NCBI RefSeq assembly: GCF_002741945.1 | Contig: NZ_MDVN01000022.1 | Location: 744,001-808,000, forward strand | Reading direction: 5' to 3' | From: Gaetbulibacter sp. 4G1 | Lineage (GTDB): Bacteria; Bacteroidota; Bacteroidia; Flavobacteriales; Flavobacteriaceae | DNA length: 64,000 bases | Shown: positions 1 through 64,000 of the stretch, piece by piece | Layout: every line of letters starts with the position of its first letter | Numbering within the stretch: position 1 is the stretch's first letter | The notes under the pieces: model-generated | Databases searched by the model: none | What the model saw: the letters and a program-made list of their open reading frames with translations, nothing else | Told to the model about the DNA's origin: nothing | Program-made: the position numbers and the translations under genes

Positions 1-1
1 A

Positions 2-259
2 AAGCATCAGTTAGTTTATGCCGAATCGACAACCGATGTACCTTTCACTAAACAAATGAATAGTTATTTTATTTTAGAAGAAACTCAGGTAGGGTACACA
101 AAATTAAATATTGAGGTTTTCGCAGATTTTAAGCCTTTCGGGATATTCATGAAACCCTTATTAAAATCGAAACTTAAAGCCAACATATCAGAAAGCATAA
201 AAGAGCTTGTACTTCTAATAGGTTCTGGTTTTTCATTAAATAAGCCAACAGAAAGTTAG
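2..259 (+). CDS. C-terminal part of an SRPBCC-like protein (5' end outside window)
   Basis: The reading frame is open from base 2 and ends at 259, so only the last 85 or so residues are present. Internal methionines are unlikely starts because the frame continues to the window edge. The visible part alternates beta-strand-like segments with a C-terminal helix (KSKLKANISESIKEL) of the kind that closes SRPBCC (polyketide cyclase-like) hydrophobic-pocket domains. No catalytic motif is visible. The family call is an inference from this fold pattern, and the ligand cannot be guessed. Confidence 0.5.
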   Translation, partial: KHQLVYAESTTDVPFTKQMNSYFILEETQVGYTKLNIEVFADFKPFGIFMKPLLKSKLKANISESIKELVLLIGSGFSLNKPTES

Positions 260-329
260 TTTTTAAAAATTATTTAACTCTTCAAACGTTTTCGTAAAAA
301 AACTCATTTTATACCTCTCTTTAATTAGT

Positions 330-337
330 TACATTTG
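330..337 (+). promoter_or_regulatory. TAnnTTTG -7 box upstream of pgk
   Basis: TACATTTG matches the Bacteroidota -7 consensus TAnnTTTG. The position 19 bases upstream holds TTTT rather than TTTG. Transcription from here would begin near 341, which rules out the GTG at 337 as the pgk start and supports the ATG at 364. Confidence 0.55.
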
Positions 338-363
338 TGACACAATCTATTAAAACGATAATA

Positions 364-1551
364 ATGAAAACTCTTAATGATTTTAATTTTGAAAATAAAA
401 AAGCATTAATTCGCGTTGATTTTAATGTGCCTTTAAATGAAAATTTTGAAGTAACAGATGCTACAAGAATCATGTCGGCAAAACCTACAATCATTAAAAT
501 TTTAGAGGATGGAGGTAGCTGTATTTTAATGTCACATTTAGGTCGCCCAAAAGGGTTTCAAGAGGAATTTTCACTAAAACATATTGCTAGTAAAGTAGAA
601 GATGTTTTAGGTGTTGAGGTTAAGTTTGCTAAAGATTGTATTGGAGAAGAAGTAGAGGCAGCAGCAGCCAATTTACAACCTGGACAAATATTATTGTTAG
701 AAAACTTGCGCTATTATAAAGAAGAAACAGCAGGCGATGTTGGGTTTGCAGAAAAACTATCAAAACTAGGAGATATTTATGTTAATGACGCTTTTGGAAC
801 AGCACACAGAGCACATGCTTCAACAACTATAGTAGCTCAGTTTTTTCAAGATAAAAAGTGCTTTGGAAACTTATTAGCTCAAGAAATTGAAAGCATTAAA
901 AAAGTTATGGAAACTGGAGAAAAACCAGTTTTGGCTGTTTTAGGTGGCGCTAAAGTTTCTTCTAAGATTACTATTATTGAGAATATTTTGGATAAAGTTG
1001 ATCATTTAATTATTGGTGGTGGCATGACCTTTACCTTTATAAAAGCACAAGGCGGAAAAATTGGAGATTCAATTTGTGAAGATGATAAAATGGATTTGGC
1101 ATTAGACATATTAAACCAAGCCAAAACAAAAAATGTTCAAATACACTTACCTGTTGATGTAATTGCAGCTAATGCATTTAGTAACGATGCCGAGACTCAA
1201 ATTGTAGATGTAACTACAATTCCTGATGGTTGGCAAGGTCTAGATGCTGGACCAAAGTCAAAAGAAATTTTCCACAATGTTGTTACGCAAAGTAAAACTA
1301 TACTTTGGAACGGACCGCTAGGTGTTTTTGAAATGGAAAGCTTTGCAAACGGTACAATTGAGCTAGGAAACTCTATCGCAGAAGCCACAAAAAATGGTGC
1401 ATTTTCTTTAGTTGGCGGAGGCGATTCTGTAGCAGCTGTAAAGCAGTTTGGCTTTCAAGACAAAGTGAGCTATGTAAGCACTGGAGGCGGTGCAATGCTA
1501 GAAAGCTTAGAAGGAAAAACACTTCCTGGAATTGCAGCAATTTTAGAATAA
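364..1551 (+). CDS. pgk: phosphoglycerate kinase
   Basis: Cytoplasmic glycolytic enzyme that transfers phosphate from 1,3-bisphosphoglycerate to ADP. The product of 395 residues has the usual length for bacterial PGK. Visible signatures are RVDFNVPL at residues 17-24 and SHLGRPKG at 57-64 (substrate side), the hinge and nucleotide region with [17 protein letters not shown], and the C-terminal GGGDSVAA and STGGGA loops. An in-frame GTG at 337 would add nine residues but overlaps a promoter -7 box, so ATG 364 is chosen. It appears to be a single-gene unit, followed by mltD after 79 bases. Confidence 0.97.
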
Positions 1552-1630
1552 ACTTAATTAAGTTTTCAAATTCGCTTAAAAAATACGATTTTAGCCATAC
1601 AATCGTTCAATAACCAACTGAATAGATTTT

Positions 1631-3184
1631 ATGGCTTTCCGGTTTTTTATAATATGCTTTTTTTTAAGTTTTGGGATTTGTTTATCGCAACCTCAAGACT
1701 CTATCTTACCAAAAAAAGAATCTGCTAAAGATTCGATAATTGATGGGAAAACGCATAGTGTAAAAAAAATAGAAGCAGAAAAAGACAGCACTTCAATTAA
1801 AAAACTAGGAGACCTAGAATTTGCTGCGAAAATAGACGAAAAATGGTTAGAGGAGTTATATAGCAACAATCTTTTTGATACGATTTACAAATCGGTTACT
1901 GAGCTTACTTTTGAGCCTGTCGATTATCCAGAGCTACCAACGGACACCCTTAAAAAACGATTAAAAGAGCTAGATGCTAGAACACCTTTTAACGTAGAAT
2001 ACAATCCAGCATTAGAAAGTGTTATAAAGTCATATTTAAAGCGCCGAAGAAAGCATTTGCAAAAACTAATGACTTTGAGTGCTTTTTATTTTCCAATGTT
2101 TGAGCGCGAGTTAGATAATCATAATATCCCGTTAGAAATAAAATATTTAGCTATTGTAGAGTCAGCATTAAAACCTAGAGCTAAATCTAGAGTTGGTGCA
2201 ACAGGCTTATGGCAATTTATGTTTGGCACTGGTAAAGAGTATGGGCTGGACGTGAGTAGTTATGTTGATGAACGGAGCGACCCAATAAAATCTACTGAAG
2301 CAGCAGCAAAGTATTTATCTAAATTATATAAAATTTTTGGTGATTGGGATTTAGCTTTAGCTGCATATAATTCTGGACCAGGAAATGTTACCAAAGCCAT
2401 CAGACGCTCTGGCGGATATCAAAACTACTGGAATATTAGGCATAATTTACCTCGCGAAACCGCAGGCTACTTACCTGCATTTTTAGCAAATATGTATATT
2501 TTTGAATATGCCGAAGCTCACGGGTTTGAAAACCTTAAACCAGAATTTGCATTAGTTGAAACAGATACCGTTAGAGTAAAACACATGATAACTCTCGATC
2601 AAGTTTCAGAAGTTACTGGCACACCAATTGAAGAGCTGCAGTTTTTAAACCCTTCATATAAATTAGATATTATTCCTTTTATAGAAAAAGAAAATTATGT
2701 GTTGCGCTTACCAAGAGATGTTGTTGGGAGTTTTGTAAATAATGAAGAGAAAATCTATGCTTTTGCTAAAGAAGAGTTTGCGAAACGCGAAAAACCATTG
2801 CCTCAATTTTTTAACGCTAACGATAGGATACGTTATAGAGTTAAATCTGGTGATTATTTAGGAAAAATTTCCAGAAAATATGGAGTTCGGGTAAGTCAAA
2901 TAAAAAGATGGAACGGATTAAGAAGCAATAATTTAAGAATAGGACAGAGATTAACAATCTACCCCAGAAAACCTTATGTAGCTAGTGCTTCACCAGTAAG
3001 CAAAACAACAAAAGCAAAGCCCATTTCTGGTAATGTGATTACTTATACAGTAAAAAATGGAGACTCACTTTGGAGCATTGCGCAAAAGTTTCCGGGAGTT
3101 TCTGTTCAAAATATTAAAGATTGGAACGATATTAGTGGTAGTAAATTAAAACCAGGAATGAAGCTTAAAATATCAAAAGGATAA
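1631..3184 (+). CDS. mltD: membrane-bound lytic murein transglycosylase D with LysM repeats
   Basis: Predicted to cleave the glycan strand of peptidoglycan to 1,6-anhydromuropeptides in the periplasm. The product has 517 residues. Residues 1-19 form a signal peptide ending at CLSQ. A GH23/SLT catalytic domain covers about 155-290, with the presumed catalytic Glu at 177 in AIVESALKP, followed by GATGLWQF and AAYNSGPGNV. Two LysM modules lie near 400-446 (YRVKSGDYLGKIS) and 469-515 (YTVKNGDSLWSIA). No lipobox cysteine is seen, so membrane anchoring as in E. coli MltD is not evident. It precedes a DUF4837 lipoprotein by 25 bases and the two are probably co-transcribed. Confidence 0.93.
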   Translation: MAFRFFIICFFLSFGICLSQPQDSILPKKESAKDSIIDGKTHSVKKIEAEKDSTSIKKLGDLEFAAKIDEKWLEELYSNNLFDTIYKSVTELTFEPVDYPELPTDTLKKRLKELDARTPFNVEYNPALESVIKSYLKRRRKHLQKLMTLSAFYFPMFERELDNHNIPLEIKYLAIVESALKPRAKSRVGATGLWQFMFGTGKEYGLDVSSYVDERSDPIKSTEAAAKYLSKLYKIFGDWDLALAAYNSGPGNVTKAIRRSGGYQNYWNIRHNLPRETAGYLPAFLANMYIFEYAEAHGFENLKPEFALVETDTVRVKHMITLDQVSEVTGTPIEELQFLNPSYKLDIIPFIEKENYVLRLPRDVVGSFVNNEEKIYAFAKEEFAKREKPLPQFFNANDRIRYRVKSGDYLGKISRKYGVRVSQIKRWNGLRSNNLRIGQRLTIYPRKPYVASASPVSKTTKAKPISGNVITYTVKNGDSLWSIAQKFPGVSVQNIKDWNDISGSKLKPGMKLKISKG

Positions 3185-3209
3185 GTTCCTAAAAAACCAA
3201 AACTTAATT

Positions 3210-4217
3210 ATGCGTAATTTTCTTTTAACAACATTAGTGCTAATACTGCTAACAGCTTGCGGAGACAAAAAATCGTCAAACCAAAGAATACTTTTTGATT
3301 CATCAGGAATAGTCAACAACATATCGGTTGTGGTAAGTAATGACCTATGGAATGGAAGTATTGGAGAGACAATTAGAAATGTACTTTCAACACCTATTTA
3401 TGGTTTGCCGCAAGACGAGCCAATGTTTAAAATAAACCAAATACCTTCTTCAGTTTTTTCTGGGTTTGTAACAAAGAACAGAACCATTTTAAAAATTGAA
3501 TTAGGCAAAGAGTCGGCATTTAAGATTGCAAAAAATGTATATGCACAACCGCAAAAAGTTATTGTAGTTTCAGGAAAAACAAAGAGCGATGTTATTGAAT
3601 TACTTAAAGAAAATGCAGAAAAAATAACTAATGAATTTAATAACACCGAATTAACAGAAAAACAAAGACTTATAAATAAATCGCTTTATAATGCTAAAGA
3701 CATTCAAGAGAGCTTAGGACTAAACATTAACTTTCCAACAGCATATAGAATAGCAAAAACAACAGCAACAAAAGAAGATAAGTTTTTTTGGATAAAAAAA
3801 GATTTCAAGGCAAGCTCAAATGTTTCGGGAGACTTAAATGTACTATTATATCAAGTGCCATTAAATACCATAAATAGAGACTCAACTTTGGTAAGCCAAA
3901 TCATTAAAATTAGAGACTCTATAGGGAAAAGGTTTGTTGAAGGCGCTGTAGAAGGATCATACATGGCAACAGAAGATGCCTATACACCATTTAATTCAGA
4001 AACCATTTTAGATAATAAACCTGCTCTTGAAACAAAAGGGCTTTGGGATTTAAAAGGAGGAACATTTATGGCAGGACCTTTCGTAAATTATGCTATTGAA
4101 GATAAAATTAATAATAGATGGATTATTGCTGAAGGTTTTGTTTTTGCACCTTCAGTAGAGAAAAGAGCCTATATGTTCGAGCTCGAAGCTATTATTAAAT
4201 CTATTAAAATAAACTAA
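3210..4217 (+). CDS. DUF4837 family lipoprotein
   Basis: Lipoprotein of unknown function restricted to Bacteroidota. The 335-residue product starts with a type II signal peptide; the lipobox LLTAC puts the acylated cysteine at residue 17. The rest is a soluble alpha/beta domain without recognised catalytic residues. It sits just after mltD and before the convergent tatA, an arrangement I recognise from other Flavobacteriaceae. A cell-envelope role linked to murein turnover is only suggested by this position. A bidirectional terminator hairpin follows. Confidence 0.85.
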   Translation: MRNFLLTTLVLILLTACGDKKSSNQRILFDSSGIVNNISVVVSNDLWNGSIGETIRNVLSTPIYGLPQDEPMFKINQIPSSVFSGFVTKNRTILKIELGKESAFKIAKNVYAQPQKVIVVSGKTKSDVIELLKENAEKITNEFNNTELTEKQRLINKSLYNAKDIQESLGLNINFPTAYRIAKTTATKEDKFFWIKKDFKASSNVSGDLNVLLYQVPLNTINRDSTLVSQIIKIRDSIGKRFVEGAVEGSYMATEDAYTPFNSETILDNKPALETKGLWDLKGGTFMAGPFVNYAIEDKINNRWIIAEGFVFAPSVEKRAYMFELEAIIKSIKIN

Positions 4218-4244
4218 ACACAATTTTTTAGCTATAAATGAAAA

Positions 4245-4278
4245 CAAAAAAACCAGCACAATGTGCTGGTTTTTATTT
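4245..4278. terminator. bidirectional intrinsic terminator between DUF4837 gene and tatA
   Basis: AACCAGCACA and its exact reverse complement TGTGCTGGTT are almost back to back (4251-4260 and 4262-4271). They are flanked by an A run on the left and a T run on the right. This gives a stem with a U tract on either strand, and it sits between two convergent genes. Confidence 0.85.
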
Positions 4279-4292
4279 AAAAAAATATATCT

Positions 4293-4493
4293 CTATTCTT
4301 TTTTATCGTTTTTTTGCTTGTCGTCATTTAATTTGTCTTCATCTTTAGTAGCATCCTTAAATTCCTTAATGCCACTACCAAGACCACGCATTAACTCTGG
4401 TATTTTTTTACCTCCAAACAATAATAAAACAGCAACAACAATTAATGTTATTTGCATTGGGCCAATTGCTAATGGTAACATATATAAACTCAT
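4293..4493 (-). CDS. tatA: Sec-independent protein translocase subunit TatA/E
   Basis: Small subunit of the twin-arginine translocase, which oligomerises in the inner membrane to pass folded proteins. The 66-residue product shows a short periplasmic N-terminus, one hydrophobic helix (about 8-25, [12 protein letters not shown]), the [21 protein letters not shown] hinge and amphipathic helix, and a charged Lys/Asp-rich tail. An alternative start lies four codons in (MLPLAIGP), matching the N-terminus of many flavobacterial homologues. A TAACTTTG -7 box (minus strand, 4511-4518) lies just upstream. Confidence 0.92.
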
Positions 4494-4510
4494 AATATTA
4501 AATTTAAAAG

Positions 4511-4518
4511 CAAAGTTA
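4511..4518 (-). promoter_or_regulatory. TAnnTTTG -7 box for tatA
   Basis: On the minus strand the sequence reads TAACTTTG, an exact match to the Bacteroidota -7 consensus. It lies about 18 bases upstream of the tatA start codon. No TTTG at the -33 spacing is present. Confidence 0.45.
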
Positions 4519-4593
4519 ATAATTAAAGTTTAATAATCTCGTTTTAAGCATAACTTTAGCATAAAGAGAATCATGTTGTGCAATAATTTTACA

Positions 4594-4601
4594 TATTTTT
4601 G
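4594..4601 (+). promoter_or_regulatory. TAnnTTTG -7 box upstream of M23 peptidase gene
   Basis: TATTTTTG matches TAnnTTTG and ends only seven bases before the ATG at 4609. If used, the transcript would have a leader of a few bases. A TTG at 4576-4578 is nearby, but at 15 rather than 19 bases spacing. Confidence 0.4.
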
Positions 4602-4608
4602 TTTTTAA

Positions 4609-5478
4609 ATGGAGGAGAAAAAAAAAGAATCTAAAAAAATAAAACGAAAACTTCTTGATAAGTATCGGTTGGTTATTCTTAATGAAAACACTTTCGAGGA
4701 ACGCTTATCTTTTAAATTAACACGATTAAATGTTTTTGTATTAGCATCAATATCTGTCATTGTTTTAATAACGGCCACTTATGCATTGATTGCTTTCACC
4801 CCGCTAAGGGAGTATATTCCTGGATATTCTTCTACTAAACTAAAAAAGAAGGCTATAGAACTTAATTATAAAACCGACTCGCTACAACAAGTTATTTCAA
4901 TGAACCAGCGATATTACTCTTCAATTAAAAAAGTTTTACAAGGAGATGTTAGCGCTACAGATTTCAATAAAGACTCTATAATTGAGGCGGCTAAACTAGA
5001 AATTAGTGAAGTAGATTTAAACCCAAACCTAGAAGATTCATTATTACGCCAAAAAGTAGATAAAGAGGATAAGTATAATTTATTTGAATCGGCTACATCG
5101 GCTGCAAATTTTGTATTGTTTCCTCCAGTAAATGGCACTATAAGTGAACCATACAACCTTAAAGAAAAGCATTATGCAGTAGATGTTGTTGTTGCTAAAG
5201 ATGCGCCAATAAAGGCCACAGCAGATGGTATTGTAATTTTTGCAGAATGGACAACTAGCACAGGGCACGTCATTATTATAGAGCACAGTTACGGGCTAAT
5301 TTCAGTTTACAAACATAATGCAGCTCTAACAAAAACTCAAGGCGACTTGGTAAAAGCAGGAGAAGTAATTGCTACAGCAGGAAGCTCTGGAGAGCTTTCA
5401 ACAGGGCCACATTTACATTTCGAGCTTTGGAACGATGGTTACCCAATTAACCCAACAAACTTTATAGATTTTAAATAG
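4609..5478 (+). CDS. membrane-anchored M23 (LytM) peptidase
   Basis: Predicted peptidoglycan endopeptidase acting in the periplasm. Of 289 residues, 1-39 are basic and cytoplasmic, 41-64 form one transmembrane helix, 75-150 are a helical linker, and the M23 domain occupies about 175-285. The zinc ligands expected for LytM are present: HYAVD near 188-192 and HLHFELW near 267-273. This one therefore looks catalytically competent, unlike the EnvC-like protein at 57927. It begins after the divergent tatA with its own -7 box. A hairpin repeat element follows the stop codon. Confidence 0.9.
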   Translation: MEEKKKESKKIKRKLLDKYRLVILNENTFEERLSFKLTRLNVFVLASISVIVLITATYALIAFTPLREYIPGYSSTKLKKKAIELNYKTDSLQQVISMNQRYYSSIKKVLQGDVSATDFNKDSIIEAAKLEISEVDLNPNLEDSLLRQKVDKEDKYNLFESATSAANFVLFPPVNGTISEPYNLKEKHYAVDVVVAKDAPIKATADGIVIFAEWTTSTGHVIIIEHSYGLISVYKHNAALTKTQGDLVKAGEVIATAGSSGELSTGPHLHFELWNDGYPINPTNFIDFK

Positions 5479-5483
5479 AAGTT

Positions 5484-5559
5484 GTCCCCTCGAGCGTAGT
5501 CGAGAGGTTATAAAAATATAATTAATAAAAATAGAGGTCTCGACTGCGCTCGACCTGAC
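5484..5559. repeat. inverted pair of dispersed intergenic repeat
   Basis: Copy A (5484-5508, core TCGAGCGTAGTCGAGA) and copy B (5535-5559, core TCTCGACTGCGCTCGA) are imperfect reverse complements separated by 26 A/T-rich bases, so the whole unit can fold into a long hairpin. The same kind of GTC...TCGAGCGxAGTCGAGA element is common between flavobacterial genes. Related fragments appear elsewhere in this window (52060). Confidence 0.7.
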
Positions 5560-5576
5560 ATTATTCTAAATAATAA

Positions 5577-7061
5577 ATGCTATCATTAAAACCAGCTATA
5601 GCTAAATCCTTAGCAAAACGTGTTTATAAGAGTATTCAAAAATGGGCAAAGAAACCTATTGAAACCCAAGAAAAAGTTTTTCAAAGTTTAATAAGTAAAG
5701 CCGTAGAAACTGAATTTGGAAGAGACCATGATTTTATAAGCATAAACAATCATTCTGATTTTGTAAAGCGTGTACCAATTAGAGATTATGAAGCCTTAAA
5801 GCCTTATGTTGAAAGAGTAGTTGCTGGCGAAGAAGATATACTTTGGATAGGCAAACCGATTTATTTTGCTAAAACATCTGGAACAACATCAGGCTCTAAA
5901 TATATTCCTATCACAAAAGAAAGTATGCCTACACATGTAGATGCTGCAAGAAATGCTATTTTAATGTATATTAAAGAGACTGGAAATGCAAAATTTGTTG
6001 ACGGTAAGATGATTTTTTTACAAGGAAGCCCAGTCTTAAAGGAGCAAAACGGTATTCAATTAGGAAGGCTTTCAGGTATTGTTGCTCATTATGTGCCTAA
6101 ATACCTTCAAAAAAACAGGATGCCTTCTTATAAAACAAACTGTATTGATGATTGGGAAACAAAAGTTGATGCAATTGTAGAGGAAACACTGTCTGAAAAC
6201 ATGACGATTATTTCTGGCATTCCATCGTGGGTTCAAATGTATTTTGAAAAACTTCAGCAGAAAACAGGAAAACAGATTGGCGATATTTTCAAAAATTTTA
6301 ATCTCTTTATTTTTGGTGGAGTAAATTATGAACCCTACAGAGCAAAATTTGAAAACCTTATAGGCAGAAAAGTAGATAGTATTGAGTTGTACCCTGCTAG
6401 CGAGGGCTTTTTTGCTTTCCAAGACAAACAAAGCGAGAAAGGAATGCTACTTCAGTTAAATTCAGGCATTTTTTATGAGTTTATAAAAGCTGATGATTTT
6501 TTTAGTGAAAACCCAAAGCGGATAACTCTTGAAGCTGTTGAGGTAGGTGTAAATTATGTGATGATAATTTCAACCAATGCAGGGCTTTGGGCTTATAATA
6601 TTGGTGATACGGTAGAGTTTACATCAACAAAACCTTATCGAGTTATTGTTTCTGGTAGAATAAAACATTTTATATCTGCTTTTGGTGAGCATGTAATTGG
6701 TAAAGAAGTTGAACAAGCTATGCAGGAAGCGATAAAAAATACTAACATTAGTGTTTCAGAGTTTACAGTAGCACCTCAAATAACCCCAAAAGAAGGATTG
6801 CCTTACCATGAGTGGTTTGTGGAATTTGAAAACGAACCAGAAAACCTTTCCGCTTTAGCGAAAAAAATAGATGAATCGCTTCAAAAACAAAACAGTTATT
6901 ATTTTGATTTAATACAAGGTAAAGTATTGCAACCACTAAAAATCACTAAAGTAAAAAAAGGAGGGTTTCAAGACTATATGAAGTCTGTTGGGAAACTGGG
7001 TGGTCAAAATAAAATTCCTCGATTATCAAACGACAGAAATATTGTTAAAGATTTTTCGTAA
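5577..7061 (+). CDS. GH3-family acyl/aminoacyl-adenylate enzyme
   Basis: Belongs to the GH3 branch of the ANL (adenylate-forming) superfamily, in which plant members conjugate amino acids to acyl substrates; bacterial substrates are largely unknown. The 494-residue product has the expected length. The ATP-binding loop KTSGTTSGSKYIPIT lies near residues 98-112, followed by LYPASEGFFAFQ and the hinge region SGRIKHFISAFGEHV. No signal peptide or membrane segment is visible. It precedes the DUF6909 gene, a pairing I recognise from other Flavobacteriaceae, although that gene seems to have its own promoter. Confidence 0.88.
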   Translation: MLSLKPAIAKSLAKRVYKSIQKWAKKPIETQEKVFQSLISKAVETEFGRDHDFISINNHSDFVKRVPIRDYEALKPYVERVVAGEEDILWIGKPIYFAKTSGTTSGSKYIPITKESMPTHVDAARNAILMYIKETGNAKFVDGKMIFLQGSPVLKEQNGIQLGRLSGIVAHYVPKYLQKNRMPSYKTNCIDDWETKVDAIVEETLSENMTIISGIPSWVQMYFEKLQQKTGKQIGDIFKNFNLFIFGGVNYEPYRAKFENLIGRKVDSIELYPASEGFFAFQDKQSEKGMLLQLNSGIFYEFIKADDFFSENPKRITLEAVEVGVNYVMIISTNAGLWAYNIGDTVEFTSTKPYRVIVSGRIKHFISAFGEHVIGKEVEQAMQEAIKNTNISVSEFTVAPQITPKEGLPYHEWFVEFENEPENLSALAKKIDESLQKQNSYYFDLIQGKVLQPLKITKVKKGGFQDYMKSVGKLGGQNKIPRLSNDRNIVKDFS

Positions 7062-7082
7062 ATTAATTAAGGCAAATAGTAT

Positions 7083-7090
7083 TATCTTTG
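7083..7090 (+). promoter_or_regulatory. TAnnTTTG -7 box upstream of DUF6909 gene
   Basis: TATCTTTG is an exact -7 match. The in-frame TTG at 7088 falls inside it, so translation most likely begins at ATG 7106. No TTTG is found 19 bases upstream. Confidence 0.5.
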
Positions 7091-7105
7091 CAAGAATTAA
7101 AATTT

Positions 7106-8785
7106 ATGAGTAAAAAGAGACATCACGAAAGAACGAGAGCGCAAGAAAGTTCGAATGCCATTGAGAGAATGTACATTACTATGCGCCATTTGTTTAACAG
7201 AGGTTTTTATAAACCAATGGGCGTGTCTGGTGAAACTTTGCGACAGTCATTGTTATTATTGAGACCAGAAATATATGGATCAATAGGAGATGAAAAAGCA
7301 GAATTAGAAGGTTTACTTTATGTAATTGACAGATTGCCAATAGGAATTGAAGAATGTACTTTTATTAATTTAACAAGTGACGAAGGCTATTCGGATTCTC
7401 ATTTCAAACCTATAATTCCACCAAAAAGAAGGCGTAATTGTTATAGAATTGATGACGAACAAATGAATATTGAGATTACTAGAGGGCGCTCAGAAATCTA
7501 CGATATTTTAACACATCTTACATTTCTTTTTGTAGAGTCTCATAAAATAAGTAATCGTGTTATTATTGACGATAAAGGAAACACAACAAGAGATTGGGTT
7601 AAGTTAGAAAAAGCAGTTTTATCAACTAAAAAACTAACACAACCAGAGCGAGAAATTGCTATTACGCATACTGCAAATATTTTAGGTCGTACTTTTAATG
7701 AATTAAGAGACGTATATTCTAATTTTGCAACACCAAAACAACCAGAGCGCTTGTTACATATTGTGTATTGGTTAGGTAAGTTGGCTATCGAAGAGCAAAT
7801 AAATAATAACAAAAGAACAGTTACTTTTAGCCCTGTGCTAAGAGAGCGCCTTGGACACCACATACATGGTGAGATTTGGGCAAATACAATTAAAGAGGTT
7901 TTACATAAAAATAATTTATTAGAAAGACCTATACATATTATTAGTGCGAATATGCATAGTGTTATGAATACGCTTTTTGCACCAAATGCTTTAAAATCAA
8001 AAAAAGATATTTTTGAGGTTTATGAGTCTTTAAGTCAAAAAGAAAGTGAAAGCCTCAGAAATAAAGTAACAAAGGAAGCGTTACATCGCGGTATGATTTA
8101 TATAGAAGACACTTCGGGCACTAATATAGACGTTCAGATTTTTGATACTGAAAAAATGGAGACTTCTAAAATTGATATAAAAACAAACGAAGCGGTTTTA
8201 AAATCAAAAAAACCAGTGATTGTAGTTATGGATTATGCTTTTGGAGAGCAAGCCTATGAAACTATTGATGAATTATTGAAACCCTATAAGGTAAAGAAAA
8301 ATAAGATACATTTAGACGTCGAATCGATATCTATAATGGGTAAAGCAGGTATTTTAGAAGGAGGTAAAGGCGATATTATGATTCCTACAGCACATATTTT
8401 TGAAGGAACAGCAGACAATTACCCCTTTACAAATGAATTAAAAAAATCAGATTTAGAAGGGCAAGGTGTAAATGTTTATGAAGGATCAATGATTACGGTT
8501 TTAGGCACGTCGCTACAGAATAAAGACATTTTAAAATTCTTTTACAACTCAACATGGAGTGTTATTGGCTTAGAAATGGAAGGCGCACATTATCAGAAGG
8601 CTATTCAGGCAGCATCAAAAGTTAGAAACAGTATAAATCCAAATGTAAAAGTACGTTATGCGTATTACGCGAGTGATAACCCCTTAGAAACGGGAAGTAC
8701 TTTGGCGTCAGGCGGACTAGGAACTTCTGGTGTAAAACCAACATATTTAATTACAAGAAAAATATTAGAACAACTATTTAATTAA
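7106..8785 (+). CDS. DUF6909 family protein
   Basis: A 559-residue cytoplasmic protein that I recognise only as a conserved Bacteroidota family (DUF6909). The N-terminal 300 residues are rich in charged helices and start with a basic stretch (MSKKRHHERTRAQ). The C-terminal part (about 360-555) contains SIMGKAGILEGGKGDIMIP, a second glycine-rich strand, and VIGLEMEGAHY. That spacing resembles the nucleoside phosphorylase/nucleosidase fold, where an EMEA/EMEG motif binds the ribose. This is an inference from pattern only. The start at ATG 7106 is chosen because the upstream TTG lies in a promoter box. Confidence 0.8.
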   Translation: MSKKRHHERTRAQESSNAIERMYITMRHLFNRGFYKPMGVSGETLRQSLLLLRPEIYGSIGDEKAELEGLLYVIDRLPIGIEECTFINLTSDEGYSDSHFKPIIPPKRRRNCYRIDDEQMNIEITRGRSEIYDILTHLTFLFVESHKISNRVIIDDKGNTTRDWVKLEKAVLSTKKLTQPEREIAITHTANILGRTFNELRDVYSNFATPKQPERLLHIVYWLGKLAIEEQINNNKRTVTFSPVLRERLGHHIHGEIWANTIKEVLHKNNLLERPIHIISANMHSVMNTLFAPNALKSKKDIFEVYESLSQKESESLRNKVTKEALHRGMIYIEDTSGTNIDVQIFDTEKMETSKIDIKTNEAVLKSKKPVIVVMDYAFGEQAYETIDELLKPYKVKKNKIHLDVESISIMGKAGILEGGKGDIMIPTAHIFEGTADNYPFTNELKKSDLEGQGVNVYEGSMITVLGTSLQNKDILKFFYNSTWSVIGLEMEGAHYQKAIQAASKVRNSINPNVKVRYAYYASDNPLETGSTLASGGLGTSGVKPTYLITRKILEQLFN

Positions 8786-8797
8786 TATAATAAAATT

Positions 8798-9874
8798 ATG
8801 AGTAAAGATTTGCCACAATCAAACCCGTCTGAAGAAGTCGATTTAGGACAATTATTCAAGCTTATAGGTAATATGTTTGAAAGGTTGTTTAAGTTTATTG
8901 GTAGCATTTTTAACAAGTTGTTTTTAGCATTTGTATGGTGCGTATTTTTCTTAAAGAAACACTTTGTAAAATTTGTTATAGCAGGAGTAGTTGGAATTGC
9001 ATTAGGAATATTGCAAGAAAAATCCGCCAAACCCGTTTACAAATCTTATATTGTTGTAAAACAAAATTACTATACAGGAGAGAGCCTGAATAAGTCTATT
9101 GGATATTACAATACATTAATCAATCAAGGAAATATTGACTTATTAAAAAACATGCTGAACATAAAAGGTTTAGACGCATCATCTATTTTAGGGTTTGAAT
9201 TAGAATCAGCAGTCACTGAAAATGAAAAACTGAAGGCATTTGATTACTATCTTAGTACCTTAGACTCTACTTTGGCGTCTAAAGTAGATTACGAAACCTA
9301 TATTGATAATTCAAAAGATTATAACTTTAAACTTCAAAAAATTGTTATTAAATCCAATAGAAGTGAAAATTATATTAATGTTTTTGAAAAAATTATAGAA
9401 AGCATTAATTCTAATGAATATTTTAAAAGAGAACAAGCTAAAGATTTAAAACAATTAAGAAGCGACTCTATATTTATAGAGAATTCATTAAGGAAATCTG
9501 ATACATTATTAGCGGTTTATAAAGAAGCAATTATAAAATCAGCAGAAAGGAACAATGATTTTCAAGGAAAAATTATGATTGAAGGAAGAGATAATGTTAG
9601 TAGTAGCACAAAAGAGTTTGAATTATATAATAAGACTATAGAATTAAGAGAAAAGTTAGTTAAAATTGGAAGGCAAATTGATGACAATAAGCATATTATT
9701 GAAGTAATGTCTAGTAAGCAAAACATAGGAACTATTGATAATCGGAAGGAATTTTTAGGAAAATTATTAAATATTAAAATTTTGTACGCGCTTTTTTTAG
9801 TGATGTTGACGTTTATATTCTTGTTAGGAATAAGTCTTGTTAAGTTTTTAGAACGTTATAAAGATAAAGTATAG
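8798..9874 (+). CDS. Wzz-like polysaccharide chain-length determinant
   Basis: Inner-membrane protein at the head of the polysaccharide locus. The 358-residue product has a cytoplasmic N-terminus, a hydrophobic segment around 40-70, a long periplasmic region that is mostly helical with heptad character (about 180-300), and a second transmembrane helix near 325-345 followed by a short basic tail. This two-helix topology with a helical periplasmic hairpin is that of Wzz/PCP co-polymerases that set polymer length. No Walker motifs, so no fused tyrosine kinase. The assignment rests on topology and position, not on a conserved motif. Confidence 0.7.
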   Translation: MSKDLPQSNPSEEVDLGQLFKLIGNMFERLFKFIGSIFNKLFLAFVWCVFFLKKHFVKFVIAGVVGIALGILQEKSAKPVYKSYIVVKQNYYTGESLNKSIGYYNTLINQGNIDLLKNMLNIKGLDASSILGFELESAVTENEKLKAFDYYLSTLDSTLASKVDYETYIDNSKDYNFKLQKIVIKSNRSENYINVFEKIIESINSNEYFKREQAKDLKQLRSDSIFIENSLRKSDTLLAVYKEAIIKSAERNNDFQGKIMIEGRDNVSSSTKEFELYNKTIELREKLVKIGRQIDDNKHIIEVMSSKQNIGTIDNRKEFLGKLLNIKILYALFLVMLTFIFLLGISLVKFLERYKDKV

Positions 9875-9989
9875 TTGGAAGATACTATTTTAATAACAGG
9901 TGGCGCAGAGTTTATAGGATCGAATTTCATTCCCTATTATTTAAAATAGCAACCTTAAAATAGTTAATTTAGATAAATTAACCTATGCA
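9875..9989 (+). pseudogene. rfbB: 5' remnant of rmlB (dTDP-glucose 4,6-dehydratase)
   Basis: Starting at TTG 9875, the frame encodes ILITGGAEFIGSNF, the start of an RmlB Rossmann domain; the third glycine of GGxGxxG has become Glu. A stop follows at 9947. One base out of frame the sequence continues with NLKIVNLDKLTYA, the next conserved RmlB stretch. About 40 of some 350 codons remain, carrying a stop, a frameshift and a missense change. The fragment ends at a junction with an rmlA tail at ATGCA (9985-9989). Confidence 0.85.
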
Positions 9990-10155
9990 AGCATCACAAT
10001 TTGTACAAGTTATTGAAGAGCGACAAGGGCAGAAAATAGGATGTATTGAAGAAGTAGCATATAAAATGAGGTATATAAATAAATCTCAACTCAATAAACT
10101 AGCAGAACTTTTGCTTAAAAATGGATACGGAAAATACCTTCAACAATTACTATAA
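9985..10155 (+). pseudogene. rfbA: 3' remnant of rmlA (glucose-1-phosphate thymidylyltransferase)
   Basis: The frame from 9985 to the stop at 10153 encodes the last 56 residues of RmlA: SQFVQVIEERQGQKIGC, then EEVAYKM and the terminal LLKNGYGKYLQ. The catalytic nucleotidyltransferase core (G-rich pyrophosphorylase motif) is absent. The upstream neighbour is the start of rmlB, so a deletion has fused the two. An ATG at the junction could allow translation of the tail, but it would have no active site. Intact rmlC starts three bases later. Confidence 0.85.
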
Positions 10156-10157
10156 TC

Positions 10158-10706
10158 ATGACAGTTGAAGAAACAAATTTAAAAGGGTGCTTTGTAGTTA
10201 CTCCAAAGATTATTAGAGACAAAAGAGGTTACTTTTTTGAAAGCTTTACCAAGGCTCAATTTGAAGCTAAAACAGGAATAATGGCCAATTTTATTCAAGA
10301 TAATCAGTCAAAATCTTCAGCCGGCGTTTTAAGGGGGTTACATTTTCAAACAGAAGAGTTCTCTCAAGCAAAACTCGTTAGAGTTATTAAAGGAAAAGTT
10401 TTAGACGTTTGTGTAGATTTAAGAAAAGAATCGGCGACATTTGGTAAACATTTCTCAATAATTTTAGATAACATTAAACACAAACAACTGTATATTCCTA
10501 AAGGATTTGCTCATGGGTTTTTAGTTTTAGATGACGACACTATTTTTTCTTACAAATGTGATAATTACTACAACAAAACTTCAGAAAAAGGTATTATTTA
10601 TAACGATAAGACACTTAATATAGATTGGGGTTTTCCAAAGGAAAATTTAATACTTTCAGAAAAGGACAAAGTGTTACCAACATTTGAAACCTATTCTAAT
10701 GAATAA
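10158..10706 (+). CDS. rfbC: dTDP-4-dehydrorhamnose 3,5-epimerase
   Basis: Third step of dTDP-L-rhamnose synthesis: double epimerisation of dTDP-4-keto-6-deoxyglucose. The 182-residue product has the normal length. Seen are RDKRGYFFESF near residue 22-32, the RGLHFQ motif with catalytic His62, and YIPKGFAHGFLVL, which belongs to the cupin core. The sequence looks intact despite decay of the two upstream rml genes. It overlaps rmlD by eight bases. The substrate must come from RmlA and RmlB encoded elsewhere, or the enzyme is idle or acts on another keto-sugar. Confidence 0.95.
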   Translation: MTVEETNLKGCFVVTPKIIRDKRGYFFESFTKAQFEAKTGIMANFIQDNQSKSSAGVLRGLHFQTEEFSQAKLVRVIKGKVLDVCVDLRKESATFGKHFSIILDNIKHKQLYIPKGFAHGFLVLDDDTIFSYKCDNYYNKTSEKGIIYNDKTLNIDWGFPKENLILSEKDKVLPTFETYSNE

Positions 10707-11490
10707 AAGAGTTTTAGTAACAGGGGCAAATGGTCAATTAGGAAAAACCATTAATGAGTTGTTTTTTATAAACGAAAGCAATCTTGAATTTACATTTGTT
10801 ACTAAAAAAGAATTAGACATTACTCAAAAGTTAGAACTAAAATTGTTTTTTGAAAATAATGAATTCGATTTTTGCATAAACTGTGCAGCTTACACTAATG
10901 TGGAACAAGCTGAAAAAACACCAAAAGCAGCTTACAAAGTAAACGGAGAAGGTGTAAAGCATTTAGCTCAAGTTTGCAAAGAAACAAATACTATATTAAT
11001 TCATGTTTCAACAGACTATGTTTTTGATGGAGAGAAAATAGAGCCTTATACTATAGAAGATGAACCAAACCCTATTAACGAGTATGGGAAATCAAAACTA
11101 CTAGGTGAGCAATATATTCAAAAAATTTTAGAAAAGTTTTTTATAATTAGAACCTCGTGGTTATATAGTGAAAAATATGGAAATAATTTTTATAGAACCA
11201 TTTTAGAAAAGGCTAAAAAAGAAAAAGAACTTTTTGTAACGGATGAACAAACTGGTTGTCCTACTAATACTGAAAGTTTAGCATGTTTTATAATAAGAAT
11301 TATTTTAAGCAAATCAAAAAACTATGGAATAAAACATTTTTGTGATGAAAAAATAATGACTTGGTATGGTTTTGCAGAACAGATATTAAATGAACATTTA
11401 TATAAAGATATAAAAATTGTTAAGGCAAAGAATTATCGTACTTTTGCACTTAGACCTAAGTATAGTATTCTAACAAATTTACCCAAATGA
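10699..11490 (+). CDS. rfbD: dTDP-4-dehydrorhamnose reductase
   Basis: Final step of dTDP-L-rhamnose synthesis, NAD(P)H-dependent. The 263 residues are slightly short for RmlD. The SDR features are present: nucleotide loop GANGQLG (8-14), AAYTNVEQAE, STDYVFDG and the YGKSKLLGE catalytic Tyr-x3-Lys. A TTG at 10684 would extend it by five residues, but ATG 10699 overlaps the rmlC stop as ATGAATAA and gives the family-typical N-terminus. It ends in an ATGA overlap with wecB. Confidence 0.94.
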   Translation: MNKRVLVTGANGQLGKTINELFFINESNLEFTFVTKKELDITQKLELKLFFENNEFDFCINCAAYTNVEQAEKTPKAAYKVNGEGVKHLAQVCKETNTILIHVSTDYVFDGEKIEPYTIEDEPNPINEYGKSKLLGEQYIQKILEKFFIIRTSWLYSEKYGNNFYRTILEKAKKEKELFVTDEQTGCPTNTESLACFIIRIILSKSKNYGIKHFCDEKIMTWYGFAEQILNEHLYKDIKIVKAKNYRTFALRPKYSILTNLPK

Positions 11491-12614
11491 AAAAAAAAAA
11501 TTTAATTGTTTTTGGAACAAGACCTGAAGCTATTAAAATGGCTCCATTAGTGAAGGAGTTTTTAAAGCGTCAAGATAAATTTCAAACAAAGGTATGCATA
11601 ACAGCGCAGCATAGAGAAATGTTAGATCAGGTCTTGGATTTTTTTGAGATTATACCAGATTTTGATTTGGATTTAATGAAACCTAATCAAGACTTATATG
11701 GACTTACAGCCGACATTATTACTAATTTAAAACCCATCTTAGAAGATTTTAAACCAGATTACGTTTATGTACATGGAGATACGACTACAACTATGGCAGC
11801 GAGTATTGCCGCGTTTTATTCGGGAGCAAAAGTGTGCCACATTGAAGCAGGATTAAGAACTTTCAATAAACGTTCCCCTTTTCCAGAAGAAGTAAACAGA
11901 AGTGTCACTGGAAGTATTTCAGATTTTCATTTTTCACCAACACAAACTTCTAAGGAAAATTTGATTAATGAAAATGTAAAAGAAGTTAATATTTTAATAA
12001 CTGGAAATACAGTAATTGATGCTTTGCAATTCAGTACGGAAAAAGTCAATCAAATACAGTTTGAAGATAAAGAAATAGAAATCTTAAAAACAATTATTGA
12101 TACTTCCAAAAAAGTAATTTTAGTAACAGGTCACAGAAGAGAGAATCATGGACAAGGCTTTGTTGATATATGTAAAGCTCTAAAAGCGATAGCTCTCCAG
12201 CATAAAGAAGTTCAAATAGTATATCCGGTGCATCTAAACCCAAATGTTCAAAAACCAGTTTATGAGTTACTTGAAGGAATTGAGAATATTAATTTAATTG
12301 CCCCATTATCTTATCCATCGTTTGTATGGTTAATGGAGAAGTCTTATTTAATAATCACAGATAGTGGAGGCGTACAAGAAGAAGCTCCAAGTTTAGGAAA
12401 GCCTGTATTAGTTATGAGAAATACAACCGAAAGACCAGAAGCAGTTGAGGCGGGCACTGTATTATTAGTCGGTACAGATAAGGATAGAATCGTTAATGAA
12501 GCTAATAGGTTAATTAAAAACAAAGAGAGTTATAGAGCTATGAGTCATTTACATAATCCCTATGGAGATGGGAAGGCTTGTGAGCGTATTGTTAATTTTA
12601 TAAAAGAAAAATAG
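11487..12614 (+). CDS. wecB: UDP-N-acetylglucosamine 2-epimerase (non-hydrolysing)
   Basis: Converts UDP-GlcNAc to UDP-ManNAc in the cytoplasm. The 375-residue product has the usual length. The GT-B-like fold motifs are clear: GTRPEAIKMAPL at residues 8-19, HIEAGLRTFNKRSPFPEE, GHRRENHG, and the UDP-binding DSGGVQEEAPSLGKP with NTTERPEAVEAGT. Linked by ATGA overlap to rmlD and followed after 12 bases by the dehydrogenase WecC, so together they make UDP-ManNAcA, a common acidic sugar of surface polymers. Confidence 0.96.
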   Translation: MKKKNLIVFGTRPEAIKMAPLVKEFLKRQDKFQTKVCITAQHREMLDQVLDFFEIIPDFDLDLMKPNQDLYGLTADIITNLKPILEDFKPDYVYVHGDTTTTMAASIAAFYSGAKVCHIEAGLRTFNKRSPFPEEVNRSVTGSISDFHFSPTQTSKENLINENVKEVNILITGNTVIDALQFSTEKVNQIQFEDKEIEILKTIIDTSKKVILVTGHRRENHGQGFVDICKALKAIALQHKEVQIVYPVHLNPNVQKPVYELLEGIENINLIAPLSYPSFVWLMEKSYLIITDSGGVQEEAPSLGKPVLVMRNTTERPEAVEAGTVLLVGTDKDRIVNEANRLIKNKESYRAMSHLHNPYGDGKACERIVNFIKEK

Positions 12615-12626
12615 TTAAGTTTAGGA

Positions 12627-13844
12627 ATGAAGAATTATCAACCAGAAGTTGTTATGATTGGTTTAGGGTATATTGGACTACCCACAGCTGCCTTAATCGC
12701 ACAAAATAGCATACATGTGCACGGAGTGGATATTAACCCAAGTGTGGTTGATACTATTAATAAAGGGGAAACCCATATAGTTGAACCAGAATTGGATACA
12801 GCAGTGTCAAAAGCGGTAAAAGACGGTTATTTAAAAGCCGACATAACACCTGTTGAGGCCAACACTTATCTTGTTGTTGTTCCTACACCTTTTAAGGCTA
12901 AGAATGAGCCAGACATCTCATTTGTTGAGTCAGCGACTAGAACGATTCTTCCTTTATTGAAATCTGAAGATTTATATATTATTGAATCTACTTCACCAGT
13001 TGGGACAACAGAAAAGATGATGAATTTAATATATACTGAAAGGCCTGAGTTAAAAGGAAGACTAAATATAGCTTATTGCCCTGAGCGTGTATTACCAGGG
13101 AATGTCATGCACGAATTAGTAAATAACGATCGTGTTATTGGTGGTGTAGATAGTAAATCCACAGAAAAAGCCGTAGATTTTTATAAGCAATTTATTAAGG
13201 GAGCATTGCATAAAACCAATGCTCGTACAGCAGAGATGTGCAAGTTGGTTGAAAATTCATCGAGAGATGTGCAAATTGCTTTTGCAAACGAGTTGTCTCT
13301 AATTTGTGATAAGGCCGATATAAATGTTTGGGAATTAATTGAATTGGCTAACAAGCACCCTAGAGTAAATATTTTACAGCCCGGTTGTGGAGTAGGCGGA
13401 CATTGCATCGCTGTGGATCCTTATTTTATAGTGGCAGAGTACCCTATGGAATCTAAAATTATAGGTAAAGCTCGTGAAATAAACAATTATAAATCATTTT
13501 GGTGTGCGGAAAAGGTACAAACTGCCAAGTTAGAGTTTCAATTAAAACATGGCAGGAAGCCTAGCATAGCAATCATGGGGTTGGCATTCAAGCCAGATAT
13601 TGATGATTTAAGAGAGTCGCCAGCAAAATATATTGCACAAAAAGTACTGCAAAACGCTAATAATGAAGAATACTTTATTGTTGAACCGAATATTGAAACC
13701 CATAAAGTGTTTAAATTGACTAATTATAAAGAAGCTACTGAGAAAGCAGATATCATTGTATTTTTAGTTGCACATAAGGAGTTTAAAGATTTAGGGCTTC
13801 CAAAAAATAAAAAAATATTAGATTTTTGCGGTGTGTCAAAATAA
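12627..13844 (+). CDS. wecC: UDP-N-acetyl-D-mannosamine dehydrogenase
   Basis: Four-electron NAD-dependent oxidation of UDP-ManNAc to UDP-ManNAcA. Of 405 residues, the N-terminal Rossmann domain starts at IGLGYIGLPTA (about 11-21), the middle domain carries CPERVLPG, and the catalytic Cys260 lies in GGHCIAVDPYF. The C-terminal UDP-binding domain has GLAFKPDIDDLRESPA. The WecC branch is favoured over UDP-glucose dehydrogenase because of its pairing with wecB; a separate UDP-glucose dehydrogenase is encoded at 28906. Confidence 0.93.
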   Translation: MKNYQPEVVMIGLGYIGLPTAALIAQNSIHVHGVDINPSVVDTINKGETHIVEPELDTAVSKAVKDGYLKADITPVEANTYLVVVPTPFKAKNEPDISFVESATRTILPLLKSEDLYIIESTSPVGTTEKMMNLIYTERPELKGRLNIAYCPERVLPGNVMHELVNNDRVIGGVDSKSTEKAVDFYKQFIKGALHKTNARTAEMCKLVENSSRDVQIAFANELSLICDKADINVWELIELANKHPRVNILQPGCGVGGHCIAVDPYFIVAEYPMESKIIGKAREINNYKSFWCAEKVQTAKLEFQLKHGRKPSIAIMGLAFKPDIDDLRESPAKYIAQKVLQNANNEEYFIVEPNIETHKVFKLTNYKEATEKADIIVFLVAHKEFKDLGLPKNKKILDFCGVSK

Positions 13845-13862
13845 AATAATACTCGAATTAAT

Positions 13863-15314
13863 TTGAAACTATCTAAGGAAGCCTTGTCGCTGCTAAGTAA
13901 TTCTGCATGGTCTTTATTTGGCACTTTTATATCAAAAGGACTGATGTTCTTTGCGTGGGTTATTGTTGCTAACATTTTAGGAAAAACAATAAATGGTGAA
14001 ATTGGAGTATTGCGATCGACCATTAATCTTTTTATTGCATTTGTGGGTACTGGATTTGGTATAACATTAACCAAGTATTTATCTAAATATAAAGACGAAG
14101 AGACAGAAAGAACAAGCAAGATTTTAAGCTTAACACTTACAGCTTCATTTTTTTTTGGTATAATTATTAGTCTAACTTATTATATACTCTCACCATGGAT
14201 AGCTAACAAAGTGTTAGCTGCACCACACTTATTATATGTTATAAGAATAAATACTTTTTTGTTATTCTTTAGCATAATGAATGGAGTTTTTTTAGGATGT
14301 TTGCAGGGGTTTGAAAAATTTAAAACCACTACTTGGATCAATTCTGTCTTTGGAGTATGTTTATTTATATTTCTTTTTTTTGGCGCTTCAAACAACCAAA
14401 TAACGGGAGTGTTTTGGGGATTTATCTTTGCTACAATCATCTCTCTTGTATTGTCTATTTATTACACTAGTAAAACAATAGTAGAATATAAAATAAAACT
14501 TACTACAGACTTTTTGAGTGAAATACGAATTCTAAAGCATTTTACTGTTCCAGCTATTTTAAGTGGTTTAATGGTGGTGCCTTTTAAATGGATATTAGAA
14601 ACTTTGTTGGTTAGGCAAGAGAATGGTTATAGTGAAATGGGGTTGTTTTCTGCATTATTTTTATTTCATACGTTATTGTTAATGATTGTTAATACAGTTA
14701 ATGCTCCTATGATTATAACAATGTCTAATTCAAAAAAAAACATAAAGCTTGAAAAATTAAACATCCTGCTTCCATGGGCATTTGGTGTTTTAGTAGCTTT
14801 ACCTGTTTTGTTTTTCCCAGAAATTTTAGGCATTTTTTTTGGAAGCGATTACTTGAAAGATGAAAACTACAGAACAACCGTCATATTTATTATACTAATT
14901 ACAGTTTTGGTTTTGTTTAAAAATGGAATGGCAAGAATCATGATTGTAAATAATTTAATGTGGTTTAGCTTTGTAAGTAATTTAGTTTGGGGAATCGTAT
15001 TAGTTAGTGCGTTTTATTTTAACCCGGTTAAGGACTCAGTTACCTTAGCCTTGTCATACGCAATTGCCTATGTTATAAACATTTTGATTTCTGTTCCTTT
15101 TTATGTTTATAAGAAAATCATTCCAATGTCAATAATATATTCAAAATTGTCGATTTTTGTTTGGTTTTTTTTTTTATTTCTAGTATATGTAATATTTAAT
15201 GGCTTAGATTTAGACAACCTAAGCAAAGTGATTTTGTTGACATTATTTTTTATTATTTTTTGCTTATGTTTTTATAAAATGTTTTTAAATGAAGAAAAAA
15301 ACTTTAGGGATTAG
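13863..15314 (+). CDS. Wzx-type polysaccharide flippase
   Basis: Inner-membrane MATE/MOP-family transporter expected to flip the undecaprenyl-linked repeat unit. The 483 residues carry about twelve to fourteen hydrophobic segments and the family-typical start NSAWSLFGTFISKGLMF. The start is TTG at 13863; the next in-frame ATG would remove the first membrane helix. Its 3' end overlaps the pyruvyltransferase by 26 bases. A second, distinct flippase is encoded at 52794 outside the locus. Confidence 0.88.
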   Translation: MKLSKEALSLLSNSAWSLFGTFISKGLMFFAWVIVANILGKTINGEIGVLRSTINLFIAFVGTGFGITLTKYLSKYKDEETERTSKILSLTLTASFFFGIIISLTYYILSPWIANKVLAAPHLLYVIRINTFLLFFSIMNGVFLGCLQGFEKFKTTTWINSVFGVCLFIFLFFGASNNQITGVFWGFIFATIISLVLSIYYTSKTIVEYKIKLTTDFLSEIRILKHFTVPAILSGLMVVPFKWILETLLVRQENGYSEMGLFSALFLFHTLLLMIVNTVNAPMIITMSNSKKNIKLEKLNILLPWAFGVLVALPVLFFPEILGIFFGSDYLKDENYRTTVIFIILITVLVLFKNGMARIMIVNNLMWFSFVSNLVWGIVLVSAFYFNPVKDSVTLALSYAIAYVINILISVPFYVYKKIIPMSIIYSKLSIFVWFFFLFLVYVIFNGLDLDNLSKVILLTLFFIIFCLCFYKMFLNEEKNFRD

Positions 15315-16404
15315 AGGCGCTTACGGAGAAAGTAATTTTGGAGACGACGCATTGATGTTTTTTCTTTATAAGTGGGCTGAAGAAAACCAATTAGAAGCCT
15401 TTTTTATAGGAAAAGAAAACAACTATATCAAATATTACATTCCCAATGATTATTATATTTCAAAAGAAAAATCATATAGATATTTTTTTAATGTATTAAT
15501 TTTTGGCGGTGGAACTCAATTTTTTTCTTTTGAAAAAAAAATAGAAGCAAACAGTAAGCTTAAGATTTTATTTAAAGACCCTATTTACTTTTTTAAAAAG
15601 GTATTAATGACTTTAGAGAAGAGGTTTTTAACTAAAGAAAAAAACTATAATTTTCTGTTTTCTATTGGAATAGGGTTAGGTCCCTTTGTGTCTAATTCTA
15701 AAATTGAAAACACAGCAAAACTTAAAATAAAATCAATGCATGGGCTTTTTGTTCGTGATGATTTCAGTTTTAATTTTGCTAAAAAACAGAACAAAGAAAC
15801 CTTTATGGCAACCGATATTTGTTTTTTGCCAGAAATAATTGATTTTAAACCGTATAAAAAAACAACCAATAAGATAAAGAAAATTGGGGTTATTTTAAGA
15901 GATTGGAAATATTCCAATGAAGGACAGAAATATCTTAATAGAATAATTGAGGAGGCTAAACACTTAACAGATAACAATTATAAACTAGATTTTATTTTAT
16001 TTAAAGAAGAGGTAGATTGCGAGAGTAAATTAACTAATTTAAATTACAACGTAATTAAATGGAACCCAAATAATCAAACATTAGAAGGTTTTATAAAAAT
16101 ACTATCAGGATATGATTTATTTATATCAGCGAGATTTCATGGGGTTATATTCGGAGCATTATTAAATATTCCAAGTATTGCTATAGAAATTGAGCCAAAG
16201 TTAAAAATAACGAAGGAGCTTTTAGGGAGAGGTGTTAGGGTTTGGGAGCAACCTTTTAATAAAAACTTACTTGAAATTATTGAAGGTTTTGACTACAAAC
16301 AAGCAAAGCAAACTCTTAATAGTGCTGTAAAAAAACATAATTTTTTGGCCCAAAACATGTTTGATGAATTATTAAAAATGATAGAAAACAAGAAGGCAGG
16401 TTAA
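15289..16404 (+). CDS. polysaccharide pyruvyl transferase family protein
   Basis: Likely adds a ketal-linked pyruvate from phosphoenolpyruvate to a sugar of the repeat unit, giving it negative charge. The 371-residue product shows the family landmarks: GESNFGDDALMFFL near the N-terminus, FGGGTQFF, and ISARFHGVIFGALLNIPSIA near residue 280-300 (the RxH motif). Soluble, no signal peptide. It overlaps wzx by 26 bases and ends two bases before the next gene. Codon choice is strongly A/T biased compared with wecBC. Confidence 0.85.
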   Translation: MKKKTLGIRGAYGESNFGDDALMFFLYKWAEENQLEAFFIGKENNYIKYYIPNDYYISKEKSYRYFFNVLIFGGGTQFFSFEKKIEANSKLKILFKDPIYFFKKVLMTLEKRFLTKEKNYNFLFSIGIGLGPFVSNSKIENTAKLKIKSMHGLFVRDDFSFNFAKKQNKETFMATDICFLPEIIDFKPYKKTTNKIKKIGVILRDWKYSNEGQKYLNRIIEEAKHLTDNNYKLDFILFKEEVDCESKLTNLNYNVIKWNPNNQTLEGFIKILSGYDLFISARFHGVIFGALLNIPSIAIEIEPKLKITKELLGRGVRVWEQPFNKNLLEIIEGFDYKQAKQTLNSAVKKHNFLAQNMFDELLKMIENKKAG

Positions 16405-16406
16405 TA

Positions 16407-17633
16407 ATGAAGATAAATATAGGATACTTAATACTTTTAATTCAGTTAGCTATAGTTTTTTTATCTGAATTTATTACTAGGTATTTATTTTTTTTTGGTA
16501 AATCTACGCAGTTAATTTTTAGCGTATTATTTCTTTCTTTATTACTTTATTTTTACAAGAATAAAGCAAACCCTAGTTTAATTAAGTTTGTTTTTTTAGC
16601 TTTAACTATTTTGTTTCTAGGTGTTTTAAGAAACCAATTTTTTTTAAATCTCGTACAGTTAATTCTTGTTTGTTCAAATTTTGTTTTTGTTTTCTACGCT
16701 GATAAACTTGACAGATCATTTATTAAAAAGCTTCTTAAGCTTATTGTTTTTTTTTGTATAGCCCAACTGTTTTTTGACGTATTATTCCCTAAAGATGTTA
16801 TAGACATAAATGACCAACATTCAGGAACTTTTATAATGTCCAATAATAAAAGCAGGTTTTTATTTTTTATGTTACCACTCTTGTTTTTTTTAAAAAAAGA
16901 ATGGTTTTTATACAGCTTATTAGGAAAAACATTTACTATACTTGCTATTTCTTATAGTGCATATCTTGGACATTCTAACTTAGGAATAGCATTACTTTTA
17001 TTAAGTTTATTTTTAGCTTTTTTCTTTAAAAATATTTATATAGTAATTCTGCTTATGGTTTTAAGCATAAATGTACTTTACAAGATATCTTATGATTCTT
17101 ACACAAGCAGAAAGCGAGGTCAAGATTACACATCAACTCACATAAATTACGAAAGATTTTTTGACCCTAAAATAGGAGTAGCAGCTATATATAACTACGG
17201 TATAGAGAAACTTAACGAAAGCTATTTTATTGGAGTTGGATATGGGAATTTTTCCAGTAGATCAGGTCAGTTATTTGAATCTGAAATAACAGAAAATATT
17301 CCAAAGCAGATGATAAAAAAATGGCAGCCTCTATTTGATACCAAGGCGCCATATGGCCTGTCTAGTCTTTTTGTTTTGATTGTTGAATTAGGTGTATTTG
17401 CTCTAATTCCAATTTTTTTCTTATTAAAATGGTTAAATAACTTTATCAGAAAAGGACCATTTTATTTAAGGGCAATGACAATTTACCTTTTTGTTATTAT
17501 GAATTACAATCCAACTTTTTTTGAATATAATGAATCGATTCTTTATTTTCTCACATTAATTATTGCTTATAAGTTATCTAATTTAAATGAAAGAAACACT
17601 ATATATAACATTACCAAAAAATATAAACTTTAG
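16407..17633 (+). CDS. Wzy-like O-antigen polymerase membrane protein
   Basis: Polytopic inner-membrane protein, 408 residues, with around ten hydrophobic segments and one larger hydrophilic loop at about 225-310. The loop includes RKRGQDYTSTHINYERFFDP and GVGYGNFSSRSG, similar in layout to the periplasmic loop of Wzy/WaaL proteins. Sequence conservation in this group is poor, so the call rests on topology and locus. It overlaps the next glycosyltransferase by 47 bases. It is the first of three such proteins in the locus. Confidence 0.65.
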   Translation: MKINIGYLILLIQLAIVFLSEFITRYLFFFGKSTQLIFSVLFLSLLLYFYKNKANPSLIKFVFLALTILFLGVLRNQFFLNLVQLILVCSNFVFVFYADKLDRSFIKKLLKLIVFFCIAQLFFDVLFPKDVIDINDQHSGTFIMSNNKSRFLFFMLPLLFFLKKEWFLYSLLGKTFTILAISYSAYLGHSNLGIALLLLSLFLAFFFKNIYIVILLMVLSINVLYKISYDSYTSRKRGQDYTSTHINYERFFDPKIGVAAIYNYGIEKLNESYFIGVGYGNFSSRSGQLFESEITENIPKQMIKKWQPLFDTKAPYGLSSLFVLIVELGVFALIPIFFLLKWLNNFIRKGPFYLRAMTIYLFVIMNYNPTFFEYNESILYFLTLIIAYKLSNLNERNTIYNITKKYKL

Positions 17634-18642
17634 CGTATTTGAAGCATTAAAAATTCATGAAGGATTATTTAAAAATTCAAATTATGAAGTATTATACCTT
17701 TCAAGAAATAAATTAATTAAAGGAGACAATGTTAAGCAGATAAACAATGTTATTAAAACATTTAATTTTCTTAGAAAAAAGAAGACTGGGGTTATTTATG
17801 GAATAACAGTAAATGAGGTTTTTTTAGCCTATTTGTCTAACGTTTTTGGAAATAAGAAATCAATTATTTTTTGGGTACAAGGACTTATAGACGAAGAAGA
17901 TTTTTTAAGCACTAATAACAGATTTAGGTATTTTATTTTTAATAAGTTATTTAAATTTTGTTTAAAAATCTCAGATAAAATTATTGTAGTCACTAAACAT
18001 ATGTTTGAGGTTCTTAAATCTAAATATAATTGCCCAATTAGTAAAAACCATATAGTTATTCCATGTAAATCTAGAGTTAGCTATACTGGAACTGAAAAGA
18101 TCAAGAAAAGTTTGAGTTATATAGGAGGGTTATCGAAATGGCAAAATGTAGATAAGATATTAGCTTTTTTTAATGAATTAAATAAGTTTAATAGTAAATA
18201 TAATTTATATATAGCTACATTCGATCATGAAATGGCAAATAATTTAGTTGAAAGGTATGTAGATAAAATTTATAGAGGTAAAACTCAATTAGTTAACGTA
18301 AGAACAGAAAAAGAAGTTGCGCATTTTCTAAGCAAAATGGAATATGGATTTTTGTTAAGGGATGATATTCTATTGAACAATGTAGCTTCTCCAATTAAGC
18401 TTGCTGAATACCTAGCCTGTGGAGTTAATCCTATAATAAGTAATAGTTTAAAAGATTTTTATAAATTAGTTAATAAATATAACTGTGGAGTGGTTGTTAA
18501 TAATATGAATTTAGAAAGTGCAGTTCAAAAGTTTTTAAACAGCGAACACTCAACGCAGAACGCAATAAATTGTTATAATAATACTTATGAGTTAGACGGT
18601 TTTAATGAAACTTTCAAAAGATTTGTAAATGAGAAACAATGA
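17587..18642 (+). CDS. glycosyltransferase, GT4-like (GT-B fold)
   Basis: Cytoplasmic enzyme expected to add a sugar to the lipid-linked repeat. In 351 residues the C-terminal half shows the donor-binding half of a GT-B protein: SYIGGLSKWQNVDKIL (about 178-193), then LAEYLACGVNPIIS, the counterpart of the LxEYMAxGxPVI motif. The canonical E-x7-E is not clear, so the GT4 family is tentative. It starts inside the 3' end of the upstream polymerase gene (47-base overlap) and ends overlapping a small secreted-protein gene by 14 bases. Confidence 0.75.
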   Translation: MKETLYITLPKNINFSVFEALKIHEGLFKNSNYEVLYLSRNKLIKGDNVKQINNVIKTFNFLRKKKTGVIYGITVNEVFLAYLSNVFGNKKSIIFWVQGLIDEEDFLSTNNRFRYFIFNKLFKFCLKISDKIIVVTKHMFEVLKSKYNCPISKNHIVIPCKSRVSYTGTEKIKKSLSYIGGLSKWQNVDKILAFFNELNKFNSKYNLYIATFDHEMANNLVERYVDKIYRGKTQLVNVRTEKEVAHFLSKMEYGFLLRDDILLNNVASPIKLAEYLACGVNPIISNSLKDFYKLVNKYNCGVVVNNMNLESAVQKFLNSEHSTQNAINCYNNTYELDGFNETFKRFVNEKQ

Positions 18643-19018
18643 GTTAAAAATAGTATGTATTATTTTTGTTTTAATACTATCAAATAATTTATGTTCGGTT
18701 TTTTTTGATAAGGATGTGCTGAAGGGTTTCAGAAAAATGGAACATAAAAAATTTGAAATAATATCAGAAATTAATGTTGGAAACGTATTCTCTAATTCAT
18801 TTTTTTTTACATCAAAAAAAAATTTACCAATTACAAACCAACAATTTTATATGATAAAAAATGTTTCAAATAATGAAATGATTTATTTTGAAGTGAACAC
18901 AATAAAAAGTAATGACACATTATACTTTTTTCAGAATATTGATTGGATTACAAAGAAGAACAGAAAAATAGAAAGTGGAAATTATATTCTTAATGCATTA
19001 GTGAAAAATGAAGAATAG
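18629..19018 (+). CDS. small exported or membrane-anchored protein of unknown function
   Basis: I do not recognise this 129-residue protein. Residues 7-23 are hydrophobic (IVCIIFVLILSNNLCSV) after a charged start, so it is exported or held by one N-terminal helix. The remaining 100 residues look like a small beta-rich domain, with strands such as FEIISEINVGNVF and EMIYFEVNTIKSN. It is embedded in the polymer gene string, overlapping the preceding glycosyltransferase by 14 bases and the next Wzy-like gene by 11 bases. This argues that it is a real, translationally coupled gene, perhaps a periplasmic partner of the neighbouring polymerase or ligase. Confidence 0.6.
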   Translation: MRNNELKIVCIIFVLILSNNLCSVFFDKDVLKGFRKMEHKKFEIISEINVGNVFSNSFFFTSKKNLPITNQQFYMIKNVSNNEMIYFEVNTIKSNDTLYFFQNIDWITKKNRKIESGNYILNALVKNEE

Positions 19019-20246
19019 TTATTATAATGGCGATGTTTGTTTAATGATTAAGTGTATGATTTTTTTGTCATTTTGCTCAGTTATAATTCGTTCTGAGTTT
19101 TTTAGTTCAGTTTTTTTATTTATTTCTTTTTTCTGTTTAGGAGCTATAAGCTTTACTAAAGCACCTTCTGCAGAAAAAATTAATTTCAAGATTCTTTTTT
19201 ATTTATGTCTCCCGTTTTTTATAGTAGTTCTTGGTTTGTTCTTCAGCGATAGTATTTTTAAGGCGCTAGAATTCGTGTTGAGAGTAACCCCTCTTTTCTT
19301 AATTCCTTATTTATTTATTAAATCAAAACAATCAATTATAATAGAATCGTATAAATTGATATTCAAATACTTTCCATTTTTATCTTTAGGAGTTTTTTAT
19401 TCCTATGCTATAATTGGGTTTGTTTATAAAATTAGAGGCTACGGAGATTATTTATATTATTCCAATTTCTCTGAGATTGTTGATATACATCCAACGTATT
19501 TAGGTTTAATTATAAACTTCTCTGTATGGTTTGTTATTAAAAGGAAAAGTTTATATAATAATATTATTTATTATTTGTTTTTGTTAAGCTTTTTACCATT
19601 ACTGATAATGGTTTCTTCTAAAACATCTATATTGGTTTACTCAATATTATTATCATTTACAATCATTTCAAGTCTTAAAAATATTTTTTTTAAAGGGCTT
19701 GCAATAATAATTATATCATGCTCTTTCTTGTTTTTGGTAAATAATTTTTTAATTGACAGATTTTTAGACAAAAAAGTTTCCGAACAGGAAACACTTGAAC
19801 AACATCAAATAGTTAAAAGTTTATATGAGAACGACCTTTCAGCCAGAGCGCAATTGTGGAAATCCAATATTGAGAGTTTGAAAGGGTTTCAAATACTTTA
19901 TGGAAATGGGACTCAATCAACTAATAAAGAAAGGAACTTAAATTATAAAAAAAACAATTTAACAAAAGCTTATGAAGAGTCGTATAATGCACACAATCAA
20001 TTTGTGGAAACACTTTACTCATACGGGCTAGTAGGTTTGATATTATTCTTGTCTCATTGCATCTTTGTTTTTAAATTAACTTTTATTTACAAACCCCTAA
20101 GCTCTAATTCAGTAATTTATTTTTGTTTAATGTTATATTTTATGACTGAGTCTATACTCTATAGAACTATAGGAATTGTTTTATACGCGTTTATAATAAC
20201 ATATATTTATATTTCAAGTCAGAATAAAGAAAATGAACTTTTATAA
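19008..20246 (+). CDS. O-antigen ligase/polymerase-like membrane protein
   Basis: Second of three Wzy/WaaL-like proteins in the locus. The 412 residues contain about ten to twelve hydrophobic helices and a long hydrophilic loop around 255-330. The loop includes SARAQLWKSNIESLKG and YNAHNQFVETLYSYGLVGL; the latter resembles the HNxxLxxxxExGxxG signature of the O-antigen ligase family (Wzy_C). That motif makes this the best WaaL/Wzy_C candidate of the three. It overlaps neighbours on both sides (11 and 14 bases). Confidence 0.78.
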   Translation: MKNSYYNGDVCLMIKCMIFLSFCSVIIRSEFFSSVFLFISFFCLGAISFTKAPSAEKINFKILFYLCLPFFIVVLGLFFSDSIFKALEFVLRVTPLFLIPYLFIKSKQSIIIESYKLIFKYFPFLSLGVFYSYAIIGFVYKIRGYGDYLYYSNFSEIVDIHPTYLGLIINFSVWFVIKRKSLYNNIIYYLFLLSFLPLLIMVSSKTSILVYSILLSFTIISSLKNIFFKGLAIIIISCSFLFLVNNFLIDRFLDKKVSEQETLEQHQIVKSLYENDLSARAQLWKSNIESLKGFQILYGNGTQSTNKERNLNYKKNNLTKAYEESYNAHNQFVETLYSYGLVGLILFLSHCIFVFKLTFIYKPLSSNSVIYFCLMLYFMTESILYRTIGIVLYAFIITYIYISSQNKENELL

Positions 20247-21369
20247 ATGCTTTTTACTAATGCCTTTGTTTTTACTTTTTATAGCGATACCTATAGAAAA
20301 GTATAATATCGATTTCAGTAGAGCGATTAAGTTTTTAGCTATTTTAATAATTGTTTTAAATGCAATCTTTTTAAAGCAAAGAAACATCTTTGTGCTTTTA
20401 TTGGTACTTACAGTAGTTTATTTATGCTTTTTGACCTATTATAATAATATCAATATCAAACAGGCAGGAGAAGATGGGATAAGGTATCTGATTCCAATAT
20501 TAGCATTAATATATGGTTTACAGTTAAAAGATGTTAAAACCAAAGCCATAACTATTATTATAGTATATGTACTGCTCAATGATTTTTATCAATTAATTAG
20601 CGGTATTTATACTATGCTAAATGAAAAGCAATTAGTTTTTAAAAGAGCTACTGGATTTGTTGGTTTTTTTGACTTTTTTGGTTTTATAAATTTGGTTGCA
20701 TTAGTTGTTATTAATGAAACTATTTTACCTCGTTTTGAAAATTTTAAGCTACATCTTAAAGTTGTTTTTACCTTTTTTATTTTATGGTCATTATCTTTAA
20801 AAATTGTGATACTTTTTATGGTATATGCAATAATTAAAAACAGAAAATTACTATTGATTCCAGCAGGGCTTATTGTGTTTTTAATGTTAGTGAAAAATAC
20901 CACAATAACAAATGCTATTTTGCTGAGGGTAGATAGATATTTAGTACATCAAGATTCAGCGCGAAACGAATCTTATCGATTAATGTATAATAATATAAAT
21001 GATTTTTGGCTTTTTGGTAAGGGGCCTGGAACATTTGGTGGACCTGCATCGACAAAATATGAAAGTTTTTTATACAAAAAATATAAATTTAATTGGTTTG
21101 GAGAATATGGAATGGCAACTACAGATACATACTACCCGCACCTTATTGTTGAATTGGGTATGGTTTTTGGTCTTTTTTATCTTATTATTGTCTTGATTAT
21201 GCCAATATATATAAGCCCCAATAAGCTTTTGTCTCTTTCAGTTATTTTGATATTAAGTTTAAACAGTGTTTTTAGTTTTGCGTTAAATTCAATGAGCTAT
21301 TGTTTCTTTAGCTTATTATTAATTTTTTTAGTAGAGAACAAACACCTTGTAAAAGACACAAAAGAATGA
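20233..21369 (+). CDS. third Wzy/O-antigen ligase-like membrane protein
   Basis: Polytopic inner-membrane protein of 378 residues with about ten hydrophobic segments. A hydrophilic loop at about 230-300 contains RVDRYLVHQDSARNESY, FGKGPGTFGG and YYPHLIVELGMVFGLFY; the last resembles the HNxxLExxxExGxxG region of Wzy_C proteins. It could be the polymerase or a ligase. It overlaps the preceding ligase-like gene by 14 bases and the following GT4 by four (ATGA). Confidence 0.7.
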   Translation: MNFYKCFLLMPLFLLFIAIPIEKYNIDFSRAIKFLAILIIVLNAIFLKQRNIFVLLLVLTVVYLCFLTYYNNINIKQAGEDGIRYLIPILALIYGLQLKDVKTKAITIIIVYVLLNDFYQLISGIYTMLNEKQLVFKRATGFVGFFDFFGFINLVALVVINETILPRFENFKLHLKVVFTFFILWSLSLKIVILFMVYAIIKNRKLLLIPAGLIVFLMLVKNTTITNAILLRVDRYLVHQDSARNESYRLMYNNINDFWLFGKGPGTFGGPASTKYESFLYKKYKFNWFGEYGMATTDTYYPHLIVELGMVFGLFYLIIVLIMPIYISPNKLLSLSVILILSLNSVFSFALNSMSYCFFSLLLIFLVENKHLVKDTKE

Positions 21370-22397
21370 AAAAGATTTTATTTATTGGCAACATCCCTGA
21401 TGAAGACCCTAAATCTATAGGAGGAGCAAATACTTATACCTCTGAAATTTTGAGGGAGATTAGAAGCAATAAAAATATTAGCTTAACTTTTTTAAAAATT
21501 AGAAAAAGATGGTATAAGTTTGGACAAATTTTTGATTACACTTTTTTCCCATTTAAATTCATGACAAAAATCCTTAAGCAAGATATAGTAAGTATACACG
21601 CAACTTGGGATTTTCATTTAACATTAGGCCCTTTTGTTGTTTTAGTCTCAAAATTGTTTGGAAAGAAAGTCGTTTATCATTTTTTTGGAGGTAAGTTTCA
21701 TCAAATGTATCAAGAATATCCATTATTATTAAAAAAATGGTTGAATATTACAATATTTAGATCTGATTTTAAGCTAATGGAAACTCAAAGAATGATTAAT
21801 TATTTTGAATCAAAAGAGTTTCAGGGGATGATTTGGTTTCCTAATAGTAGAAGAAAAGAGGTTATGAAGTCAAGAAAAAATAATTTTTCTAAAAAATTTG
21901 TTTTCATTTCTAGAGTTACACCAACTAAAGGGATTGACTATATTGTAGAAGCGGCAAAAAACCTTCCAGATGATTATTTGATTCATATTTACGGACCTTT
22001 AGACAAAAATTTTTATAATGAAACGATTATAACTTCTTCTAATTTAAAATATATGGGAATATTATCTCCAAAGGATGTCGTTTTAACACTTGTTGAATAT
22101 GATGTATTATTATTACCTTCGTTTCATAACGGAGAGGGTTACCCGGGAATATTTATTGAGGCGATGTCTGTTGGCTTGCCAATTATTTCTACTGATTGGA
22201 ACTCTTTGGATGAACTTGTAGAAGACGGGTTTAATGGTCTTTTAGTTAAAACTAAAAATAGCGAACAATTATTAAGAGCTATCAAATCTTTTAGCAGAGA
22301 AAATTATTGCGATTACTCAAATAACGCTAAAAAAAAGTTCAAAAATTTTAATATAGACGAGGTTATTAAAAAACTTTTTAAATTGTACTTTAAATGA
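21366..22397 (+). CDS. GT4 family glycosyltransferase
   Basis: Retaining GT-B glycosyltransferase, 343 residues. The N-terminal loop GGANTYTSEIL is typical of acceptor binding, and FISRVTPTKGIDYIVEAAK starts the donor domain near 178. EGYPGIFIEAMSVGLPII holds the E-x7-E motif that defines GT4 enzymes, followed by EDGFNGLLV. Cytoplasmic, no membrane segment. ATGA overlaps link it to both neighbours. Donor and acceptor sugars cannot be deduced. Confidence 0.9.
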   Translation: MKKILFIGNIPDEDPKSIGGANTYTSEILREIRSNKNISLTFLKIRKRWYKFGQIFDYTFFPFKFMTKILKQDIVSIHATWDFHLTLGPFVVLVSKLFGKKVVYHFFGGKFHQMYQEYPLLLKKWLNITIFRSDFKLMETQRMINYFESKEFQGMIWFPNSRRKEVMKSRKNNFSKKFVFISRVTPTKGIDYIVEAAKNLPDDYLIHIYGPLDKNFYNETIITSSNLKYMGILSPKDVVLTLVEYDVLLLPSFHNGEGYPGIFIEAMSVGLPIISTDWNSLDELVEDGFNGLLVKTKNSEQLLRAIKSFSRENYCDYSNNAKKKFKNFNIDEVIKKLFKLYFK

Positions 22398-22825
22398 TTA
22401 ACGCTTATTTTTTTTATAAAATATCTCATAAACTATATAAATGGAAAGTCCCAGTTTTACCAAGTATTGTTAAACTATTTTGCTTTTTATTATATAATTC
22501 AAGTATTCCATTCCAATGTCAGTTGGGAAGGGGAACACGATTTGCTTATGGAGCGATAGGTGTAGTACTGCACAAAAGAACAATTATGGGAACAAATTGT
22601 GTTATTGGAACCAATGTAACGGTAGGCGGGAGGTCTGGACATTATGAAGTCCCTGTTATTGGAAACAATACTTTTATTGCAACTGGCGCAAAGGTATTGG
22701 GCCCAATTACAATTGGAGACAATGTAGTTATTGGAGCTAACGCTGTAGTGATTAAAGACATCCCTAATAATTGCATAGTAGCAGGAATTCCCGCTAAAAT
22801 TATTAAAAAACCTGATTACGAATAG
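22394..22825 (+). CDS. hexapeptide-repeat O-acetyltransferase (CysE/LacA-like)
   Basis: The 143-residue protein is built on a left-handed beta-helix: repeats such as GTNCVIGTNVTVGG, VIGNNTFIATGAKVLGP and TIGDNVVIGANAVVIKD, ending with NNCIVAGIPAKIIKK. This is the serine acetyltransferase-like group that acetylates sugars in polysaccharide loci. It lacks the N-terminal helical domain of true serine acetyltransferase, so a sugar acceptor is more likely than L-serine. It follows the GT4 by ATGA overlap and abuts the CapK-like gene with no gap. Confidence 0.87.
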   Translation: MINAYFFYKISHKLYKWKVPVLPSIVKLFCFLLYNSSIPFQCQLGRGTRFAYGAIGVVLHKRTIMGTNCVIGTNVTVGGRSGHYEVPVIGNNTFIATGAKVLGPITIGDNVVIGANAVVIKDIPNNCIVAGIPAKIIKKPDYE

Positions 22826-24163
22826 ATGCCGTCATTAAAAAACTTGTTTTTTTCGCTTAATAAAAAAATCATGTCTAATAAGAAAATGGCGATTTTCTTA
22901 ATGAGTATATTGCCTTCTTTCAAATTTATTTTTGGTTCAAAATATAAAACCATTCTAATAAAGGAATCTTTTAAAGAAGGGATTAATACTAGTCAATTAT
23001 TCAAAGTAACTAATCAAGTTGTTAAAACTACTCCGTATTATTCTACACCCCAATCGCATAATATCAATAGTCTTTCTGAATTTGAATCTTTAATAAAACC
23101 CTTTGACAAAGAAATACTACAGAATAAGTTTAACAAATTAATTTCTAAAGCCTTTTCAAAAACATCTTATGATAGTATGACAACAGGGGGTACATCTGGA
23201 GCACCAACACGGTTTTTTGTCCCTAAGAATAGGTTTAGAAAAGAGTTTGCTTTTTATCATAAGATATGGTCTACATTAGGATATAACGAACATATAAGAG
23301 GTGTAATTCGCAATGAAAAACTTTCGGAAAACGAAATTTATAAAGTAAATCCGATTACCAAAGAAATTATTTTTGATGGTTTTAGAAACCATGAAACGTA
23401 TTACCATAAAATTTATCTAATATTGCAGAAATTTAATATTAAGTTTTTGCAAGGATATCCATCTTCCATTTCAAATTTTCTAATATATGTCAATGAGAAA
23501 AACCTAGATACATCATTTTTTAAAGGTGTTTTTTTAAGCTCTGAAATATTTTTAGATCACCAACGGTCTTTATTAATCGAAACCATGAAACTACCAGTGA
23601 TATCAGTATATGGTCATAGCGAAAAACTTATTATGGCAGTAGACTTTAAAGGGAATAATGAATACCAAGTCATAGAAAATTATGGGTATTTAGAACTTGT
23701 AGATGATAATGATAATGTGATAAAAGAAGAAGGTGTTTTAGGCGAAATTGTAGGTTCTACTTTTGATAATTATGGCATGCCTCTACTTAGGTTTAAAACG
23801 GGAGATTATTCTAGTTATTTAAAATATTCAGAATCTGAACCTAGAATTTTAAATGGAATACAAGGCCGATGGCAAGAAATGAAAATTTATAACAAAGACG
23901 GATCATTTGTAACACCAACAGCTCTAAACCTTCATGACGAATTAAACAGGTATATTAATGGTCTTCAATACGTTCAAAATGAAAAAGGAAAACTAGAAGT
24001 GCATATAATACCTAATGATCTATTTAATGAAAAAATAGAAAGCACTTTTTTTAAACACTATCAAGATAGAATGGCAACGAACTCAGTTATTGAAATACAT
24101 AAAGTAAAGCGCTTACAAAAACGAAAAAATGGAAAATTTATACTTTTAGAAAGCAAACTTTAA
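22826..24163 (+). CDS. CapK/PaaK-like adenylate-forming enzyme
   Basis: Member of the phenylacetate-CoA ligase (PaaK)-related group, often called CapK in capsule loci. The 445-residue product has the ANL nucleotide loop TTGGTSGAPTRFF near residues 118-130, a core motif VYGHSEKL replacing the usual YGxTE, and FKTGDYSSY. The chemistry is expected to be ATP-dependent activation of a carboxylate, perhaps to decorate the polymer; substrate and carrier are unknown. It starts immediately after the acetyltransferase stop. A perfect palindrome ACTTTAATTAAAGT overlaps the stop codon, and the transcription unit may end here. Confidence 0.82.
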   Translation: MPSLKNLFFSLNKKIMSNKKMAIFLMSILPSFKFIFGSKYKTILIKESFKEGINTSQLFKVTNQVVKTTPYYSTPQSHNINSLSEFESLIKPFDKEILQNKFNKLISKAFSKTSYDSMTTGGTSGAPTRFFVPKNRFRKEFAFYHKIWSTLGYNEHIRGVIRNEKLSENEIYKVNPITKEIIFDGFRNHETYYHKIYLILQKFNIKFLQGYPSSISNFLIYVNEKNLDTSFFKGVFLSSEIFLDHQRSLLIETMKLPVISVYGHSEKLIMAVDFKGNNEYQVIENYGYLELVDDNDNVIKEEGVLGEIVGSTFDNYGMPLLRFKTGDYSSYLKYSESEPRILNGIQGRWQEMKIYNKDGSFVTPTALNLHDELNRYINGLQYVQNEKGKLEVHIIPNDLFNEKIESTFFKHYQDRMATNSVIEIHKVKRLQKRKNGKFILLESKL

Positions 24164-24353
24164 TTAAAGTATATCCTAATCGACAATTCTATATGATATT
24201 TTCAATTATAATAGATTTGATAACAAATAATCTTAAGATAAAATGCTAAAAAATCGTAAAGAATAATTAGAAAGAATACTTTTGACATCTCATGTGATAT
24301 TAGAAATAAAATATATACTATCTAAAATTATTTGTAATAGAGCCCAACATACT
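24164..24353. other. intergenic break inside the polysaccharide locus
   Basis: At about 190 bases this is the longest gap within the tightly packed central part of the locus. It has no recognisable gene, is very A/T rich, begins with a palindrome at the CapK stop and contains a -7 box at 24277. It probably separates two transcription units. Confidence 0.5.
24277..24284 (+). promoter_or_regulatory. internal TAnnTTTG promoter box in polysaccharide locus
   Basis: TACTTTTG matches TAnnTTTG. It overlaps the TTG at 24282, the longest possible start of the next gene, which therefore cannot be translated from a transcript begun here. No TTTG at 19 bases upstream is seen. Confidence 0.45.
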
Positions 24354-25484
24354 ATGCTAGAAACTAAAATTAACAAATTTTTATCTGAGTTCGATACTAA
24401 AAGCCTGAAAGGATATTCTGTTTACGACGCCTTTAATTCACCATTATTAAAACATATAGGGAAGTTCGAGTTTAAATTAATTAATGTAATTATAACACAA
24501 ACGTTTAAACGAATACCTTTTAACATAAGAGGGTTGTTTGGTGTAAAAAAATCTGTTAACCCTAAATCTCTAGGACTAATTCTTAAAGCTAAATTGCTTT
24601 TAAGCAAATCTGAAAAAGATGTAAAACCATTGTATAACCTTATTCTTATCGAAAAAAACAAGGAATTTCAAAATTTATGTTGGGGATATAATTGGGACTA
24701 TTACACACTACGAGGAGGAACCTTTCCTAAAGGTTTTCCAAATGCTATTGTGACATATTTTATTGGAGATGCTTTATTAGATTATTATTTAAAATATCCT
24801 TCTGAACAATTAAAAAATAATTTGCTTTCAATTAGAGACTATTTTATCGAGGATATTAATAAAACGACTAGTGAATATGGAATTTGCTTTAGCTATTCGT
24901 CAATAGATCATAAAGAAATTTATAATGCTTCGGCTCTTATTTCAAGATACTTATATCGATTAGGAAACCTATTCGACACTTCTGATAAAGCATTGCTAAT
25001 AAAGAGTATTGTATATTTAAAAAAAGCACAAAATGAAGACGGAAGTTGGTTTTATGGTAATGCACTAAATCAAAAATGGGTAGATTCGTTTCATACAGAA
25101 TATCTTCTTGAGTTTTTTGAATGTTTAGACAAAGAACTTATTGAAGAACTTGACCTTGAAGAATTACTTTCTAAAGCTCAATTGTATTATTTAAAAGAGT
25201 TTTACTTTCATAAAGTATGTAATTACTTTCCAAAAAAGAAATACCCAATAAATGTGCATTCTGTTGCCAGTAGAATTATCTACTTATCTCAAAACAATAA
25301 AACAAACGAAGCTAAAGAAATAATAGAATGGGCTTTTAATAACTTGTATAATAATAGAAAATTTGCTTTTTATTTTGAGAAAAACAAATATCTTGTAAAT
25401 AAGAATCTATATCATAGGTGGAACCAGTCCTGGATGTATTTAGCCTTGTGTTTCTATAAAAGTAAAAATATAAATGAAGCTTAA
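24354..25484 (+). CDS. alpha-helical (alpha/alpha-toroid-like) protein of polysaccharide loci
   Basis: Function unknown. The product is 376 residues from ATG 24354; TTG 24282 and GTG 24294 are upstream alternatives (400 and 396 residues). It is mostly helical, with segments of the type LKKAQNEDGSW followed by WVDSFHTEYLLEFFECL. This helix-loop-helix pattern with a DGSW turn occurs in alpha/alpha toroids such as terpene cyclases, prenyltransferases and polysaccharide lyases. Relatives in flavobacterial capsule loci have, as I recall, been labelled delta-aminolevulinic acid dehydratase, which nothing in this sequence supports. It overlaps the next gene by 11 bases. A sugar-handling role is inferred from context only. 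Confidence 0.65.
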   Translation: MLETKINKFLSEFDTKSLKGYSVYDAFNSPLLKHIGKFEFKLINVIITQTFKRIPFNIRGLFGVKKSVNPKSLGLILKAKLLLSKSEKDVKPLYNLILIEKNKEFQNLCWGYNWDYYTLRGGTFPKGFPNAIVTYFIGDALLDYYLKYPSEQLKNNLLSIRDYFIEDINKTTSEYGICFSYSSIDHKEIYNASALISRYLYRLGNLFDTSDKALLIKSIVYLKKAQNEDGSWFYGNALNQKWVDSFHTEYLLEFFECLDKELIEELDLEELLSKAQLYYLKEFYFHKVCNYFPKKKYPINVHSVASRIIYLSQNNKTNEAKEIIEWAFNNLYNNRKFAFYFEKNKYLVNKNLYHRWNQSWMYLALCFYKSKNINEA

Positions 25485-26463
25485 GAGTCTTTTTAAAGAT
25501 GGTATACTAATGTACATGAACGCATATGTTAAGTTTGCGGGTGATGAGGATGATAAGCATGAAGCATTGACCATACAAACCTTAAGAAAGTATTTGATAC
25601 CTCAAGGCCTTATTAAAGAGTATGATGTTTTAGGAAGAAAATCTAAAGGAAACTACTTAAAATCTAAAGGCTATTATATTGCTAATTCAAAAAACACTCC
25701 TTTTCAAAGTGGAATACAAACTTCAATAAAAGATTCTGAACTTTATCAATTAAACACGATTAACGATTATTTTAATTCTACAGTATATCTGCGTGCTCTA
25801 GTCAATATGAACGATATAACTGATGAATTAAAATCTAAATTTAAATTTTTGCCAGAGAGTAAAAAAATGAGTGTGCATAAAAAACTCATCACCTTAATCA
25901 CTCAATTTCAATTAAAATTATGCGATGAAAATCAAATACTAAAGTTTATTAATACTCAGTTAAGTAAAGATTTAAAAGACTTTATTTATGAGAATTCATT
26001 TGATGACAATAATTTAGATGGATCTTCACATGAGTTTGGATACTGGCTAAATTATCTTGTCGATTTTTATGAAATATCAAACAGTATTGAGTTAGGGCAA
26101 AATATTAAAAGTTATTTTGAAAAACTACATCTCATTTTTGTAGCAAAAAAAATGTTTTATCATGACGTCATTGGTAAAAATAAAACATGTATAAATGTGT
26201 CAGGTGTTATTTTGATTAGTAAAGCATTTTTAAGGTACTCCTTAATCACAAAAGATTTTAGATATACCAATGCATCATTATTTTTAATTGATTTTGTTAA
26301 AGACTTACAATTAAGAAATAAAGGGTTTATTCAAAATACATTTCCAATATATAAAGGCAATTCAAAAATGAAATTCCCTTCCTGGACATTGAATTATTTT
26401 TTAGAAGCATTAATTTTGAAAAAACAAGCATTACATGAGTTTGAAAATAGCACTATTAACTAA
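25474..26463 (+). CDS. helical protein of unknown function, paired with the preceding gene
   Basis: I do not recognise this 329-residue protein. It has no signal peptide or membrane helix and is predicted largely helical. The N-terminal third is charged (GDEDDKHEALTIQTLRKYL). Near the C-terminus, FVKDLQLRNKGFI followed by FPSWTLNYFLEALIL repeats the layout seen in the neighbour at 24354, so it may also be an alpha/alpha toroid, more diverged. It overlaps the genes on both sides (11 and 29 bases), which indicates coupling and a shared role. Confidence 0.6.
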   Translation: MKLKSLFKDGILMYMNAYVKFAGDEDDKHEALTIQTLRKYLIPQGLIKEYDVLGRKSKGNYLKSKGYYIANSKNTPFQSGIQTSIKDSELYQLNTINDYFNSTVYLRALVNMNDITDELKSKFKFLPESKKMSVHKKLITLITQFQLKLCDENQILKFINTQLSKDLKDFIYENSFDDNNLDGSSHEFGYWLNYLVDFYEISNSIELGQNIKSYFEKLHLIFVAKKMFYHDVIGKNKTCINVSGVILISKAFLRYSLITKDFRYTNASLFLIDFVKDLQLRNKGFIQNTFPIYKGNSKMKFPSWTLNYFLEALILKKQALHEFENSTIN

Positions 26464-27163
26464 TTATCCATTAGTAGATAACGTAGAATGGAAAAGAAAT
26501 TTTGTTGAAGAATGTATAAATAGCGGATATCGTGTAGATATTTATTATGGGAAGAAGGACATAAAATCATTATTTTTCAGCTATTTAAAAAAACGAAAAT
26601 ACTCAAGTAGTGTCACTAAAAAAGTAAAAACCAGTTCTATAAAAAATAAAACCTTTTTTAAGAATAAAAAGATAAATGTTTCATTATATAAAAATTTAAA
26701 CTCTCTATCTGCTATTTCAAAAATTCAAAAGGGTGAATACGACATATTAGTAACAGCTCTAGATCAAATACTATCTAAAAAATTTATAGCAGGAGTAAAT
26801 TCAAAAATTGTTAATGTTCATTACGGGATGTTGCCAGAAATAAAGGGAACAAGTGCTTTAGAGTGGACGTATTTTAAACATAGAAAATGTGAAATTACAT
26901 TGCACTATATCGATTCGGGGATAGATACAGGTTCAATTATATCTAAAAAAGAAATACCAATCCCTAATTCACTATCATTTTCCAAACTTAGAAGCGAAAT
27001 CCAACAGTATATACCAAAAATATTGCATGAATTTTTAAATAAAATTGGAAATAATGAAAGTTTAAATACCTTAGCAAATGGTACAGGAGATTTACATACT
27101 TTTATGCATTTAGATCTTGTGAAAATTTTAGAAAAGAGAAATGAATACATATATAACACTTGA
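26435..27163 (+). CDS. formyltransferase-like protein
   Basis: Shows the Formyl_trans_N fold that uses 10-formyltetrahydrofolate. Of 242 residues, the core lies at about 95-195: VNVHYGMLPEIKGTSALEW supplies the Asn and His, and HYIDSGIDTGSII supplies the Asp of the N-H-D triad, all present. It is shorter than methionyl-tRNA formyltransferase and lacks its C-terminal domain. In this setting a sugar-nucleotide or polymer N-formyltransferase is the likeliest role, as in loci making formylamino sugars. Overlaps of 29 and 23 bases tie it to its neighbours. Confidence 0.8.
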   Translation: MSLKIALLTNYPLVDNVEWKRNFVEECINSGYRVDIYYGKKDIKSLFFSYLKKRKYSSSVTKKVKTSSIKNKTFFKNKKINVSLYKNLNSLSAISKIQKGEYDILVTALDQILSKKFIAGVNSKIVNVHYGMLPEIKGTSALEWTYFKHRKCEITLHYIDSGIDTGSIISKKEIPIPNSLSFSKLRSEIQQYIPKILHEFLNKIGNNESLNTLANGTGDLHTFMHLDLVKILEKRNEYIYNT

Positions 27164-28121
27164 TTATGAATTATTCTTTGGTAAGTCAGGTACAGTAGAT
27201 AAATCTATAATCGAACCCACTCAACAATTAGTAAGAATATTAAACAAGTATAATGCAAAAGCAGTGTTTTTTGTAGACATTGGTTATCTAATAAAGTCTC
27301 AACAATTAGAACACATACATCCAGAATTAAAAATCAGTTCTTCGAAAGTGATTAAACAAATAAAGGATCTGGTTGCTAATGGGCATGATATCCAGTTGCA
27401 CATTCACTCTCACTGGGAAGACGCTAAATATGAAAATGGAGAATGGACTTTTCCAATGAAGCATTACCGATTACATAGCTTTACTGATGAGGAATGCTTG
27501 GAACTAGTTAAAAGATATAAAAGGTATCTCGAAGAAATTTCAGGAGTAGAAGTACAAGGTTTTAGAGCAGGTGGATGGTGTATTCAGCCATTTAATAAAT
27601 TAAAAAAAACTTTCCTTGAAGCAGACATTAAATTTGATAGCACTGTATTTAAAGGAGGTAAAAACATTCATGGAGCTCATTATTATAACTTCAAAAACAT
27701 TCCTAATTTAACCGAATGGAAATTTTTAGATGACCCATGTATTGAGGATAAAGATGGCTTGTTTACTGAAATCCCTATATCTAGTTATAGAGTGTCGCCC
27801 TTTTTCTTTTGGAGGCTTATTTTCTTTAAAAAATTTGGCGGTTTAAAGCACAAACAGATTGGAGATGGTTTTGCTGTAAATAATGGTATTTTACAAAAGC
27901 TTCGATTATTATTTAGTGGTAGCTATACTGTTGTATCAATTGATGGCTATAAAGCAAGCTATTTAAAAAAAGCATTTCTTAAGCATATAAGAAGATATAA
28001 AACAGGAAATTTTGTAGTTATTGGTCACCCAAAAGCTTTTTCAACATATTCATTGTCTAAACTAGATACCTTTTTACATGAACAAGAACAGCAAATTAAA
28101 ATAAAAACGTTTCGCAATTAA
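27141..28121 (+). CDS. polysaccharide deacetylase family protein
   Basis: Carbohydrate esterase 4-like (NodB fold) protein of 326 residues with no signal peptide, so it is probably cytoplasmic. TLDYELFFG (residues 6-14) holds the acidic first motif, LHIHSHWED supplies the metal-binding histidines, and GFRAGGWCIQPF is the third motif. It may de-N-acetylate a sugar that the upstream formyltransferase-like protein then modifies, an order of action I infer from adjacency. It ends in a TAATG one-base overlap with the next gene. Confidence 0.85.
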   Translation: MNTYITLDYELFFGKSGTVDKSIIEPTQQLVRILNKYNAKAVFFVDIGYLIKSQQLEHIHPELKISSSKVIKQIKDLVANGHDIQLHIHSHWEDAKYENGEWTFPMKHYRLHSFTDEECLELVKRYKRYLEEISGVEVQGFRAGGWCIQPFNKLKKTFLEADIKFDSTVFKGGKNIHGAHYYNFKNIPNLTEWKFLDDPCIEDKDGLFTEIPISSYRVSPFFFWRLIFFKKFGGLKHKQIGDGFAVNNGILQKLRLLFSGSYTVVSIDGYKASYLKKAFLKHIRRYKTGNFVVIGHPKAFSTYSLSKLDTFLHEQEQQIKIKTFRN

Positions 28122-28864
28122 TGAATAATCAAATACAAATCCTTAATACTTCTATTAACAATTTAACAATGCAAGAAACCTTACAAAAGGTTGAGGACTC
28201 TATAAGTGAAGGTCGGCAATTACATCATGTTGTTGTAAATGCTGGGAAAATTGTATCCATGCAAAATGATTTACAATTAAGAAAGAGTGTAAATGAGAGC
28301 GATTTGATTAATGCTGATGGTCAAGCTGTTGTATGGGCATCTAAAGTTTTAAAAAAGCCTTTAAAAGAGCGCGTAGCTGGGATAGATTTGATGATTAATT
28401 TAGTTAAGCTAGCATACACAAAAAACTATAAGATCTTCTTTTTAGGAGCAAAAGAGGAAGTTGTGAAGAAGGTTGTGGAAAGTTATAAAAAGCAGTATTC
28501 TTCAGATATTATAGCTGGATATCGCAATGGTTATTTTAAAAAAGAAGAAGAAAAAGCTATCGCAAATCAAATTTCAGAAAGCGGAGCCAATATTCTTTTT
28601 GTAGCCATTAGTTCACCAACAAAAGAAAATTTTTTATATGAAAACAAGAAATCACTTAGCAAAGTTAACTTTGTTATGGGAGTTGGTGGTAGCTTTGATG
28701 TCGTTTCTGGAAAAGTAAAAAGAGCTCCTATTTGGATGCAAAAAAGTGGCTTAGAGTGGTTTTATCGCTTTGTTCAAGAACCACGACGTATGTGGAAGCG
28801 CTATTTCTTTGGAAATATTAAATTCATAGCATTAGTACTTAAAGAAAGATTTAAAAGGAGGTAA
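28121..28864 (+). CDS. WecG/TagA/CpsF family glycosyltransferase
   Basis: GT26 enzyme of 247 residues. Family members transfer ManNAc or ManNAcA to undecaprenyl-PP-GlcNAc. Signatures are NADGQAVVWASK with the catalytic-region Asp near residue 66, RVAGIDLM, FFLGAKEEVV, and the C-terminal GVGGSFDVVSGKVKRAP followed by GLEWFYRFVQEPRR and a basic, amphipathic membrane-binding tail (WKRYFFGNIKFI). The wecB and wecC genes in the same locus make UDP-ManNAcA a plausible donor. Confidence 0.92.
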   Translation: MNNQIQILNTSINNLTMQETLQKVEDSISEGRQLHHVVVNAGKIVSMQNDLQLRKSVNESDLINADGQAVVWASKVLKKPLKERVAGIDLMINLVKLAYTKNYKIFFLGAKEEVVKKVVESYKKQYSSDIIAGYRNGYFKKEEEKAIANQISESGANILFVAISSPTKENFLYENKKSLSKVNFVMGVGGSFDVVSGKVKRAPIWMQKSGLEWFYRFVQEPRRMWKRYFFGNIKFIALVLKERFKRR

Positions 28865-28879
28865 TTAATGTTTGTTTTG

Positions 28880-28887
28880 TAAGTTTG
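28880..28887 (+). promoter_or_regulatory. TAnnTTTG -7 box upstream of ugd
   Basis: TAAGTTTG matches the -7 consensus 18 bases before the ugd ATG. The -33 position does not hold TTTG. It may start a separate transcript for the sugar-nucleotide genes and the initiating transferase. Confidence 0.4.
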
Positions 28888-28905
28888 CAATCTTAGTATT
28901 TACAT

Positions 28906-30306
28906 ATGATTATTAAAAAAATTTGTTGCATAGGTGCAGGTTACGTTGGAGGACCAACCATGGCGGTTATAGCTAAACAATGCCCTAATATAAAAGTTAC
29001 CATTGTAGATATTGACGAATCAAGGATAGCTGCATGGAACTCTGATAACTTTGATGAACTTCCTGTATTCGAACCAGGATTAGCAAACATTGTTAAAGAA
29101 ACTAGAGGTAAAAACCTTTTTTTTTCTACAGATATTGATAAAGCTATAGATGAGGCAGAAATGATTTTTATATCGGTAAACACGCCAACTAAAACTTACG
29201 GAAAAGGAAAAGGAATGGCATCCGATTTAAAATATATCGAATTATGTGCCAGACAAATAGCTAGAGTTGCTAAACAAGATAAAATAGTAGTAGAAAAATC
29301 TACACTTCCAGTAAGAACAGCATCTGCAATAAAGAGTATTTTAGATAATGTTGGTAATGGAGTTCAATTTCAAATTTTATCAAACCCGGAGTTTTTAGCT
29401 GAAGGAACAGCAGTACAAGACTTATTAAATCCAGACCGAGTATTAATTGGTGGTGATACCTCTACCAAAGAAGGTGAAATAGCTGTTAAAACACTAGTAG
29501 ACATTTATGTGAGTTGGGTTCCTAAAGAACAAATCCTAACTACGAATGTTTGGTCTTCAGAACTTTCAAAACTTACTGCTAATGCTTTTTTAGCACAAAG
29601 GGTATCCTCTATAAATGCCATGTCCGAAATATGTGAGAAAACTGGAGCAGATATTACAGAAGTTTCAAAAGCAATAGGAATGGATTCAAGAATAGGTTCT
29701 AAATTCTTAAACGCATCAGTTGGTTTTGGTGGTTCTTGTTTTCAAAAAGACATTTTAAACTTGGTTTATATTGCTAAAAGCTATGGATTAAATAAAGTCG
29801 CAGATTATTGGGAGCAGGTCATTATTATGAATGATCATCAAAAAAATCGCTTTTCAGATAATATTGTAAGTACTTTATACAATACTGTTTCTGGTAAAAA
29901 AATAACTTTTTTAGGCTGGGCGTTTAAAAAAAACACTAATGATACACGTGAGTCTGCTGCCATAAAAGTAGCAGACAACCTTCTAAATGAACAAGCAAAA
30001 ATAGCAGTTTACGACCCTAAGGTTGTAGAAGAAAGAATTTATGCTGATTTAGTATATTTAAATACACGCTCTTTGGAAGAAAACAAAAGCTTACTAACTG
30101 TAAAAACGAATCCGTACGAGGCTTGCGGGGGGTCACATGCAATAGCTATTTTAACGGAATGGGATGAGTTTAAGAGTTATGATTGGAAAAGTATTTATAA
30201 CAATATGCAAAAACCAGCTTTTATATTCGATGGAAGGGGTATTTTAGATGAGGAGTTAGTCAAAAGCATTGGATTTACATATTATAAAATAGGCAGCGGA
30301 AATTAA
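28906..30306 (+). CDS. ugd: UDP-glucose 6-dehydrogenase (long, eukaryote-type)
   Basis: NAD-dependent oxidation of UDP-glucose to UDP-glucuronate. The 466 residues match the longer form related to animal and plant enzymes. Seen are [16 protein letters not shown] at residues 7-22, [16 protein letters not shown], the catalytic Cys in [14 protein letters not shown], and [16 protein letters not shown] in the UDP-binding domain. Its product is the substrate of the decarboxylase encoded 93 bases downstream. Confidence 0.94.
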
Positions 30307-30399
30307 TTTATATGAAATGAGCCATAATAATTTCTAGATACCAACCGAAATGTTTAATGGCAAATTATATCTGACCGTAAAAACAATAAATAACAGTAG

Positions 30400-31386
30400 A
30401 TGAAAAAAGTTTTAATAACAGGAGCAGCAGGGTTTTTGGGCTCTCATTTATGTGACCGTTTTATTAAAGAAGGGCATTTTGTTATAGGGATGGATAATTT
30501 TATTACAGGTGATAAAAAAAATCTACAACATTTAAAATCTAACCCAAATTTTGAATTTATTGAACATGATGTAACTCAGTTTGTTAAAATTGAAGGTGAA
30601 TTAGATTATATTTTGCATTTTGCATCTCCAGCAAGCCCTATTGATTATTTAAAAATTCCGATTCAAACCTTAAAAGTAGGCTCGCTTGGCACACACAATT
30701 TATTAGGGTTAGCTAAAGCTAAAAATGCACGGATACTTATAGCATCAACATCCGAGGTTTATGGAGACCCCTTAGTACATCCCCAAACTGAAGATTATTA
30801 TGGCAATGTAAATACTATTGGCCCTCGAGGGGTTTACGACGAAGCTAAGCGATTTCAAGAATCTATAACCATGGCATATCATCGATTTCATGGATTAGAA
30901 ACACGTATAGTTCGAATATTTAATACTTACGGCCCAAGAATGAGACTTAACGATGGTAGAGTTATTCCTGCATTTATGGGTCAAGCTCTAAGGGGAGAAG
31001 ATTTGACAGTTTTTGGAGATGGATCTCAAACACGATCATTTTGCTACGTGGATGACGAGGTGGAGGGTATTTATAGATTGTTATTAAGTGATTACAATAA
31101 ACCTGTAAACATTGGGAACCCACATGAAATAACAATTAGATATTTTGCCGAAGAAATAATTAAATTAACAGGAACTAAGCAAAAAGTAATCTATAAAAAA
31201 TTACCCATAGATGACCCTATGCAAAGGCAACCAGATATTTCTTTAGCTAAAAAGGTATTAAATTGGGAACCAAAAATTGGTAGAGAAGAAGGTATGAAAA
31301 AAACTTTTGAGTATTTTAAATCCCTATCAAAGAAACAATTATATAAAAGTGAGCATAAAGATTTTTCTAACTATATTAATAAATGA
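30400..31386 (+). CDS. UDP-glucuronate decarboxylase (UDP-xylose synthase)
   Basis: Extended SDR enzyme of 328 residues forming UDP-xylose from UDP-glucuronate. [15 protein letters not shown] (7-21) binds [23 protein letters not shown] and [14 protein letters not shown] hold the Ser/Thr and Tyr-x3-Lys catalytic residues. [17 protein letters not shown] is typical of the UXS group. Placement directly after ugd supports decarboxylase over other SDR epimerases. It is followed by the initiating transferase after eight bases. Confidence 0.92.
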
Positions 31387-31394
31387 TTTAGTTA

Positions 31395-32747
31395 ATGCAT
31401 TATAAAAAAGGCAGATATTCTAGTTTAATGAAACCATTATTTGGCTTCATAGATTTAAGCATAATAATTGCTGCTGTTTTTCTATTTAAATTAAACATAA
31501 CAAATGTTTATCTTTTTGTTGGTTACTTATCATTACTCTGGATAATCATTTCTTTTAAAAACAAATTTTATGAAGTTCAAAGACACACTAGGATAATTCA
31601 AATCGTACCACTTTTGGCTACGCAGATACTTTTTTTTGCTGTAATTCTATATGCCTATATAGGGGTTTTTAAGCAACCTAATATAAGCAGATTAGGACTG
31701 GCTAATTATTTAGTAACAGTTTTTGTGATAATCTCAGTTGTTAAATTTTTGAATTTTATTTTGCTCAAAAGATATAGGTCAGTTTTAAGAGGGAACACAA
31801 GAAATGTTATTGTTATTGGTGAAAATGAAAAAACAAGACAGTTAATACATACATTTAATAATAGACTTGACTTTGGATACAAATTTATGAAACAATTTAA
31901 TACTAGTAAAGATGATTTTTCTTTACGTAATTGTTTTGATTATATTGTTGACAAAGAGATAGACGAAATATATTTTTCAATTGCCGAGCTTTCAAATCAA
32001 CAAATTAATCAATTAATTGATTTTGCTGATAACAATCTAAGAGAGCTAAAATTTATTCCAGACAATAAAGACATATTTTCTAAAAAACTTAAGTATGAAT
32101 ACTATGATTATATCCCAATCTTATCACTAAGGGAGATACCGCTACAAGAGTCTTTAAATAAATTTTTAAAACGATTATTTGATATCTTGTTTTCTTCTTT
32201 TATTATTGTGTTTATACTATCATGGTTAACACCCGTTTTAGCGATTTTAATAAAGTTAGAATCTAAAGGCCCTGTGTTTTTTAAACAATCACGAAATGGG
32301 TTTAATTATGAAGAATTTGAATGTTATAAATTTAGGTCTATGATGCCTAATAAAGAAGCTCACCTTCATCAAGCAACGAAAGGGGATCAAAGAATAACTA
32401 AAATAGGTAGATTTATTCGCAAAACAAGTATAGATGAGTTACCTCAATTTTTTAATGTTTTGTTTGGTGATATGTCAGTAGTTGGCCCTCGACCACACAT
32501 GGTTAGTCATACTAACATGTTTGCACAAAAAATTGATAAATTCATGGTTCGTCATTTTGTTAAACCAGGAATTACTGGATTAGCTCAAGTAAGTGGTTTT
32601 AGGGGTGAAATAGAAGAAGATAAAGACATTATTAACCGAGTAAAATATGATATTTTTTATATAGAAAACTGGTCTTTATTGTTGGATTTAAAAATTATAA
32701 CTCAAACTTTTTTAAATGCTATTAAAGGCGAGGAAAAAGCATATTAA
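31395..32747 (+). CDS. polyprenyl glycosylphosphotransferase (initiating enzyme, WcaJ-like)
   Basis: Transfers a hexose-1-phosphate to undecaprenyl phosphate to start the repeat unit. Of 450 residues, the N-terminal half has four membrane helices (about 10-125) and a CoA-binding-like cytoplasmic domain (NVIVIGENEKTR). The C-terminal catalytic domain begins at KRLFDILFSSF near 258, continues with SKGPVFFKQSRNG and YKFRSM, and contains the catalytic Asp-Glu pair in TSIDELPQFFNVLFGDMS and PGITGLAQVSGFRG. Intact bacterial-sugar-transferase signatures are present. Confidence 0.94.
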   Translation: MHYKKGRYSSLMKPLFGFIDLSIIIAAVFLFKLNITNVYLFVGYLSLLWIIISFKNKFYEVQRHTRIIQIVPLLATQILFFAVILYAYIGVFKQPNISRLGLANYLVTVFVIISVVKFLNFILLKRYRSVLRGNTRNVIVIGENEKTRQLIHTFNNRLDFGYKFMKQFNTSKDDFSLRNCFDYIVDKEIDEIYFSIAELSNQQINQLIDFADNNLRELKFIPDNKDIFSKKLKYEYYDYIPILSLREIPLQESLNKFLKRLFDILFSSFIIVFILSWLTPVLAILIKLESKGPVFFKQSRNGFNYEEFECYKFRSMMPNKEAHLHQATKGDQRITKIGRFIRKTSIDELPQFFNVLFGDMSVVGPRPHMVSHTNMFAQKIDKFMVRHFVKPGITGLAQVSGFRGEIEEDKDIINRVKYDIFYIENWSLLLDLKIITQTFLNAIKGEEKAY

Positions 32748-33531
32748 AACTATTTTGAAAAGCTTTGTTTCTATAATTACGCCAATGTATAATTCAGAAG
32801 CTTTTGTTTCAGAAGCCATAACTACTGTTTTAAATCAAACTCACAAAAACTGGGAACTTATTTTAATTGATGATTACTCTAATGATAAAACATTAGAAAT
32901 AGCGCAGTCTTTCACAGAAGAAAATTCAAATATTAAGCTTTTAAAAAACAATACAAATTTAGGCGCAGCCATTTCAAGAAACAAAGGCATTGAAGCAGCT
33001 CAGGGTGATTATATAGCATTTCTAGATGCAGATGACTTATGGAAACCTGAGAAATTAGAAAAACAATTAATTTTTATGCAAGCTGAAAACTGCGATATGT
33101 GTTATAGCAGTTACAACCAAATAAATGAAGCGGGAAAACCTTTAAATATTCAGATAGAAGCATTACCTGTTTTGAGTTATAAAAAGTTGCTAAAAAGTAA
33201 TTATATAGGAAATTTAACTGGGATATATAATGCAAAGGTATTAGGTAAAGTTATTTCTCCTAATTTGCGAAAAAGGCAAGATTGGTTGTTATGGTTAGCT
33301 GCAATAAAAAAATCAGGAAAGGAGGCAAAAGGCATTAAAGAATCTTTAGCCTTTTATAGGGTAAGGCAAGATTCTATGTCTTCAAACAAGTTAAATTTAA
33401 TTAAGTACAATTATTGGGTTTATAAAAAAGGGTTAAGCTTTTCTACTGTAAAGGCAGTTTATTACTTAATAATATTCTTAATAGAACATTTCTTTGTAAA
33501 ACCTAAACAAAGTGTTTCTACAAATAACTAA
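32716..33531 (+). CDS. GT2 family glycosyltransferase
   Basis: Inverting GT-A transferase of 271 residues. VSIITPMYNSEAFV, ELILIDDYSNDKT, and the metal-binding LDADDLW define the fold; KRQDWLLWLAAIKK is the usual acceptor-side motif. The ATG at 32716 overlaps the upstream gene by 32 bases. A TTG at 32755 would give MKSFVSIITPMYN, closer to the usual family N-terminus, and is a realistic alternative. It converges with the minus-strand CapK gene, whose 3' end it overlaps by 14 bases. Confidence 0.9.
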   Translation: MLLKARKKHIKTILKSFVSIITPMYNSEAFVSEAITTVLNQTHKNWELILIDDYSNDKTLEIAQSFTEENSNIKLLKNNTNLGAAISRNKGIEAAQGDYIAFLDADDLWKPEKLEKQLIFMQAENCDMCYSSYNQINEAGKPLNIQIEALPVLSYKKLLKSNYIGNLTGIYNAKVLGKVISPNLRKRQDWLLWLAAIKKSGKEAKGIKESLAFYRVRQDSMSSNKLNLIKYNYWVYKKGLSFSTVKAVYYLIIFLIEHFFVKPKQSVSTNN

Positions 33532-34879
33532 TAAACTGTTTAAGTTTCCCTCTATTGGAACGGTCTAAAGACGCTTTCGATTCAAAAATAATAGTTAAAT
33601 CAGGCTCTAAATAACGCTCAATAGTTTTTTCAATAGTTTGTTTTTTAATTTCAGAAAGTGTTTCAGAGCTCACATAGCTTATTTTAAATGTATCAAGTTT
33701 TATCTGCTCAATAATAAACTCTTTTACATTTGCATCATCTTCAATAACCGTTTTGGTAACATAGTAAAAAGTTAAACCAGCAGCTTTTTTACCACTAGGG
33801 AGTTTTATAATATCGTTTGTTCGCCCAACAAGTTTTTCAAGTATAAGCTTTTCAATAGTACTCGACTTTGAAAGCACTCCAATGTCGCCCAAATCATATC
33901 TAATAAAAGGATGCGCCTTGTTGTAAAGCGATGTTATAACTAGCCTCCCTTCTTCTCCATAAGGTAAAGCGGTATTGTTTTCATCAAGAACTTCAATAAA
34001 TAAATCCTCTGTATTAACTAGCCATTCTTTTTGAGTGTTTTCAAAAGCAATTAAACCTAATTCTGCTGCACCATATTCATTAATAACAGGAATACCTAAT
34101 TGTGCTCCTAACAACAATCTATCCTCTTCAAAAAGCATTTCGGAAGTTACAATACAGGCCTTTAGCGAAGGGCAAACCGTATTAAGAATACTGTTTTTAC
34201 GCTTTAAATATTTTGCAAATTGAACGATAGAGCTTGTATAACCATTAAGATAATCGAACGGAGTAGATTTAAATTTTTCTAAATTTTTATTGAATTGGCT
34301 GTCGCTTAAATTAAAAGTTGAAAACCGATAACGTTTACTTAAAACATCTTTAAACCGTTCTTTAAAATAACCTTTTTTATCTAATGGAATTCCGTAAAAA
34401 CGGGCTTGTTCAGAGGTGTTTAGGTTTATATTGTACCAATTATACCTATCAATAAAAACAGCCCAAGTTAGGGCATGGCAAAACTTGTCTTTAGCAAAAA
34501 TAAACGGCGTACCAGAAGACCCTGAAGTTTTGTGTTTGTGTACCTTTTTAATATTAAAACCATTAGAAAGTCTATTAGCAAGAGGCTGTTGCAAATCGTG
34601 TTTTGTCATCACAGGAATACTATTCCAATCTAAAGGACTAGCACTTTTTGCAAAGGCTTTATAAAACGAATTGTGCTTTAAGTGATAAGCAACAATATCT
34701 TGTTTTTTAGTTTCCTGATAAGATTTAAAGTCAGCATCACTTTTGTTTTGAATAAATTTCAAATGAGTTTTAGCTTCTTTTATCGGAAAGCCTTTTAGTT
34801 TTAATGAAAGATCAAATAATTTCAAAAGAAAAGATAATTTTTGTAAAGTAAATAAAAAATATTCGTGTATTCGTAGCAT
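33518..34879 (-). CDS. second CapK/PaaK-like adenylate-forming enzyme
   Basis: The 453-residue protein is a diverged homologue of the CapK-like enzyme at 22826. It shows the ATP loop HKTSGSSGTPFIFAKD near residues 116-131, INEYGAAELGLIAFEN (the YGxxE core motif), and IRYDLGDIGVL, then VGRTNDIIKLPSGKK in the hinge. It probably activates a carboxylic acid with ATP. It closes the polysaccharide locus on the opposite strand, tail-to-tail with the GT2 gene and divergent from purD. Confidence 0.82.
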   Translation of the reverse strand: MLRIHEYFLFTLQKLSFLLKLFDLSLKLKGFPIKEAKTHLKFIQNKSDADFKSYQETKKQDIVAYHLKHNSFYKAFAKSASPLDWNSIPVMTKHDLQQPLANRLSNGFNIKKVHKHKTSGSSGTPFIFAKDKFCHALTWAVFIDRYNWYNINLNTSEQARFYGIPLDKKGYFKERFKDVLSKRYRFSTFNLSDSQFNKNLEKFKSTPFDYLNGYTSSIVQFAKYLKRKNSILNTVCPSLKACIVTSEMLFEEDRLLLGAQLGIPVINEYGAAELGLIAFENTQKEWLVNTEDLFIEVLDENNTALPYGEEGRLVITSLYNKAHPFIRYDLGDIGVLSKSSTIEKLILEKLVGRTNDIIKLPSGKKAAGLTFYYVTKTVIEDDANVKEFIIEQIKLDTFKISYVSSETLSEIKKQTIEKTIERYLEPDLTIIFESKASLDRSNRGKLKQFISYL

Positions 34880-34885
34880 TAGTTT

Positions 34886-34893
34886 TATTTTTG
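34886..34893 (+). promoter_or_regulatory. TAnnTTTG -7 box for purD
   Basis: TATTTTTG is an exact match and overlaps the in-frame TTG at 34891, so the purD start is set at ATG 34918, about 24 bases downstream. It lies in the short divergent region shared with the CapK gene. Confidence 0.5.
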
Positions 34894-34917
34894 CGCATTA
34901 TAAAAAACTACACCACA

Positions 34918-36189
34918 ATGAATATTTTAGTACTTGGTTCTGGCGGAAGAGAACATACTTTTGCATGGAAAATTGCTCAAAGCCCATTATGTAAAAATCT
35001 TTACGTTGCTCCAGGAAACTCTGGAACTGCAGAAATAGCTACTAATATAAATGTTGGAGTAACGGACTTTGAAGCTATTAAAGAACAGGCTTTAGATAAA
35101 AAAATTGATATGGTTGTAGTTGGTCCTGAAGACCCTTTAGTAAAAGGAATTCATGATTACTTTCTAAATGATGACGCCTTAAAACATGTTTCGGTAATAG
35201 GTCCTCAAAAGGAAGCAGCAGTATTAGAAGGGAGTAAAGAATTTGCTAAAGAGTTTTTATATCGCCATAACATACCAACAGCTGCTTACGAGAGTTTTAC
35301 AAAAGAAACGGTAGAAAAAGGCTATACTTTTTTAGAAACTTTAAACCCTCCATATGTTTTAAAAGCCGATGGATTAGCAGCCGGAAAAGGCGTTGTTATT
35401 CTTAATAATTTAGATGAAGCAAAAGCTGAATTAAAAAGTATGTTGATTGATGCCAAATTTGGAGAGGCTAGCACAAAAGTTGTTATTGAAGAGTTTTTAG
35501 ACGGTATTGAATTAAGTTGTTTTGTACTTACAGATGGAAAAAACTATAAAATTTTACCAACGGCTAAAGACTATAAACGTATAGGTGAAGGTGATATAGG
35601 ATTAAACACAGGAGGTATGGGAGCTGTTTCTCCAGTTCCTTTTGCTACTGAAGAGTTTCTTAATAAAATTGAAGAGCGCATTGTTAAACCAACCATTGCC
35701 GGTTTTGAGAAAGATAATTTACCGTATGTAGGCTTTGTTTTTATTGGACTTATTAAAGTTGGTGACGATCCTAAAGTGATAGAGTATAATGTAAGGATGG
35801 GCGACCCTGAAACCGAAGTGGTTTTACCGCGTTTAAAGAATGATTTTGTTGAAATATTACGGGCCATGTCTAACCAAACATTAGATACTGTTAATATTGA
35901 AATAGACGACCGTGCAGCGACAACTATTATGTTGGTAAGTGGTGGTTATCCTGAAGCTTACGACAAAGGAAAGGAAATTACAGGAACTAATACTATTAAA
36001 GATTCTATCCCATTTCATGCAGGAGCACAAATAAAAGACGGTAAAATAATCACTTCTGGTGGACGTGTTATGGCAATTACATCTTACGGAGATACTTATC
36101 AAGAAGCCATAAAAAAATCTTATCAAAATATAGAAAAACTACACTTTGATAAGATGTATTATCGTAAAGATATTGGTTTCGACTTATAA
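34918..36189 (+). CDS. purD: phosphoribosylamine-glycine ligase (GARS)
   Basis: Second step of de novo purine synthesis: ATP-dependent ligation of glycine to phosphoribosylamine. The 423-residue product has the usual length. NILVLGSGGREHTFAWK opens the protein; the ATP-grasp domain shows VLKADGLAAGKGVVI, AKDYKRIGEGDIGLNTGGMG and EYNVRMGDPETEVV. ATG 34918 is chosen over TTG 34891 because the latter lies in a promoter box. It overlaps the convergent small membrane protein gene by six bases. Confidence 0.97.
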   Translation: MNILVLGSGGREHTFAWKIAQSPLCKNLYVAPGNSGTAEIATNINVGVTDFEAIKEQALDKKIDMVVVGPEDPLVKGIHDYFLNDDALKHVSVIGPQKEAAVLEGSKEFAKEFLYRHNIPTAAYESFTKETVEKGYTFLETLNPPYVLKADGLAAGKGVVILNNLDEAKAELKSMLIDAKFGEASTKVVIEEFLDGIELSCFVLTDGKNYKILPTAKDYKRIGEGDIGLNTGGMGAVSPVPFATEEFLNKIEERIVKPTIAGFEKDNLPYVGFVFIGLIKVGDDPKVIEYNVRMGDPETEVVLPRLKNDFVEILRAMSNQTLDTVNIEIDDRAATTIMLVSGGYPEAYDKGKEITGTNTIKDSIPFHAGAQIKDGKIITSGGRVMAITSYGDTYQEAIKKSYQNIEKLHFDKMYYRKDIGFDL

Positions 36190-36423
36190 ATAAGAGTGCG
36201 AAGAGATACTTTTATCTTCTTCATTGTTTGCATCAAATATTCTAAGTTGCTTCATCCAATAAATTGTGGCAACAAAACCAATAACAAGAAAAATCCAAGA
36301 AACTACATTTGCCGCAAACCAGTTATCTAACTCCAATGCTCTTAAGGCATCATAAGGAGCAAAAAGTACATCAACAAATAAGTTAGCAATTGCTTCCCAT
36401 AAATCTTTCCAAAAATAGTTCAT
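36184..36423 (-). CDS. small membrane protein, DUF6341-like
   Basis: 79-residue protein with one clear hydrophobic helix (about 37-55, ANVVSWIFLVIGFVATIYW) followed by an acidic tail. The N-terminal half (MNYFWKDLWEAIANLF) is amphipathic. I recognise the pattern ALRALELDNWF...NWIF/VSWIF from a small flavobacterial family near upp (DUF6341, from memory). The start at 36423 is supported by a TATTTTTG -7 box on the minus strand at 36449-36456; the longer frame would begin upstream of it. Function unknown. Confidence 0.75.
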   Translation of the reverse strand: MNYFWKDLWEAIANLFVDVLFAPYDALRALELDNWFAANVVSWIFLVIGFVATIYWMKQLRIFDANNEEDKSISSHSYL

Positions 36424-36448
36424 TATAATAAGTATTATATTTACAGCA

Positions 36449-36456
36449 CAAAAATA
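36449..36456 (-). promoter_or_regulatory. TAnnTTTG -7 box for the DUF6341-like gene
   Basis: Minus strand reads TATTTTTG, 25 bases upstream of the ATG at 36423. It lies in the short divergent spacer shared with the DUF6427-like gene starting at 36469. Confidence 0.45.
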
Positions 36457-36468
36457 CAAAAACAGTTA

Positions 36469-37392
36469 ATGATTACAAGCATTTTTAATAAATCTAAGCC
36501 AATAAATTTTACTATTGTTTTTTTTATTACGTTTTTGGCTTTTATTGTACTTAACATAAAGCGTATAGAAGAGTCAATTACGGCTACTTTTCTTTTAAAA
36601 CAGGCTTTTTTGTTTTTTGTTTGTTATGTATCTATTTTAGGTCTCAGTTTCATTGTTGGGAAAAATAGCCTAACAAAAAAAAGTAATTATGAAATTGTTC
36701 TTTATAGCCTTTTTTTGCTAGCTATCCCTCAAACTGTAGGTAACCCAGATATTATTTATGCCAACTTTTTTGTATTACTAGGTTATAGAAGAATAATTAG
36801 TTTACGCTCTCAAATAAGCGTAAATAAAAAGTTGTTTGATGCCGCTTTCTGGTTTGGTATTGCAGCCCTGTTTTATTTTTGGGCTATATTGTTTTTTTTA
36901 TTAATTGTTATTTCTCTTCTTTTATATACTGATAATAATATAAAGCATTGGCTTATTCCTTTTACGGGATTATTAGCTGTTTTTTTAATATCAGTCTGTT
37001 TGTCTATAATTTGGTATGATAGCTTTTTTGAAATATTTGACAGTTTACCAGAAGTGAGTTATAATTTTAGCAACTATAATTCAATTCAATATTTAATTAT
37101 AATAACAATGCTATTTTCTTTTGGAGTATGGGCATCAATTTTTTACATAAAAAATATAAAACAAAAAAAGAAAGTATTAAGGCCATCTTATTATGTGGTT
37201 TTATTTGCGGTACTTATTGGGTTTTTAATTATAGTTTTTGCGCCAAATAAAAACGGTAGTGAGTTTTTATTTTTATTTGCACCATTAGCGATAATAATAG
37301 CTAATTATATTGAAATCATTCAAGAAAGATGGTTCAAAGAGTTGTTCCTTTCAATTATTATTATTGCCCCTTTTGTGATTTTATTGTTGTAG
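36469..37392 (+). CDS. polytopic membrane protein, DUF6427-like
   Basis: 307-residue protein made of about eight to ten hydrophobic helices with very short loops, e.g. FTIVFFITFLAFIVLNI near residue 13 and a C-terminus ending inside a helix. No catalytic motif is visible. I recognise the family from its position beside upp in Flavobacteriaceae (DUF6427, from memory). Its last 12 bases overlap the convergent upp gene. Transport or membrane organisation is possible, but nothing in the sequence decides it. Confidence 0.75.
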   Translation: MITSIFNKSKPINFTIVFFITFLAFIVLNIKRIEESITATFLLKQAFLFFVCYVSILGLSFIVGKNSLTKKSNYEIVLYSLFLLAIPQTVGNPDIIYANFFVLLGYRRIISLRSQISVNKKLFDAAFWFGIAALFYFWAILFFLLIVISLLLYTDNNIKHWLIPFTGLLAVFLISVCLSIIWYDSFFEIFDSLPEVSYNFSNYNSIQYLIIITMLFSFGVWASIFYIKNIKQKKKVLRPSYYVVLFAVLIGFLIIVFAPNKNGSEFLFLFAPLAIIIANYIEIIQERWFKELFLSIIIIAPFVILLL

Positions 37393-38040
37393 CTTTTTAC
37401 CAAAAGCCAAATCTCCAGCATCCCCAAGTCCAGGAATAATATAACCTTTGTTGTTTAAAGTTTCATCAATTGTAGCAATCCATAAATGCGTGTTTTCATC
37501 AAAGGTGTTTTTAACATAATCGACGCCTTCTTGAGCACCAATAACACTTACTAAATGTACTTCTTTGGGTGTGCCAAAAGGTTTTAGCGCCTCAAAAGTG
37601 GCAACCATAGATTGACCTGTTGCTAGCATGGGGTCTGCAAGAATTAAGGTTTTGTTTTCTAAGTTTGGGCAAGCCAAATATTCAACAATAATTTCAAAAC
37701 TTTCAGGGTTTTCTTTATGATGCCTATAAGCCGAAATAAAAGCATTTTCAGCATTATCAAAATAGTTTAACAATCCATTATGCAAGGGTACGCCAGCTCT
37801 TAAAATAGAACACAAAACAATATCATTATCCAACAAATCTATAGAACAAGTGGCTAGAGGCGTTTCAATTGCTGAGGTTTCATAATTTAATGACTTGCTC
37901 ATCTCGTAACCCAATATTTCTCCAATACGCTCAATATTGCGTCTAAAACGCATACTGTCTTTTTGAATTATTACGTCTCGTATTTCAGAAATAAACGTAT
38001 TTAATACAGAATTTTGTTGAGATAAATTATGAATATGCAT
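37381..38040 (-). CDS. upp: uracil phosphoribosyltransferase
   Basis: Salvages uracil with PRPP to give UMP. The 219-residue product has SILRAGVPLHNGLLNYF near residue 80-96, the PRPP loop LADPMLATGQSMVATFEAL near 132-150 (a DPMLATG variant typical of Upp), and the C-terminal uracil-binding segment YIIPGLGDAGDLAFG. Cytoplasmic. It converges with the DUF6427-like gene, overlapping it by 12 bases, and is divergent from the DUF4254 gene. Confidence 0.96.
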   Translation of the reverse strand: MHIHNLSQQNSVLNTFISEIRDVIIQKDSMRFRRNIERIGEILGYEMSKSLNYETSAIETPLATCSIDLLDNDIVLCSILRAGVPLHNGLLNYFDNAENAFISAYRHHKENPESFEIIVEYLACPNLENKTLILADPMLATGQSMVATFEALKPFGTPKEVHLVSVIGAQEGVDYVKNTFDENTHLWIATIDETLNNKGYIIPGLGDAGDLAFGKKLQQ

Positions 38041-38115
38041 CTTGGGTTTTTGTTATTTTGAAATAGTAAAGTTAATTATTTAGAAGTATATTTACACTTT
38101 AAAATTAATAACAAT

Positions 38116-38724
38116 ATGTTTACAAGTAAGGCCAATAAAATTTTTCAAGACGTTATAGAGAAATATCACATTATAAATACGGTTGACCAACCTTTTACTA
38201 ATGTTTATGATAAAAACACTCATTTATTAGAACATTTATTATACAGAAAATGTTGGATTGATACTGTACAATGGCATTACGAAGACATTATTCGCGACCC
38301 ACAAATTGATCCTGTAGCAGCTTTAACTTTAAAACGTCAAATTGATGCATCTAATCAAGACAGAACTGATATGGTTGAATATATTGATAGCTATTTTCTT
38401 GAAAAATATAAAGATACTGTTGTAAAAAACAATGCAACTATTAACACAGAAAGCCCAGCTTGGGGAGTTGATAGATTATCTATTTTGGCTTTAAAAGTAT
38501 ATCACATGAATGAAGAAGCTACTAGAGCAGATGCTTCTGATGCTCATAGATCAGCTTGTCAAACAAAATTGGATATTTTATTTGAGCAGCGAGTTGATTT
38601 ATCTACGGCAATAGATACACTATTAAGTGATATTGAAAATGGCGATAAGTATATGAAAGTTTACAAGCAGATGAAGATGTATAATGACGATGAACTTAAC
38701 CCTGTTTTAAGAAGTCAAAAATAA
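38116..38724 (+). CDS. DUF4254 domain-containing protein
   Basis: Helical cytoplasmic protein of 202 residues, a conserved family of unknown function. Recognisable are the start MFTSKANKIFQDVIEKYH and the segment LLYRKCWIDTVQWHYEDIIRDP, then AHRSACQTKLDILFEQR. It usually lies next to a GT9 heptosyltransferase-like gene, as here (38798), which hints at a lipopolysaccharide-related role. A repeat element separates the two genes. Confidence 0.87.
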   Translation: MFTSKANKIFQDVIEKYHIINTVDQPFTNVYDKNTHLLEHLLYRKCWIDTVQWHYEDIIRDPQIDPVAALTLKRQIDASNQDRTDMVEYIDSYFLEKYKDTVVKNNATINTESPAWGVDRLSILALKVYHMNEEATRADASDAHRSACQTKLDILFEQRVDLSTAIDTLLSDIENGDKYMKVYKQMKMYNDDELNPVLRSQK

Positions 38725-38730
38725 GACTTT

Positions 38731-38800
38731 GTCATCCTGAACTCTTGTACTAAAAATAATCGAAGTGAGTTTCAGGATCTCATCAAACTTTGTTGAGATG
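38731..38800. repeat. dispersed GTCATCCTGA-type intergenic repeat
   Basis: GTCATCCTGAACT (38731-38743) is mirrored by TTCAGGATCTCATC (from 38771): ATCCTGAA and TTCAGGAT form one stem, and ATCTCA (38777-38782) with TGAGAT (38794-38799) forms a second. This is a common flavobacterial intergenic repeat. It reaches into the ATG of the GT9 gene. Confidence 0.7.
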
Positions 38801-39817
38801 CCAAAAAAACTAAAACACATACTAGTCATTCGTCTTTCAGCAATGGGAGATGTTGCTATGACAGTTCCTGTTTTACGAGCTTTTACACAGCAATACCCAG
38901 ACGTTAAATTAACAATTCTTACTCGTGCTTTTTTTAAACCTTTTTTTAGAGATTTAAAAAATGTTTCAATATTTGAAGCAGATATTAAAGAGAAGCATAA
39001 AGGAGTTTTTGGGCTTTACACACTTTCAAGAGAACTAAAAAAAACTAACATTGATGCTGTTGCAGATTTGCATAATGTATTGCGTAGTAATTTTTTAAAA
39101 TGCTTTTTTTTTGGAAAGCAATTTATTCAAATTGATAAAGGAAGAGGTGAGAAAAAAGTATTAATTTCTGGAGAGAAGTTTCAGCAATTAAAAACCACAC
39201 ATCAGCGGTATGCTGATGTTTTTAAAACATTAGGTTTCCCTTTAAACTTATCAAAACCTACATTTCCTAAAAAATCAGTTTTAAACCAGAAGCTTCAATT
39301 AATTTTGAGCGATGAATCAAAAAAGCGAATTGGGATTGCTCCTTTCGCTGCTCACGAAGGTAAAATGTACCCCTTAGACTTAATGAAAGAAGTTATTAAG
39401 TTGCTTTCAAAAGCTCACAATATCATTTTATTAGGTGGAGGAACTCATGAAATAGATTTATTAAATGGTTTTGAAAATGAATTTGAAAACACGGTTAATA
39501 TAGCTGGAAAACTTCCTATTGATGAAGAAATGGATATTATTTCTAATTTAGATGTAATGCTTTCTATGGATTCTGGAAATGCCCATATTGCTGCAATGTT
39601 AGGCGTTAAAGTTGTTACTGTTTGGGGTGTAACACATCCGTTCGCTGGCTTTATGCCATTTAATCAACCTGATGATTATGCATTGCTTGCAGATAGAAAT
39701 CAATACCCTAAAATTCCAACGTCAGTTTATGGAAACAAATATCCTAAACTTTATAAGGAAGCTTCAAGAAGTATACCTCCAGACGTAATTGTTGAAAAAA
39801 TTATGTCTATTATCTAA
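38798..39817 (+). CDS. GT9 family glycosyltransferase (heptosyltransferase-like)
   Basis: Predicted lipopolysaccharide core transferase. In 339 residues, HILVIRLSAMGDVAMTVPVL at about 7-26 is the GT9 start, and LSMDSGNAHIAAMLGVKVV with WGVTHPFAGF is the donor-binding C-terminal motif. The start at ATG 38798 is chosen because the longer frame from 38765 runs through an intergenic repeat. The start codon itself lies in the last arm of that repeat. Confidence 0.9.
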   Translation: MPKKLKHILVIRLSAMGDVAMTVPVLRAFTQQYPDVKLTILTRAFFKPFFRDLKNVSIFEADIKEKHKGVFGLYTLSRELKKTNIDAVADLHNVLRSNFLKCFFFGKQFIQIDKGRGEKKVLISGEKFQQLKTTHQRYADVFKTLGFPLNLSKPTFPKKSVLNQKLQLILSDESKKRIGIAPFAAHEGKMYPLDLMKEVIKLLSKAHNIILLGGGTHEIDLLNGFENEFENTVNIAGKLPIDEEMDIISNLDVMLSMDSGNAHIAAMLGVKVVTVWGVTHPFAGFMPFNQPDDYALLADRNQYPKIPTSVYGNKYPKLYKEASRSIPPDVIVEKIMSII

Positions 39818-39842
39818 AAGTCTAGACTTCTAATTGCTTAAA

Positions 39843-40898
39843 CTAAACATCATCATAATCAACAACAAGAGTAGGAGTTGTTGGATGTGCCTGACAAGTT
39901 AAAATTAAGCCTTCTGAAACTTCACTATCAGTTAAGATATTATTTTGCCTCATTGTAGCTTCGCCTTCAGTAATGCGAGCAATACAGCTACTACAGATAC
40001 CTCCTTGACAAGAGTAAGGTGCATCTAAATCTTCATCTAAAGAAGCTTCAAGTACTGTTTGTTTAGCAGACATCTCAAAAGTTGTTGTCTCGTCATCTAC
40101 AACAACAGTTATCTTTGTTTTGCCACTATGAACAATGTCTTCTGTTATTTCAGCAGGTTTTGCAGCTTTAAAAAGCTCAAAATGAATGCGGTTTTCGTCA
40201 ATATCGTGTTCAGTTAAAACATCTTTAACTGTATGAATCATGGCTTCTGGCCCACAAAGGTAAAATGCATCAACATCAATATGTTTATGTTTATTCTTCA
40301 TCACATAATTAACCGTACTTTTTTCAATACGGCCAAAAATAGCATCGTCTTCATCTTCTTGACTAAACACAAATTGAATAGAAAAGCGATCTTTATATTC
40401 ATGCTGAAGCTCTAAAAGCTCGTTTAAAAACATAGTGTCTTTGGTTGTTTTATTACCAAAAACCAAAATCACTTTACTGTAAACTTCTTCTTCTAAAGCA
40501 CATTTTATAATACTTAAAACGGGTGTTATGCCACTGCCGGCAGCAAATGCTGCAATGTTTTTAGTTTTAGAATCGTTAGGTTCAAAAACAAAACGTCCTT
40601 TTGGTGGAGCAACCTCTATAACATCACCAACTTGCAATGTGTTATTGGCATAAGCCGAAAATGTACCATTTTTAACCTCCTTAATAGCAACCTTTACATC
40701 ACCGCTTTTAGGTGAAGAACAAAGCGAATAATCGCGTCGTACTTCGTTTCCATCAATTACAGTTTTTAAAGTGATGTATTGTCCGGCTTTAAAAGCAAAA
40801 GCACTTTTTAAGTTTTCAGGGATATTAAAGCTAATACTTATAGCTTTACTAGTTTCCCTTTTTATTTGTTTTATAGTGAGTTTATGAAATGATGACAT
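39843..40898 (-). CDS. ferredoxin-NADP reductase-like flavoprotein with 2Fe-2S domain
   Basis: 351-residue electron-transfer protein of the PaaE/class IA reductase type. The FAD domain carries RRDYSLCSSP near residue 54-63. The NAD(P) domain carries FAAGSGITPVLSIIKCAL and YLCGPEAMI. The C-terminal plant-type ferredoxin domain has CQGGICSSC plus a fourth Cys in ILTCQAHP, a full set of 2Fe-2S ligands. No other paa genes are nearby, so the partner oxygenase or reductase is unknown. A minus-strand TATTTTTG box lies 15 bases upstream of the start. Confidence 0.9.
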   Translation of the reverse strand: MSSFHKLTIKQIKRETSKAISISFNIPENLKSAFAFKAGQYITLKTVIDGNEVRRDYSLCSSPKSGDVKVAIKEVKNGTFSAYANNTLQVGDVIEVAPPKGRFVFEPNDSKTKNIAAFAAGSGITPVLSIIKCALEEEVYSKVILVFGNKTTKDTMFLNELLELQHEYKDRFSIQFVFSQEDEDDAIFGRIEKSTVNYVMKNKHKHIDVDAFYLCGPEAMIHTVKDVLTEHDIDENRIHFELFKAAKPAEITEDIVHSGKTKITVVVDDETTTFEMSAKQTVLEASLDEDLDAPYSCQGGICSSCIARITEGEATMRQNNILTDSEVSEGLILTCQAHPTTPTLVVDYDDV

Positions 40899-40912
40899 GT
40901 AAAAGTTTTTGA

Positions 40913-40920
40913 CAAAAATA
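40913..40920 (-). promoter_or_regulatory. TAnnTTTG -7 box for the reductase gene
   Basis: Minus strand reads TATTTTTG, ending 15 bases before the start codon at 40898. The -33 TTTG at 19 bases is not seen. Confidence 0.45.
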
Positions 40921-41020
40921 GTGAAGTATATTTTTAAAATTTAGCTTTATTTGTAACAATTGATATAAAAGGCTTACTAACCCATTGAGCTAAATTTAAA
41001 AATTTAATTAACCAAAAACT

Positions 41021-42493
41021 ATGATTAAGCATTTTATAAGTTTAGAATGGAAGTCTTTTTTTAGATCTGCTTCATTCAAAATGAATCTCTTTTTTAAGAT
41101 CTTATTAGGCTTTAGTGCATTATGGATGATAGTCTCTTTTTTTGGTTTAGGAGTTGGAGCATATTACTTTATTGAAAATGAATTAAACCTCGATCCATTA
41201 GAAACGATTAACAAATTTTTGGTATTCTATGTGGTTTTTGATTTAGTATTTCGTTATTTCCTACAAGCAATGCCATTAGTGAACATTAGACCATTACTGT
41301 ATTTGCCTATTAAAAAGAGTAAAGTAGTAAGTTTTGCTTTAAACAAAACTATTATATCTTTCTTTAACCTTGTACATGCTTTCTTTTTTATTCCTTTTTC
41401 TGTTGTGCTTGTCATAGAGGGTTATCCTTTTATTAATGTTTTAGGTTGGCATATAGCTGTTTTTGCACTAGTATACTGCAACAATTTTATTAATGTTTTT
41501 GTAAACAGCAAAGACGTTGTTTTTTATAGTGTTATTTCGTTTTTAGTGATACTTGGCGGATTGATGTATTATAATGTTTTTGATGTAACAACATTTACTT
41601 CTCCAATATTTGAATCATTTTATAACGCACCATATTTGGCATTAATTCCATTATTATTAATGGTAGTGTTGTATAAAATGGCATTCAATTATTTTAAGAA
41701 GAATTTTTACCTTGATGCAGGTTTAGCAAAAAAGATAAACATTGTGCAGGCAGAAGATTTTGCTTGGTTAAATCGTTTTGGTAGTGTTTCAAAATTTTTA
41801 AAAAATGACATTAGATTATTAAAAAGGAATAAGCGGTCAAAAACAACCTTGTTGATGAGTTTTTTATTTATTTTTTATGGGCTTTTGTTTTTCACAAACT
41901 CTATTGAAGCCTATAAAGGACCTTTTTGGAGAATTTTTGCAGGTATTTTTGTGTCTGGTGGATTCCTATTCAGTTTCGGGCAATTTGTACCAAGCTGGGA
42001 CAGTGCTTATTACCCATTAATGATGAGTCAAAACATTAGATATAAAGAGTATATCTCATCTAAATGGTATTTAATGGTTATTGCAACTATAGTAACAACA
42101 GTTTTAGCTTCCTTTTATTTATACTTTGGCTGGCAAGCCTATGTTGCTGTTGTAGTTGGAGCAATTTATAATATTGGAGTAAATTCACATATGGTACTCT
42201 GGGGAGGCGCTTATATAAAAACACCTATAGATTTAACATCTAATAAAAAGGCCTTTGGTGACAAGAAATCATTTAATGCCAAAACACTATTACTCACTAT
42301 TCCTAAATTGGTTTTACCAATGGTAATTTATGCTATTGGGCATTTTATACTTGGTGAAGTTTTTGGTTTTACATTAGTAGCAATATGTGGGGTTGCCGGG
42401 CTTTTATTTAAAAATAAAGTTTTTGATATTATAGAGAAAGTATATAAATCTGAAAAATACAAAACTTTAGATGCTTACAAACAAAATAATTAA
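41021..42493 (+). CDS. DUF5687 family ABC exporter permease
   Basis: 490-residue polytopic membrane protein with around ten helices. It lies directly upstream of an ABC ATPase gene, as expected for the membrane half of a two-gene ABC-2-like exporter. The start MIKHFISLEWKSFFRSASFK is typical of the family. Substrate unknown. The stop is 10 bases before the ATPase ATG. Confidence 0.85.
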   Translation: MIKHFISLEWKSFFRSASFKMNLFFKILLGFSALWMIVSFFGLGVGAYYFIENELNLDPLETINKFLVFYVVFDLVFRYFLQAMPLVNIRPLLYLPIKKSKVVSFALNKTIISFFNLVHAFFFIPFSVVLVIEGYPFINVLGWHIAVFALVYCNNFINVFVNSKDVVFYSVISFLVILGGLMYYNVFDVTTFTSPIFESFYNAPYLALIPLLLMVVLYKMAFNYFKKNFYLDAGLAKKINIVQAEDFAWLNRFGSVSKFLKNDIRLLKRNKRSKTTLLMSFLFIFYGLLFFTNSIEAYKGPFWRIFAGIFVSGGFLFSFGQFVPSWDSAYYPLMMSQNIRYKEYISSKWYLMVIATIVTTVLASFYLYFGWQAYVAVVVGAIYNIGVNSHMVLWGGAYIKTPIDLTSNKKAFGDKKSFNAKTLLLTIPKLVLPMVIYAIGHFILGEVFGFTLVAICGVAGLLFKNKVFDIIEKVYKSEKYKTLDAYKQNN

Positions 42494-42503
42494 TACAACT
42501 ATA

Positions 42504-43211
42504 ATGATTACAACATCAAATCTTTCAAAAAAATACAACAACAACCTTGTTTTAAATATTGAAAATCTAGATATCCCTAAAGGTCAAAGCTTTGGTTTAG
42601 TTGGTAATAACGGAGCTGGAAAAACCACGTACTTTAGCTTGTTATTAGATTTAATTCAACCTACAACGGGGCATATTAAAAACAATAATGTTTTGGTTCA
42701 TGAAAGTGAAGATTGGAAGCCGTTTACCTCGGCATTTATTGACGAAAGTTTTTTAATAGGCTATTTAACAGCTGAAGAATATTTTTATTTTATTGGTGAG
42801 TTACGCGGACAAAACAAAGCAGATGTTGATAAACTAGTTGGTCAATTTGAAGACTTTTTTCATGGTGAAATCCTCGGACAGAAAAAATATTTGCGCGATT
42901 TAAGTAAAGGAAATCAAAAAAAAGCAGGTATAGTTGCAGCACTTATTGGAAACCCTGATGTTATTATTTTAGATGAACCTTTTGCAAATCTAGATCCAAC
43001 AACTCAAATTCGCCTTAAAGGCATAGTTAAAGATTTAGCAGAAAAACAAGGCGTAACCGTTTTAATTTCTAGCCATGATTTATTACATGTAACAGATGTT
43101 TGCGAACGCATTGTAGTTCTTGAAAAAGGAGAAGTTGTTAAAGATTTAAGGACTAGCGAAGCCACTTTAAAAGAGCTTGAAGCACATTTTTCTGGTACAG
43201 AGGCTATTTAA
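42504..43211 (+). CDS. ABC transporter ATP-binding protein
   Basis: 235-residue ATPase. Walker A is GNNGAGKTT near residue 34-42, the signature is LSKGNQKKAGI (a variant of LSGGQ), and Walker B is VIILDEPF, followed by the switch His in ISSHDLLH. The longer frame from 42471 is rejected because it overlaps the permease stop. It energises the DUF5687 permease. Confidence 0.93.
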   Translation: MITTSNLSKKYNNNLVLNIENLDIPKGQSFGLVGNNGAGKTTYFSLLLDLIQPTTGHIKNNNVLVHESEDWKPFTSAFIDESFLIGYLTAEEYFYFIGELRGQNKADVDKLVGQFEDFFHGEILGQKKYLRDLSKGNQKKAGIVAALIGNPDVIILDEPFANLDPTTQIRLKGIVKDLAEKQGVTVLISSHDLLHVTDVCERIVVLEKGEVVKDLRTSEATLKELEAHFSGTEAI

Positions 43212-43315
43212 AAGCCAATTGATTTTATAGGTAAATCCAAAAAGATGCTTATTTTTACGTTTATATATAATAATAACTAGAGTTTTTAGTTATTTATTAG
43301 ACTAAAAAGCCAGCG

Positions 43316-45883
43316 TTGAAAACACCTATTAAAGCCATACTACTTATAACATTTTCTATTGTTTTAGTAACAAGTTGTTCAAGAAAAAAAGACAATTTTG
43401 TTAGTCGAAATTTCCATGCAGTTACTGCCGAATTTAATGCGCTTTATAACGGCTACTTAGCTTTAGAGCAAGGCAGAAATGCCCTAAACGAAAGTTATGC
43501 CGATAATTATTGGGATATCCTCCCGATAGAGCGTATGCAAATACAAGAAGAAGTTGTTTTGCCTGGGCAATCTAAAAACGAGAATTTTAATAGAGCTGAA
43601 GAAAAAGCGGTAAAAGCTATTCAAAAGCATAGTATAAATATTGAAGGCAGAGAAAAAAATCCACAAATAGACGAAGCATATTTGCTTTTAGGAAAGGCAC
43701 GCTATTTCGATCAGCGATTTGTTCCTGCACTTGCAGCGTTTAATAATATTCTTAATAAATACCCTACAAGTGATAAAATAAATCAGGTAAAAATATGGCG
43801 TGAGAAAGCTAATATTCGTTTAGAAAATGATGAGGTTGCTATAAAAAAGTTAAAACGATTATTAGACGAGGAAGAGTTAGAAGATCAAGATTTAGCTGAT
43901 GCCACTTCTATATTGGCTCAAGCTTACTTAAACACAAAATCTGTAGATAGTGCCATCACACAATTAGAGATTGCTGCCAACGCTACAAAAAATAATGACG
44001 AGCGTGGTCGTTACCGTTTTATTCAAGGGCAGCTTTACAATAAATTAGGATATAAAGACAGTGCTAATATAGCGTTTGATAAAGTTATTGAGCTTAATAG
44101 AAAAACACCTAGAATTTACATGATTAGTGCTCATATTGAGAAAATTAAAAATTTCGATTATGAAACTGAAGATAAACTAGCTCTTTTAGAACATCTTACG
44201 GAACTTGAAGAGAACAGAGAAAACAGACCGTATTTAGATAAAATCTACCATCAAATAGGCGAGTATCATTTAAATAATGAATCAGACTCTTTGGCTATTG
44301 CTTATTATAACAAATCTTTAAGAACCAACTCGCAAGACAAGCTATTAAAAGCCAAGAATTATCAAACTCTTGGAGACATGAGTTTCGATAAATCTGTATA
44401 CGAAATAGCAGGTAGCTATTACGATAGCACAATGGCAAACTTAGTATTAAACTCTAAGCCATATCGAATTATTAAAAAGAAGCGAGACAATTTAGAAGAC
44501 GTTATTTATTATGAAAATGTAGCTCATGTAAACGATAGTGTTTTGCAATTGGTGAATTTTTCCGAAACAGAACGATTAGAGTATTTTGAATCTTTTGTTG
44601 AAACATTGAAAGTTAAAGCTGAAGAAGAAAAAGAAAGAGCCGAAGCGGCAGAGCGTAATAGCAATAGTGGTTTAGTAACAGCTAATAACGTAATTGGAGT
44701 ACAAGGGCCAAAAAGCGGTTTGCCAAATCAAGCGGCTGCATTTTATTTTTACAACCCAACAACTGTTGGTTACGGAAAAAACGAGTTTATTAAAATTTGG
44801 GGAGACAGAGCTTTAGAGGATAACTGGAGATGGTCTAACAAAACAACTTCTGGCAGTGGAAATAATAATGCGTTAGATAATGATATAGTAGCCTCGGCAT
44901 CTGAAGAAGAAAGATTCGACCCTCAATTTTATATATCTAAAATCCCATCTGAAGAAAAGGCAATCGATAGCATTTCAAAAGAACGCAATTTTGCATACTA
45001 TCAATTAGGGCTTATTTACAAAGAAAAGTTTAAAGAATACCATTTAGCTAAAAGCAAGTTTCAAAACTTATTAAATAGTAACCCAGAAGAACGATTAATA
45101 TTACCTTCAAAGTATAATTTGTATAAGATTTATGAATTATTAGATGAAAATGACGAAGCTTCAATTGCGAAAAATGAAATCATAAATAGTTATCCGGAAT
45201 CTCGCTACGCAACTATTTTAAATAATCCAGACTTAGCTGGTTTAAAAGATGAGAATAGTCCTGAAAATGTTTATGAAAGCGTATATGCAATGCATGAAAA
45301 CCAAGAATACGCAGAAGTAATATCAAAATGCGAAACCTATATTAATGTGTTTGATGGCGATCCTATAGTTTCAAAATTCGAACTTTTAAAGGCAACAGCA
45401 ACAGGTCGATTATTTGGTTACGAAGCTTATAAAAAAGCTATTAATTACGTTGCTATAACTTTTGCCAACACACCAGAAGGCAAGCAAGCACAAAAAGTAG
45501 AGTCTCAGATTCTACCAAAAATAGCTAGTAGTGATTTTGTTGAAGAAACCGGTGATGCTTCAACAAATTTCAAAGTAGTTTATAAGTTTGAAAATGCAGA
45601 ATCAGATAAAATTGAAGAGTTCCAAAAAACATTAGATTCTGTTTTAAAAAACATAAAATATTACAATTTAAAAACATCAGTTGATGTTTATAAGCCTAAT
45701 ACAACGCTCGTTATTATTCATGGTTTAAAAAATGCTCAAGTAGCCAAAACATTTGACCAGCTATTAACCAAAGAAGATAAACGAAAAGTAACCGAACCAT
45801 ATTTTGCAATATCATCTGCAAACTATCAAATCGTTCAGATTCATAAAAATCTGGATACGTATTTAAGCCTCAGCAATAACTAA
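43316..45883 (+). CDS. sprE: SprE/PorW-type gliding and type IX secretion TPR lipoprotein
   Basis: Large lipoprotein needed for type IX secretion and gliding in studied Bacteroidota. The 855 residues begin with a type II signal peptide, lipobox VTSC with Cys21, from a TTG start. The family-typical opening NFHAVTAEFNALYNGYLAL follows, then many TPR-like helical repeats (about 110-380), a linker rich in Glu and Asn, and further repeats to the C-terminus. In known systems it sits in the outer membrane with PorK/PorN/PorP components. It is followed after 13 bases by a bactofilin gene. Confidence 0.9.
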   Translation: MKTPIKAILLITFSIVLVTSCSRKKDNFVSRNFHAVTAEFNALYNGYLALEQGRNALNESYADNYWDILPIERMQIQEEVVLPGQSKNENFNRAEEKAVKAIQKHSINIEGREKNPQIDEAYLLLGKARYFDQRFVPALAAFNNILNKYPTSDKINQVKIWREKANIRLENDEVAIKKLKRLLDEEELEDQDLADATSILAQAYLNTKSVDSAITQLEIAANATKNNDERGRYRFIQGQLYNKLGYKDSANIAFDKVIELNRKTPRIYMISAHIEKIKNFDYETEDKLALLEHLTELEENRENRPYLDKIYHQIGEYHLNNESDSLAIAYYNKSLRTNSQDKLLKAKNYQTLGDMSFDKSVYEIAGSYYDSTMANLVLNSKPYRIIKKKRDNLEDVIYYENVAHVNDSVLQLVNFSETERLEYFESFVETLKVKAEEEKERAEAAERNSNSGLVTANNVIGVQGPKSGLPNQAAAFYFYNPTTVGYGKNEFIKIWGDRALEDNWRWSNKTTSGSGNNNALDNDIVASASEEERFDPQFYISKIPSEEKAIDSISKERNFAYYQLGLIYKEKFKEYHLAKSKFQNLLNSNPEERLILPSKYNLYKIYELLDENDEASIAKNEIINSYPESRYATILNNPDLAGLKDENSPENVYESVYAMHENQEYAEVISKCETYINVFDGDPIVSKFELLKATATGRLFGYEAYKKAINYVAITFANTPEGKQAQKVESQILPKIASSDFVEETGDASTNFKVVYKFENAESDKIEEFQKTLDSVLKNIKYYNLKTSVDVYKPNTTLVIIHGLKNAQVAKTFDQLLTKEDKRKVTEPYFAISSANYQIVQIHKNLDTYLSLSNN

Positions 45884-45896
45884 AATTAACAACATT

Positions 45897-46319
45897 ATGT
45901 TCTCTGATAATAAAAAAGACAAACAAATGGTAGAAGGAACATCTAGTCAAAACATTATATCTCAAGGCACTAAAATTGTAGGCGACTTTAATAGCGAAGG
46001 CGATTTTAGAGTGGATGGGATTATAGAAGGAAATATAAAAACCACAGGAAAAGTAGTTGTAGGTAAAGCTGGTTTTATAAAAGGAACCTTGCAAGGTACT
46101 GATGCTTATTTTGAAGGAAAATTTTCAGGAAAGTTATCGCTATCAGGTACACTTACTTTAAAAACAGCTGCCCATATTGAAGGAGAAGTTGTTGTTGGAA
46201 AGCTTGCGGTTGAACCAGGAGCAACATTTAATGTTACCTGTATTATGAAAGGGACGGTAAAAGAAATAAATAAAGGTGGACAACAACAACGACAGTCGGA
46301 AACCGAAAAAACTGCTTAA
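45897..46319 (+). CDS. bactofilin (polymer-forming cytoskeletal protein)
   Basis: 140 residues. A right-handed beta-helix core is built from repeats such as GDFNSEGDFRVDGIIEGNIKT (about 30-50), VVVGKAGFIKGTL and LTLKTAAHIEGEVVVGKL, flanked by short disordered ends. Bactofilins self-assemble without nucleotide and often guide peptidoglycan enzymes. Its 3' end overlaps the GTG start of atpZ by 44 bases. Confidence 0.92.
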   Translation: MFSDNKKDKQMVEGTSSQNIISQGTKIVGDFNSEGDFRVDGIIEGNIKTTGKVVVGKAGFIKGTLQGTDAYFEGKFSGKLSLSGTLTLKTAAHIEGEVVVGKLAVEPGATFNVTCIMKGTVKEINKGGQQQRQSETEKTA

Positions 46320-46518
46320 CACCTACGCTCGCTTTTCAGGACTTGCTATTCAAATGTTTGCCATTATTGGTGTTGGAACTTTCATAGGTTATAAATTAGA
46401 TGAGAATTACCCCAATGAGCATAGATTATTTACGCTTTTTGGCGCATTGTCTTCAGTAATTATATCAATAATATATATAATTAGACGTATTATTGCAACT
46501 TCTAAAGAAGAACAATAA
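46276..46518 (+). CDS. AtpZ/AtpI family ATP synthase accessory protein
   Basis: 80-residue membrane protein with two hydrophobic helices (about 22-40 and 49-69) separated by a short loop containing GTFIGYKLDENYP. This is the AtpZ/I arrangement found ahead of bacterial atp operons, linked to Mg uptake or c-ring assembly. The only start that keeps the N-terminal helix is GTG 46276, inside the bactofilin gene. It ends just before the DUF6168 gene. Confidence 0.8.
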   Translation: MDNNNDSRKPKKLLNTYARFSGLAIQMFAIIGVGTFIGYKLDENYPNEHRLFTLFGALSSVIISIIYIIRRIIATSKEEQ

Positions 46519-46519
46519 A

Positions 46520-46918
46520 ATGAATAATCTTTTTAAAAAAAGAGAATCTAACTTTCTTATTCAACTTACTGCTTTAAGTATTTTATTATTTGGAATTCAT
46601 GCTTACTTAAACTTTCACTTCGTGAAAGATGTTAAGTTGTTTTTTCCGCTATGGCATATTTACGTATTTCACGTGATTACTGTTGTTATAATTTATACAT
46701 TAATCAACTATAGAGAATCTGTTGGTAAAACAGAGGTGTTCAATACTTTTATATTAGGGATGCTACTAAAAATGATATTAACCATTGTGTTTTTATTGCC
46801 ATGGATTTTATCTAAACCAGATCAAAAAGGCTTCGATCTTGCTAATTTCTTTATTCCTTATTTTATTTTTCTTGTATTTGAAGTGTATTCCGTAACTAGA
46901 ATACTTCAAAAAAAGTAA
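46520..46918 (+). CDS. DUF6168-like membrane protein of the atp cluster
   Basis: 132-residue protein with four hydrophobic helices (for example FLIQLTALSILLFGIHAYL and IYVFHVITVVIIYTLI). This resembles the AtpI/subunit I layout, and it occupies that gene's usual place between atpZ and atpB. I recall the family as DUF6168 in Flavobacteriaceae. The start is ATG 46520, one base after the atpZ stop. A role in assembly of the F0 sector is inferred from position. Confidence 0.75.
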   Translation: MNNLFKKRESNFLIQLTALSILLFGIHAYLNFHFVKDVKLFFPLWHIYVFHVITVVIIYTLINYRESVGKTEVFNTFILGMLLKMILTIVFLLPWILSKPDQKGFDLANFFIPYFIFLVFEVYSVTRILQKK

Positions 46919-46976
46919 CTAATTTATCAGCACTATTAATTAAAAAAAGGAAGGCTAAATAATCATTAAATTATTA

Positions 46977-47007
46977 TTTGTCAATTCATTTTATGTGTGT
47001 ACATTTG
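46977..47007 (+). promoter_or_regulatory. full Bacteroidota promoter for atpB operon
   Basis: TTTG (46977-46980), 19 bases, then TACATTTG (47000-47007): an exact match to TTTG-N19-TAnnTTTG. The ATG of atpB at 47046 lies about 35 bases downstream of the expected transcription start. The longer reading frame that begins at 46995 is inside the promoter and is therefore rejected. Confidence 0.85.
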
Positions 47008-47045
47008 CACCGAATTTAAAGCAAGGTATTTTTAAGCGATACATA

Positions 47046-48131
47046 ATGACATTAAACACCTTTAAAAGCGTATTATTTTCTGCATTATTTTTAGCAATTT
47101 CATTTGCTGGATATGCAACAGAAGATTCAGACAACAAAGACGATAAAGAATTCAATGCTAAAGAAATGATTTTGCATCACGTAAAAGATGCTCATGAATT
47201 TCATATTATTGACATTAATGATAAGCCAATATCTATTCCTTTACCAATTATACTTTGGACAGATAATGGTTTAACGACGTTTATGTCTAGTGCGTTTCAT
47301 CATGATGATTCTGGTAAAACAATTGTAGAAAAGAATGGTGGTAAGTTCGTGAAATTTCACGAAAAAATATATCAATTAGATACTAACGCAAGTACTGTGG
47401 TATTTGATGAAGCACATCATCCAACAAACGCACATAAACCATTAGATTTTTCTATTACAAGAAATGTGTTTATGATGTGGGTTTCTGTGATTGTTTTATT
47501 GTTTATCTTTTTTGCTACTGCAAGACGCTATAAAAAATCTGAAGACAATGTTCCAACTGGAATTGCAGGTTTTATAGAGCCTCTTGTAATATTTGTTAGA
47601 GACGAAATAGGAAAGCCAATGATTGGAGAGCATAAATACAAGAGATATATGCCTTATTTGCTAACCATCTTTTTCTTTATTTGGATTAACAACATATTTG
47701 GTTTAATTCCAATTTTAAATGGCGCTAACTTAAGTGGTAATATTGCCTTTACATGTACACTAGCGGTATTCACCTTTATAATTACAACATTTAGTGGTAA
47801 CAAGAATTATTGGAAACACATCTTTTGGATGCCTGGGGTTCCTGTACCAATGAAAATATTTTTAATGCCAATAGAAATTATCGGGATGTTTGTAAAACCA
47901 ATCTCGTTAATGATTCGTTTGTTTGCTAATATTACAGCAGGGCACGTTATTATATTAGCATTAATGTCATTAATATTTGTATTTAAGTCTGTTGCGATTG
48001 CACCAGTGTCTGTAGCATTCTCATTGTTTATTACAGTTATTGAAATTATTGTTACGGCGATACAAGCATATATATTTACAATATTGTCAGCTCTTTATTT
48101 TGGGATGGCAACTGAAGAAGAACATCATTAA
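47046..48131 (+). CDS. atpB: ATP synthase F0 subunit a
   Basis: Stator channel subunit of F0. At 361 residues it is longer than the E. coli protein because of an N-terminal signal-like helix (about 5-23) and a soluble extension of about 110 residues, which I know as a feature of Bacteroidota subunit a. The core shows FVRDEIGKPMIG and the essential Arg291 in SLMIRLFANITAGHVI, facing the c-ring Glu. The C-terminal helix contains TVIEIIVTAIQAYIFTILSA. Confidence 0.96.
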   Translation: MTLNTFKSVLFSALFLAISFAGYATEDSDNKDDKEFNAKEMILHHVKDAHEFHIIDINDKPISIPLPIILWTDNGLTTFMSSAFHHDDSGKTIVEKNGGKFVKFHEKIYQLDTNASTVVFDEAHHPTNAHKPLDFSITRNVFMMWVSVIVLLFIFFATARRYKKSEDNVPTGIAGFIEPLVIFVRDEIGKPMIGEHKYKRYMPYLLTIFFFIWINNIFGLIPILNGANLSGNIAFTCTLAVFTFIITTFSGNKNYWKHIFWMPGVPVPMKIFLMPIEIIGMFVKPISLMIRLFANITAGHVIILALMSLIFVFKSVAIAPVSVAFSLFITVIEIIVTAIQAYIFTILSALYFGMATEEEHH

Positions 48132-48135
48132 TTAA

Positions 48136-48360
<225 letters not shown>

Positions 48361-48372
48361 AAAACTAGAAAT

Positions 48373-48406
48373 ACTGAAGTAACGGTTGGTTGCTTCAGTG
48401 TTTTTT
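48373..48406 (+). terminator. intrinsic terminator-like hairpin between atpE and atpF
   Basis: ACTGAAGTAAC (48373-48383) pairs with GTTGCTTCAGT (48389-48399) over 11 positions with one G-U pair and a five-base loop. G and TTTTTT follow at once. The hairpin lies inside an operon of co-functioning genes, so it probably acts as a partial terminator or RNA-stabilising element that raises atpE transcript relative to atpF and downstream. Confidence 0.8.
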
Positions 48407-48437
48407 AAAATTTAAGTTATTTAAAACAAAAAAAGAA

Positions 48438-48932
48438 ATGGATTTAATTACACCTCAATTTGGATTGGTTTTTTGGACTGCAATTACATTTTTAGTGTTG
48501 CTATTCATCTTAAGAAAATTTGCTTGGAAACCTATTTTAGGAGCAGTTGAAGAAAGAGAAGATGGAATTAAAAACGCATTAGCATCTGCAGAAAAAGCTC
48601 GTAAAGAGATGGAGAATCTTCATGCGGATAATGAGCGTATTTTAAAAGAAGCACGTGCAGAACGAGAAACAATGCTTAAAGAAGCTCGCGATATTAAAGC
48701 AAAAATGATTGCTGATGCTAAAGATGAAGCACAAGCGCAGGCAAGCAAAATGATTGAGCAAGCGCAAACAGCTATTGAAAGTGAAAAGAAATCTGCTATG
48801 GCTGAACTTAAGAATCACGTTGCAGGATTATCATTAGATATTGCAGAAAAAGTAGTGCGTCAAGAATTATCAAACAAAGACAAGCAATTAGAATTAGTTG
48901 AGTCAATGTTAGGTGAAGCAAAATTAAACTAA
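48438..48932 (+). CDS. atpF: ATP synthase F0 subunit b
   Basis: Peripheral stalk subunit, 164 residues. One N-terminal membrane helix (about 7-27, FGLVFWTAITFLVLLFIL) is followed by a long charged helix with alanine and heptad pattern (about 35-130) and a C-terminal region contacting delta (LSLDIAEKVVRQEL). ATG 48438 is chosen over an in-frame TTG at 48390 because that lies in the terminator hairpin. Confidence 0.95.
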   Translation: MDLITPQFGLVFWTAITFLVLLFILRKFAWKPILGAVEEREDGIKNALASAEKARKEMENLHADNERILKEARAERETMLKEARDIKAKMIADAKDEAQAQASKMIEQAQTAIESEKKSAMAELKNHVAGLSLDIAEKVVRQELSNKDKQLELVESMLGEAKLN

Positions 48933-48938
48933 GAAAAA

Positions 48939-49475
48939 ATGGCAGGAGCAAGAGCAGCAATACGTTACGCAAAAGCAGTTTTAAGTTTAGCATCAGACCA
49001 AAATATAGCTGAGGTTGTAAATAATGATATGAAGCTAATTGCTACAACTATAGCAGACAATAAAGACTTAAACAACATGCTTCAAAGTCCTGTAATTAAA
49101 TCATCAAATAAAAAAGATGTGTTGCTTGAAGTCTTTAAAGGCTCAAACGCAATGACAACTAATATGATAGATACACTTATTACAAACAGAAGATTAGCAC
49201 TTTTAAATGATGTAGCTGTTAGTTATAACCGTTTGTATGATGAATTAAAAGGTGTACAAATTGCACAAGTAACAACTGCAATACCTTTAACAGATGATTT
49301 AAAAGTTAAGGTTTTAGCAAAAGCTAAAGAACTTACGGGAAAAGATGTTGAAGTTAAAAATATTGTTGATGCAGATATATTAGGAGGCTTCATTTTACGT
49401 GTTGGAGACAAACAATACAATGCTAGTATAGCAAACAAATTAAATAAGTTAAAAAGAGAATTTACTTTAAATTAA
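48939..49475 (+). CDS. atpH: ATP synthase F1 subunit delta
   Basis: 178 residues, the OSCP/delta subunit that joins the b stalk to the alpha-beta head. The N-terminal helical bundle includes GARAAIRYAKAVLSLA, and the C-terminal signature VDADILGGFILRVGD is clear. Starts six bases after atpF and ends six bases before atpA. Confidence 0.95.
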   Translation: MAGARAAIRYAKAVLSLASDQNIAEVVNNDMKLIATTIADNKDLNNMLQSPVIKSSNKKDVLLEVFKGSNAMTTNMIDTLITNRRLALLNDVAVSYNRLYDELKGVQIAQVTTAIPLTDDLKVKVLAKAKELTGKDVEVKNIVDADILGGFILRVGDKQYNASIANKLNKLKREFTLN

Positions 49476-49481
49476 AATAAA

Positions 49482-51062
49482 ATGGCAGAAGTAAAACCAG
49501 CTGAAATTTCAGCAATCTTAAAACAACAACTATCAGGTTTTGAAGCAAGTGCTTCGTTAGATGAGGTAGGAACAGTATTAACAGTAGGTGATGGTATTGT
49601 ACGTGCTTACGGATTGTCTAATGCACAATATGGTGAGTTAGTAGAATTTGATGGAGGCCTTGAAGGAATTGTACTTAACCTTGAGGAAGATAACGTTGGT
49701 ATTGTATTATTAGGACACTCTAAAGCAGTTGCAGAAGGGTCTACAGTAAAGCGTACTGGCCGTATCGCATCTATAGATGTAGGTGAAGGTATAGTTGGTC
49801 GTGTTGTTGACACACTAGGAACACCAATTGATGGTAAAGGTCCTATTGCTGGTGAAACTTATCAAATGCCACTAGAGCGTAAAGCTCCAGGTGTAATTTA
49901 TCGTGAGCCAGTTACTGAACCATTACAAACAGGTATTAAGTCTATTGACGCAATGATTCCTGTAGGGCGTGGTCAACGTGAGTTGGTAATTGGTGATAGA
50001 CAAACAGGAAAAACAACAGTTTGTATTGATACGATATTAAACCAAAAAGAATTTTATGATGCAGGTGAGCCTGTATACTGTATATATGTAGCAGTAGGGC
50101 AAAAAGCATCTACAGTAGCAAATATTGCTAAAGTGTTAGAAGAAAAAGGAGCGCTTGCCTATACAACTATTGTTGCGGCAAACGCATCTGATCCTGCGCC
50201 AATGCAAGTTTATGCACCTATGGCAGGAGCTGCAATTGGAGAGTATTTTAGAGACACTGGTCGTCCAGCTTTAATTATTTATGATGATTTATCTAAACAG
50301 GCAGTTGCATACCGTGAGGTGTCTTTATTATTACGTCGTCCACCAGGACGTGAGGCGTACCCTGGAGATGTATTCTATTTACACTCGCGTTTATTAGAGC
50401 GTTCTGCAAAAGTAATTAATGATGATGCTATTGCTAAAGAAATGAATGACCTTCCAGACTCATTAAAGCCAATGGTAAAAGGAGGAGGTTCTTTAACAGC
50501 TTTACCAATTATTGAAACACAAGCAGGAGATGTATCAGCATATATTCCAACTAACGTAATTTCTATTACAGATGGACAAATCTTCTTAGATGGAGATTTA
50601 TTTAACTCTGGTGTACGACCAGCAATTAACGTAGGTATTTCAGTATCTCGTGTTGGTGGTAATGCTCAGATTAAATCTATGAAAAAAGTATCTGGTACTT
50701 TAAAATTAGATCAAGCTGCTTTCCGTGAATTAGAAGCGTTTGCAAAGTTTGGTTCAGATTTAGATGCGGTTACTTTAAATGTAATTGAAAAAGGGAAACG
50801 TAACGTTGAAATCCTTAAACAAGCTGAAAACGATCCGTTTACTGTTGAAGATCAAATTGCAATTATTTATGCAGGGTCTAAAAACTTATTAAAGGATGTT
50901 CCTGTAAATAAAGTAAAAGAATTTGAAAGAGATTTTATAGAGTTCTTAAATGCAAAGCATAGAGATGTTTTAGATACTTTAAAAGCAGGTAAATTAACTG
51001 ATGAGGTTACAGATACATTATTGAATGTATGTAAAGATCTTTCAGCTAAGTATAAAGCATAA
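49482..51062 (+). CDS. atpA: ATP synthase F1 subunit alpha
   Basis: Nucleotide-binding, non-catalytic F1 subunit of 526 residues, normal length. Walker A is GDRQTGKTT at 171-179, [18 protein letters not shown] covers Walker B, and [20 protein letters not shown] is highly conserved. [14 protein letters not shown] carries the arginine finger region. Codon use is closer to the housekeeping flank than to the polysaccharide locus. A repeat insertion separates it from atpG. Confidence 0.98.
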
Positions 51063-51064
51063 TT

Positions 51065-51184
51065 GTCATTCCTGCGAAGGCGTAGATTCACGAATACAAT
51101 ATTGTAAAATGTGAATTAATGAGTAAAGCAGGAATCTCATGTTTTTAAATTTAATTAAAATAGATTCCGTATCAAGTACGGAAT
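51065..51184. repeat. two dispersed intergenic repeat hairpins between atpA and atpG
   Basis: First unit: ATTCCTGC (51068-51075) pairs with GCAGGAAT (51128-51135), with GTCATTCCTGCGAAGGC at the left edge. Second unit: ATTCCGTA (51164-51171), five-base loop, TACGGAAT (51177-51184), followed by GACA. The GTCATTCC...GGAATGAC edges are those of dispersed flavobacterial intergenic repeats. About 135 bases separate genes that are usually almost adjacent. Confidence 0.75.
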
Positions 51185-51198
51185 GACAAAAAGAGATT

Positions 51199-52059
51199 AT
51201 GGCGAATCTTAAAGAAATACGTAACAGAATATCATCAGTATCTTCAACGATGCAGATTACTAGTGCCATGAAAATGGTATCGGCTGCAAAGTTAAAGAAA
51301 GCACAAGATGCCATTACAGCAATGCGCCCTTATGCAGATAAATTAACAGAGCTTTTACAAAGCTTAAGTGCGACTTTAGATGCAGATTCTGGAAGTAAAT
51401 TTTCGACACAACGTGAAGTAAAAAACGTTTTAATTGTTCCAATTACGTCTAATAGAGGTTTATGCGGTGCTTTTAACACTAATATTATTAAGCAGACACA
51501 AAATTTAATAAGTAATGTGTATGCCGATAAAAAGGTTTCAGTTGTAGCTATAGGAAAAAAAGCGAATGATACGTTTGCTAAACAAAATATTGTTATCGCT
51601 AATAAAAGTGAAGTTTTTGACGATTTAACATTTGATAATGTTGCTGAAATTGCTGAAATGTTAATGGAAAAATTTGTTACAGGTGAATTTGATAAAATCG
51701 AAATCGTTTATAACAAATTTAAAAATGCTGCTACTCAAATTGTAATGACTGAGCAGTTTTTACCGATTGTTCCTGTTGAAGGAGAAGTCGACAACAATGC
51801 AGATTATATTTTTGAGCCATCAAAAATAGAAATTGTAGAGCAATTAATTCCAAAATCATTAAAAACACAATTGTTTAAAGGTATAAGAGATTCTTTTGCT
51901 TCTGAACATGGTGCTCGAATGACAGCAATGCACAAGGCAACAGATAATGCTACTGAGTTAAGAGACCAGCTTAAGTTAACTTATAACAAAGCACGTCAAG
52001 CAGCTATTACTAACGAAATCTTGGAAATAGTTGGTGGTGCGGAAGCTTTAAACAATTAG
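51199..52059 (+). CDS. atpG: ATP synthase F1 subunit gamma
   Basis: Central shaft subunit, 286 residues. The two long coiled helices are visible as LKEIRNRISSVSSTMQITSAM at the N-terminus and MTAMHKATDNATELRDQL with the terminal RQAAITNEILEIVGGAEAL, the family signature. VPITSNRGLCGAFN lies in the middle domain. It ends the cluster; beta (atpD) and epsilon (atpC) genes do not follow. A terminator hairpin lies 90 bases downstream. Confidence 0.96.
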   Translation: MANLKEIRNRISSVSSTMQITSAMKMVSAAKLKKAQDAITAMRPYADKLTELLQSLSATLDADSGSKFSTQREVKNVLIVPITSNRGLCGAFNTNIIKQTQNLISNVYADKKVSVVAIGKKANDTFAKQNIVIANKSEVFDDLTFDNVAEIAEMLMEKFVTGEFDKIEIVYNKFKNAATQIVMTEQFLPIVPVEGEVDNNADYIFEPSKIEIVEQLIPKSLKTQLFKGIRDSFASEHGARMTAMHKATDNATELRDQLKLTYNKARQAAITNEILEIVGGAEALNN

Positions 52060-52080
52060 ACAAAGCCGAGCGAAGTCAAA
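52060..52080 (+). repeat. half copy of a dispersed intergenic repeat
   Basis: GACAAAGCCGAGCGAAGTCA directly after the atpG stop resembles one arm of the CGAGCGxAGTCGAGA repeat at 5484. Its partner arm is not evident. Confidence 0.35.
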
Positions 52081-52149
52081 TTATTAAAAGAGCAAAAGCT
52101 TTGAATAACTAATATTCATACTGAATTTCTTTTCAGTTTTCACAATATC

Positions 52150-52177
52150 AAGCCTCACTTAAAGTGAGGCTTTTTTA
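52150..52177 (+). terminator. intrinsic terminator after atpG
   Basis: AAGCCTCACTT (52150-52160) and AAGTGAGGCTT (52162-52172) are exact complements around a minimal loop, followed by a T run. It ends the ATP synthase transcript. Confidence 0.88.
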
Positions 52178-52225
52178 TGGCATTCATTTTGCAAATAGTA
52201 TCTTTATAATATTCAATTCTATGTA

Positions 52226-52735
52226 ATGAAAGCCATTAAAAACATACTGAAGGCGTTACTAATACTTTTAGCTATGGTTAGTTTTTCTAAATGTTCAACT
52301 ACTAAAAAGCTCCAAAACACTGCACCTTTTGAAATTGGAGAAGTGTATTATCAATATTGGACTGCTGGTGTAAAAGGCGAGGGTTCAGGATTTAATTTAT
52401 TTATACCCATCGAATCAACTCCTAAAAATATAATATTAGATAGCGCCTATTTTAGAGGAGAACAATCTAAACTTGAAAGCATGGATCAAACACTTTTTGT
52501 TGGTCGTTTTAAAACGGATACAAATCAAAAAAAAGATATTATCATGAGTAGCGACCCATATGCTGAATATGGCAATAAAATACCAGAGCTTTCCAAAAAA
52601 TTTCCTTTTAAATTAAATGATAGAGAGTGTATTGTTAGTTACAAACAGGGAAGCACACTTAAATACTATAAAATTTCAAATATTATTAAAAAGGAATCAA
52701 AGGGTAATCTTGATACCAAACCTAATGAGCAATAA
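52226..52735 (+). CDS. hypothetical lipoprotein
   Basis: I do not recognise a named domain in this 169-residue protein. The N-terminus is a hydrophobic signal (about 8-20), then SFSKC with Cys23; Lys before Cys is unusual for a lipobox, so lipidation is likely but not certain. The mature part begins STTKKLQ and seems beta-rich (EIGEVYYQYWTAGVKGEG). The TTKK and YQYWTAG segments look like a small family of flavobacterial envelope proteins. It stands between the atp terminator and the flippase gene. Confidence 0.7.
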   Translation: MKAIKNILKALLILLAMVSFSKCSTTKKLQNTAPFEIGEVYYQYWTAGVKGEGSGFNLFIPIESTPKNIILDSAYFRGEQSKLESMDQTLFVGRFKTDTNQKKDIIMSSDPYAEYGNKIPELSKKFPFKLNDRECIVSYKQGSTLKYYKISNIIKKESKGNLDTKPNEQ

Positions 52736-52737
52736 CT

Positions 52738-52745
52738 TATCTTTG
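52738..52745 (+). promoter_or_regulatory. TAnnTTTG -7 box upstream of flippase gene
   Basis: TATCTTTG just after the lipoprotein stop matches the -7 consensus. It lies about 49 bases upstream of the TTG start at 52794. No TTTG at -33. Confidence 0.4.
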
Positions 52746-52793
52746 GTTTACGTTAGCTAAAAACGTATTTTTATACATATAAACAACCAGTAA

Positions 52794-54254
52794 TTGAGCG
52801 GACTCAAATCACTTTTTAAGCAAACATTTATTTACGGATTAGCTACTGTACTTCCCAGAATGTTAAGCTTTTTATTGGTGCCACTTTACACAACGGAAGG
52901 TGTGCTTTCTTCAGTTGCCGAATATGGAGAGGTTTCTGTTATTTTCTCATATTTTGTTCTCTTCAACGTGATTTTAGCATATGGAATGGAAACAGCTTTT
53001 TTTAGGTTCTTCAACAAAGAGGATAATAAAAATAGCGTAACTAGTACAGCTGCAATTTCTTTAGTACTTACTTCAATTGGCTTTTTTATTCTCGGGATTT
53101 TATTCAAAAATCAAATATCAAATTTAATAGACATTGATGTAAAGTATATCAAATTAGTGATATGGATTTTACTGCTAGATGCTTTGGTTATTATTCCTTT
53201 TGCATGGTTAAGAGCAAATGAAAAACCTATGCGCTATGCGATTATTAAAATTTTTAATGTCATTATTAATCTCGGTTTAAATTTATTCTTTCTATTAGCT
53301 TTAAAGTCTTTAGCTACAAAAAGTTCTTTTTTCGAAAGCATATATATGCCAAACTTCGAAATCAGTTACATATTTATTGCAAATTTAATATCTAGTGGAG
53401 TAACACTTCTTTTAGTAATTCCTTTCTATACTAAAATAAAATATACTTTTGATGCAGCCTTGTGGAAGAGAATGCTAAAGTATGCAGCTCCTGTATTAAT
53501 AGCCGGTGTAGCGTTTTCAATCAATGAAACTTTTGATAGAGTTTTATTAGATTATTTACTTCCAGAAAATATTGCAAAAACTGAAATAGGAATGTATTCA
53601 GCGTGTTATAAATTAGCGTTGTTTATGACATTATTTGCAACCGCATATCGATTAGGGATTGAACCTTTTTTCTTTAGTCATGCTAAGACTGAAAACCCTC
53701 AAAAAAATTATGCTAGAATATTAGAGTTTTTTGTAGCATTTGGGTCAATTATTTTACTTGCAGTTGTTGTTTTTGCAGATGTATTGAAACCAATTATAGT
53801 GAGAAGTGAAGACTATTGGGAAGCCATGTGGGTTGTTCCAATTATATTACTTGCTAACTTTTGTTTAGGTATTTACCACAATCTTTCTGTTTGGTATAAA
53901 ATAACAGACCGAACTAAGTTTGGAGCTTACATATCAGTATTTGGTGCTTTATTAACGTTAGGGTTAAACTTTTGGTTAATTCCAGTTATAAGCTACAAAG
54001 GTTCTGCAATCGCGACATTAACTGCTTATGCGTCAATGATGCTATTGTCTTATTACTTTGGAAGGAAGTATTATCCAATTCCTTATAATCTTAAAAAAAT
54101 TGGATTGTACTTAGTACTATCGATAGGCTTGTCAAGTGTATCATTCTATCAATTTAGAGAGAATTATATTGTTGGAATATCTATGTTAATTGTATTTTTG
54201 GCAATTATATACATATCAGAAAAAAATCAAATTAAAAACTTATTAAAGCGTTAA
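52794..54254 (+). CDS. polysaccharide/lipid-linked precursor flippase (Wzx/MATE-like)
   Basis: Polytopic MOP-superfamily protein, 486 residues with about fourteen helices. The N-terminus [20 protein letters not shown] is typical of the conserved Bacteroidota flippase next to dut. It starts at TTG 52794, because later ATG codons cut into the first helix. It differs from the locus-bound Wzx at 13863. Its constant housekeeping position suggests a general precursor such as a lipid-linked glycan of the outer membrane. It is followed one base later by dut. Confidence 0.85.
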
Positions 54255-54255
54255 G

Positions 54256-54690
54256 ATGCAAATTAAAATTATAAATAAATCTAGCCATGATTTGCCACAT
54301 TATGAGACTGTTGCTTCAGCAGGAATGGATTTACGAGCAAATATATCGGAATCAAGAACACTAAAACCATTAGAGCGAAGTATTGTGGGCACTGGGTTGT
54401 TTATAGAATTACCAGTAGGTATTGAAGCGCAAGTGCGCCCTCGTAGTGGACTAGCTGCAAAAAAAGGCATTACTGTTTTAAATGCTCCAGGAACTATAGA
54501 TGCAGATTATAGAGGAGAAATAGGCGTTATCCTTGTAAATTTATCAAATGAGGAGTTTGTTATTAATAACGGCGAGCGTATTGCACAATTAGTAATAGCA
54601 AAGCACGATCGTGCTGAATGGATTGAAGTAAATGAATTATCTGAAACCTCTAGAGGAGAAGGCGGTTTTGGTAGCACAGGAGTTAAGTAA
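54256..54690 (+). CDS. dut: dUTP diphosphatase
   Basis: Hydrolyses dUTP to dUMP, keeping uracil out of DNA. The 144 residues contain all five trimeric dUTPase motifs in order: [30 protein letters not shown], and the flexible C-terminal [10 protein letters not shown]. It starts one base after the flippase stop, so the two are translationally linked although functionally unrelated. Confidence 0.97.
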
Positions 54691-54724
54691 ATAAATTAAC
54701 AAACACACAAATCAACTCAAAAAC

Positions 54725-55744
54725 ATGAAAATAATAGTACCCATGGCTGGACGAGGTTCTCGCCTACGACCACATAGTTTAACCGTACCAAAACCATTAA
54801 TTCCAGTTGCAGGACAACCCATTGTTCATCGTTTAGTAAAAGATATAGCTAAGGTTTTAAAACAACCTATCGAGGAGATAGCTTTTGTTTTAGGAGACCC
54901 TGCATGGTTTGGAGAAGATGTGGTTAACAGCTTGAAAGATTTAGCACAAAGTTTAGGGGCTAAAGCTTCTATTTACCGACAAGACTTGCCTTTAGGGACG
55001 GGTCATGCTATTATGTGTGCTAAACCATCACTTTCTGGTTCTGCTGTGATTGCTTATGCCGATACATTAATTAGAGCAGAATTTGATTTAGACGATAAAG
55101 CCGATGCTGTTATTTGGACAAAACAAGTTGAAAACCCCGAGGCTTATGGTGTAGTTAAACTTAATGAAAATGAAGAGATTGTTGAGCTTGTTGAAAAACC
55201 AGAAACCTTTGTAAGTGATCAAGCCGTTATTGGTATTTATTATTTTAAAGATGTAGCCGCTTTAAAAGATAAACTACAAGAAATTTTAGACGAAAACGTA
55301 ACGAATGGTGGTGAATATCAAATTAATGATGGTATTAAGCGTATGATGGCAGATGGAAAAGTTTTTAAAACCGGCACTGTTGATGAATGGATGGACTGTG
55401 GAAATAAACCAATAACTATTGAAACGAATCAACGTATGTTAGGCTTTTTAAAAGCTGATGGTGAAGAGCAATTGGTGTCATCTTCGGTTGAATTAGAAAA
55501 TTCGAATATTATAGAACCTTGCTTTATTGGAGACAACGTAGTGCTTAAAAATACTACTGTTGGACCATTTGTTTCTATTGGAAATAATAGTGTTATAGAA
55601 AACACAACCGTTAAAAATAGCTTAATTCAAACCCATACAACTATTAAAAATGCTAATTTAGACAACGCCATGATTGGTAATCATGTAAAATATGATGGCA
55701 ATTTTACTAGCATTAGTATTGGAGATTACTCTATTTTGGAATAA
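54725..55744 (+). CDS. sugar-1-phosphate nucleotidyltransferase with left-handed beta-helix
   Basis: 339 residues. The N-terminal GT-A-like pyrophosphorylase domain shows PMAGRGSRLRPHSLTVPKP (6-24) and DLPLGTGHAI; YADTLIRAEFDLD holds the metal Asp. The C-terminus (about 250-339) has hexapeptide-like turns (FIGDNVVLKNTTVGPFVSIG). The build is that of RmlA/GlmU/ManC-type enzymes, but the specific sugar cannot be told. An acetyltransferase activity as in GlmU is not evident because the helix is short. Confidence 0.88.
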   Translation: MKIIVPMAGRGSRLRPHSLTVPKPLIPVAGQPIVHRLVKDIAKVLKQPIEEIAFVLGDPAWFGEDVVNSLKDLAQSLGAKASIYRQDLPLGTGHAIMCAKPSLSGSAVIAYADTLIRAEFDLDDKADAVIWTKQVENPEAYGVVKLNENEEIVELVEKPETFVSDQAVIGIYYFKDVAALKDKLQEILDENVTNGGEYQINDGIKRMMADGKVFKTGTVDEWMDCGNKPITIETNQRMLGFLKADGEEQLVSSSVELENSNIIEPCFIGDNVVLKNTTVGPFVSIGNNSVIENTTVKNSLIQTHTTIKNANLDNAMIGNHVKYDGNFTSISIGDYSILE

Positions 55745-55795
55745 CTTTTGAAAGCTATTTGTTATGTCAAAGCAAAGCGAGGCATTACATTATTT

Positions 55796-57157
55796 ATGAA
55801 ACAAAATTTATACATACTTATTTTCTTTTTGGGGTTATTTATCTGCCCTCAGACAAATAATGCGCAAGTAGATTTTAATAAAAAACCAGATGACGATTTA
55901 GGAAATGTTGATGATAAATTCCAAGAACTTTTTTACGAAGCATTAAAACAAAAAGGTATTGAAAATTACGATCGTTCGGTTGAAGCGCTTTTAAAATGTA
56001 TTGAAATAGACGACTCTGCGCCTGTTTTGTATTTTGAGCTAGGTAAAAATTATAATAAGCTTAAAAATTTTGGAGAAGCCGAGGATGCGCTTAAAAAAGC
56101 AATTAAAATTGAGCCTGACAACGAGTGGTTTTTAGATGAATTATATGGCTTTTACGCGCAGCAAAATGATTATGATAAGGCTATAAAAACAGTAAAGCAA
56201 CTAGTAAAATATCACCCAGATTACAAAGAAGATTTGGCATCACTTTATGTAAGAACTAAAAACTACAATGACGCCTTAAAAATTTTAGATGAATTAGATT
56301 TAGAATTTGGAATATCAGTAGCAAGAGATATTCTTCGTAATCAAATTTATGATGCTACTGGACGTAAAAAAGATCAAATTAAAAACCTAGAAGAACGCGT
56401 TGAGAATAACCCTGATAAAGAATCGAATTATTTAGCGCTCATTTTCCGCTATAGCGAAAACAACGAAAAGGAAAAAGCTTTTGAAACCGCGAAAGAGTTA
56501 CTTAAAATAAACCCTAACTCGCAAATGGTTCATCTAGCTTTATATAAGTTTTATTTAGATGATAATAATACTGAAAAGGCTATAGAATCTATGAAAATAG
56601 TTATAAAAAGTAGCCAAATAAAACCAGAAGCAAAACTTAAAGTGCTATCAGATTTTGTAAATTTTGTACGTGCTAACCCAAAGTATGAATCAGACTTAGT
56701 TGAGGTTACGGCCTTAGTTGGCGATAGTAATAATGGTAAAACTTTGGTTGAATTAGCACAGTATTATTTAAAAAAAGAGGATAAAGCTAAAGCTTTAAAG
56801 TATTACGAAGAAGCCTTAGCTTTAGAAGCTGATAATTTTCAAATTTTACGAAACGTATTATTGCTTTACGTGGATTTAAAGCAATATGATTTGGCTTCTG
56901 AAAAAAGTAATAAAGCCTTAGAAAAATACCCATCTCAACCTATATTTTACTTGATTAATGGTGTGGCTTTAAACGGATTGAATCAACCAAAAAAAGCAGT
57001 AGAAATTCTAGAGTCTGGATTGGATTATATTATCGATGACACTAAAATGGAAGGAGATTTCTATAGCCAATTAAGTAAGGCGTATGCACTATTAAACAAT
57101 ACGGCCAAGGCAAAAACGTTTAGTGATAAGGCAAAACAATTAGAAACTTCAAATTAA
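55796..57157 (+). CDS. exported TPR-repeat protein
   Basis: 453 residues. A Sec signal peptide (about 1-23, ending TNNAQ) is followed by TPR repeats across the rest, e.g. APVLYFELGKNYNKLKNFGEAEDALKK-type units near 70-100 and again near 330-400. Probably periplasmic or outer-membrane associated and acting as a scaffold. The frame extends back to TTG 55748, but only ATG 55796 gives a proper signal peptide. Ends in a one-base TAATG overlap with the DUF4292 gene. Confidence 0.85.
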   Translation: MKQNLYILIFFLGLFICPQTNNAQVDFNKKPDDDLGNVDDKFQELFYEALKQKGIENYDRSVEALLKCIEIDDSAPVLYFELGKNYNKLKNFGEAEDALKKAIKIEPDNEWFLDELYGFYAQQNDYDKAIKTVKQLVKYHPDYKEDLASLYVRTKNYNDALKILDELDLEFGISVARDILRNQIYDATGRKKDQIKNLEERVENNPDKESNYLALIFRYSENNEKEKAFETAKELLKINPNSQMVHLALYKFYLDDNNTEKAIESMKIVIKSSQIKPEAKLKVLSDFVNFVRANPKYESDLVEVTALVGDSNNGKTLVELAQYYLKKEDKAKALKYYEEALALEADNFQILRNVLLLYVDLKQYDLASEKSNKALEKYPSQPIFYLINGVALNGLNQPKKAVEILESGLDYIIDDTKMEGDFYSQLSKAYALLNNTAKAKTFSDKAKQLETSN

Positions 57158-57924
57158 TGAATAGATTTTCTTATATCACTTTTACGCTTGTTGCAATGTT
57201 AGCATTTAGTTGTAAATCAAGTAAAACAATAAGTGCTGGTGAAGCTAACTATAACTTATCAACAAGGCAATTAATAAAGGAAAACGCAAAGCAAACAGCA
57301 AGTTTTAAAACGCTGCAAGCAAAACTTAAAATAACCTATTTTCAAAACGAAAAAGAACAAACTCATTCGGTTTCATTTCGAGCAAAGAAAGATGAAATTT
57401 TATGGATTAGTGCAACTTTTTCTGTTATAAGAGCTAAGGTAACACCAGAAAAAGTTAGCTTTTACAATAAGTTGGACAACATTTATTTTGAAGGAGATTA
57501 CAAGTATTTAAGCGAATTGTTAGGCACAGAATTAGATTTTCAAAAAGTCCAAAACTTACTATTTGGAGAAACGTTATTTAATTTAAAAGATGATGCTTAT
57601 AAATCTAGTGTTGATAATAATGTTTATGTGCTTCAACCTAAAAAACAACACGATTTATTCGAGATTTTCTTCTTACTAGACCCTTCGCATTTTAAAGTAA
57701 AATCGCAGCAAATTTCTCAACCAAAAGAATTTAGGCATTTGCAAATAGATTATTTAACATATCAAGAAGTAAATAGTCAGACTTTGCCACAGCATATAAA
57801 AATTAATGCAGTTGAAACCAATAAAGAAACTATAATAAAATTAGAATTTAAAAATGTATCGTTAAACGAAGAGTTACGTTTTCCGTTTAAAATACCATCT
57901 GGTTTTAAAGAAATTAAATTATAA
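57157..57924 (+). CDS. DUF4292 family lipoprotein
   Basis: 255-residue lipoprotein, lipobox LAFSC with Cys19. The mature part is predicted as a single large beta-sheet domain (FKTLQAKLKITYF, THSVSFRAKKDEILWISA and later LRHLQIDYLTYQE-like strands), a layout reminiscent of LolA/LolB-type lipoprotein carriers. That resemblance is an inference by pattern only. The neighbours, a TPR protein and an EnvC-like protein, place it in an envelope-biogenesis group. Confidence 0.86.
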   Translation: MNRFSYITFTLVAMLAFSCKSSKTISAGEANYNLSTRQLIKENAKQTASFKTLQAKLKITYFQNEKEQTHSVSFRAKKDEILWISATFSVIRAKVTPEKVSFYNKLDNIYFEGDYKYLSELLGTELDFQKVQNLLFGETLFNLKDDAYKSSVDNNVYVLQPKKQHDLFEIFFLLDPSHFKVKSQQISQPKEFRHLQIDYLTYQEVNSQTLPQHIKINAVETNKETIIKLEFKNVSLNEELRFPFKIPSGFKEIKL

Positions 57925-57926
57925 CA

Positions 57927-59153
57927 TTGAATAAAATAAACGTACATAAATATTCAATATTACTCTTTGTTTGCTTGTTTTGTGCTCTAGGTTTTTCTCA
58001 AAACAACAAACAAAAAGAACTAGAAACGCGCCGTCAAGAATTGCGACGCGAAATTCGAAAAATTAACGAATTACGTTTAGAAAACAAGTCAAAAGAAAAG
58101 TCGCAATTATCTCTAATAGAAGATTTTAATTATAAGATTAATGTATTAAATAATTTAATTAAAGTTACTAATCAGCAAGCAAATTTAATTACTAGAGAAA
58201 TTAATTCGAACCAAAAGAAGATAAGTAAACTTAGAGATGAATTAAAACAATTAAAAGAGGATTATGCAGCAATGATTGTAAAATCTTATAAAAGCAAAAA
58301 CCAACAGAGTAGGATTATGTTTTTATTGTCTTCAAACGATTTTAAACAAGCTTATAAACGATTACAATACATAAAACAATATAGTGACCACCAAAAACTT
58401 CAAGGTGAAACTATTAAAGCTAAAACTACAGAATTACAGGACATCAACACCAATTTATTAAAGCAAAAAGAAGATAAGCAAAAGTTAATTGCTGAGAATA
58501 AAGTCACTCAAAAATCACTAGAAAGAGAGCGAAAACAGCATGAGGTTTTAATGAAATCTATTAAAAGGAACATTAACCTTTATACATCTCAAATTAATAA
58601 AAGGCAGCGTGAAGCTAATAGGATTGATGCAGAAATTGACAAAATTATAAAAGCTGCAATTGCTAAATCAAATAAAAAGGCAGGAAAATCTTCAAGTTCA
58701 AAAACATTTGCGTTAACTCCAGCTGGTAGAGCTTTAGCAAAAGATTTTGAATCGAACCGAGGGAAATTAGATTGGCCAGTTGAAAAGGGTATTGTAAAAA
58801 TGCGCTACGGAACTCAACCACACCCAATCAATAGATCATTAACTATTAAAAGTAATGGTGTAAGGATTGCAACTGAAAAGAAAGCCAAAGCTAGAGCGGT
58901 TTTTAATGGAGAAGTTACTGCGGTTATTAAAATAAGAAATGCTAATACGGTTGTTATGGTACAGCATGGAAACTATTTTACAGCTTATAAAAACTTAGAT
59001 AAAGTTTTTGTAAAAAAAGGAGATAAAGTAAAAACCAAGCAGCAAATAGGAGAAGTATTTACTAACCCTTCTAATGGAGAAACCATTTTAAGCTTTAGTA
59101 TCTTTAAAGAGAGTAGTACTCAAAATCCAGCATCTTGGATTTACAAAATGTAG
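57927..59153 (+). CDS. EnvC-like murein hydrolase activator (degenerate M23)
   Basis: 408 residues: signal peptide (about 1-24, ending GFSQ), a long coiled coil (about 30-245, with many Glu, Lys and Gln), and a C-terminal LytM-fold domain (about 280-405). The zinc ligands are missing: the HxxxD position reads VRIAT, and the HLHFEL position reads ILSFSIF. EnvC/NlpD-type factors use such inactive LytM domains to switch on amidases at division. It starts at TTG two bases after the DUF4292 stop. Confidence 0.9.
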   Translation: MNKINVHKYSILLFVCLFCALGFSQNNKQKELETRRQELRREIRKINELRLENKSKEKSQLSLIEDFNYKINVLNNLIKVTNQQANLITREINSNQKKISKLRDELKQLKEDYAAMIVKSYKSKNQQSRIMFLLSSNDFKQAYKRLQYIKQYSDHQKLQGETIKAKTTELQDINTNLLKQKEDKQKLIAENKVTQKSLERERKQHEVLMKSIKRNINLYTSQINKRQREANRIDAEIDKIIKAAIAKSNKKAGKSSSSKTFALTPAGRALAKDFESNRGKLDWPVEKGIVKMRYGTQPHPINRSLTIKSNGVRIATEKKAKARAVFNGEVTAVIKIRNANTVVMVQHGNYFTAYKNLDKVFVKKGDKVKTKQQIGEVFTNPSNGETILSFSIFKESSTQNPASWIYKM

Positions 59154-59185
59154 CATTTACTTGGGTTAAAGCACAGTGGTTTACT

Positions 59186-59220
59186 GTCATTATAAGGAGT
59201 TAGAAACGTAACAAACTCAT
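59186..59220 (+). repeat. degenerate GTCATT-type intergenic repeat
   Basis: GTCATTATAAGGAGTTAGAA followed by ACGTAACAAACTCAT looks like one decayed arm of the GTCATT..AGGAG..GAAAC repeats found between flavobacterial genes. No matching arm is clear in the remaining 57 bases before the next gene. Confidence 0.35.
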
Positions 59221-59277
59221 ATAAAAGAAACAATAAACAGACTCTTACGCTTCGCTCTGAATGATATTTAACTTAAT

Positions 59278-59490
59278 TTAAACTCTTACAATTATATACC
59301 CCTTATTAGTTTTTCTGTAATGATTGCCATTCCAAAAATAGTAACGCTTTCCTTTAACCTTTACAATTTTGTAGCGCTTAGGTGTTGACTTAATAATAGT
59401 AACATTTGCAGGTCTTGCTTCTACATAAGTTGCACAAGACGTGCTAGATAGTATAAATAAAACGGAAAATAAAATAACAATAGTTCTCAT
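59278..59490 (-). CDS. small lipoprotein with basic beta-rich tail
   Basis: 70 residues. Signal peptide with lipobox STSC at Cys19 (FILSSTSCAT). The mature part is only about 50 residues, positively charged and rich in Tyr and Lys (YKIVKVKGKRYYFWNGNHYRKTNKG). The KGKRYYFWNGNHYRK segment resembles short surface beta domains of unknown function. Just upstream of the start, AGCAATA and TATTGCT form an inverted repeat with a 14-base loop. I do not know a function. Confidence 0.7.
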   Translation of the reverse strand: MRTIVILFSVLFILSSTSCATYVEARPANVTIIKSTPKRYKIVKVKGKRYYFWNGNHYRKTNKGYIIVRV

Positions 59491-59549
59491 AGCAATATAG
59501 ATTTTGGGTTTTATTGCTAATAGGACTTGTTAAAAATTAAAAGGTTTAA

Positions 59550-60059
59550 TTACTCAAACAAAGCCTTAAGTTCTGTAGCTTTATCAGGTGAAATTTTACC
59601 AGCCAATAATAAACTTAATTGTTTACGACGTAAAGCAGCATCAAAACGCTCTTTTTCTAAATTGGTTTGTGGATGGACTTCTGGAACAGAAACAGGTCTA
59701 CCGGTGTCGTCTACAGCTACAAATGTGTAAATAGCTTCGTTAGCTTTAGTTTTTTCACCAGACTCTCTATCTTCAATCCATACATCAATAAACACTTCCA
59801 TTGAGGTTTTAAAGGCACGAGATACTTTAGCCTCAACGGTAACCACACTACCCAAAGGTACTGCTTTATTAAATGCAACATGGTTAACTGATGCTGTTAC
59901 CACAATACGTCTACTATGTCGTCTTGCAGCAATACTAGCGGCACGATCCATTCGTGCAAGTAATTCGCCACCAAATAAATTGTTTAAAGGATTGGTTTCA
60001 CCAGGTAAAACCATATCGGTAAGTGTTGTTTTAGATTGCTCAGGTGTTTTTGCTTGCAT
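59550..60059 (-). CDS. acyl-CoA thioesterase (hotdog fold)
   Basis: 169 residues. A single hotdog domain shows VLPGETNPLNNLFGGELLARMD with the catalytic-region Asn, Gly and Asp, HSRRIVVTASVNHVAF, then EKTKANEAIYTFVAVDDTGRP. This is the broad acyl-CoA hydrolase (YciA/BFIT-like) group; the acyl chain preference is unknown. The GTG at 60062 is immediately before ATG 60059 and cannot be excluded as start. A TACCTTTG promoter box lies 22 bases upstream. Confidence 0.9.
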   Translation of the reverse strand: MQAKTPEQSKTTLTDMVLPGETNPLNNLFGGELLARMDRAASIAARRHSRRIVVTASVNHVAFNKAVPLGSVVTVEAKVSRAFKTSMEVFIDVWIEDRESGEKTKANEAIYTFVAVDDTGRPVSVPEVHPQTNLEKERFDAALRRKQLSLLLAGKISPDKATELKALFE

Positions 60060-60081
60060 CACTTGTGTTTTAATGATGTTG

Positions 60082-60089
60082 CAAAGGTA
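60082..60089 (-). promoter_or_regulatory. TAnnTTTG -7 box for the thioesterase gene
   Basis: Minus strand reads TACCTTTG, an exact match, 22 bases before the start codon. The -33 TTTG at 19 bases is not present. Confidence 0.5.
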
Positions 60090-60140
60090 CTATGCTTTTA
60101 AGTATTAATGAAGTAAAAAAGGTGTGAATTATGTTAGAAA

Positions 60141-61076
60141 CTAATCAAGCTTTTTAACTAACAACCAAGCATCTTTATTGTGTGTTTTTCTAATTTCACG
60201 AATAGCTTTAAGTGCATCTTTTCCATTTTCATAGCTTGCATATACAACCTCGTGTAAACCGTATTTGTTTACACCAATTTTTCTAGCGCTAAAACCTTCT
60301 TTTTTTAGCTGAGTTATTATTTTATCACAATTTTCTTCAACTCTAAAAGCGCCTGCTACTATATGGTAATTACCAGTTTGTTTAGTAACACTTAGCGTAA
60401 TTGCAGGAAGAGAACTTAAACTAAAAGTGGCTTGCTGTATTTTTGTGTCTAGTTGTTTTGCGGCTTCTTCTTGAGCTAATTGATTATGTGTTTCAATTTG
60501 ATTAACATAAAACTTTGAAGCAGTAAAACCTCCAAGGGTTAAGGCTATTAAAGCCACAGCTGCATATTTTAAGTAAGGTTTAGCTTTACGCTTTTCAGAT
60601 GTAATGGTAAGCGGAATAACCTTTTCAATTTGTTCAACGTCTTCTTTATAAACTTCGCGAGTTACAGAAGGTGATACAAATTGGGATAAACCAAAAGAAT
60701 CGGTTAAATAATTAAGGCTATAAGTGGGTTCAAACAAAATTTTACCTTCGTTATTAAAAACCACTTCACCAATATTTTTAAAGGTAAGTGTTTCACCTTG
60801 CGTTAAGTACGATTTAAGTATTTTAACGCGTTTAGCAATTTTTTTAATAGCTACTTCAAAAGGGATTTTTTCTACATCAGCAATATAATGCGCTAATAGC
60901 CCATCATTTTGTTGAATTTGCTCGTTAAACGATACTGCTTTTTTAGGCGGGTAAAAAGCATTTGTAGAGTCGTTAATGGTAGCTGATACGCGCTGCGTTA
61001 AAAAAGATCCAAATTCAGGAATAGTAACACATTCATATCTATATAATAAATCGCTTATGTAAGTTTCTAATTGCAT
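60141..61076 (-). CDS. HU-CCDC81-like and SPOR domain membrane protein
   Basis: 311 residues. An N-terminal HU/IHF-like CCDC81 domain (about 1-115, MQLETYISDLLYRYECVTIPEFGSF) is followed by one membrane helix (about 170-188, YAAVALIALTLGGFTA), a short helical linker, and a C-terminal SPOR domain (about 235-308, YHIVAGAFRVEENCDKIITQL), which in other proteins binds denuded peptidoglycan. Cytoplasmic HU-like and periplasmic SPOR parts suggest a link between chromosome or cytoplasm and the division site. Confidence 0.88.
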   Translation of the reverse strand: MQLETYISDLLYRYECVTIPEFGSFLTQRVSATINDSTNAFYPPKKAVSFNEQIQQNDGLLAHYIADVEKIPFEVAIKKIAKRVKILKSYLTQGETLTFKNIGEVVFNNEGKILFEPTYSLNYLTDSFGLSQFVSPSVTREVYKEDVEQIEKVIPLTITSEKRKAKPYLKYAAVALIALTLGGFTASKFYVNQIETHNQLAQEEAAKQLDTKIQQATFSLSSLPAITLSVTKQTGNYHIVAGAFRVEENCDKIITQLKKEGFSARKIGVNKYGLHEVVYASYENGKDALKAIREIRKTHNKDAWLLVKKLD

Positions 61077-61081
61077 AAAAA

Positions 61082-61089
61082 CAAAGTTA
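61082..61089 (-). promoter_or_regulatory. TAnnTTTG -7 box for HU-SPOR gene
   Basis: Minus strand reads TAACTTTG, ending five bases before the start codon at 61076. If active, the transcript would be nearly leaderless. Confidence 0.4.
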
Positions 61090-61261
61090 AAAAATTAAGC
61101 TAGCAGATAAAATTTCAGCTTAAAAATTTATTAACAATGGCAAATCTTCCTATAAAATCAATGTTGAAGCTGAAAGAAACTTATTAGTTTTTGTGGCTAA
61201 TACCAAAATTTTAATCCTTAATTATTGAGTAAAAATGCTTTTATTGTAGCTTTAAAACCAA

Positions 61262-62374
61262 ATGCTTAGAATGACAGAAAATGATTTGCTTTACACTTTA
61301 GCTTTACAACATGTACCTAATATTGGAGATATTACTGCTAAAAAACTTATTGCACATTGTGGTTCTGCGGAAGCTGTATTAAAAGAAAAAAAGCAAAATC
61401 TGTTAAAAATTGACGGAATAGGTCATGTGATTTTAAGCGACTTATTTGAAGTTTACCACTTAAAAGAAGCAGAAAAGGAGATAAGGTTTATAAAAGAAAA
61501 TAAACTCAAGGCTTTCTATTTTAAAGATGAAAGTTACCCTGAAAAGCTAAAACATTGCATTGACGGACCTATTTTGCTTTTCCAATCTGGACATATTAAT
61601 TTAAACCAACAACATATTATTAGCATTGTTGGGGCAAGAAAAATTACTACTAGCGGTGTCACTTTTTGTGAAAAACTGATTGAAGCGCTTGTACCTTATA
61701 ACCCAATTATAGTTTCTGGTTTTGCATACGGTACAGATATTACAGCACATAAAGCAGCGTTAAAACATAACTTGCAAACCATTGGCTGTTTAGCACATGG
61801 TATGCATACCATTTACCCTAAAGTACATAAAAGGTATATGGCTGATATTGAAAAAAACGGTGGGTTTTATACTGATTTTTGGAGCAGTGATACTTTTAAT
61901 AAAAACAATTTTTTAAAACGAAATAGAATTATTGCAGGTATAAGCAACGCTACCATTGTTATTGAATCTGCTGAGAAGGGTGGAAGCTTAGTAACTGCTG
62001 ATATTGCTAATTCATACAATCGTGATGTGTTTGCAGTTCCTGGACGCACTACAGATTCACAAAGTGTGGGTTGTAACAATTTAATAAAGCATCAAAAAGC
62101 ACATATGCTTTCTAACCCTTTGGACGTGCCTTATATTTTAAACTGGCAATTAGGAGAAAATGAAAAGCTTGCAATACAGAAACAACTATTTGTTGAGTTA
62201 AGTGATAACGAAAAAACGATTTACAGCTACCTAAAAGCAAATGATAAACAACAATTAGATGTTATTGCTATTAATTGCAACATGCCTATTTTTAAAGTAG
62301 CCAGTATTTTGTTGACTATGGAATTAAAAAGTGTTATTAGACCGTTACCGGGAAAATTGTTTGAGGTTGTTTAA
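61262..62374 (+). CDS. dprA: DNA-processing protein DprA
   Basis: Loads RecA on incoming single strands in transformation. The 370 residues include a helix-hairpin-helix-like N-terminus (PNIGDITAKKLI), a Rossmann core with SIVGARKITTSG, SGFAYGTDITAHKAAL, EKGGSLVTADIAN and VFAVPGR, and a C-terminal winged-helix region (about 300-370). An internal ATG at 61271 (MTENDLLY) is an equally good start. It converges with trpS. Confidence 0.95.
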   Translation: MLRMTENDLLYTLALQHVPNIGDITAKKLIAHCGSAEAVLKEKKQNLLKIDGIGHVILSDLFEVYHLKEAEKEIRFIKENKLKAFYFKDESYPEKLKHCIDGPILLFQSGHINLNQQHIISIVGARKITTSGVTFCEKLIEALVPYNPIIVSGFAYGTDITAHKAALKHNLQTIGCLAHGMHTIYPKVHKRYMADIEKNGGFYTDFWSSDTFNKNNFLKRNRIIAGISNATIVIESAEKGGSLVTADIANSYNRDVFAVPGRTTDSQSVGCNNLIKHQKAHMLSNPLDVPYILNWQLGENEKLAIQKQLFVELSDNEKTIYSYLKANDKQQLDVIAINCNMPIFKVASILLTMELKSVIRPLPGKLFEVV

Positions 62375-62398
62375 AATGTTTGTCTTCGCATGAACTTG

Positions 62399-63367
62399 TT
62401 AATACCCAGCCTTTTCCCTAACTCTATTTAAAACATTATCAGCAACTAACTTTGCTTTTGAAGCACCAACTGCTAAAGCGGCATCAATTTCGTTGAGGTT
62501 ATTCATATAATAATTATAACGCTCGCGTTGGGGAGCATATTTTTCAACAATTAATTCAAATAAAGCCTGTTTAGCATGCCCATAGCCATAGCCACCGTTT
62601 TCATAATTAGCTTTCATAGTAGTTATTTGTTCATCAGAAGCTAATAAATTATAAATAGCAAAACAGTTACACGTGCTCCAATCCTTTGGCTCTTCAAGTG
62701 GTGTACTATCGGTTTGGATGGTCATAATTTGTTTTCGTAGCTTTTTATCATCCAAAAATATATTGATGATGTTATTTCTACTTTTGCTCATTTTTTCACC
62801 ATCGGTACCAGGAATAAGCATGGTGTTTTCTTGTATTTTTCCTTCAGGTAATACAAATGTTTCTCCCATTTTAGCATGAAAACGAGAAGCTACATCCCGT
62901 GTCATTTCAATATGCTGTAATTGGTCTTTCCCTACAGGAATAATATTGGCATCGTACAATAAAATATCTGCAGCCATTAGCATAGGGTAAGTAAATAATC
63001 CAGAATTTACATCTTCTAGTCTATCAGCTTTGTCTTTAAAACTATGTGCTAATGTTAAACGTTGGTATGGAAAAAAACAACTTAAATACCAGGATAGCTC
63101 GGTTACTTGTGGCACATCGCTTTGTCTGTAAAACACTGTTTTTTCAATGTCCAAATTAAAAGCTAACCAGGTTGCGGCAGTAGAATATGTGTTAGCTCGT
63201 AATGTTTCAGCATCTTTAATCTGTGTTAATGTGTGCAGATTTGCAATAAACAAAAACGAATCGTTTTCTGGGTTATTAGCCATTTCTATTGCAGGAATAA
63301 TGGCGCCTAAAATGTTTCCTAAGTGCGGTGTTCCTGTGCTTTGTATGCCTGTAAGTATTCTTGCCAT
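62399..63367 (-). CDS. trpS: tryptophanyl-tRNA synthetase
   Basis: Class I aminoacyl-tRNA synthetase, 322 residues. The HIGH-like motif is TGTPHLGN at 11-18 and the KMSKS loop is GEKMSKSRNN near 190-200; LLYDANIIPVGKDQLQHIEM is the tryptophan-binding segment. The GxDQxxH pattern fits TrpRS rather than TyrRS. An exact inverted repeat CCTGTA-AA-TACAGG (63375-63388) lies just upstream of the start codon. Confidence 0.96.
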   Translation of the reverse strand: MARILTGIQSTGTPHLGNILGAIIPAIEMANNPENDSFLFIANLHTLTQIKDAETLRANTYSTAATWLAFNLDIEKTVFYRQSDVPQVTELSWYLSCFFPYQRLTLAHSFKDKADRLEDVNSGLFTYPMLMAADILLYDANIIPVGKDQLQHIEMTRDVASRFHAKMGETFVLPEGKIQENTMLIPGTDGEKMSKSRNNIINIFLDDKKLRKQIMTIQTDSTPLEEPKDWSTCNCFAIYNLLASDEQITTMKANYENGGYGYGHAKQALFELIVEKYAPQRERYNYYMNNLNEIDAALAVGASKAKLVADNVLNRVREKAGY

Positions 63368-63374
63368 AATATGC

Positions 63375-63388
63375 CCTGTAAATACAGG
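63375..63388. promoter_or_regulatory. perfect inverted repeat in trpS leader
   Basis: CCTGTA and TACAGG flank AA and lie seven bases before the trpS start codon. The short spacing suits a dimeric protein site rather than an RNA hairpin. No cognate regulator is known to me. Confidence 0.3.
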
Positions 63389-63436
63389 AGTTTATTTTAA
63401 TTAAATAACATCGCGAAAATACGTATTTGTTAGGCA

Positions 63437-63463
63437 ATAAAAAAAGTGGCAAAGGCCACTTTT
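63437..63463 (-). terminator. intrinsic terminator for the GlsB-like gene
   Basis: AAAGTGGC and GCCACTTT flank the loop AAAG (stem 63443-63462). On the minus strand the stem is followed by a run of T, so it terminates transcripts from the gene at 63729-63487. Confidence 0.85.
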
Positions 63464-63486
63464 AGTATATTAAGTTAGGGTTTTTC

Positions 63487-63729
63487 TTATTTTTTAAATA
63501 AGCCAGCAACAAATAGAATAACAGACGCACCAATGGCTCCTGTTAAAATATCTCCAACAACACCATCCATTAAAGAAATGTTTAGTTGTCCAAACAGCCA
63601 ATTACCAACAATACCTCCAACAATACCAATAATAATGTTGAGAAGTAGTCCAAATCCGCCACCTTTCATCAATTTGCCAGCTAACCAGCCAGCAACGGCT
63701 CCAATTAAAAGAGAATACAGTAAACCCAT
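63487..63729 (-). CDS. GlsB/YeaQ/YmgE family stress-response membrane protein
   Basis: 80 residues, glycine-rich, with two to three membrane helices: SLLIGAVAGWLAGKLMKGGG at the start, IIIGIVGGIVGNWLFGQL in the middle, and GAIGASVILFVAGLF at the end. The GWLAGxxxxG and GxxGGxxGxW repeats define this transglycosylase-associated family of unknown biochemistry. A single-gene unit with its own terminator. Confidence 0.93.
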   Translation of the reverse strand: MGLLYSLLIGAVAGWLAGKLMKGGGFGLLLNIIIGIVGGIVGNWLFGQLNISLMDGVVGDILTGAIGASVILFVAGLFKK

Positions 63730-63782
63730 AATTTTAGTTGTTTTAAAGTTAATATGTTCTAAATATAATCAATTTATAATAG

Positions 63783-63790
63783 TATTTTTG
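63783..63790 (+). promoter_or_regulatory. TAnnTTTG -7 box upstream of acyltransferase gene
   Basis: TATTTTTG ends six bases before the ATG at 63797, so initiation here would give an almost leaderless transcript. No TTTG at the expected -33 position. Confidence 0.4.
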
Positions 63791-63796
63791 ATACTT

Positions 63797-64000
63797 ATGA
63801 AAATTGTAAAACATATTTTCTGGACTCTGTACCGTGTTTGGTTCTACATTCTTGTAGCATTGCCTATACTTATTATGTTTCCAATTCTTCTAATTTCAAT
63901 CTTAAAAGAGTCTTGGTATCCCTTCTTTTTTAAATTGGCAAGATTCTGGGCAAAAATCATTTTAATTGGCATGGGTTTTAAAACCATTATAAAGCACGAA
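63797..64000 (+). CDS. 1-acyl-sn-glycerol-3-phosphate acyltransferase, N-terminal part (runs off window)
   Basis: The first 68 codons are in the window. The visible part has a basic start, a strong membrane helix (about 12-32, WFYILVALPILIMFPILLIS), then FFKLARFWAKIILIGMGFK leading towards the catalytic HX4D, which lies beyond the window. This spacing and the preceding helix match PlsC-type enzymes that make phosphatidic acid. Identification rests on the membrane segment and its typical neighbour motif, not on the active site. Confidence 0.72.
   Translation, partial: MKIVKHIFWTLYRVWFYILVALPILIMFPILLISILKESWYPFFFKLARFWAKIILIGMGFKTIIKHE

Follow-up and report, generated by a model that had tools for sequence, protein, structure and literature searches.

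On the forward strand of the genome of Gaetbulibacter sp. 4G1 (G000; 3.89 Mb), an upstream gene is followed by a remnant of the start of rmlB, a remnant of the end of rmlA, and then rmlC and rmlD. Positions are coordinates of the window, the whole 64,000-nucleotide stretch that was analysed (contig C21, 744001-808000), and the comparisons were made with three other genomes of the genus, G001, G002 (Wocania ichthyoenteri) and G003. The upstream gene (8798-9874, 358 amino acids, defined as an open reading frame) serves as the anchor for the orthologous locus, as an equivalent gene occupies the equivalent position in G001, G002 and G003. Neither Pfam nor NCBIfam gave a match for it at E 0.001; from its appearance alone it is possibly a polysaccharide chain-length (Wzz-like) protein. 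This gene is diverging fast, with 63% identity to its G002 counterpart compared with 93% for the gene that precedes it. Its stop codon (9872-9874) lies directly before the rmlB remnant. At the other end, rmlC (10158-10706) begins 2 bases past the stop codon of the rmlA remnant. As had been predicted, both rmlC and rmlD (10699-11490) are intact, and they exceed the curated cut-offs of their families (TIGR01221, 220.9 bits against a cut-off of 155.75, and TIGR01214, 265.2 bits against 224.05).

The original prediction was that the stretch from 9875 to 10155 joins the start of rmlB to the 3' end of rmlA (56 codons), and this description is borne out by alignment with the congeners and by a family match. 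The rmlB remnant (9875-9988) was delimited by alignment to rmlB of G001 and G002. Its ATG is gone and an in-frame TTG is found instead at 9875. The predicted Gly-to-Glu change, stop and frameshift are all present in this alignment: the change falls within the motif GGAGFIG, and an additional base puts the stop in frame. A loss of 6 bases accompanies these lesions. The rmlA remnant (9985-10155) consists of the final 56 codons and the stop of this gene in a frame that is still open, from an ATG at 9985 to the stop codon at 10153-10155, and the residues encoded by 9988-10155 match positions 231-284 of the 286 in TIGR01207 (E 2.1e-16). Each piece thus aligns with the gene for which it is named, at the expected end, and the alternative that the pieces might not match RmlB and RmlA finds no support.

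A DNA search of 21 genomes with window positions 9780-10300 as the query found both pieces of the scar in G001 and G002, where they are far apart. At the orthologous place these genomes carry the upstream gene, an intact rmlB (335 codons in both) and rmlA (286 and 285 codons, respectively), and then rmlC and rmlD. Relative to these arrangements, G000 is missing 1,589 bp when compared with G002 and 2,040 bp when compared with G001, whose rmlB and rmlA are separated by an insert of some 0.45 kb with an additional gene. The proposal of an ancestral rmlB-rmlA order from which about 1.6 kb was lost is therefore upheld, and the congeners compared include none that shares the joined sequence without rmlBA nearby, which would have spoken against it; the two with this allele keep rmlBA. 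The locus of G003 also possesses intact rmlB, rmlA, rmlC and rmlD, in the form of a different allele (its RmlB is 55% identical to that of G002). G003 is nearest to G000 in a tree of one 559-codon gene (support 100), and because this nearest genome has the different allele, the state before the deletion was read from G001 and G002. From these alignments, we regard a deletion of most of rmlB and rmlA in G000 as good as certain. Separately, the G003 locus (L129, C1:298500-311000) has the appearance of a whole-block replacement.

The sequences at the join bear on how the deletion took place. The match of the rmlB piece with the relatives reaches position 9988 and that of the rmlA piece starts at 9984 (G002) or 9985 (G001), so that the two matches overlap and the breakpoint sits where it had been placed originally. 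The left parent reads TTATGCT in G002 and TTATGCG in G001, the right parent reads TTATGCAAG in G002 and TAATGCAGG in G001, and G000 itself reads CTATGCAAG. The four bases ATGC (9985-9988) are common to both parents in both relatives and constitute a safe overlap of 4 bp. A parent like G002 would share CTTATGC (7 bp) and one like G001 only ATGC. The original prediction was of a five-base microhomology, ATGCA (9985-9989). The site and the ATGC stand, but the fifth base is unproven and the length was overstated: inclusion of base 9989 requires that the lost alanine codon of RmlB was GCA, and the relatives have GCT and GCG. When 200,000 random pairs of breakpoints were drawn between the rmlB and rmlA of each relative, overlaps of 4 bp or more arose in 2.7% of the pairs, of 5 bp or more in 1.0% and of 7 bp or more in 0.1%. 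With chance overlaps in this range, the evidence that the deletion was mediated by microhomology is suggestive but falls short of being decisive. Bacterial deletions at short direct repeats (PMC3411829) resemble the G000 event in that a segment on the kilobase scale is lost. They differ from it in the length of the repeat, the text of that study giving a deduced microhomology cut-off of 8 bp for true deletions, compared with the 4-7 bp of the G000 join.

How long ago the deletion occurred can be approached from the substitutions within the scar. Between G000 and G002, with gapped columns dropped, third codon positions of the scar differ at 27 of 90 sites, and first and second positions taken together at 12 of 182. 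For the same region in G001 and G002, both of which are intact, the values are 23 of 92 and 8 of 186. This codon-position pattern suggests that the scar diverged mostly while it was still coding and that the deletion came late on the G000 branch; judged by these substitutions, the deletion is recent. When a branch model was fitted to the rmlA tail, an omega of 1 was rejected for G000 (P=0.008), and the G000 branch could not be separated from the background (P=0.26). The tail carries four amino-acid changes unique to G000, with none unique to G001 or to G002. It is possible that this open tail, which ends so close to rmlC, is itself translated and in this way maintains the translation of rmlC. 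The corresponding remnants in two other lineages that are described below (L071 and L275) contain stops.

RmlA and RmlB make dTDP-4-keto-6-deoxyglucose, an intermediate common to several dTDP-sugars, and RmlC and RmlD catalyze the steps dedicated to rhamnose. One of the two possibilities proposed originally was that rmlA and rmlB exist elsewhere in the genome. This was borne out: a search found exactly one rmlB and one rmlA above the curated cut-offs, both of full length, as a pair at C23:197761-199665. In G001, G002 and G003, too, a single rmlA and a single rmlB exceed the cut-off, all at the ancestral place, and G000 is the only one of the four genomes with its rmlBA in the other locus. The C23 pair is of a diverged type, with RmlB 53% and RmlA 62% identical to the G002 proteins. 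It is located in a second polysaccharide locus, the flank of which is common to all four genomes up to a UDP-sugar dehydrogenase gene. Past this gene, G000 carries a cassette of rmlB, rmlA, two FdtA-like genes (PF05523 in both), a hexapeptide transferase gene and a DegT aminotransferase gene (PF01041). In G001, G002 and G003 the comparison covers 0.5-1.5 kb beyond the dehydrogenase gene, and the cassette site is occupied by a different gene, a flippase by appearance, which is truncated at the stretch boundary in two of these genomes. FdtA-type enzymes act on dTDP-4-keto-6-deoxyglucose, and the family matches point to the C23 cassette as a putative cluster for another dTDP-sugar. A paper on P. 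putida describes the same intermediate, which RmlB produces and RmlC consumes, as a precursor of dTDP-3-acetamido-fucose also (PMC8184846).

Two readings that would do away with a deletion in place may be considered against these comparisons. If the assembler had simply dropped 1.6 kb, the scar would be an artefact, and it is true that the join is known here from the assembly alone. However, the rmlB piece bears damage of its own, namely the start loss, frameshift and stop expected of a real pseudogene, the sole full-length copies in the assembly are those of the diverged type, and a similar fusion is found in Aequorivita capsosiphonis (see below). The first two of these observations led us to reject this very improbable reading. 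The other supposes that G000 acquired, by recombination, a foreign block from which rmlBA was already missing. Replacement of whole blocks does happen at this locus, as the different rmlBACD allele of G003 attests, but in G000 both remnants together with rmlC and rmlD are about 80% identical to the allele of G001 and G002, much like the flank upstream of the join. Since both sides match the same allele, an imported block was rejected too, as scarcely credible.

Parallels to the loss of rmlBA with retention of rmlCD were sought in other genomes. We surveyed 210 stretches around rmlC, of which 196 are distinct by rmlC sequence, with the window itself excluded. These were drawn from a subset of genomes; 80 were chosen for their similarity to the G000 rmlC and 130 for their score against the rmlC model. 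An intact rmlA lies within 2.5 kb upstream of rmlC in 175 of the 196 loci and downstream of it in 7, some of the latter being truncated where the stretch ends. One of the remaining loci ends at a contig edge and 13 are without an intact rmlA. Six of these 13 present rmlC-rmlD at the same conserved locus with neither an intact rmlB nor rmlA: Gelidibacter sediminis (L037, identical to L269), A. capsosiphonis (L071), Myroides guanonis (L101) and members of three further genera (L213, L258 and L275). The other seven (L100, L186, L204, L281, L288, L299 and L302) represent other arrangements or contexts. Among them, L288, L299 and L302 show an rmlC-like gene after two similar-looking genes, with no rmlD in the stretch; this gene is perhaps an epimerase with another role.

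In A. capsosiphonis the start of rmlB is fused to the very end of rmlA. Of the 27 other Aequorivita genomes, 24 have the two pieces at a distance from each other and none has them joined; in the remaining three (G270, G282 and G287) the search did not recover both. In four aligned Aequorivita genomes the pieces are separated by 1,628-2,046 bp. At the A. capsosiphonis join the matched pieces are separated by four bases, and an overlap is not clearly seen. L275 retains a decayed rmlA end with stops, and a search there for a piece of rmlB found none; its rmlC and rmlD are still above the cut-offs, which implies that these genes can outlast the loss of rmlBA. No remnant of rmlBA was found in L037, L101, L213 or L258. 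With the window there are thus seven lineages, three of them with remnants, and the recurrence of rmlBA loss with rmlCD kept is real in the surveyed sample. Among the matches listed from a search of the open-licence literature, there was no account of the scar or of recurrent rmlBA loss in the Flavobacteriaceae.

A full rmlA is present elsewhere in the genome in all seven lineages. A second rmlB is above the cut-off in five, and in the other two an open reading frame beside rmlA was recognized by eye. In five of the seven, the three genes nearest the second rmlBA include one whose product probably also uses the intermediate: FdtA in G000, a DegT aminotransferase in the genomes of L071, L037 and L213, and an NDP-hexose 2,3-dehydratase in that of L275. 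No user was recognized near the second rmlBA of the L101 and L258 genomes, where one neighbour in each was examined with Pfam and the rest were judged by eye. A second copy is not the rule in this group, as among 50 genomes with rmlA at the locus, of the 72 intact-locus loci first intended for this count, 47 carry a single rmlA and 3 carry two at a threshold of E 1e-50. The genomes of L028, L064 and L069, which were added, have one rmlA each above the cut-off.

We also asked whether rmlC and rmlD bear signs of continued selection in G000. The pairwise dN/dS values for G000-G002 proved to be like those for G001-G002, in the comparison that had been suggested at the outset (0.118 and 0.144 for rmlC, 0.191 and 0.203 for rmlD). 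In a codon branch model, fitted with a custom script and not cross-checked with a standard program, the omega of rmlC is unchanged in G000 (0.067 vs 0.068) and that of rmlD is higher (0.19 vs 0.08, P=0.036 uncorrected). An omega of 1 was rejected for both genes (P=0.0006 for rmlC and P=0.0097 for rmlD). The same fit for the upstream gene gave saturated branch lengths and was excluded from the argument. The raised omega of rmlD could be an early relaxation. Because the deletion is young, however, these omega values cover mostly the time before it, and for the same reason the intact state of rmlC and rmlD in G000 says little about their use since the loss. The comparative argument for use of these genes is stronger than the selection figures.

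These considerations bear on a third alternative, that the rhamnose branch of G000 is dying: the surface sugar would have changed, as had also been proposed originally, rmlBA would have been lost first, and rmlC and rmlD would be intact simply for lack of time. The youth of the scar and the mildly raised omega of rmlD speak for this alternative. On the other hand, the omega of rmlC has not moved, and full rmlC and rmlD frames persist where rmlBA has decayed (L275) or where no remnant of it was found (L037, L101, L213 and L258). We consider a dying branch unlikely, with a chance that is nevertheless appreciable. The explanation that we favor, and think likely, is a deletion together with supply of the intermediate in trans from the C23 pair, with rmlC and rmlD kept in use. 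As the comparison with the relatives shows, a surface-polysaccharide locus with the operon rmlB-rmlA-rmlC-rmlD lost some 1.6 kb that took in most of rmlB and rmlA; slippage or end joining at a repeat of 4-7 bp is the probable cause. The C23 pair probably provides both loci with the common intermediate, so that the local rmlBA would have become redundant and its loss tolerated, and rmlC and rmlD would stay in use. The two of seven lineages without a recognized user near the second rmlBA weigh against supply in trans, and gain before loss is a presumed order of events. A wider generalization, that Flavobacteriaceae repeatedly lose rmlBA and keep rmlCD at their main surface-polysaccharide locus once another locus has rmlBA for a different dTDP-sugar, so that the two polymers become co-dependent, is offered tentatively, at somewhat less than even chances.

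Supply in trans has a laboratory precedent. As reported for E. coli EC958 (PMC3789825), mutants of rmlC or rmlD lose the O antigen and mutants of rmlA or rmlB keep most of it except for the very long chains; the authors of that report suggest that RffH and RffG might explain the O antigen that is kept. The compensation is incomplete, since the very long chains and serum resistance are lost. A review describes the RmlA/RmlB and RffH/RffG pairs as at least partially redundant (PMC7439462), and in the words of the P. putida paper, redundancy within the dTDP-rhamnose pathway is nothing unusual (PMC8184846). The resemblance to G000 is that a second pair, RffH/RffG (RmlA-ECA and RmlB-ECA), intended for another dTDP-sugar can supply the intermediate, with rmlC and rmlD still required. 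E. coli, however, normally has both pairs, and it was laboratory mutation that removed one of them, with partial compensation, whereas G000 has lost its local pair in nature. A further likeness is seen in the account of wzy in Salmonella group B1 (PMC3715488), where a gene was gained outside the O-antigen cluster and the original decayed to a remnant inside it. There, a polymerase was involved and the linkage changed; in G000 the genes are for a shared precursor and no structural change would be expected. The mechanism is thus known in kind; what is new is that the shared half of the pathway has been lost in nature, and repeatedly.

At the G000 locus a pathway has been divided in nature, and cleanly, at the point where it branches: the common steps are lost and the dedicated ones kept, and there are parallels in other genera. 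If the intermediate is indeed supplied in trans, two surface polymers hang on one exchangeable cassette, and swapping one locus could silently disable the other. Polysaccharide loci, usually seen as independent modules of exchange, would then be metabolically tied, with consequences for the prediction of surface structure from gene clusters and for the reading of clusters that look incomplete.

A side observation concerns the space between rmlB and rmlA. The insert in G001 (L022:3803-4256) encodes a gene of the 23S_rRNA_IVP family (PF05635, E 2.5e-40), and its flanks resemble mutually inverted copies when inspected by eye. By eye also, a look-alike open reading frame lies in the rmlB-rmlA gap of M. 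guanonis (L175:8020-8382), and another small one is found between these genes in Aequorivita (L173:8237-8620). Small solitary genes may thus tend to settle in this gap.
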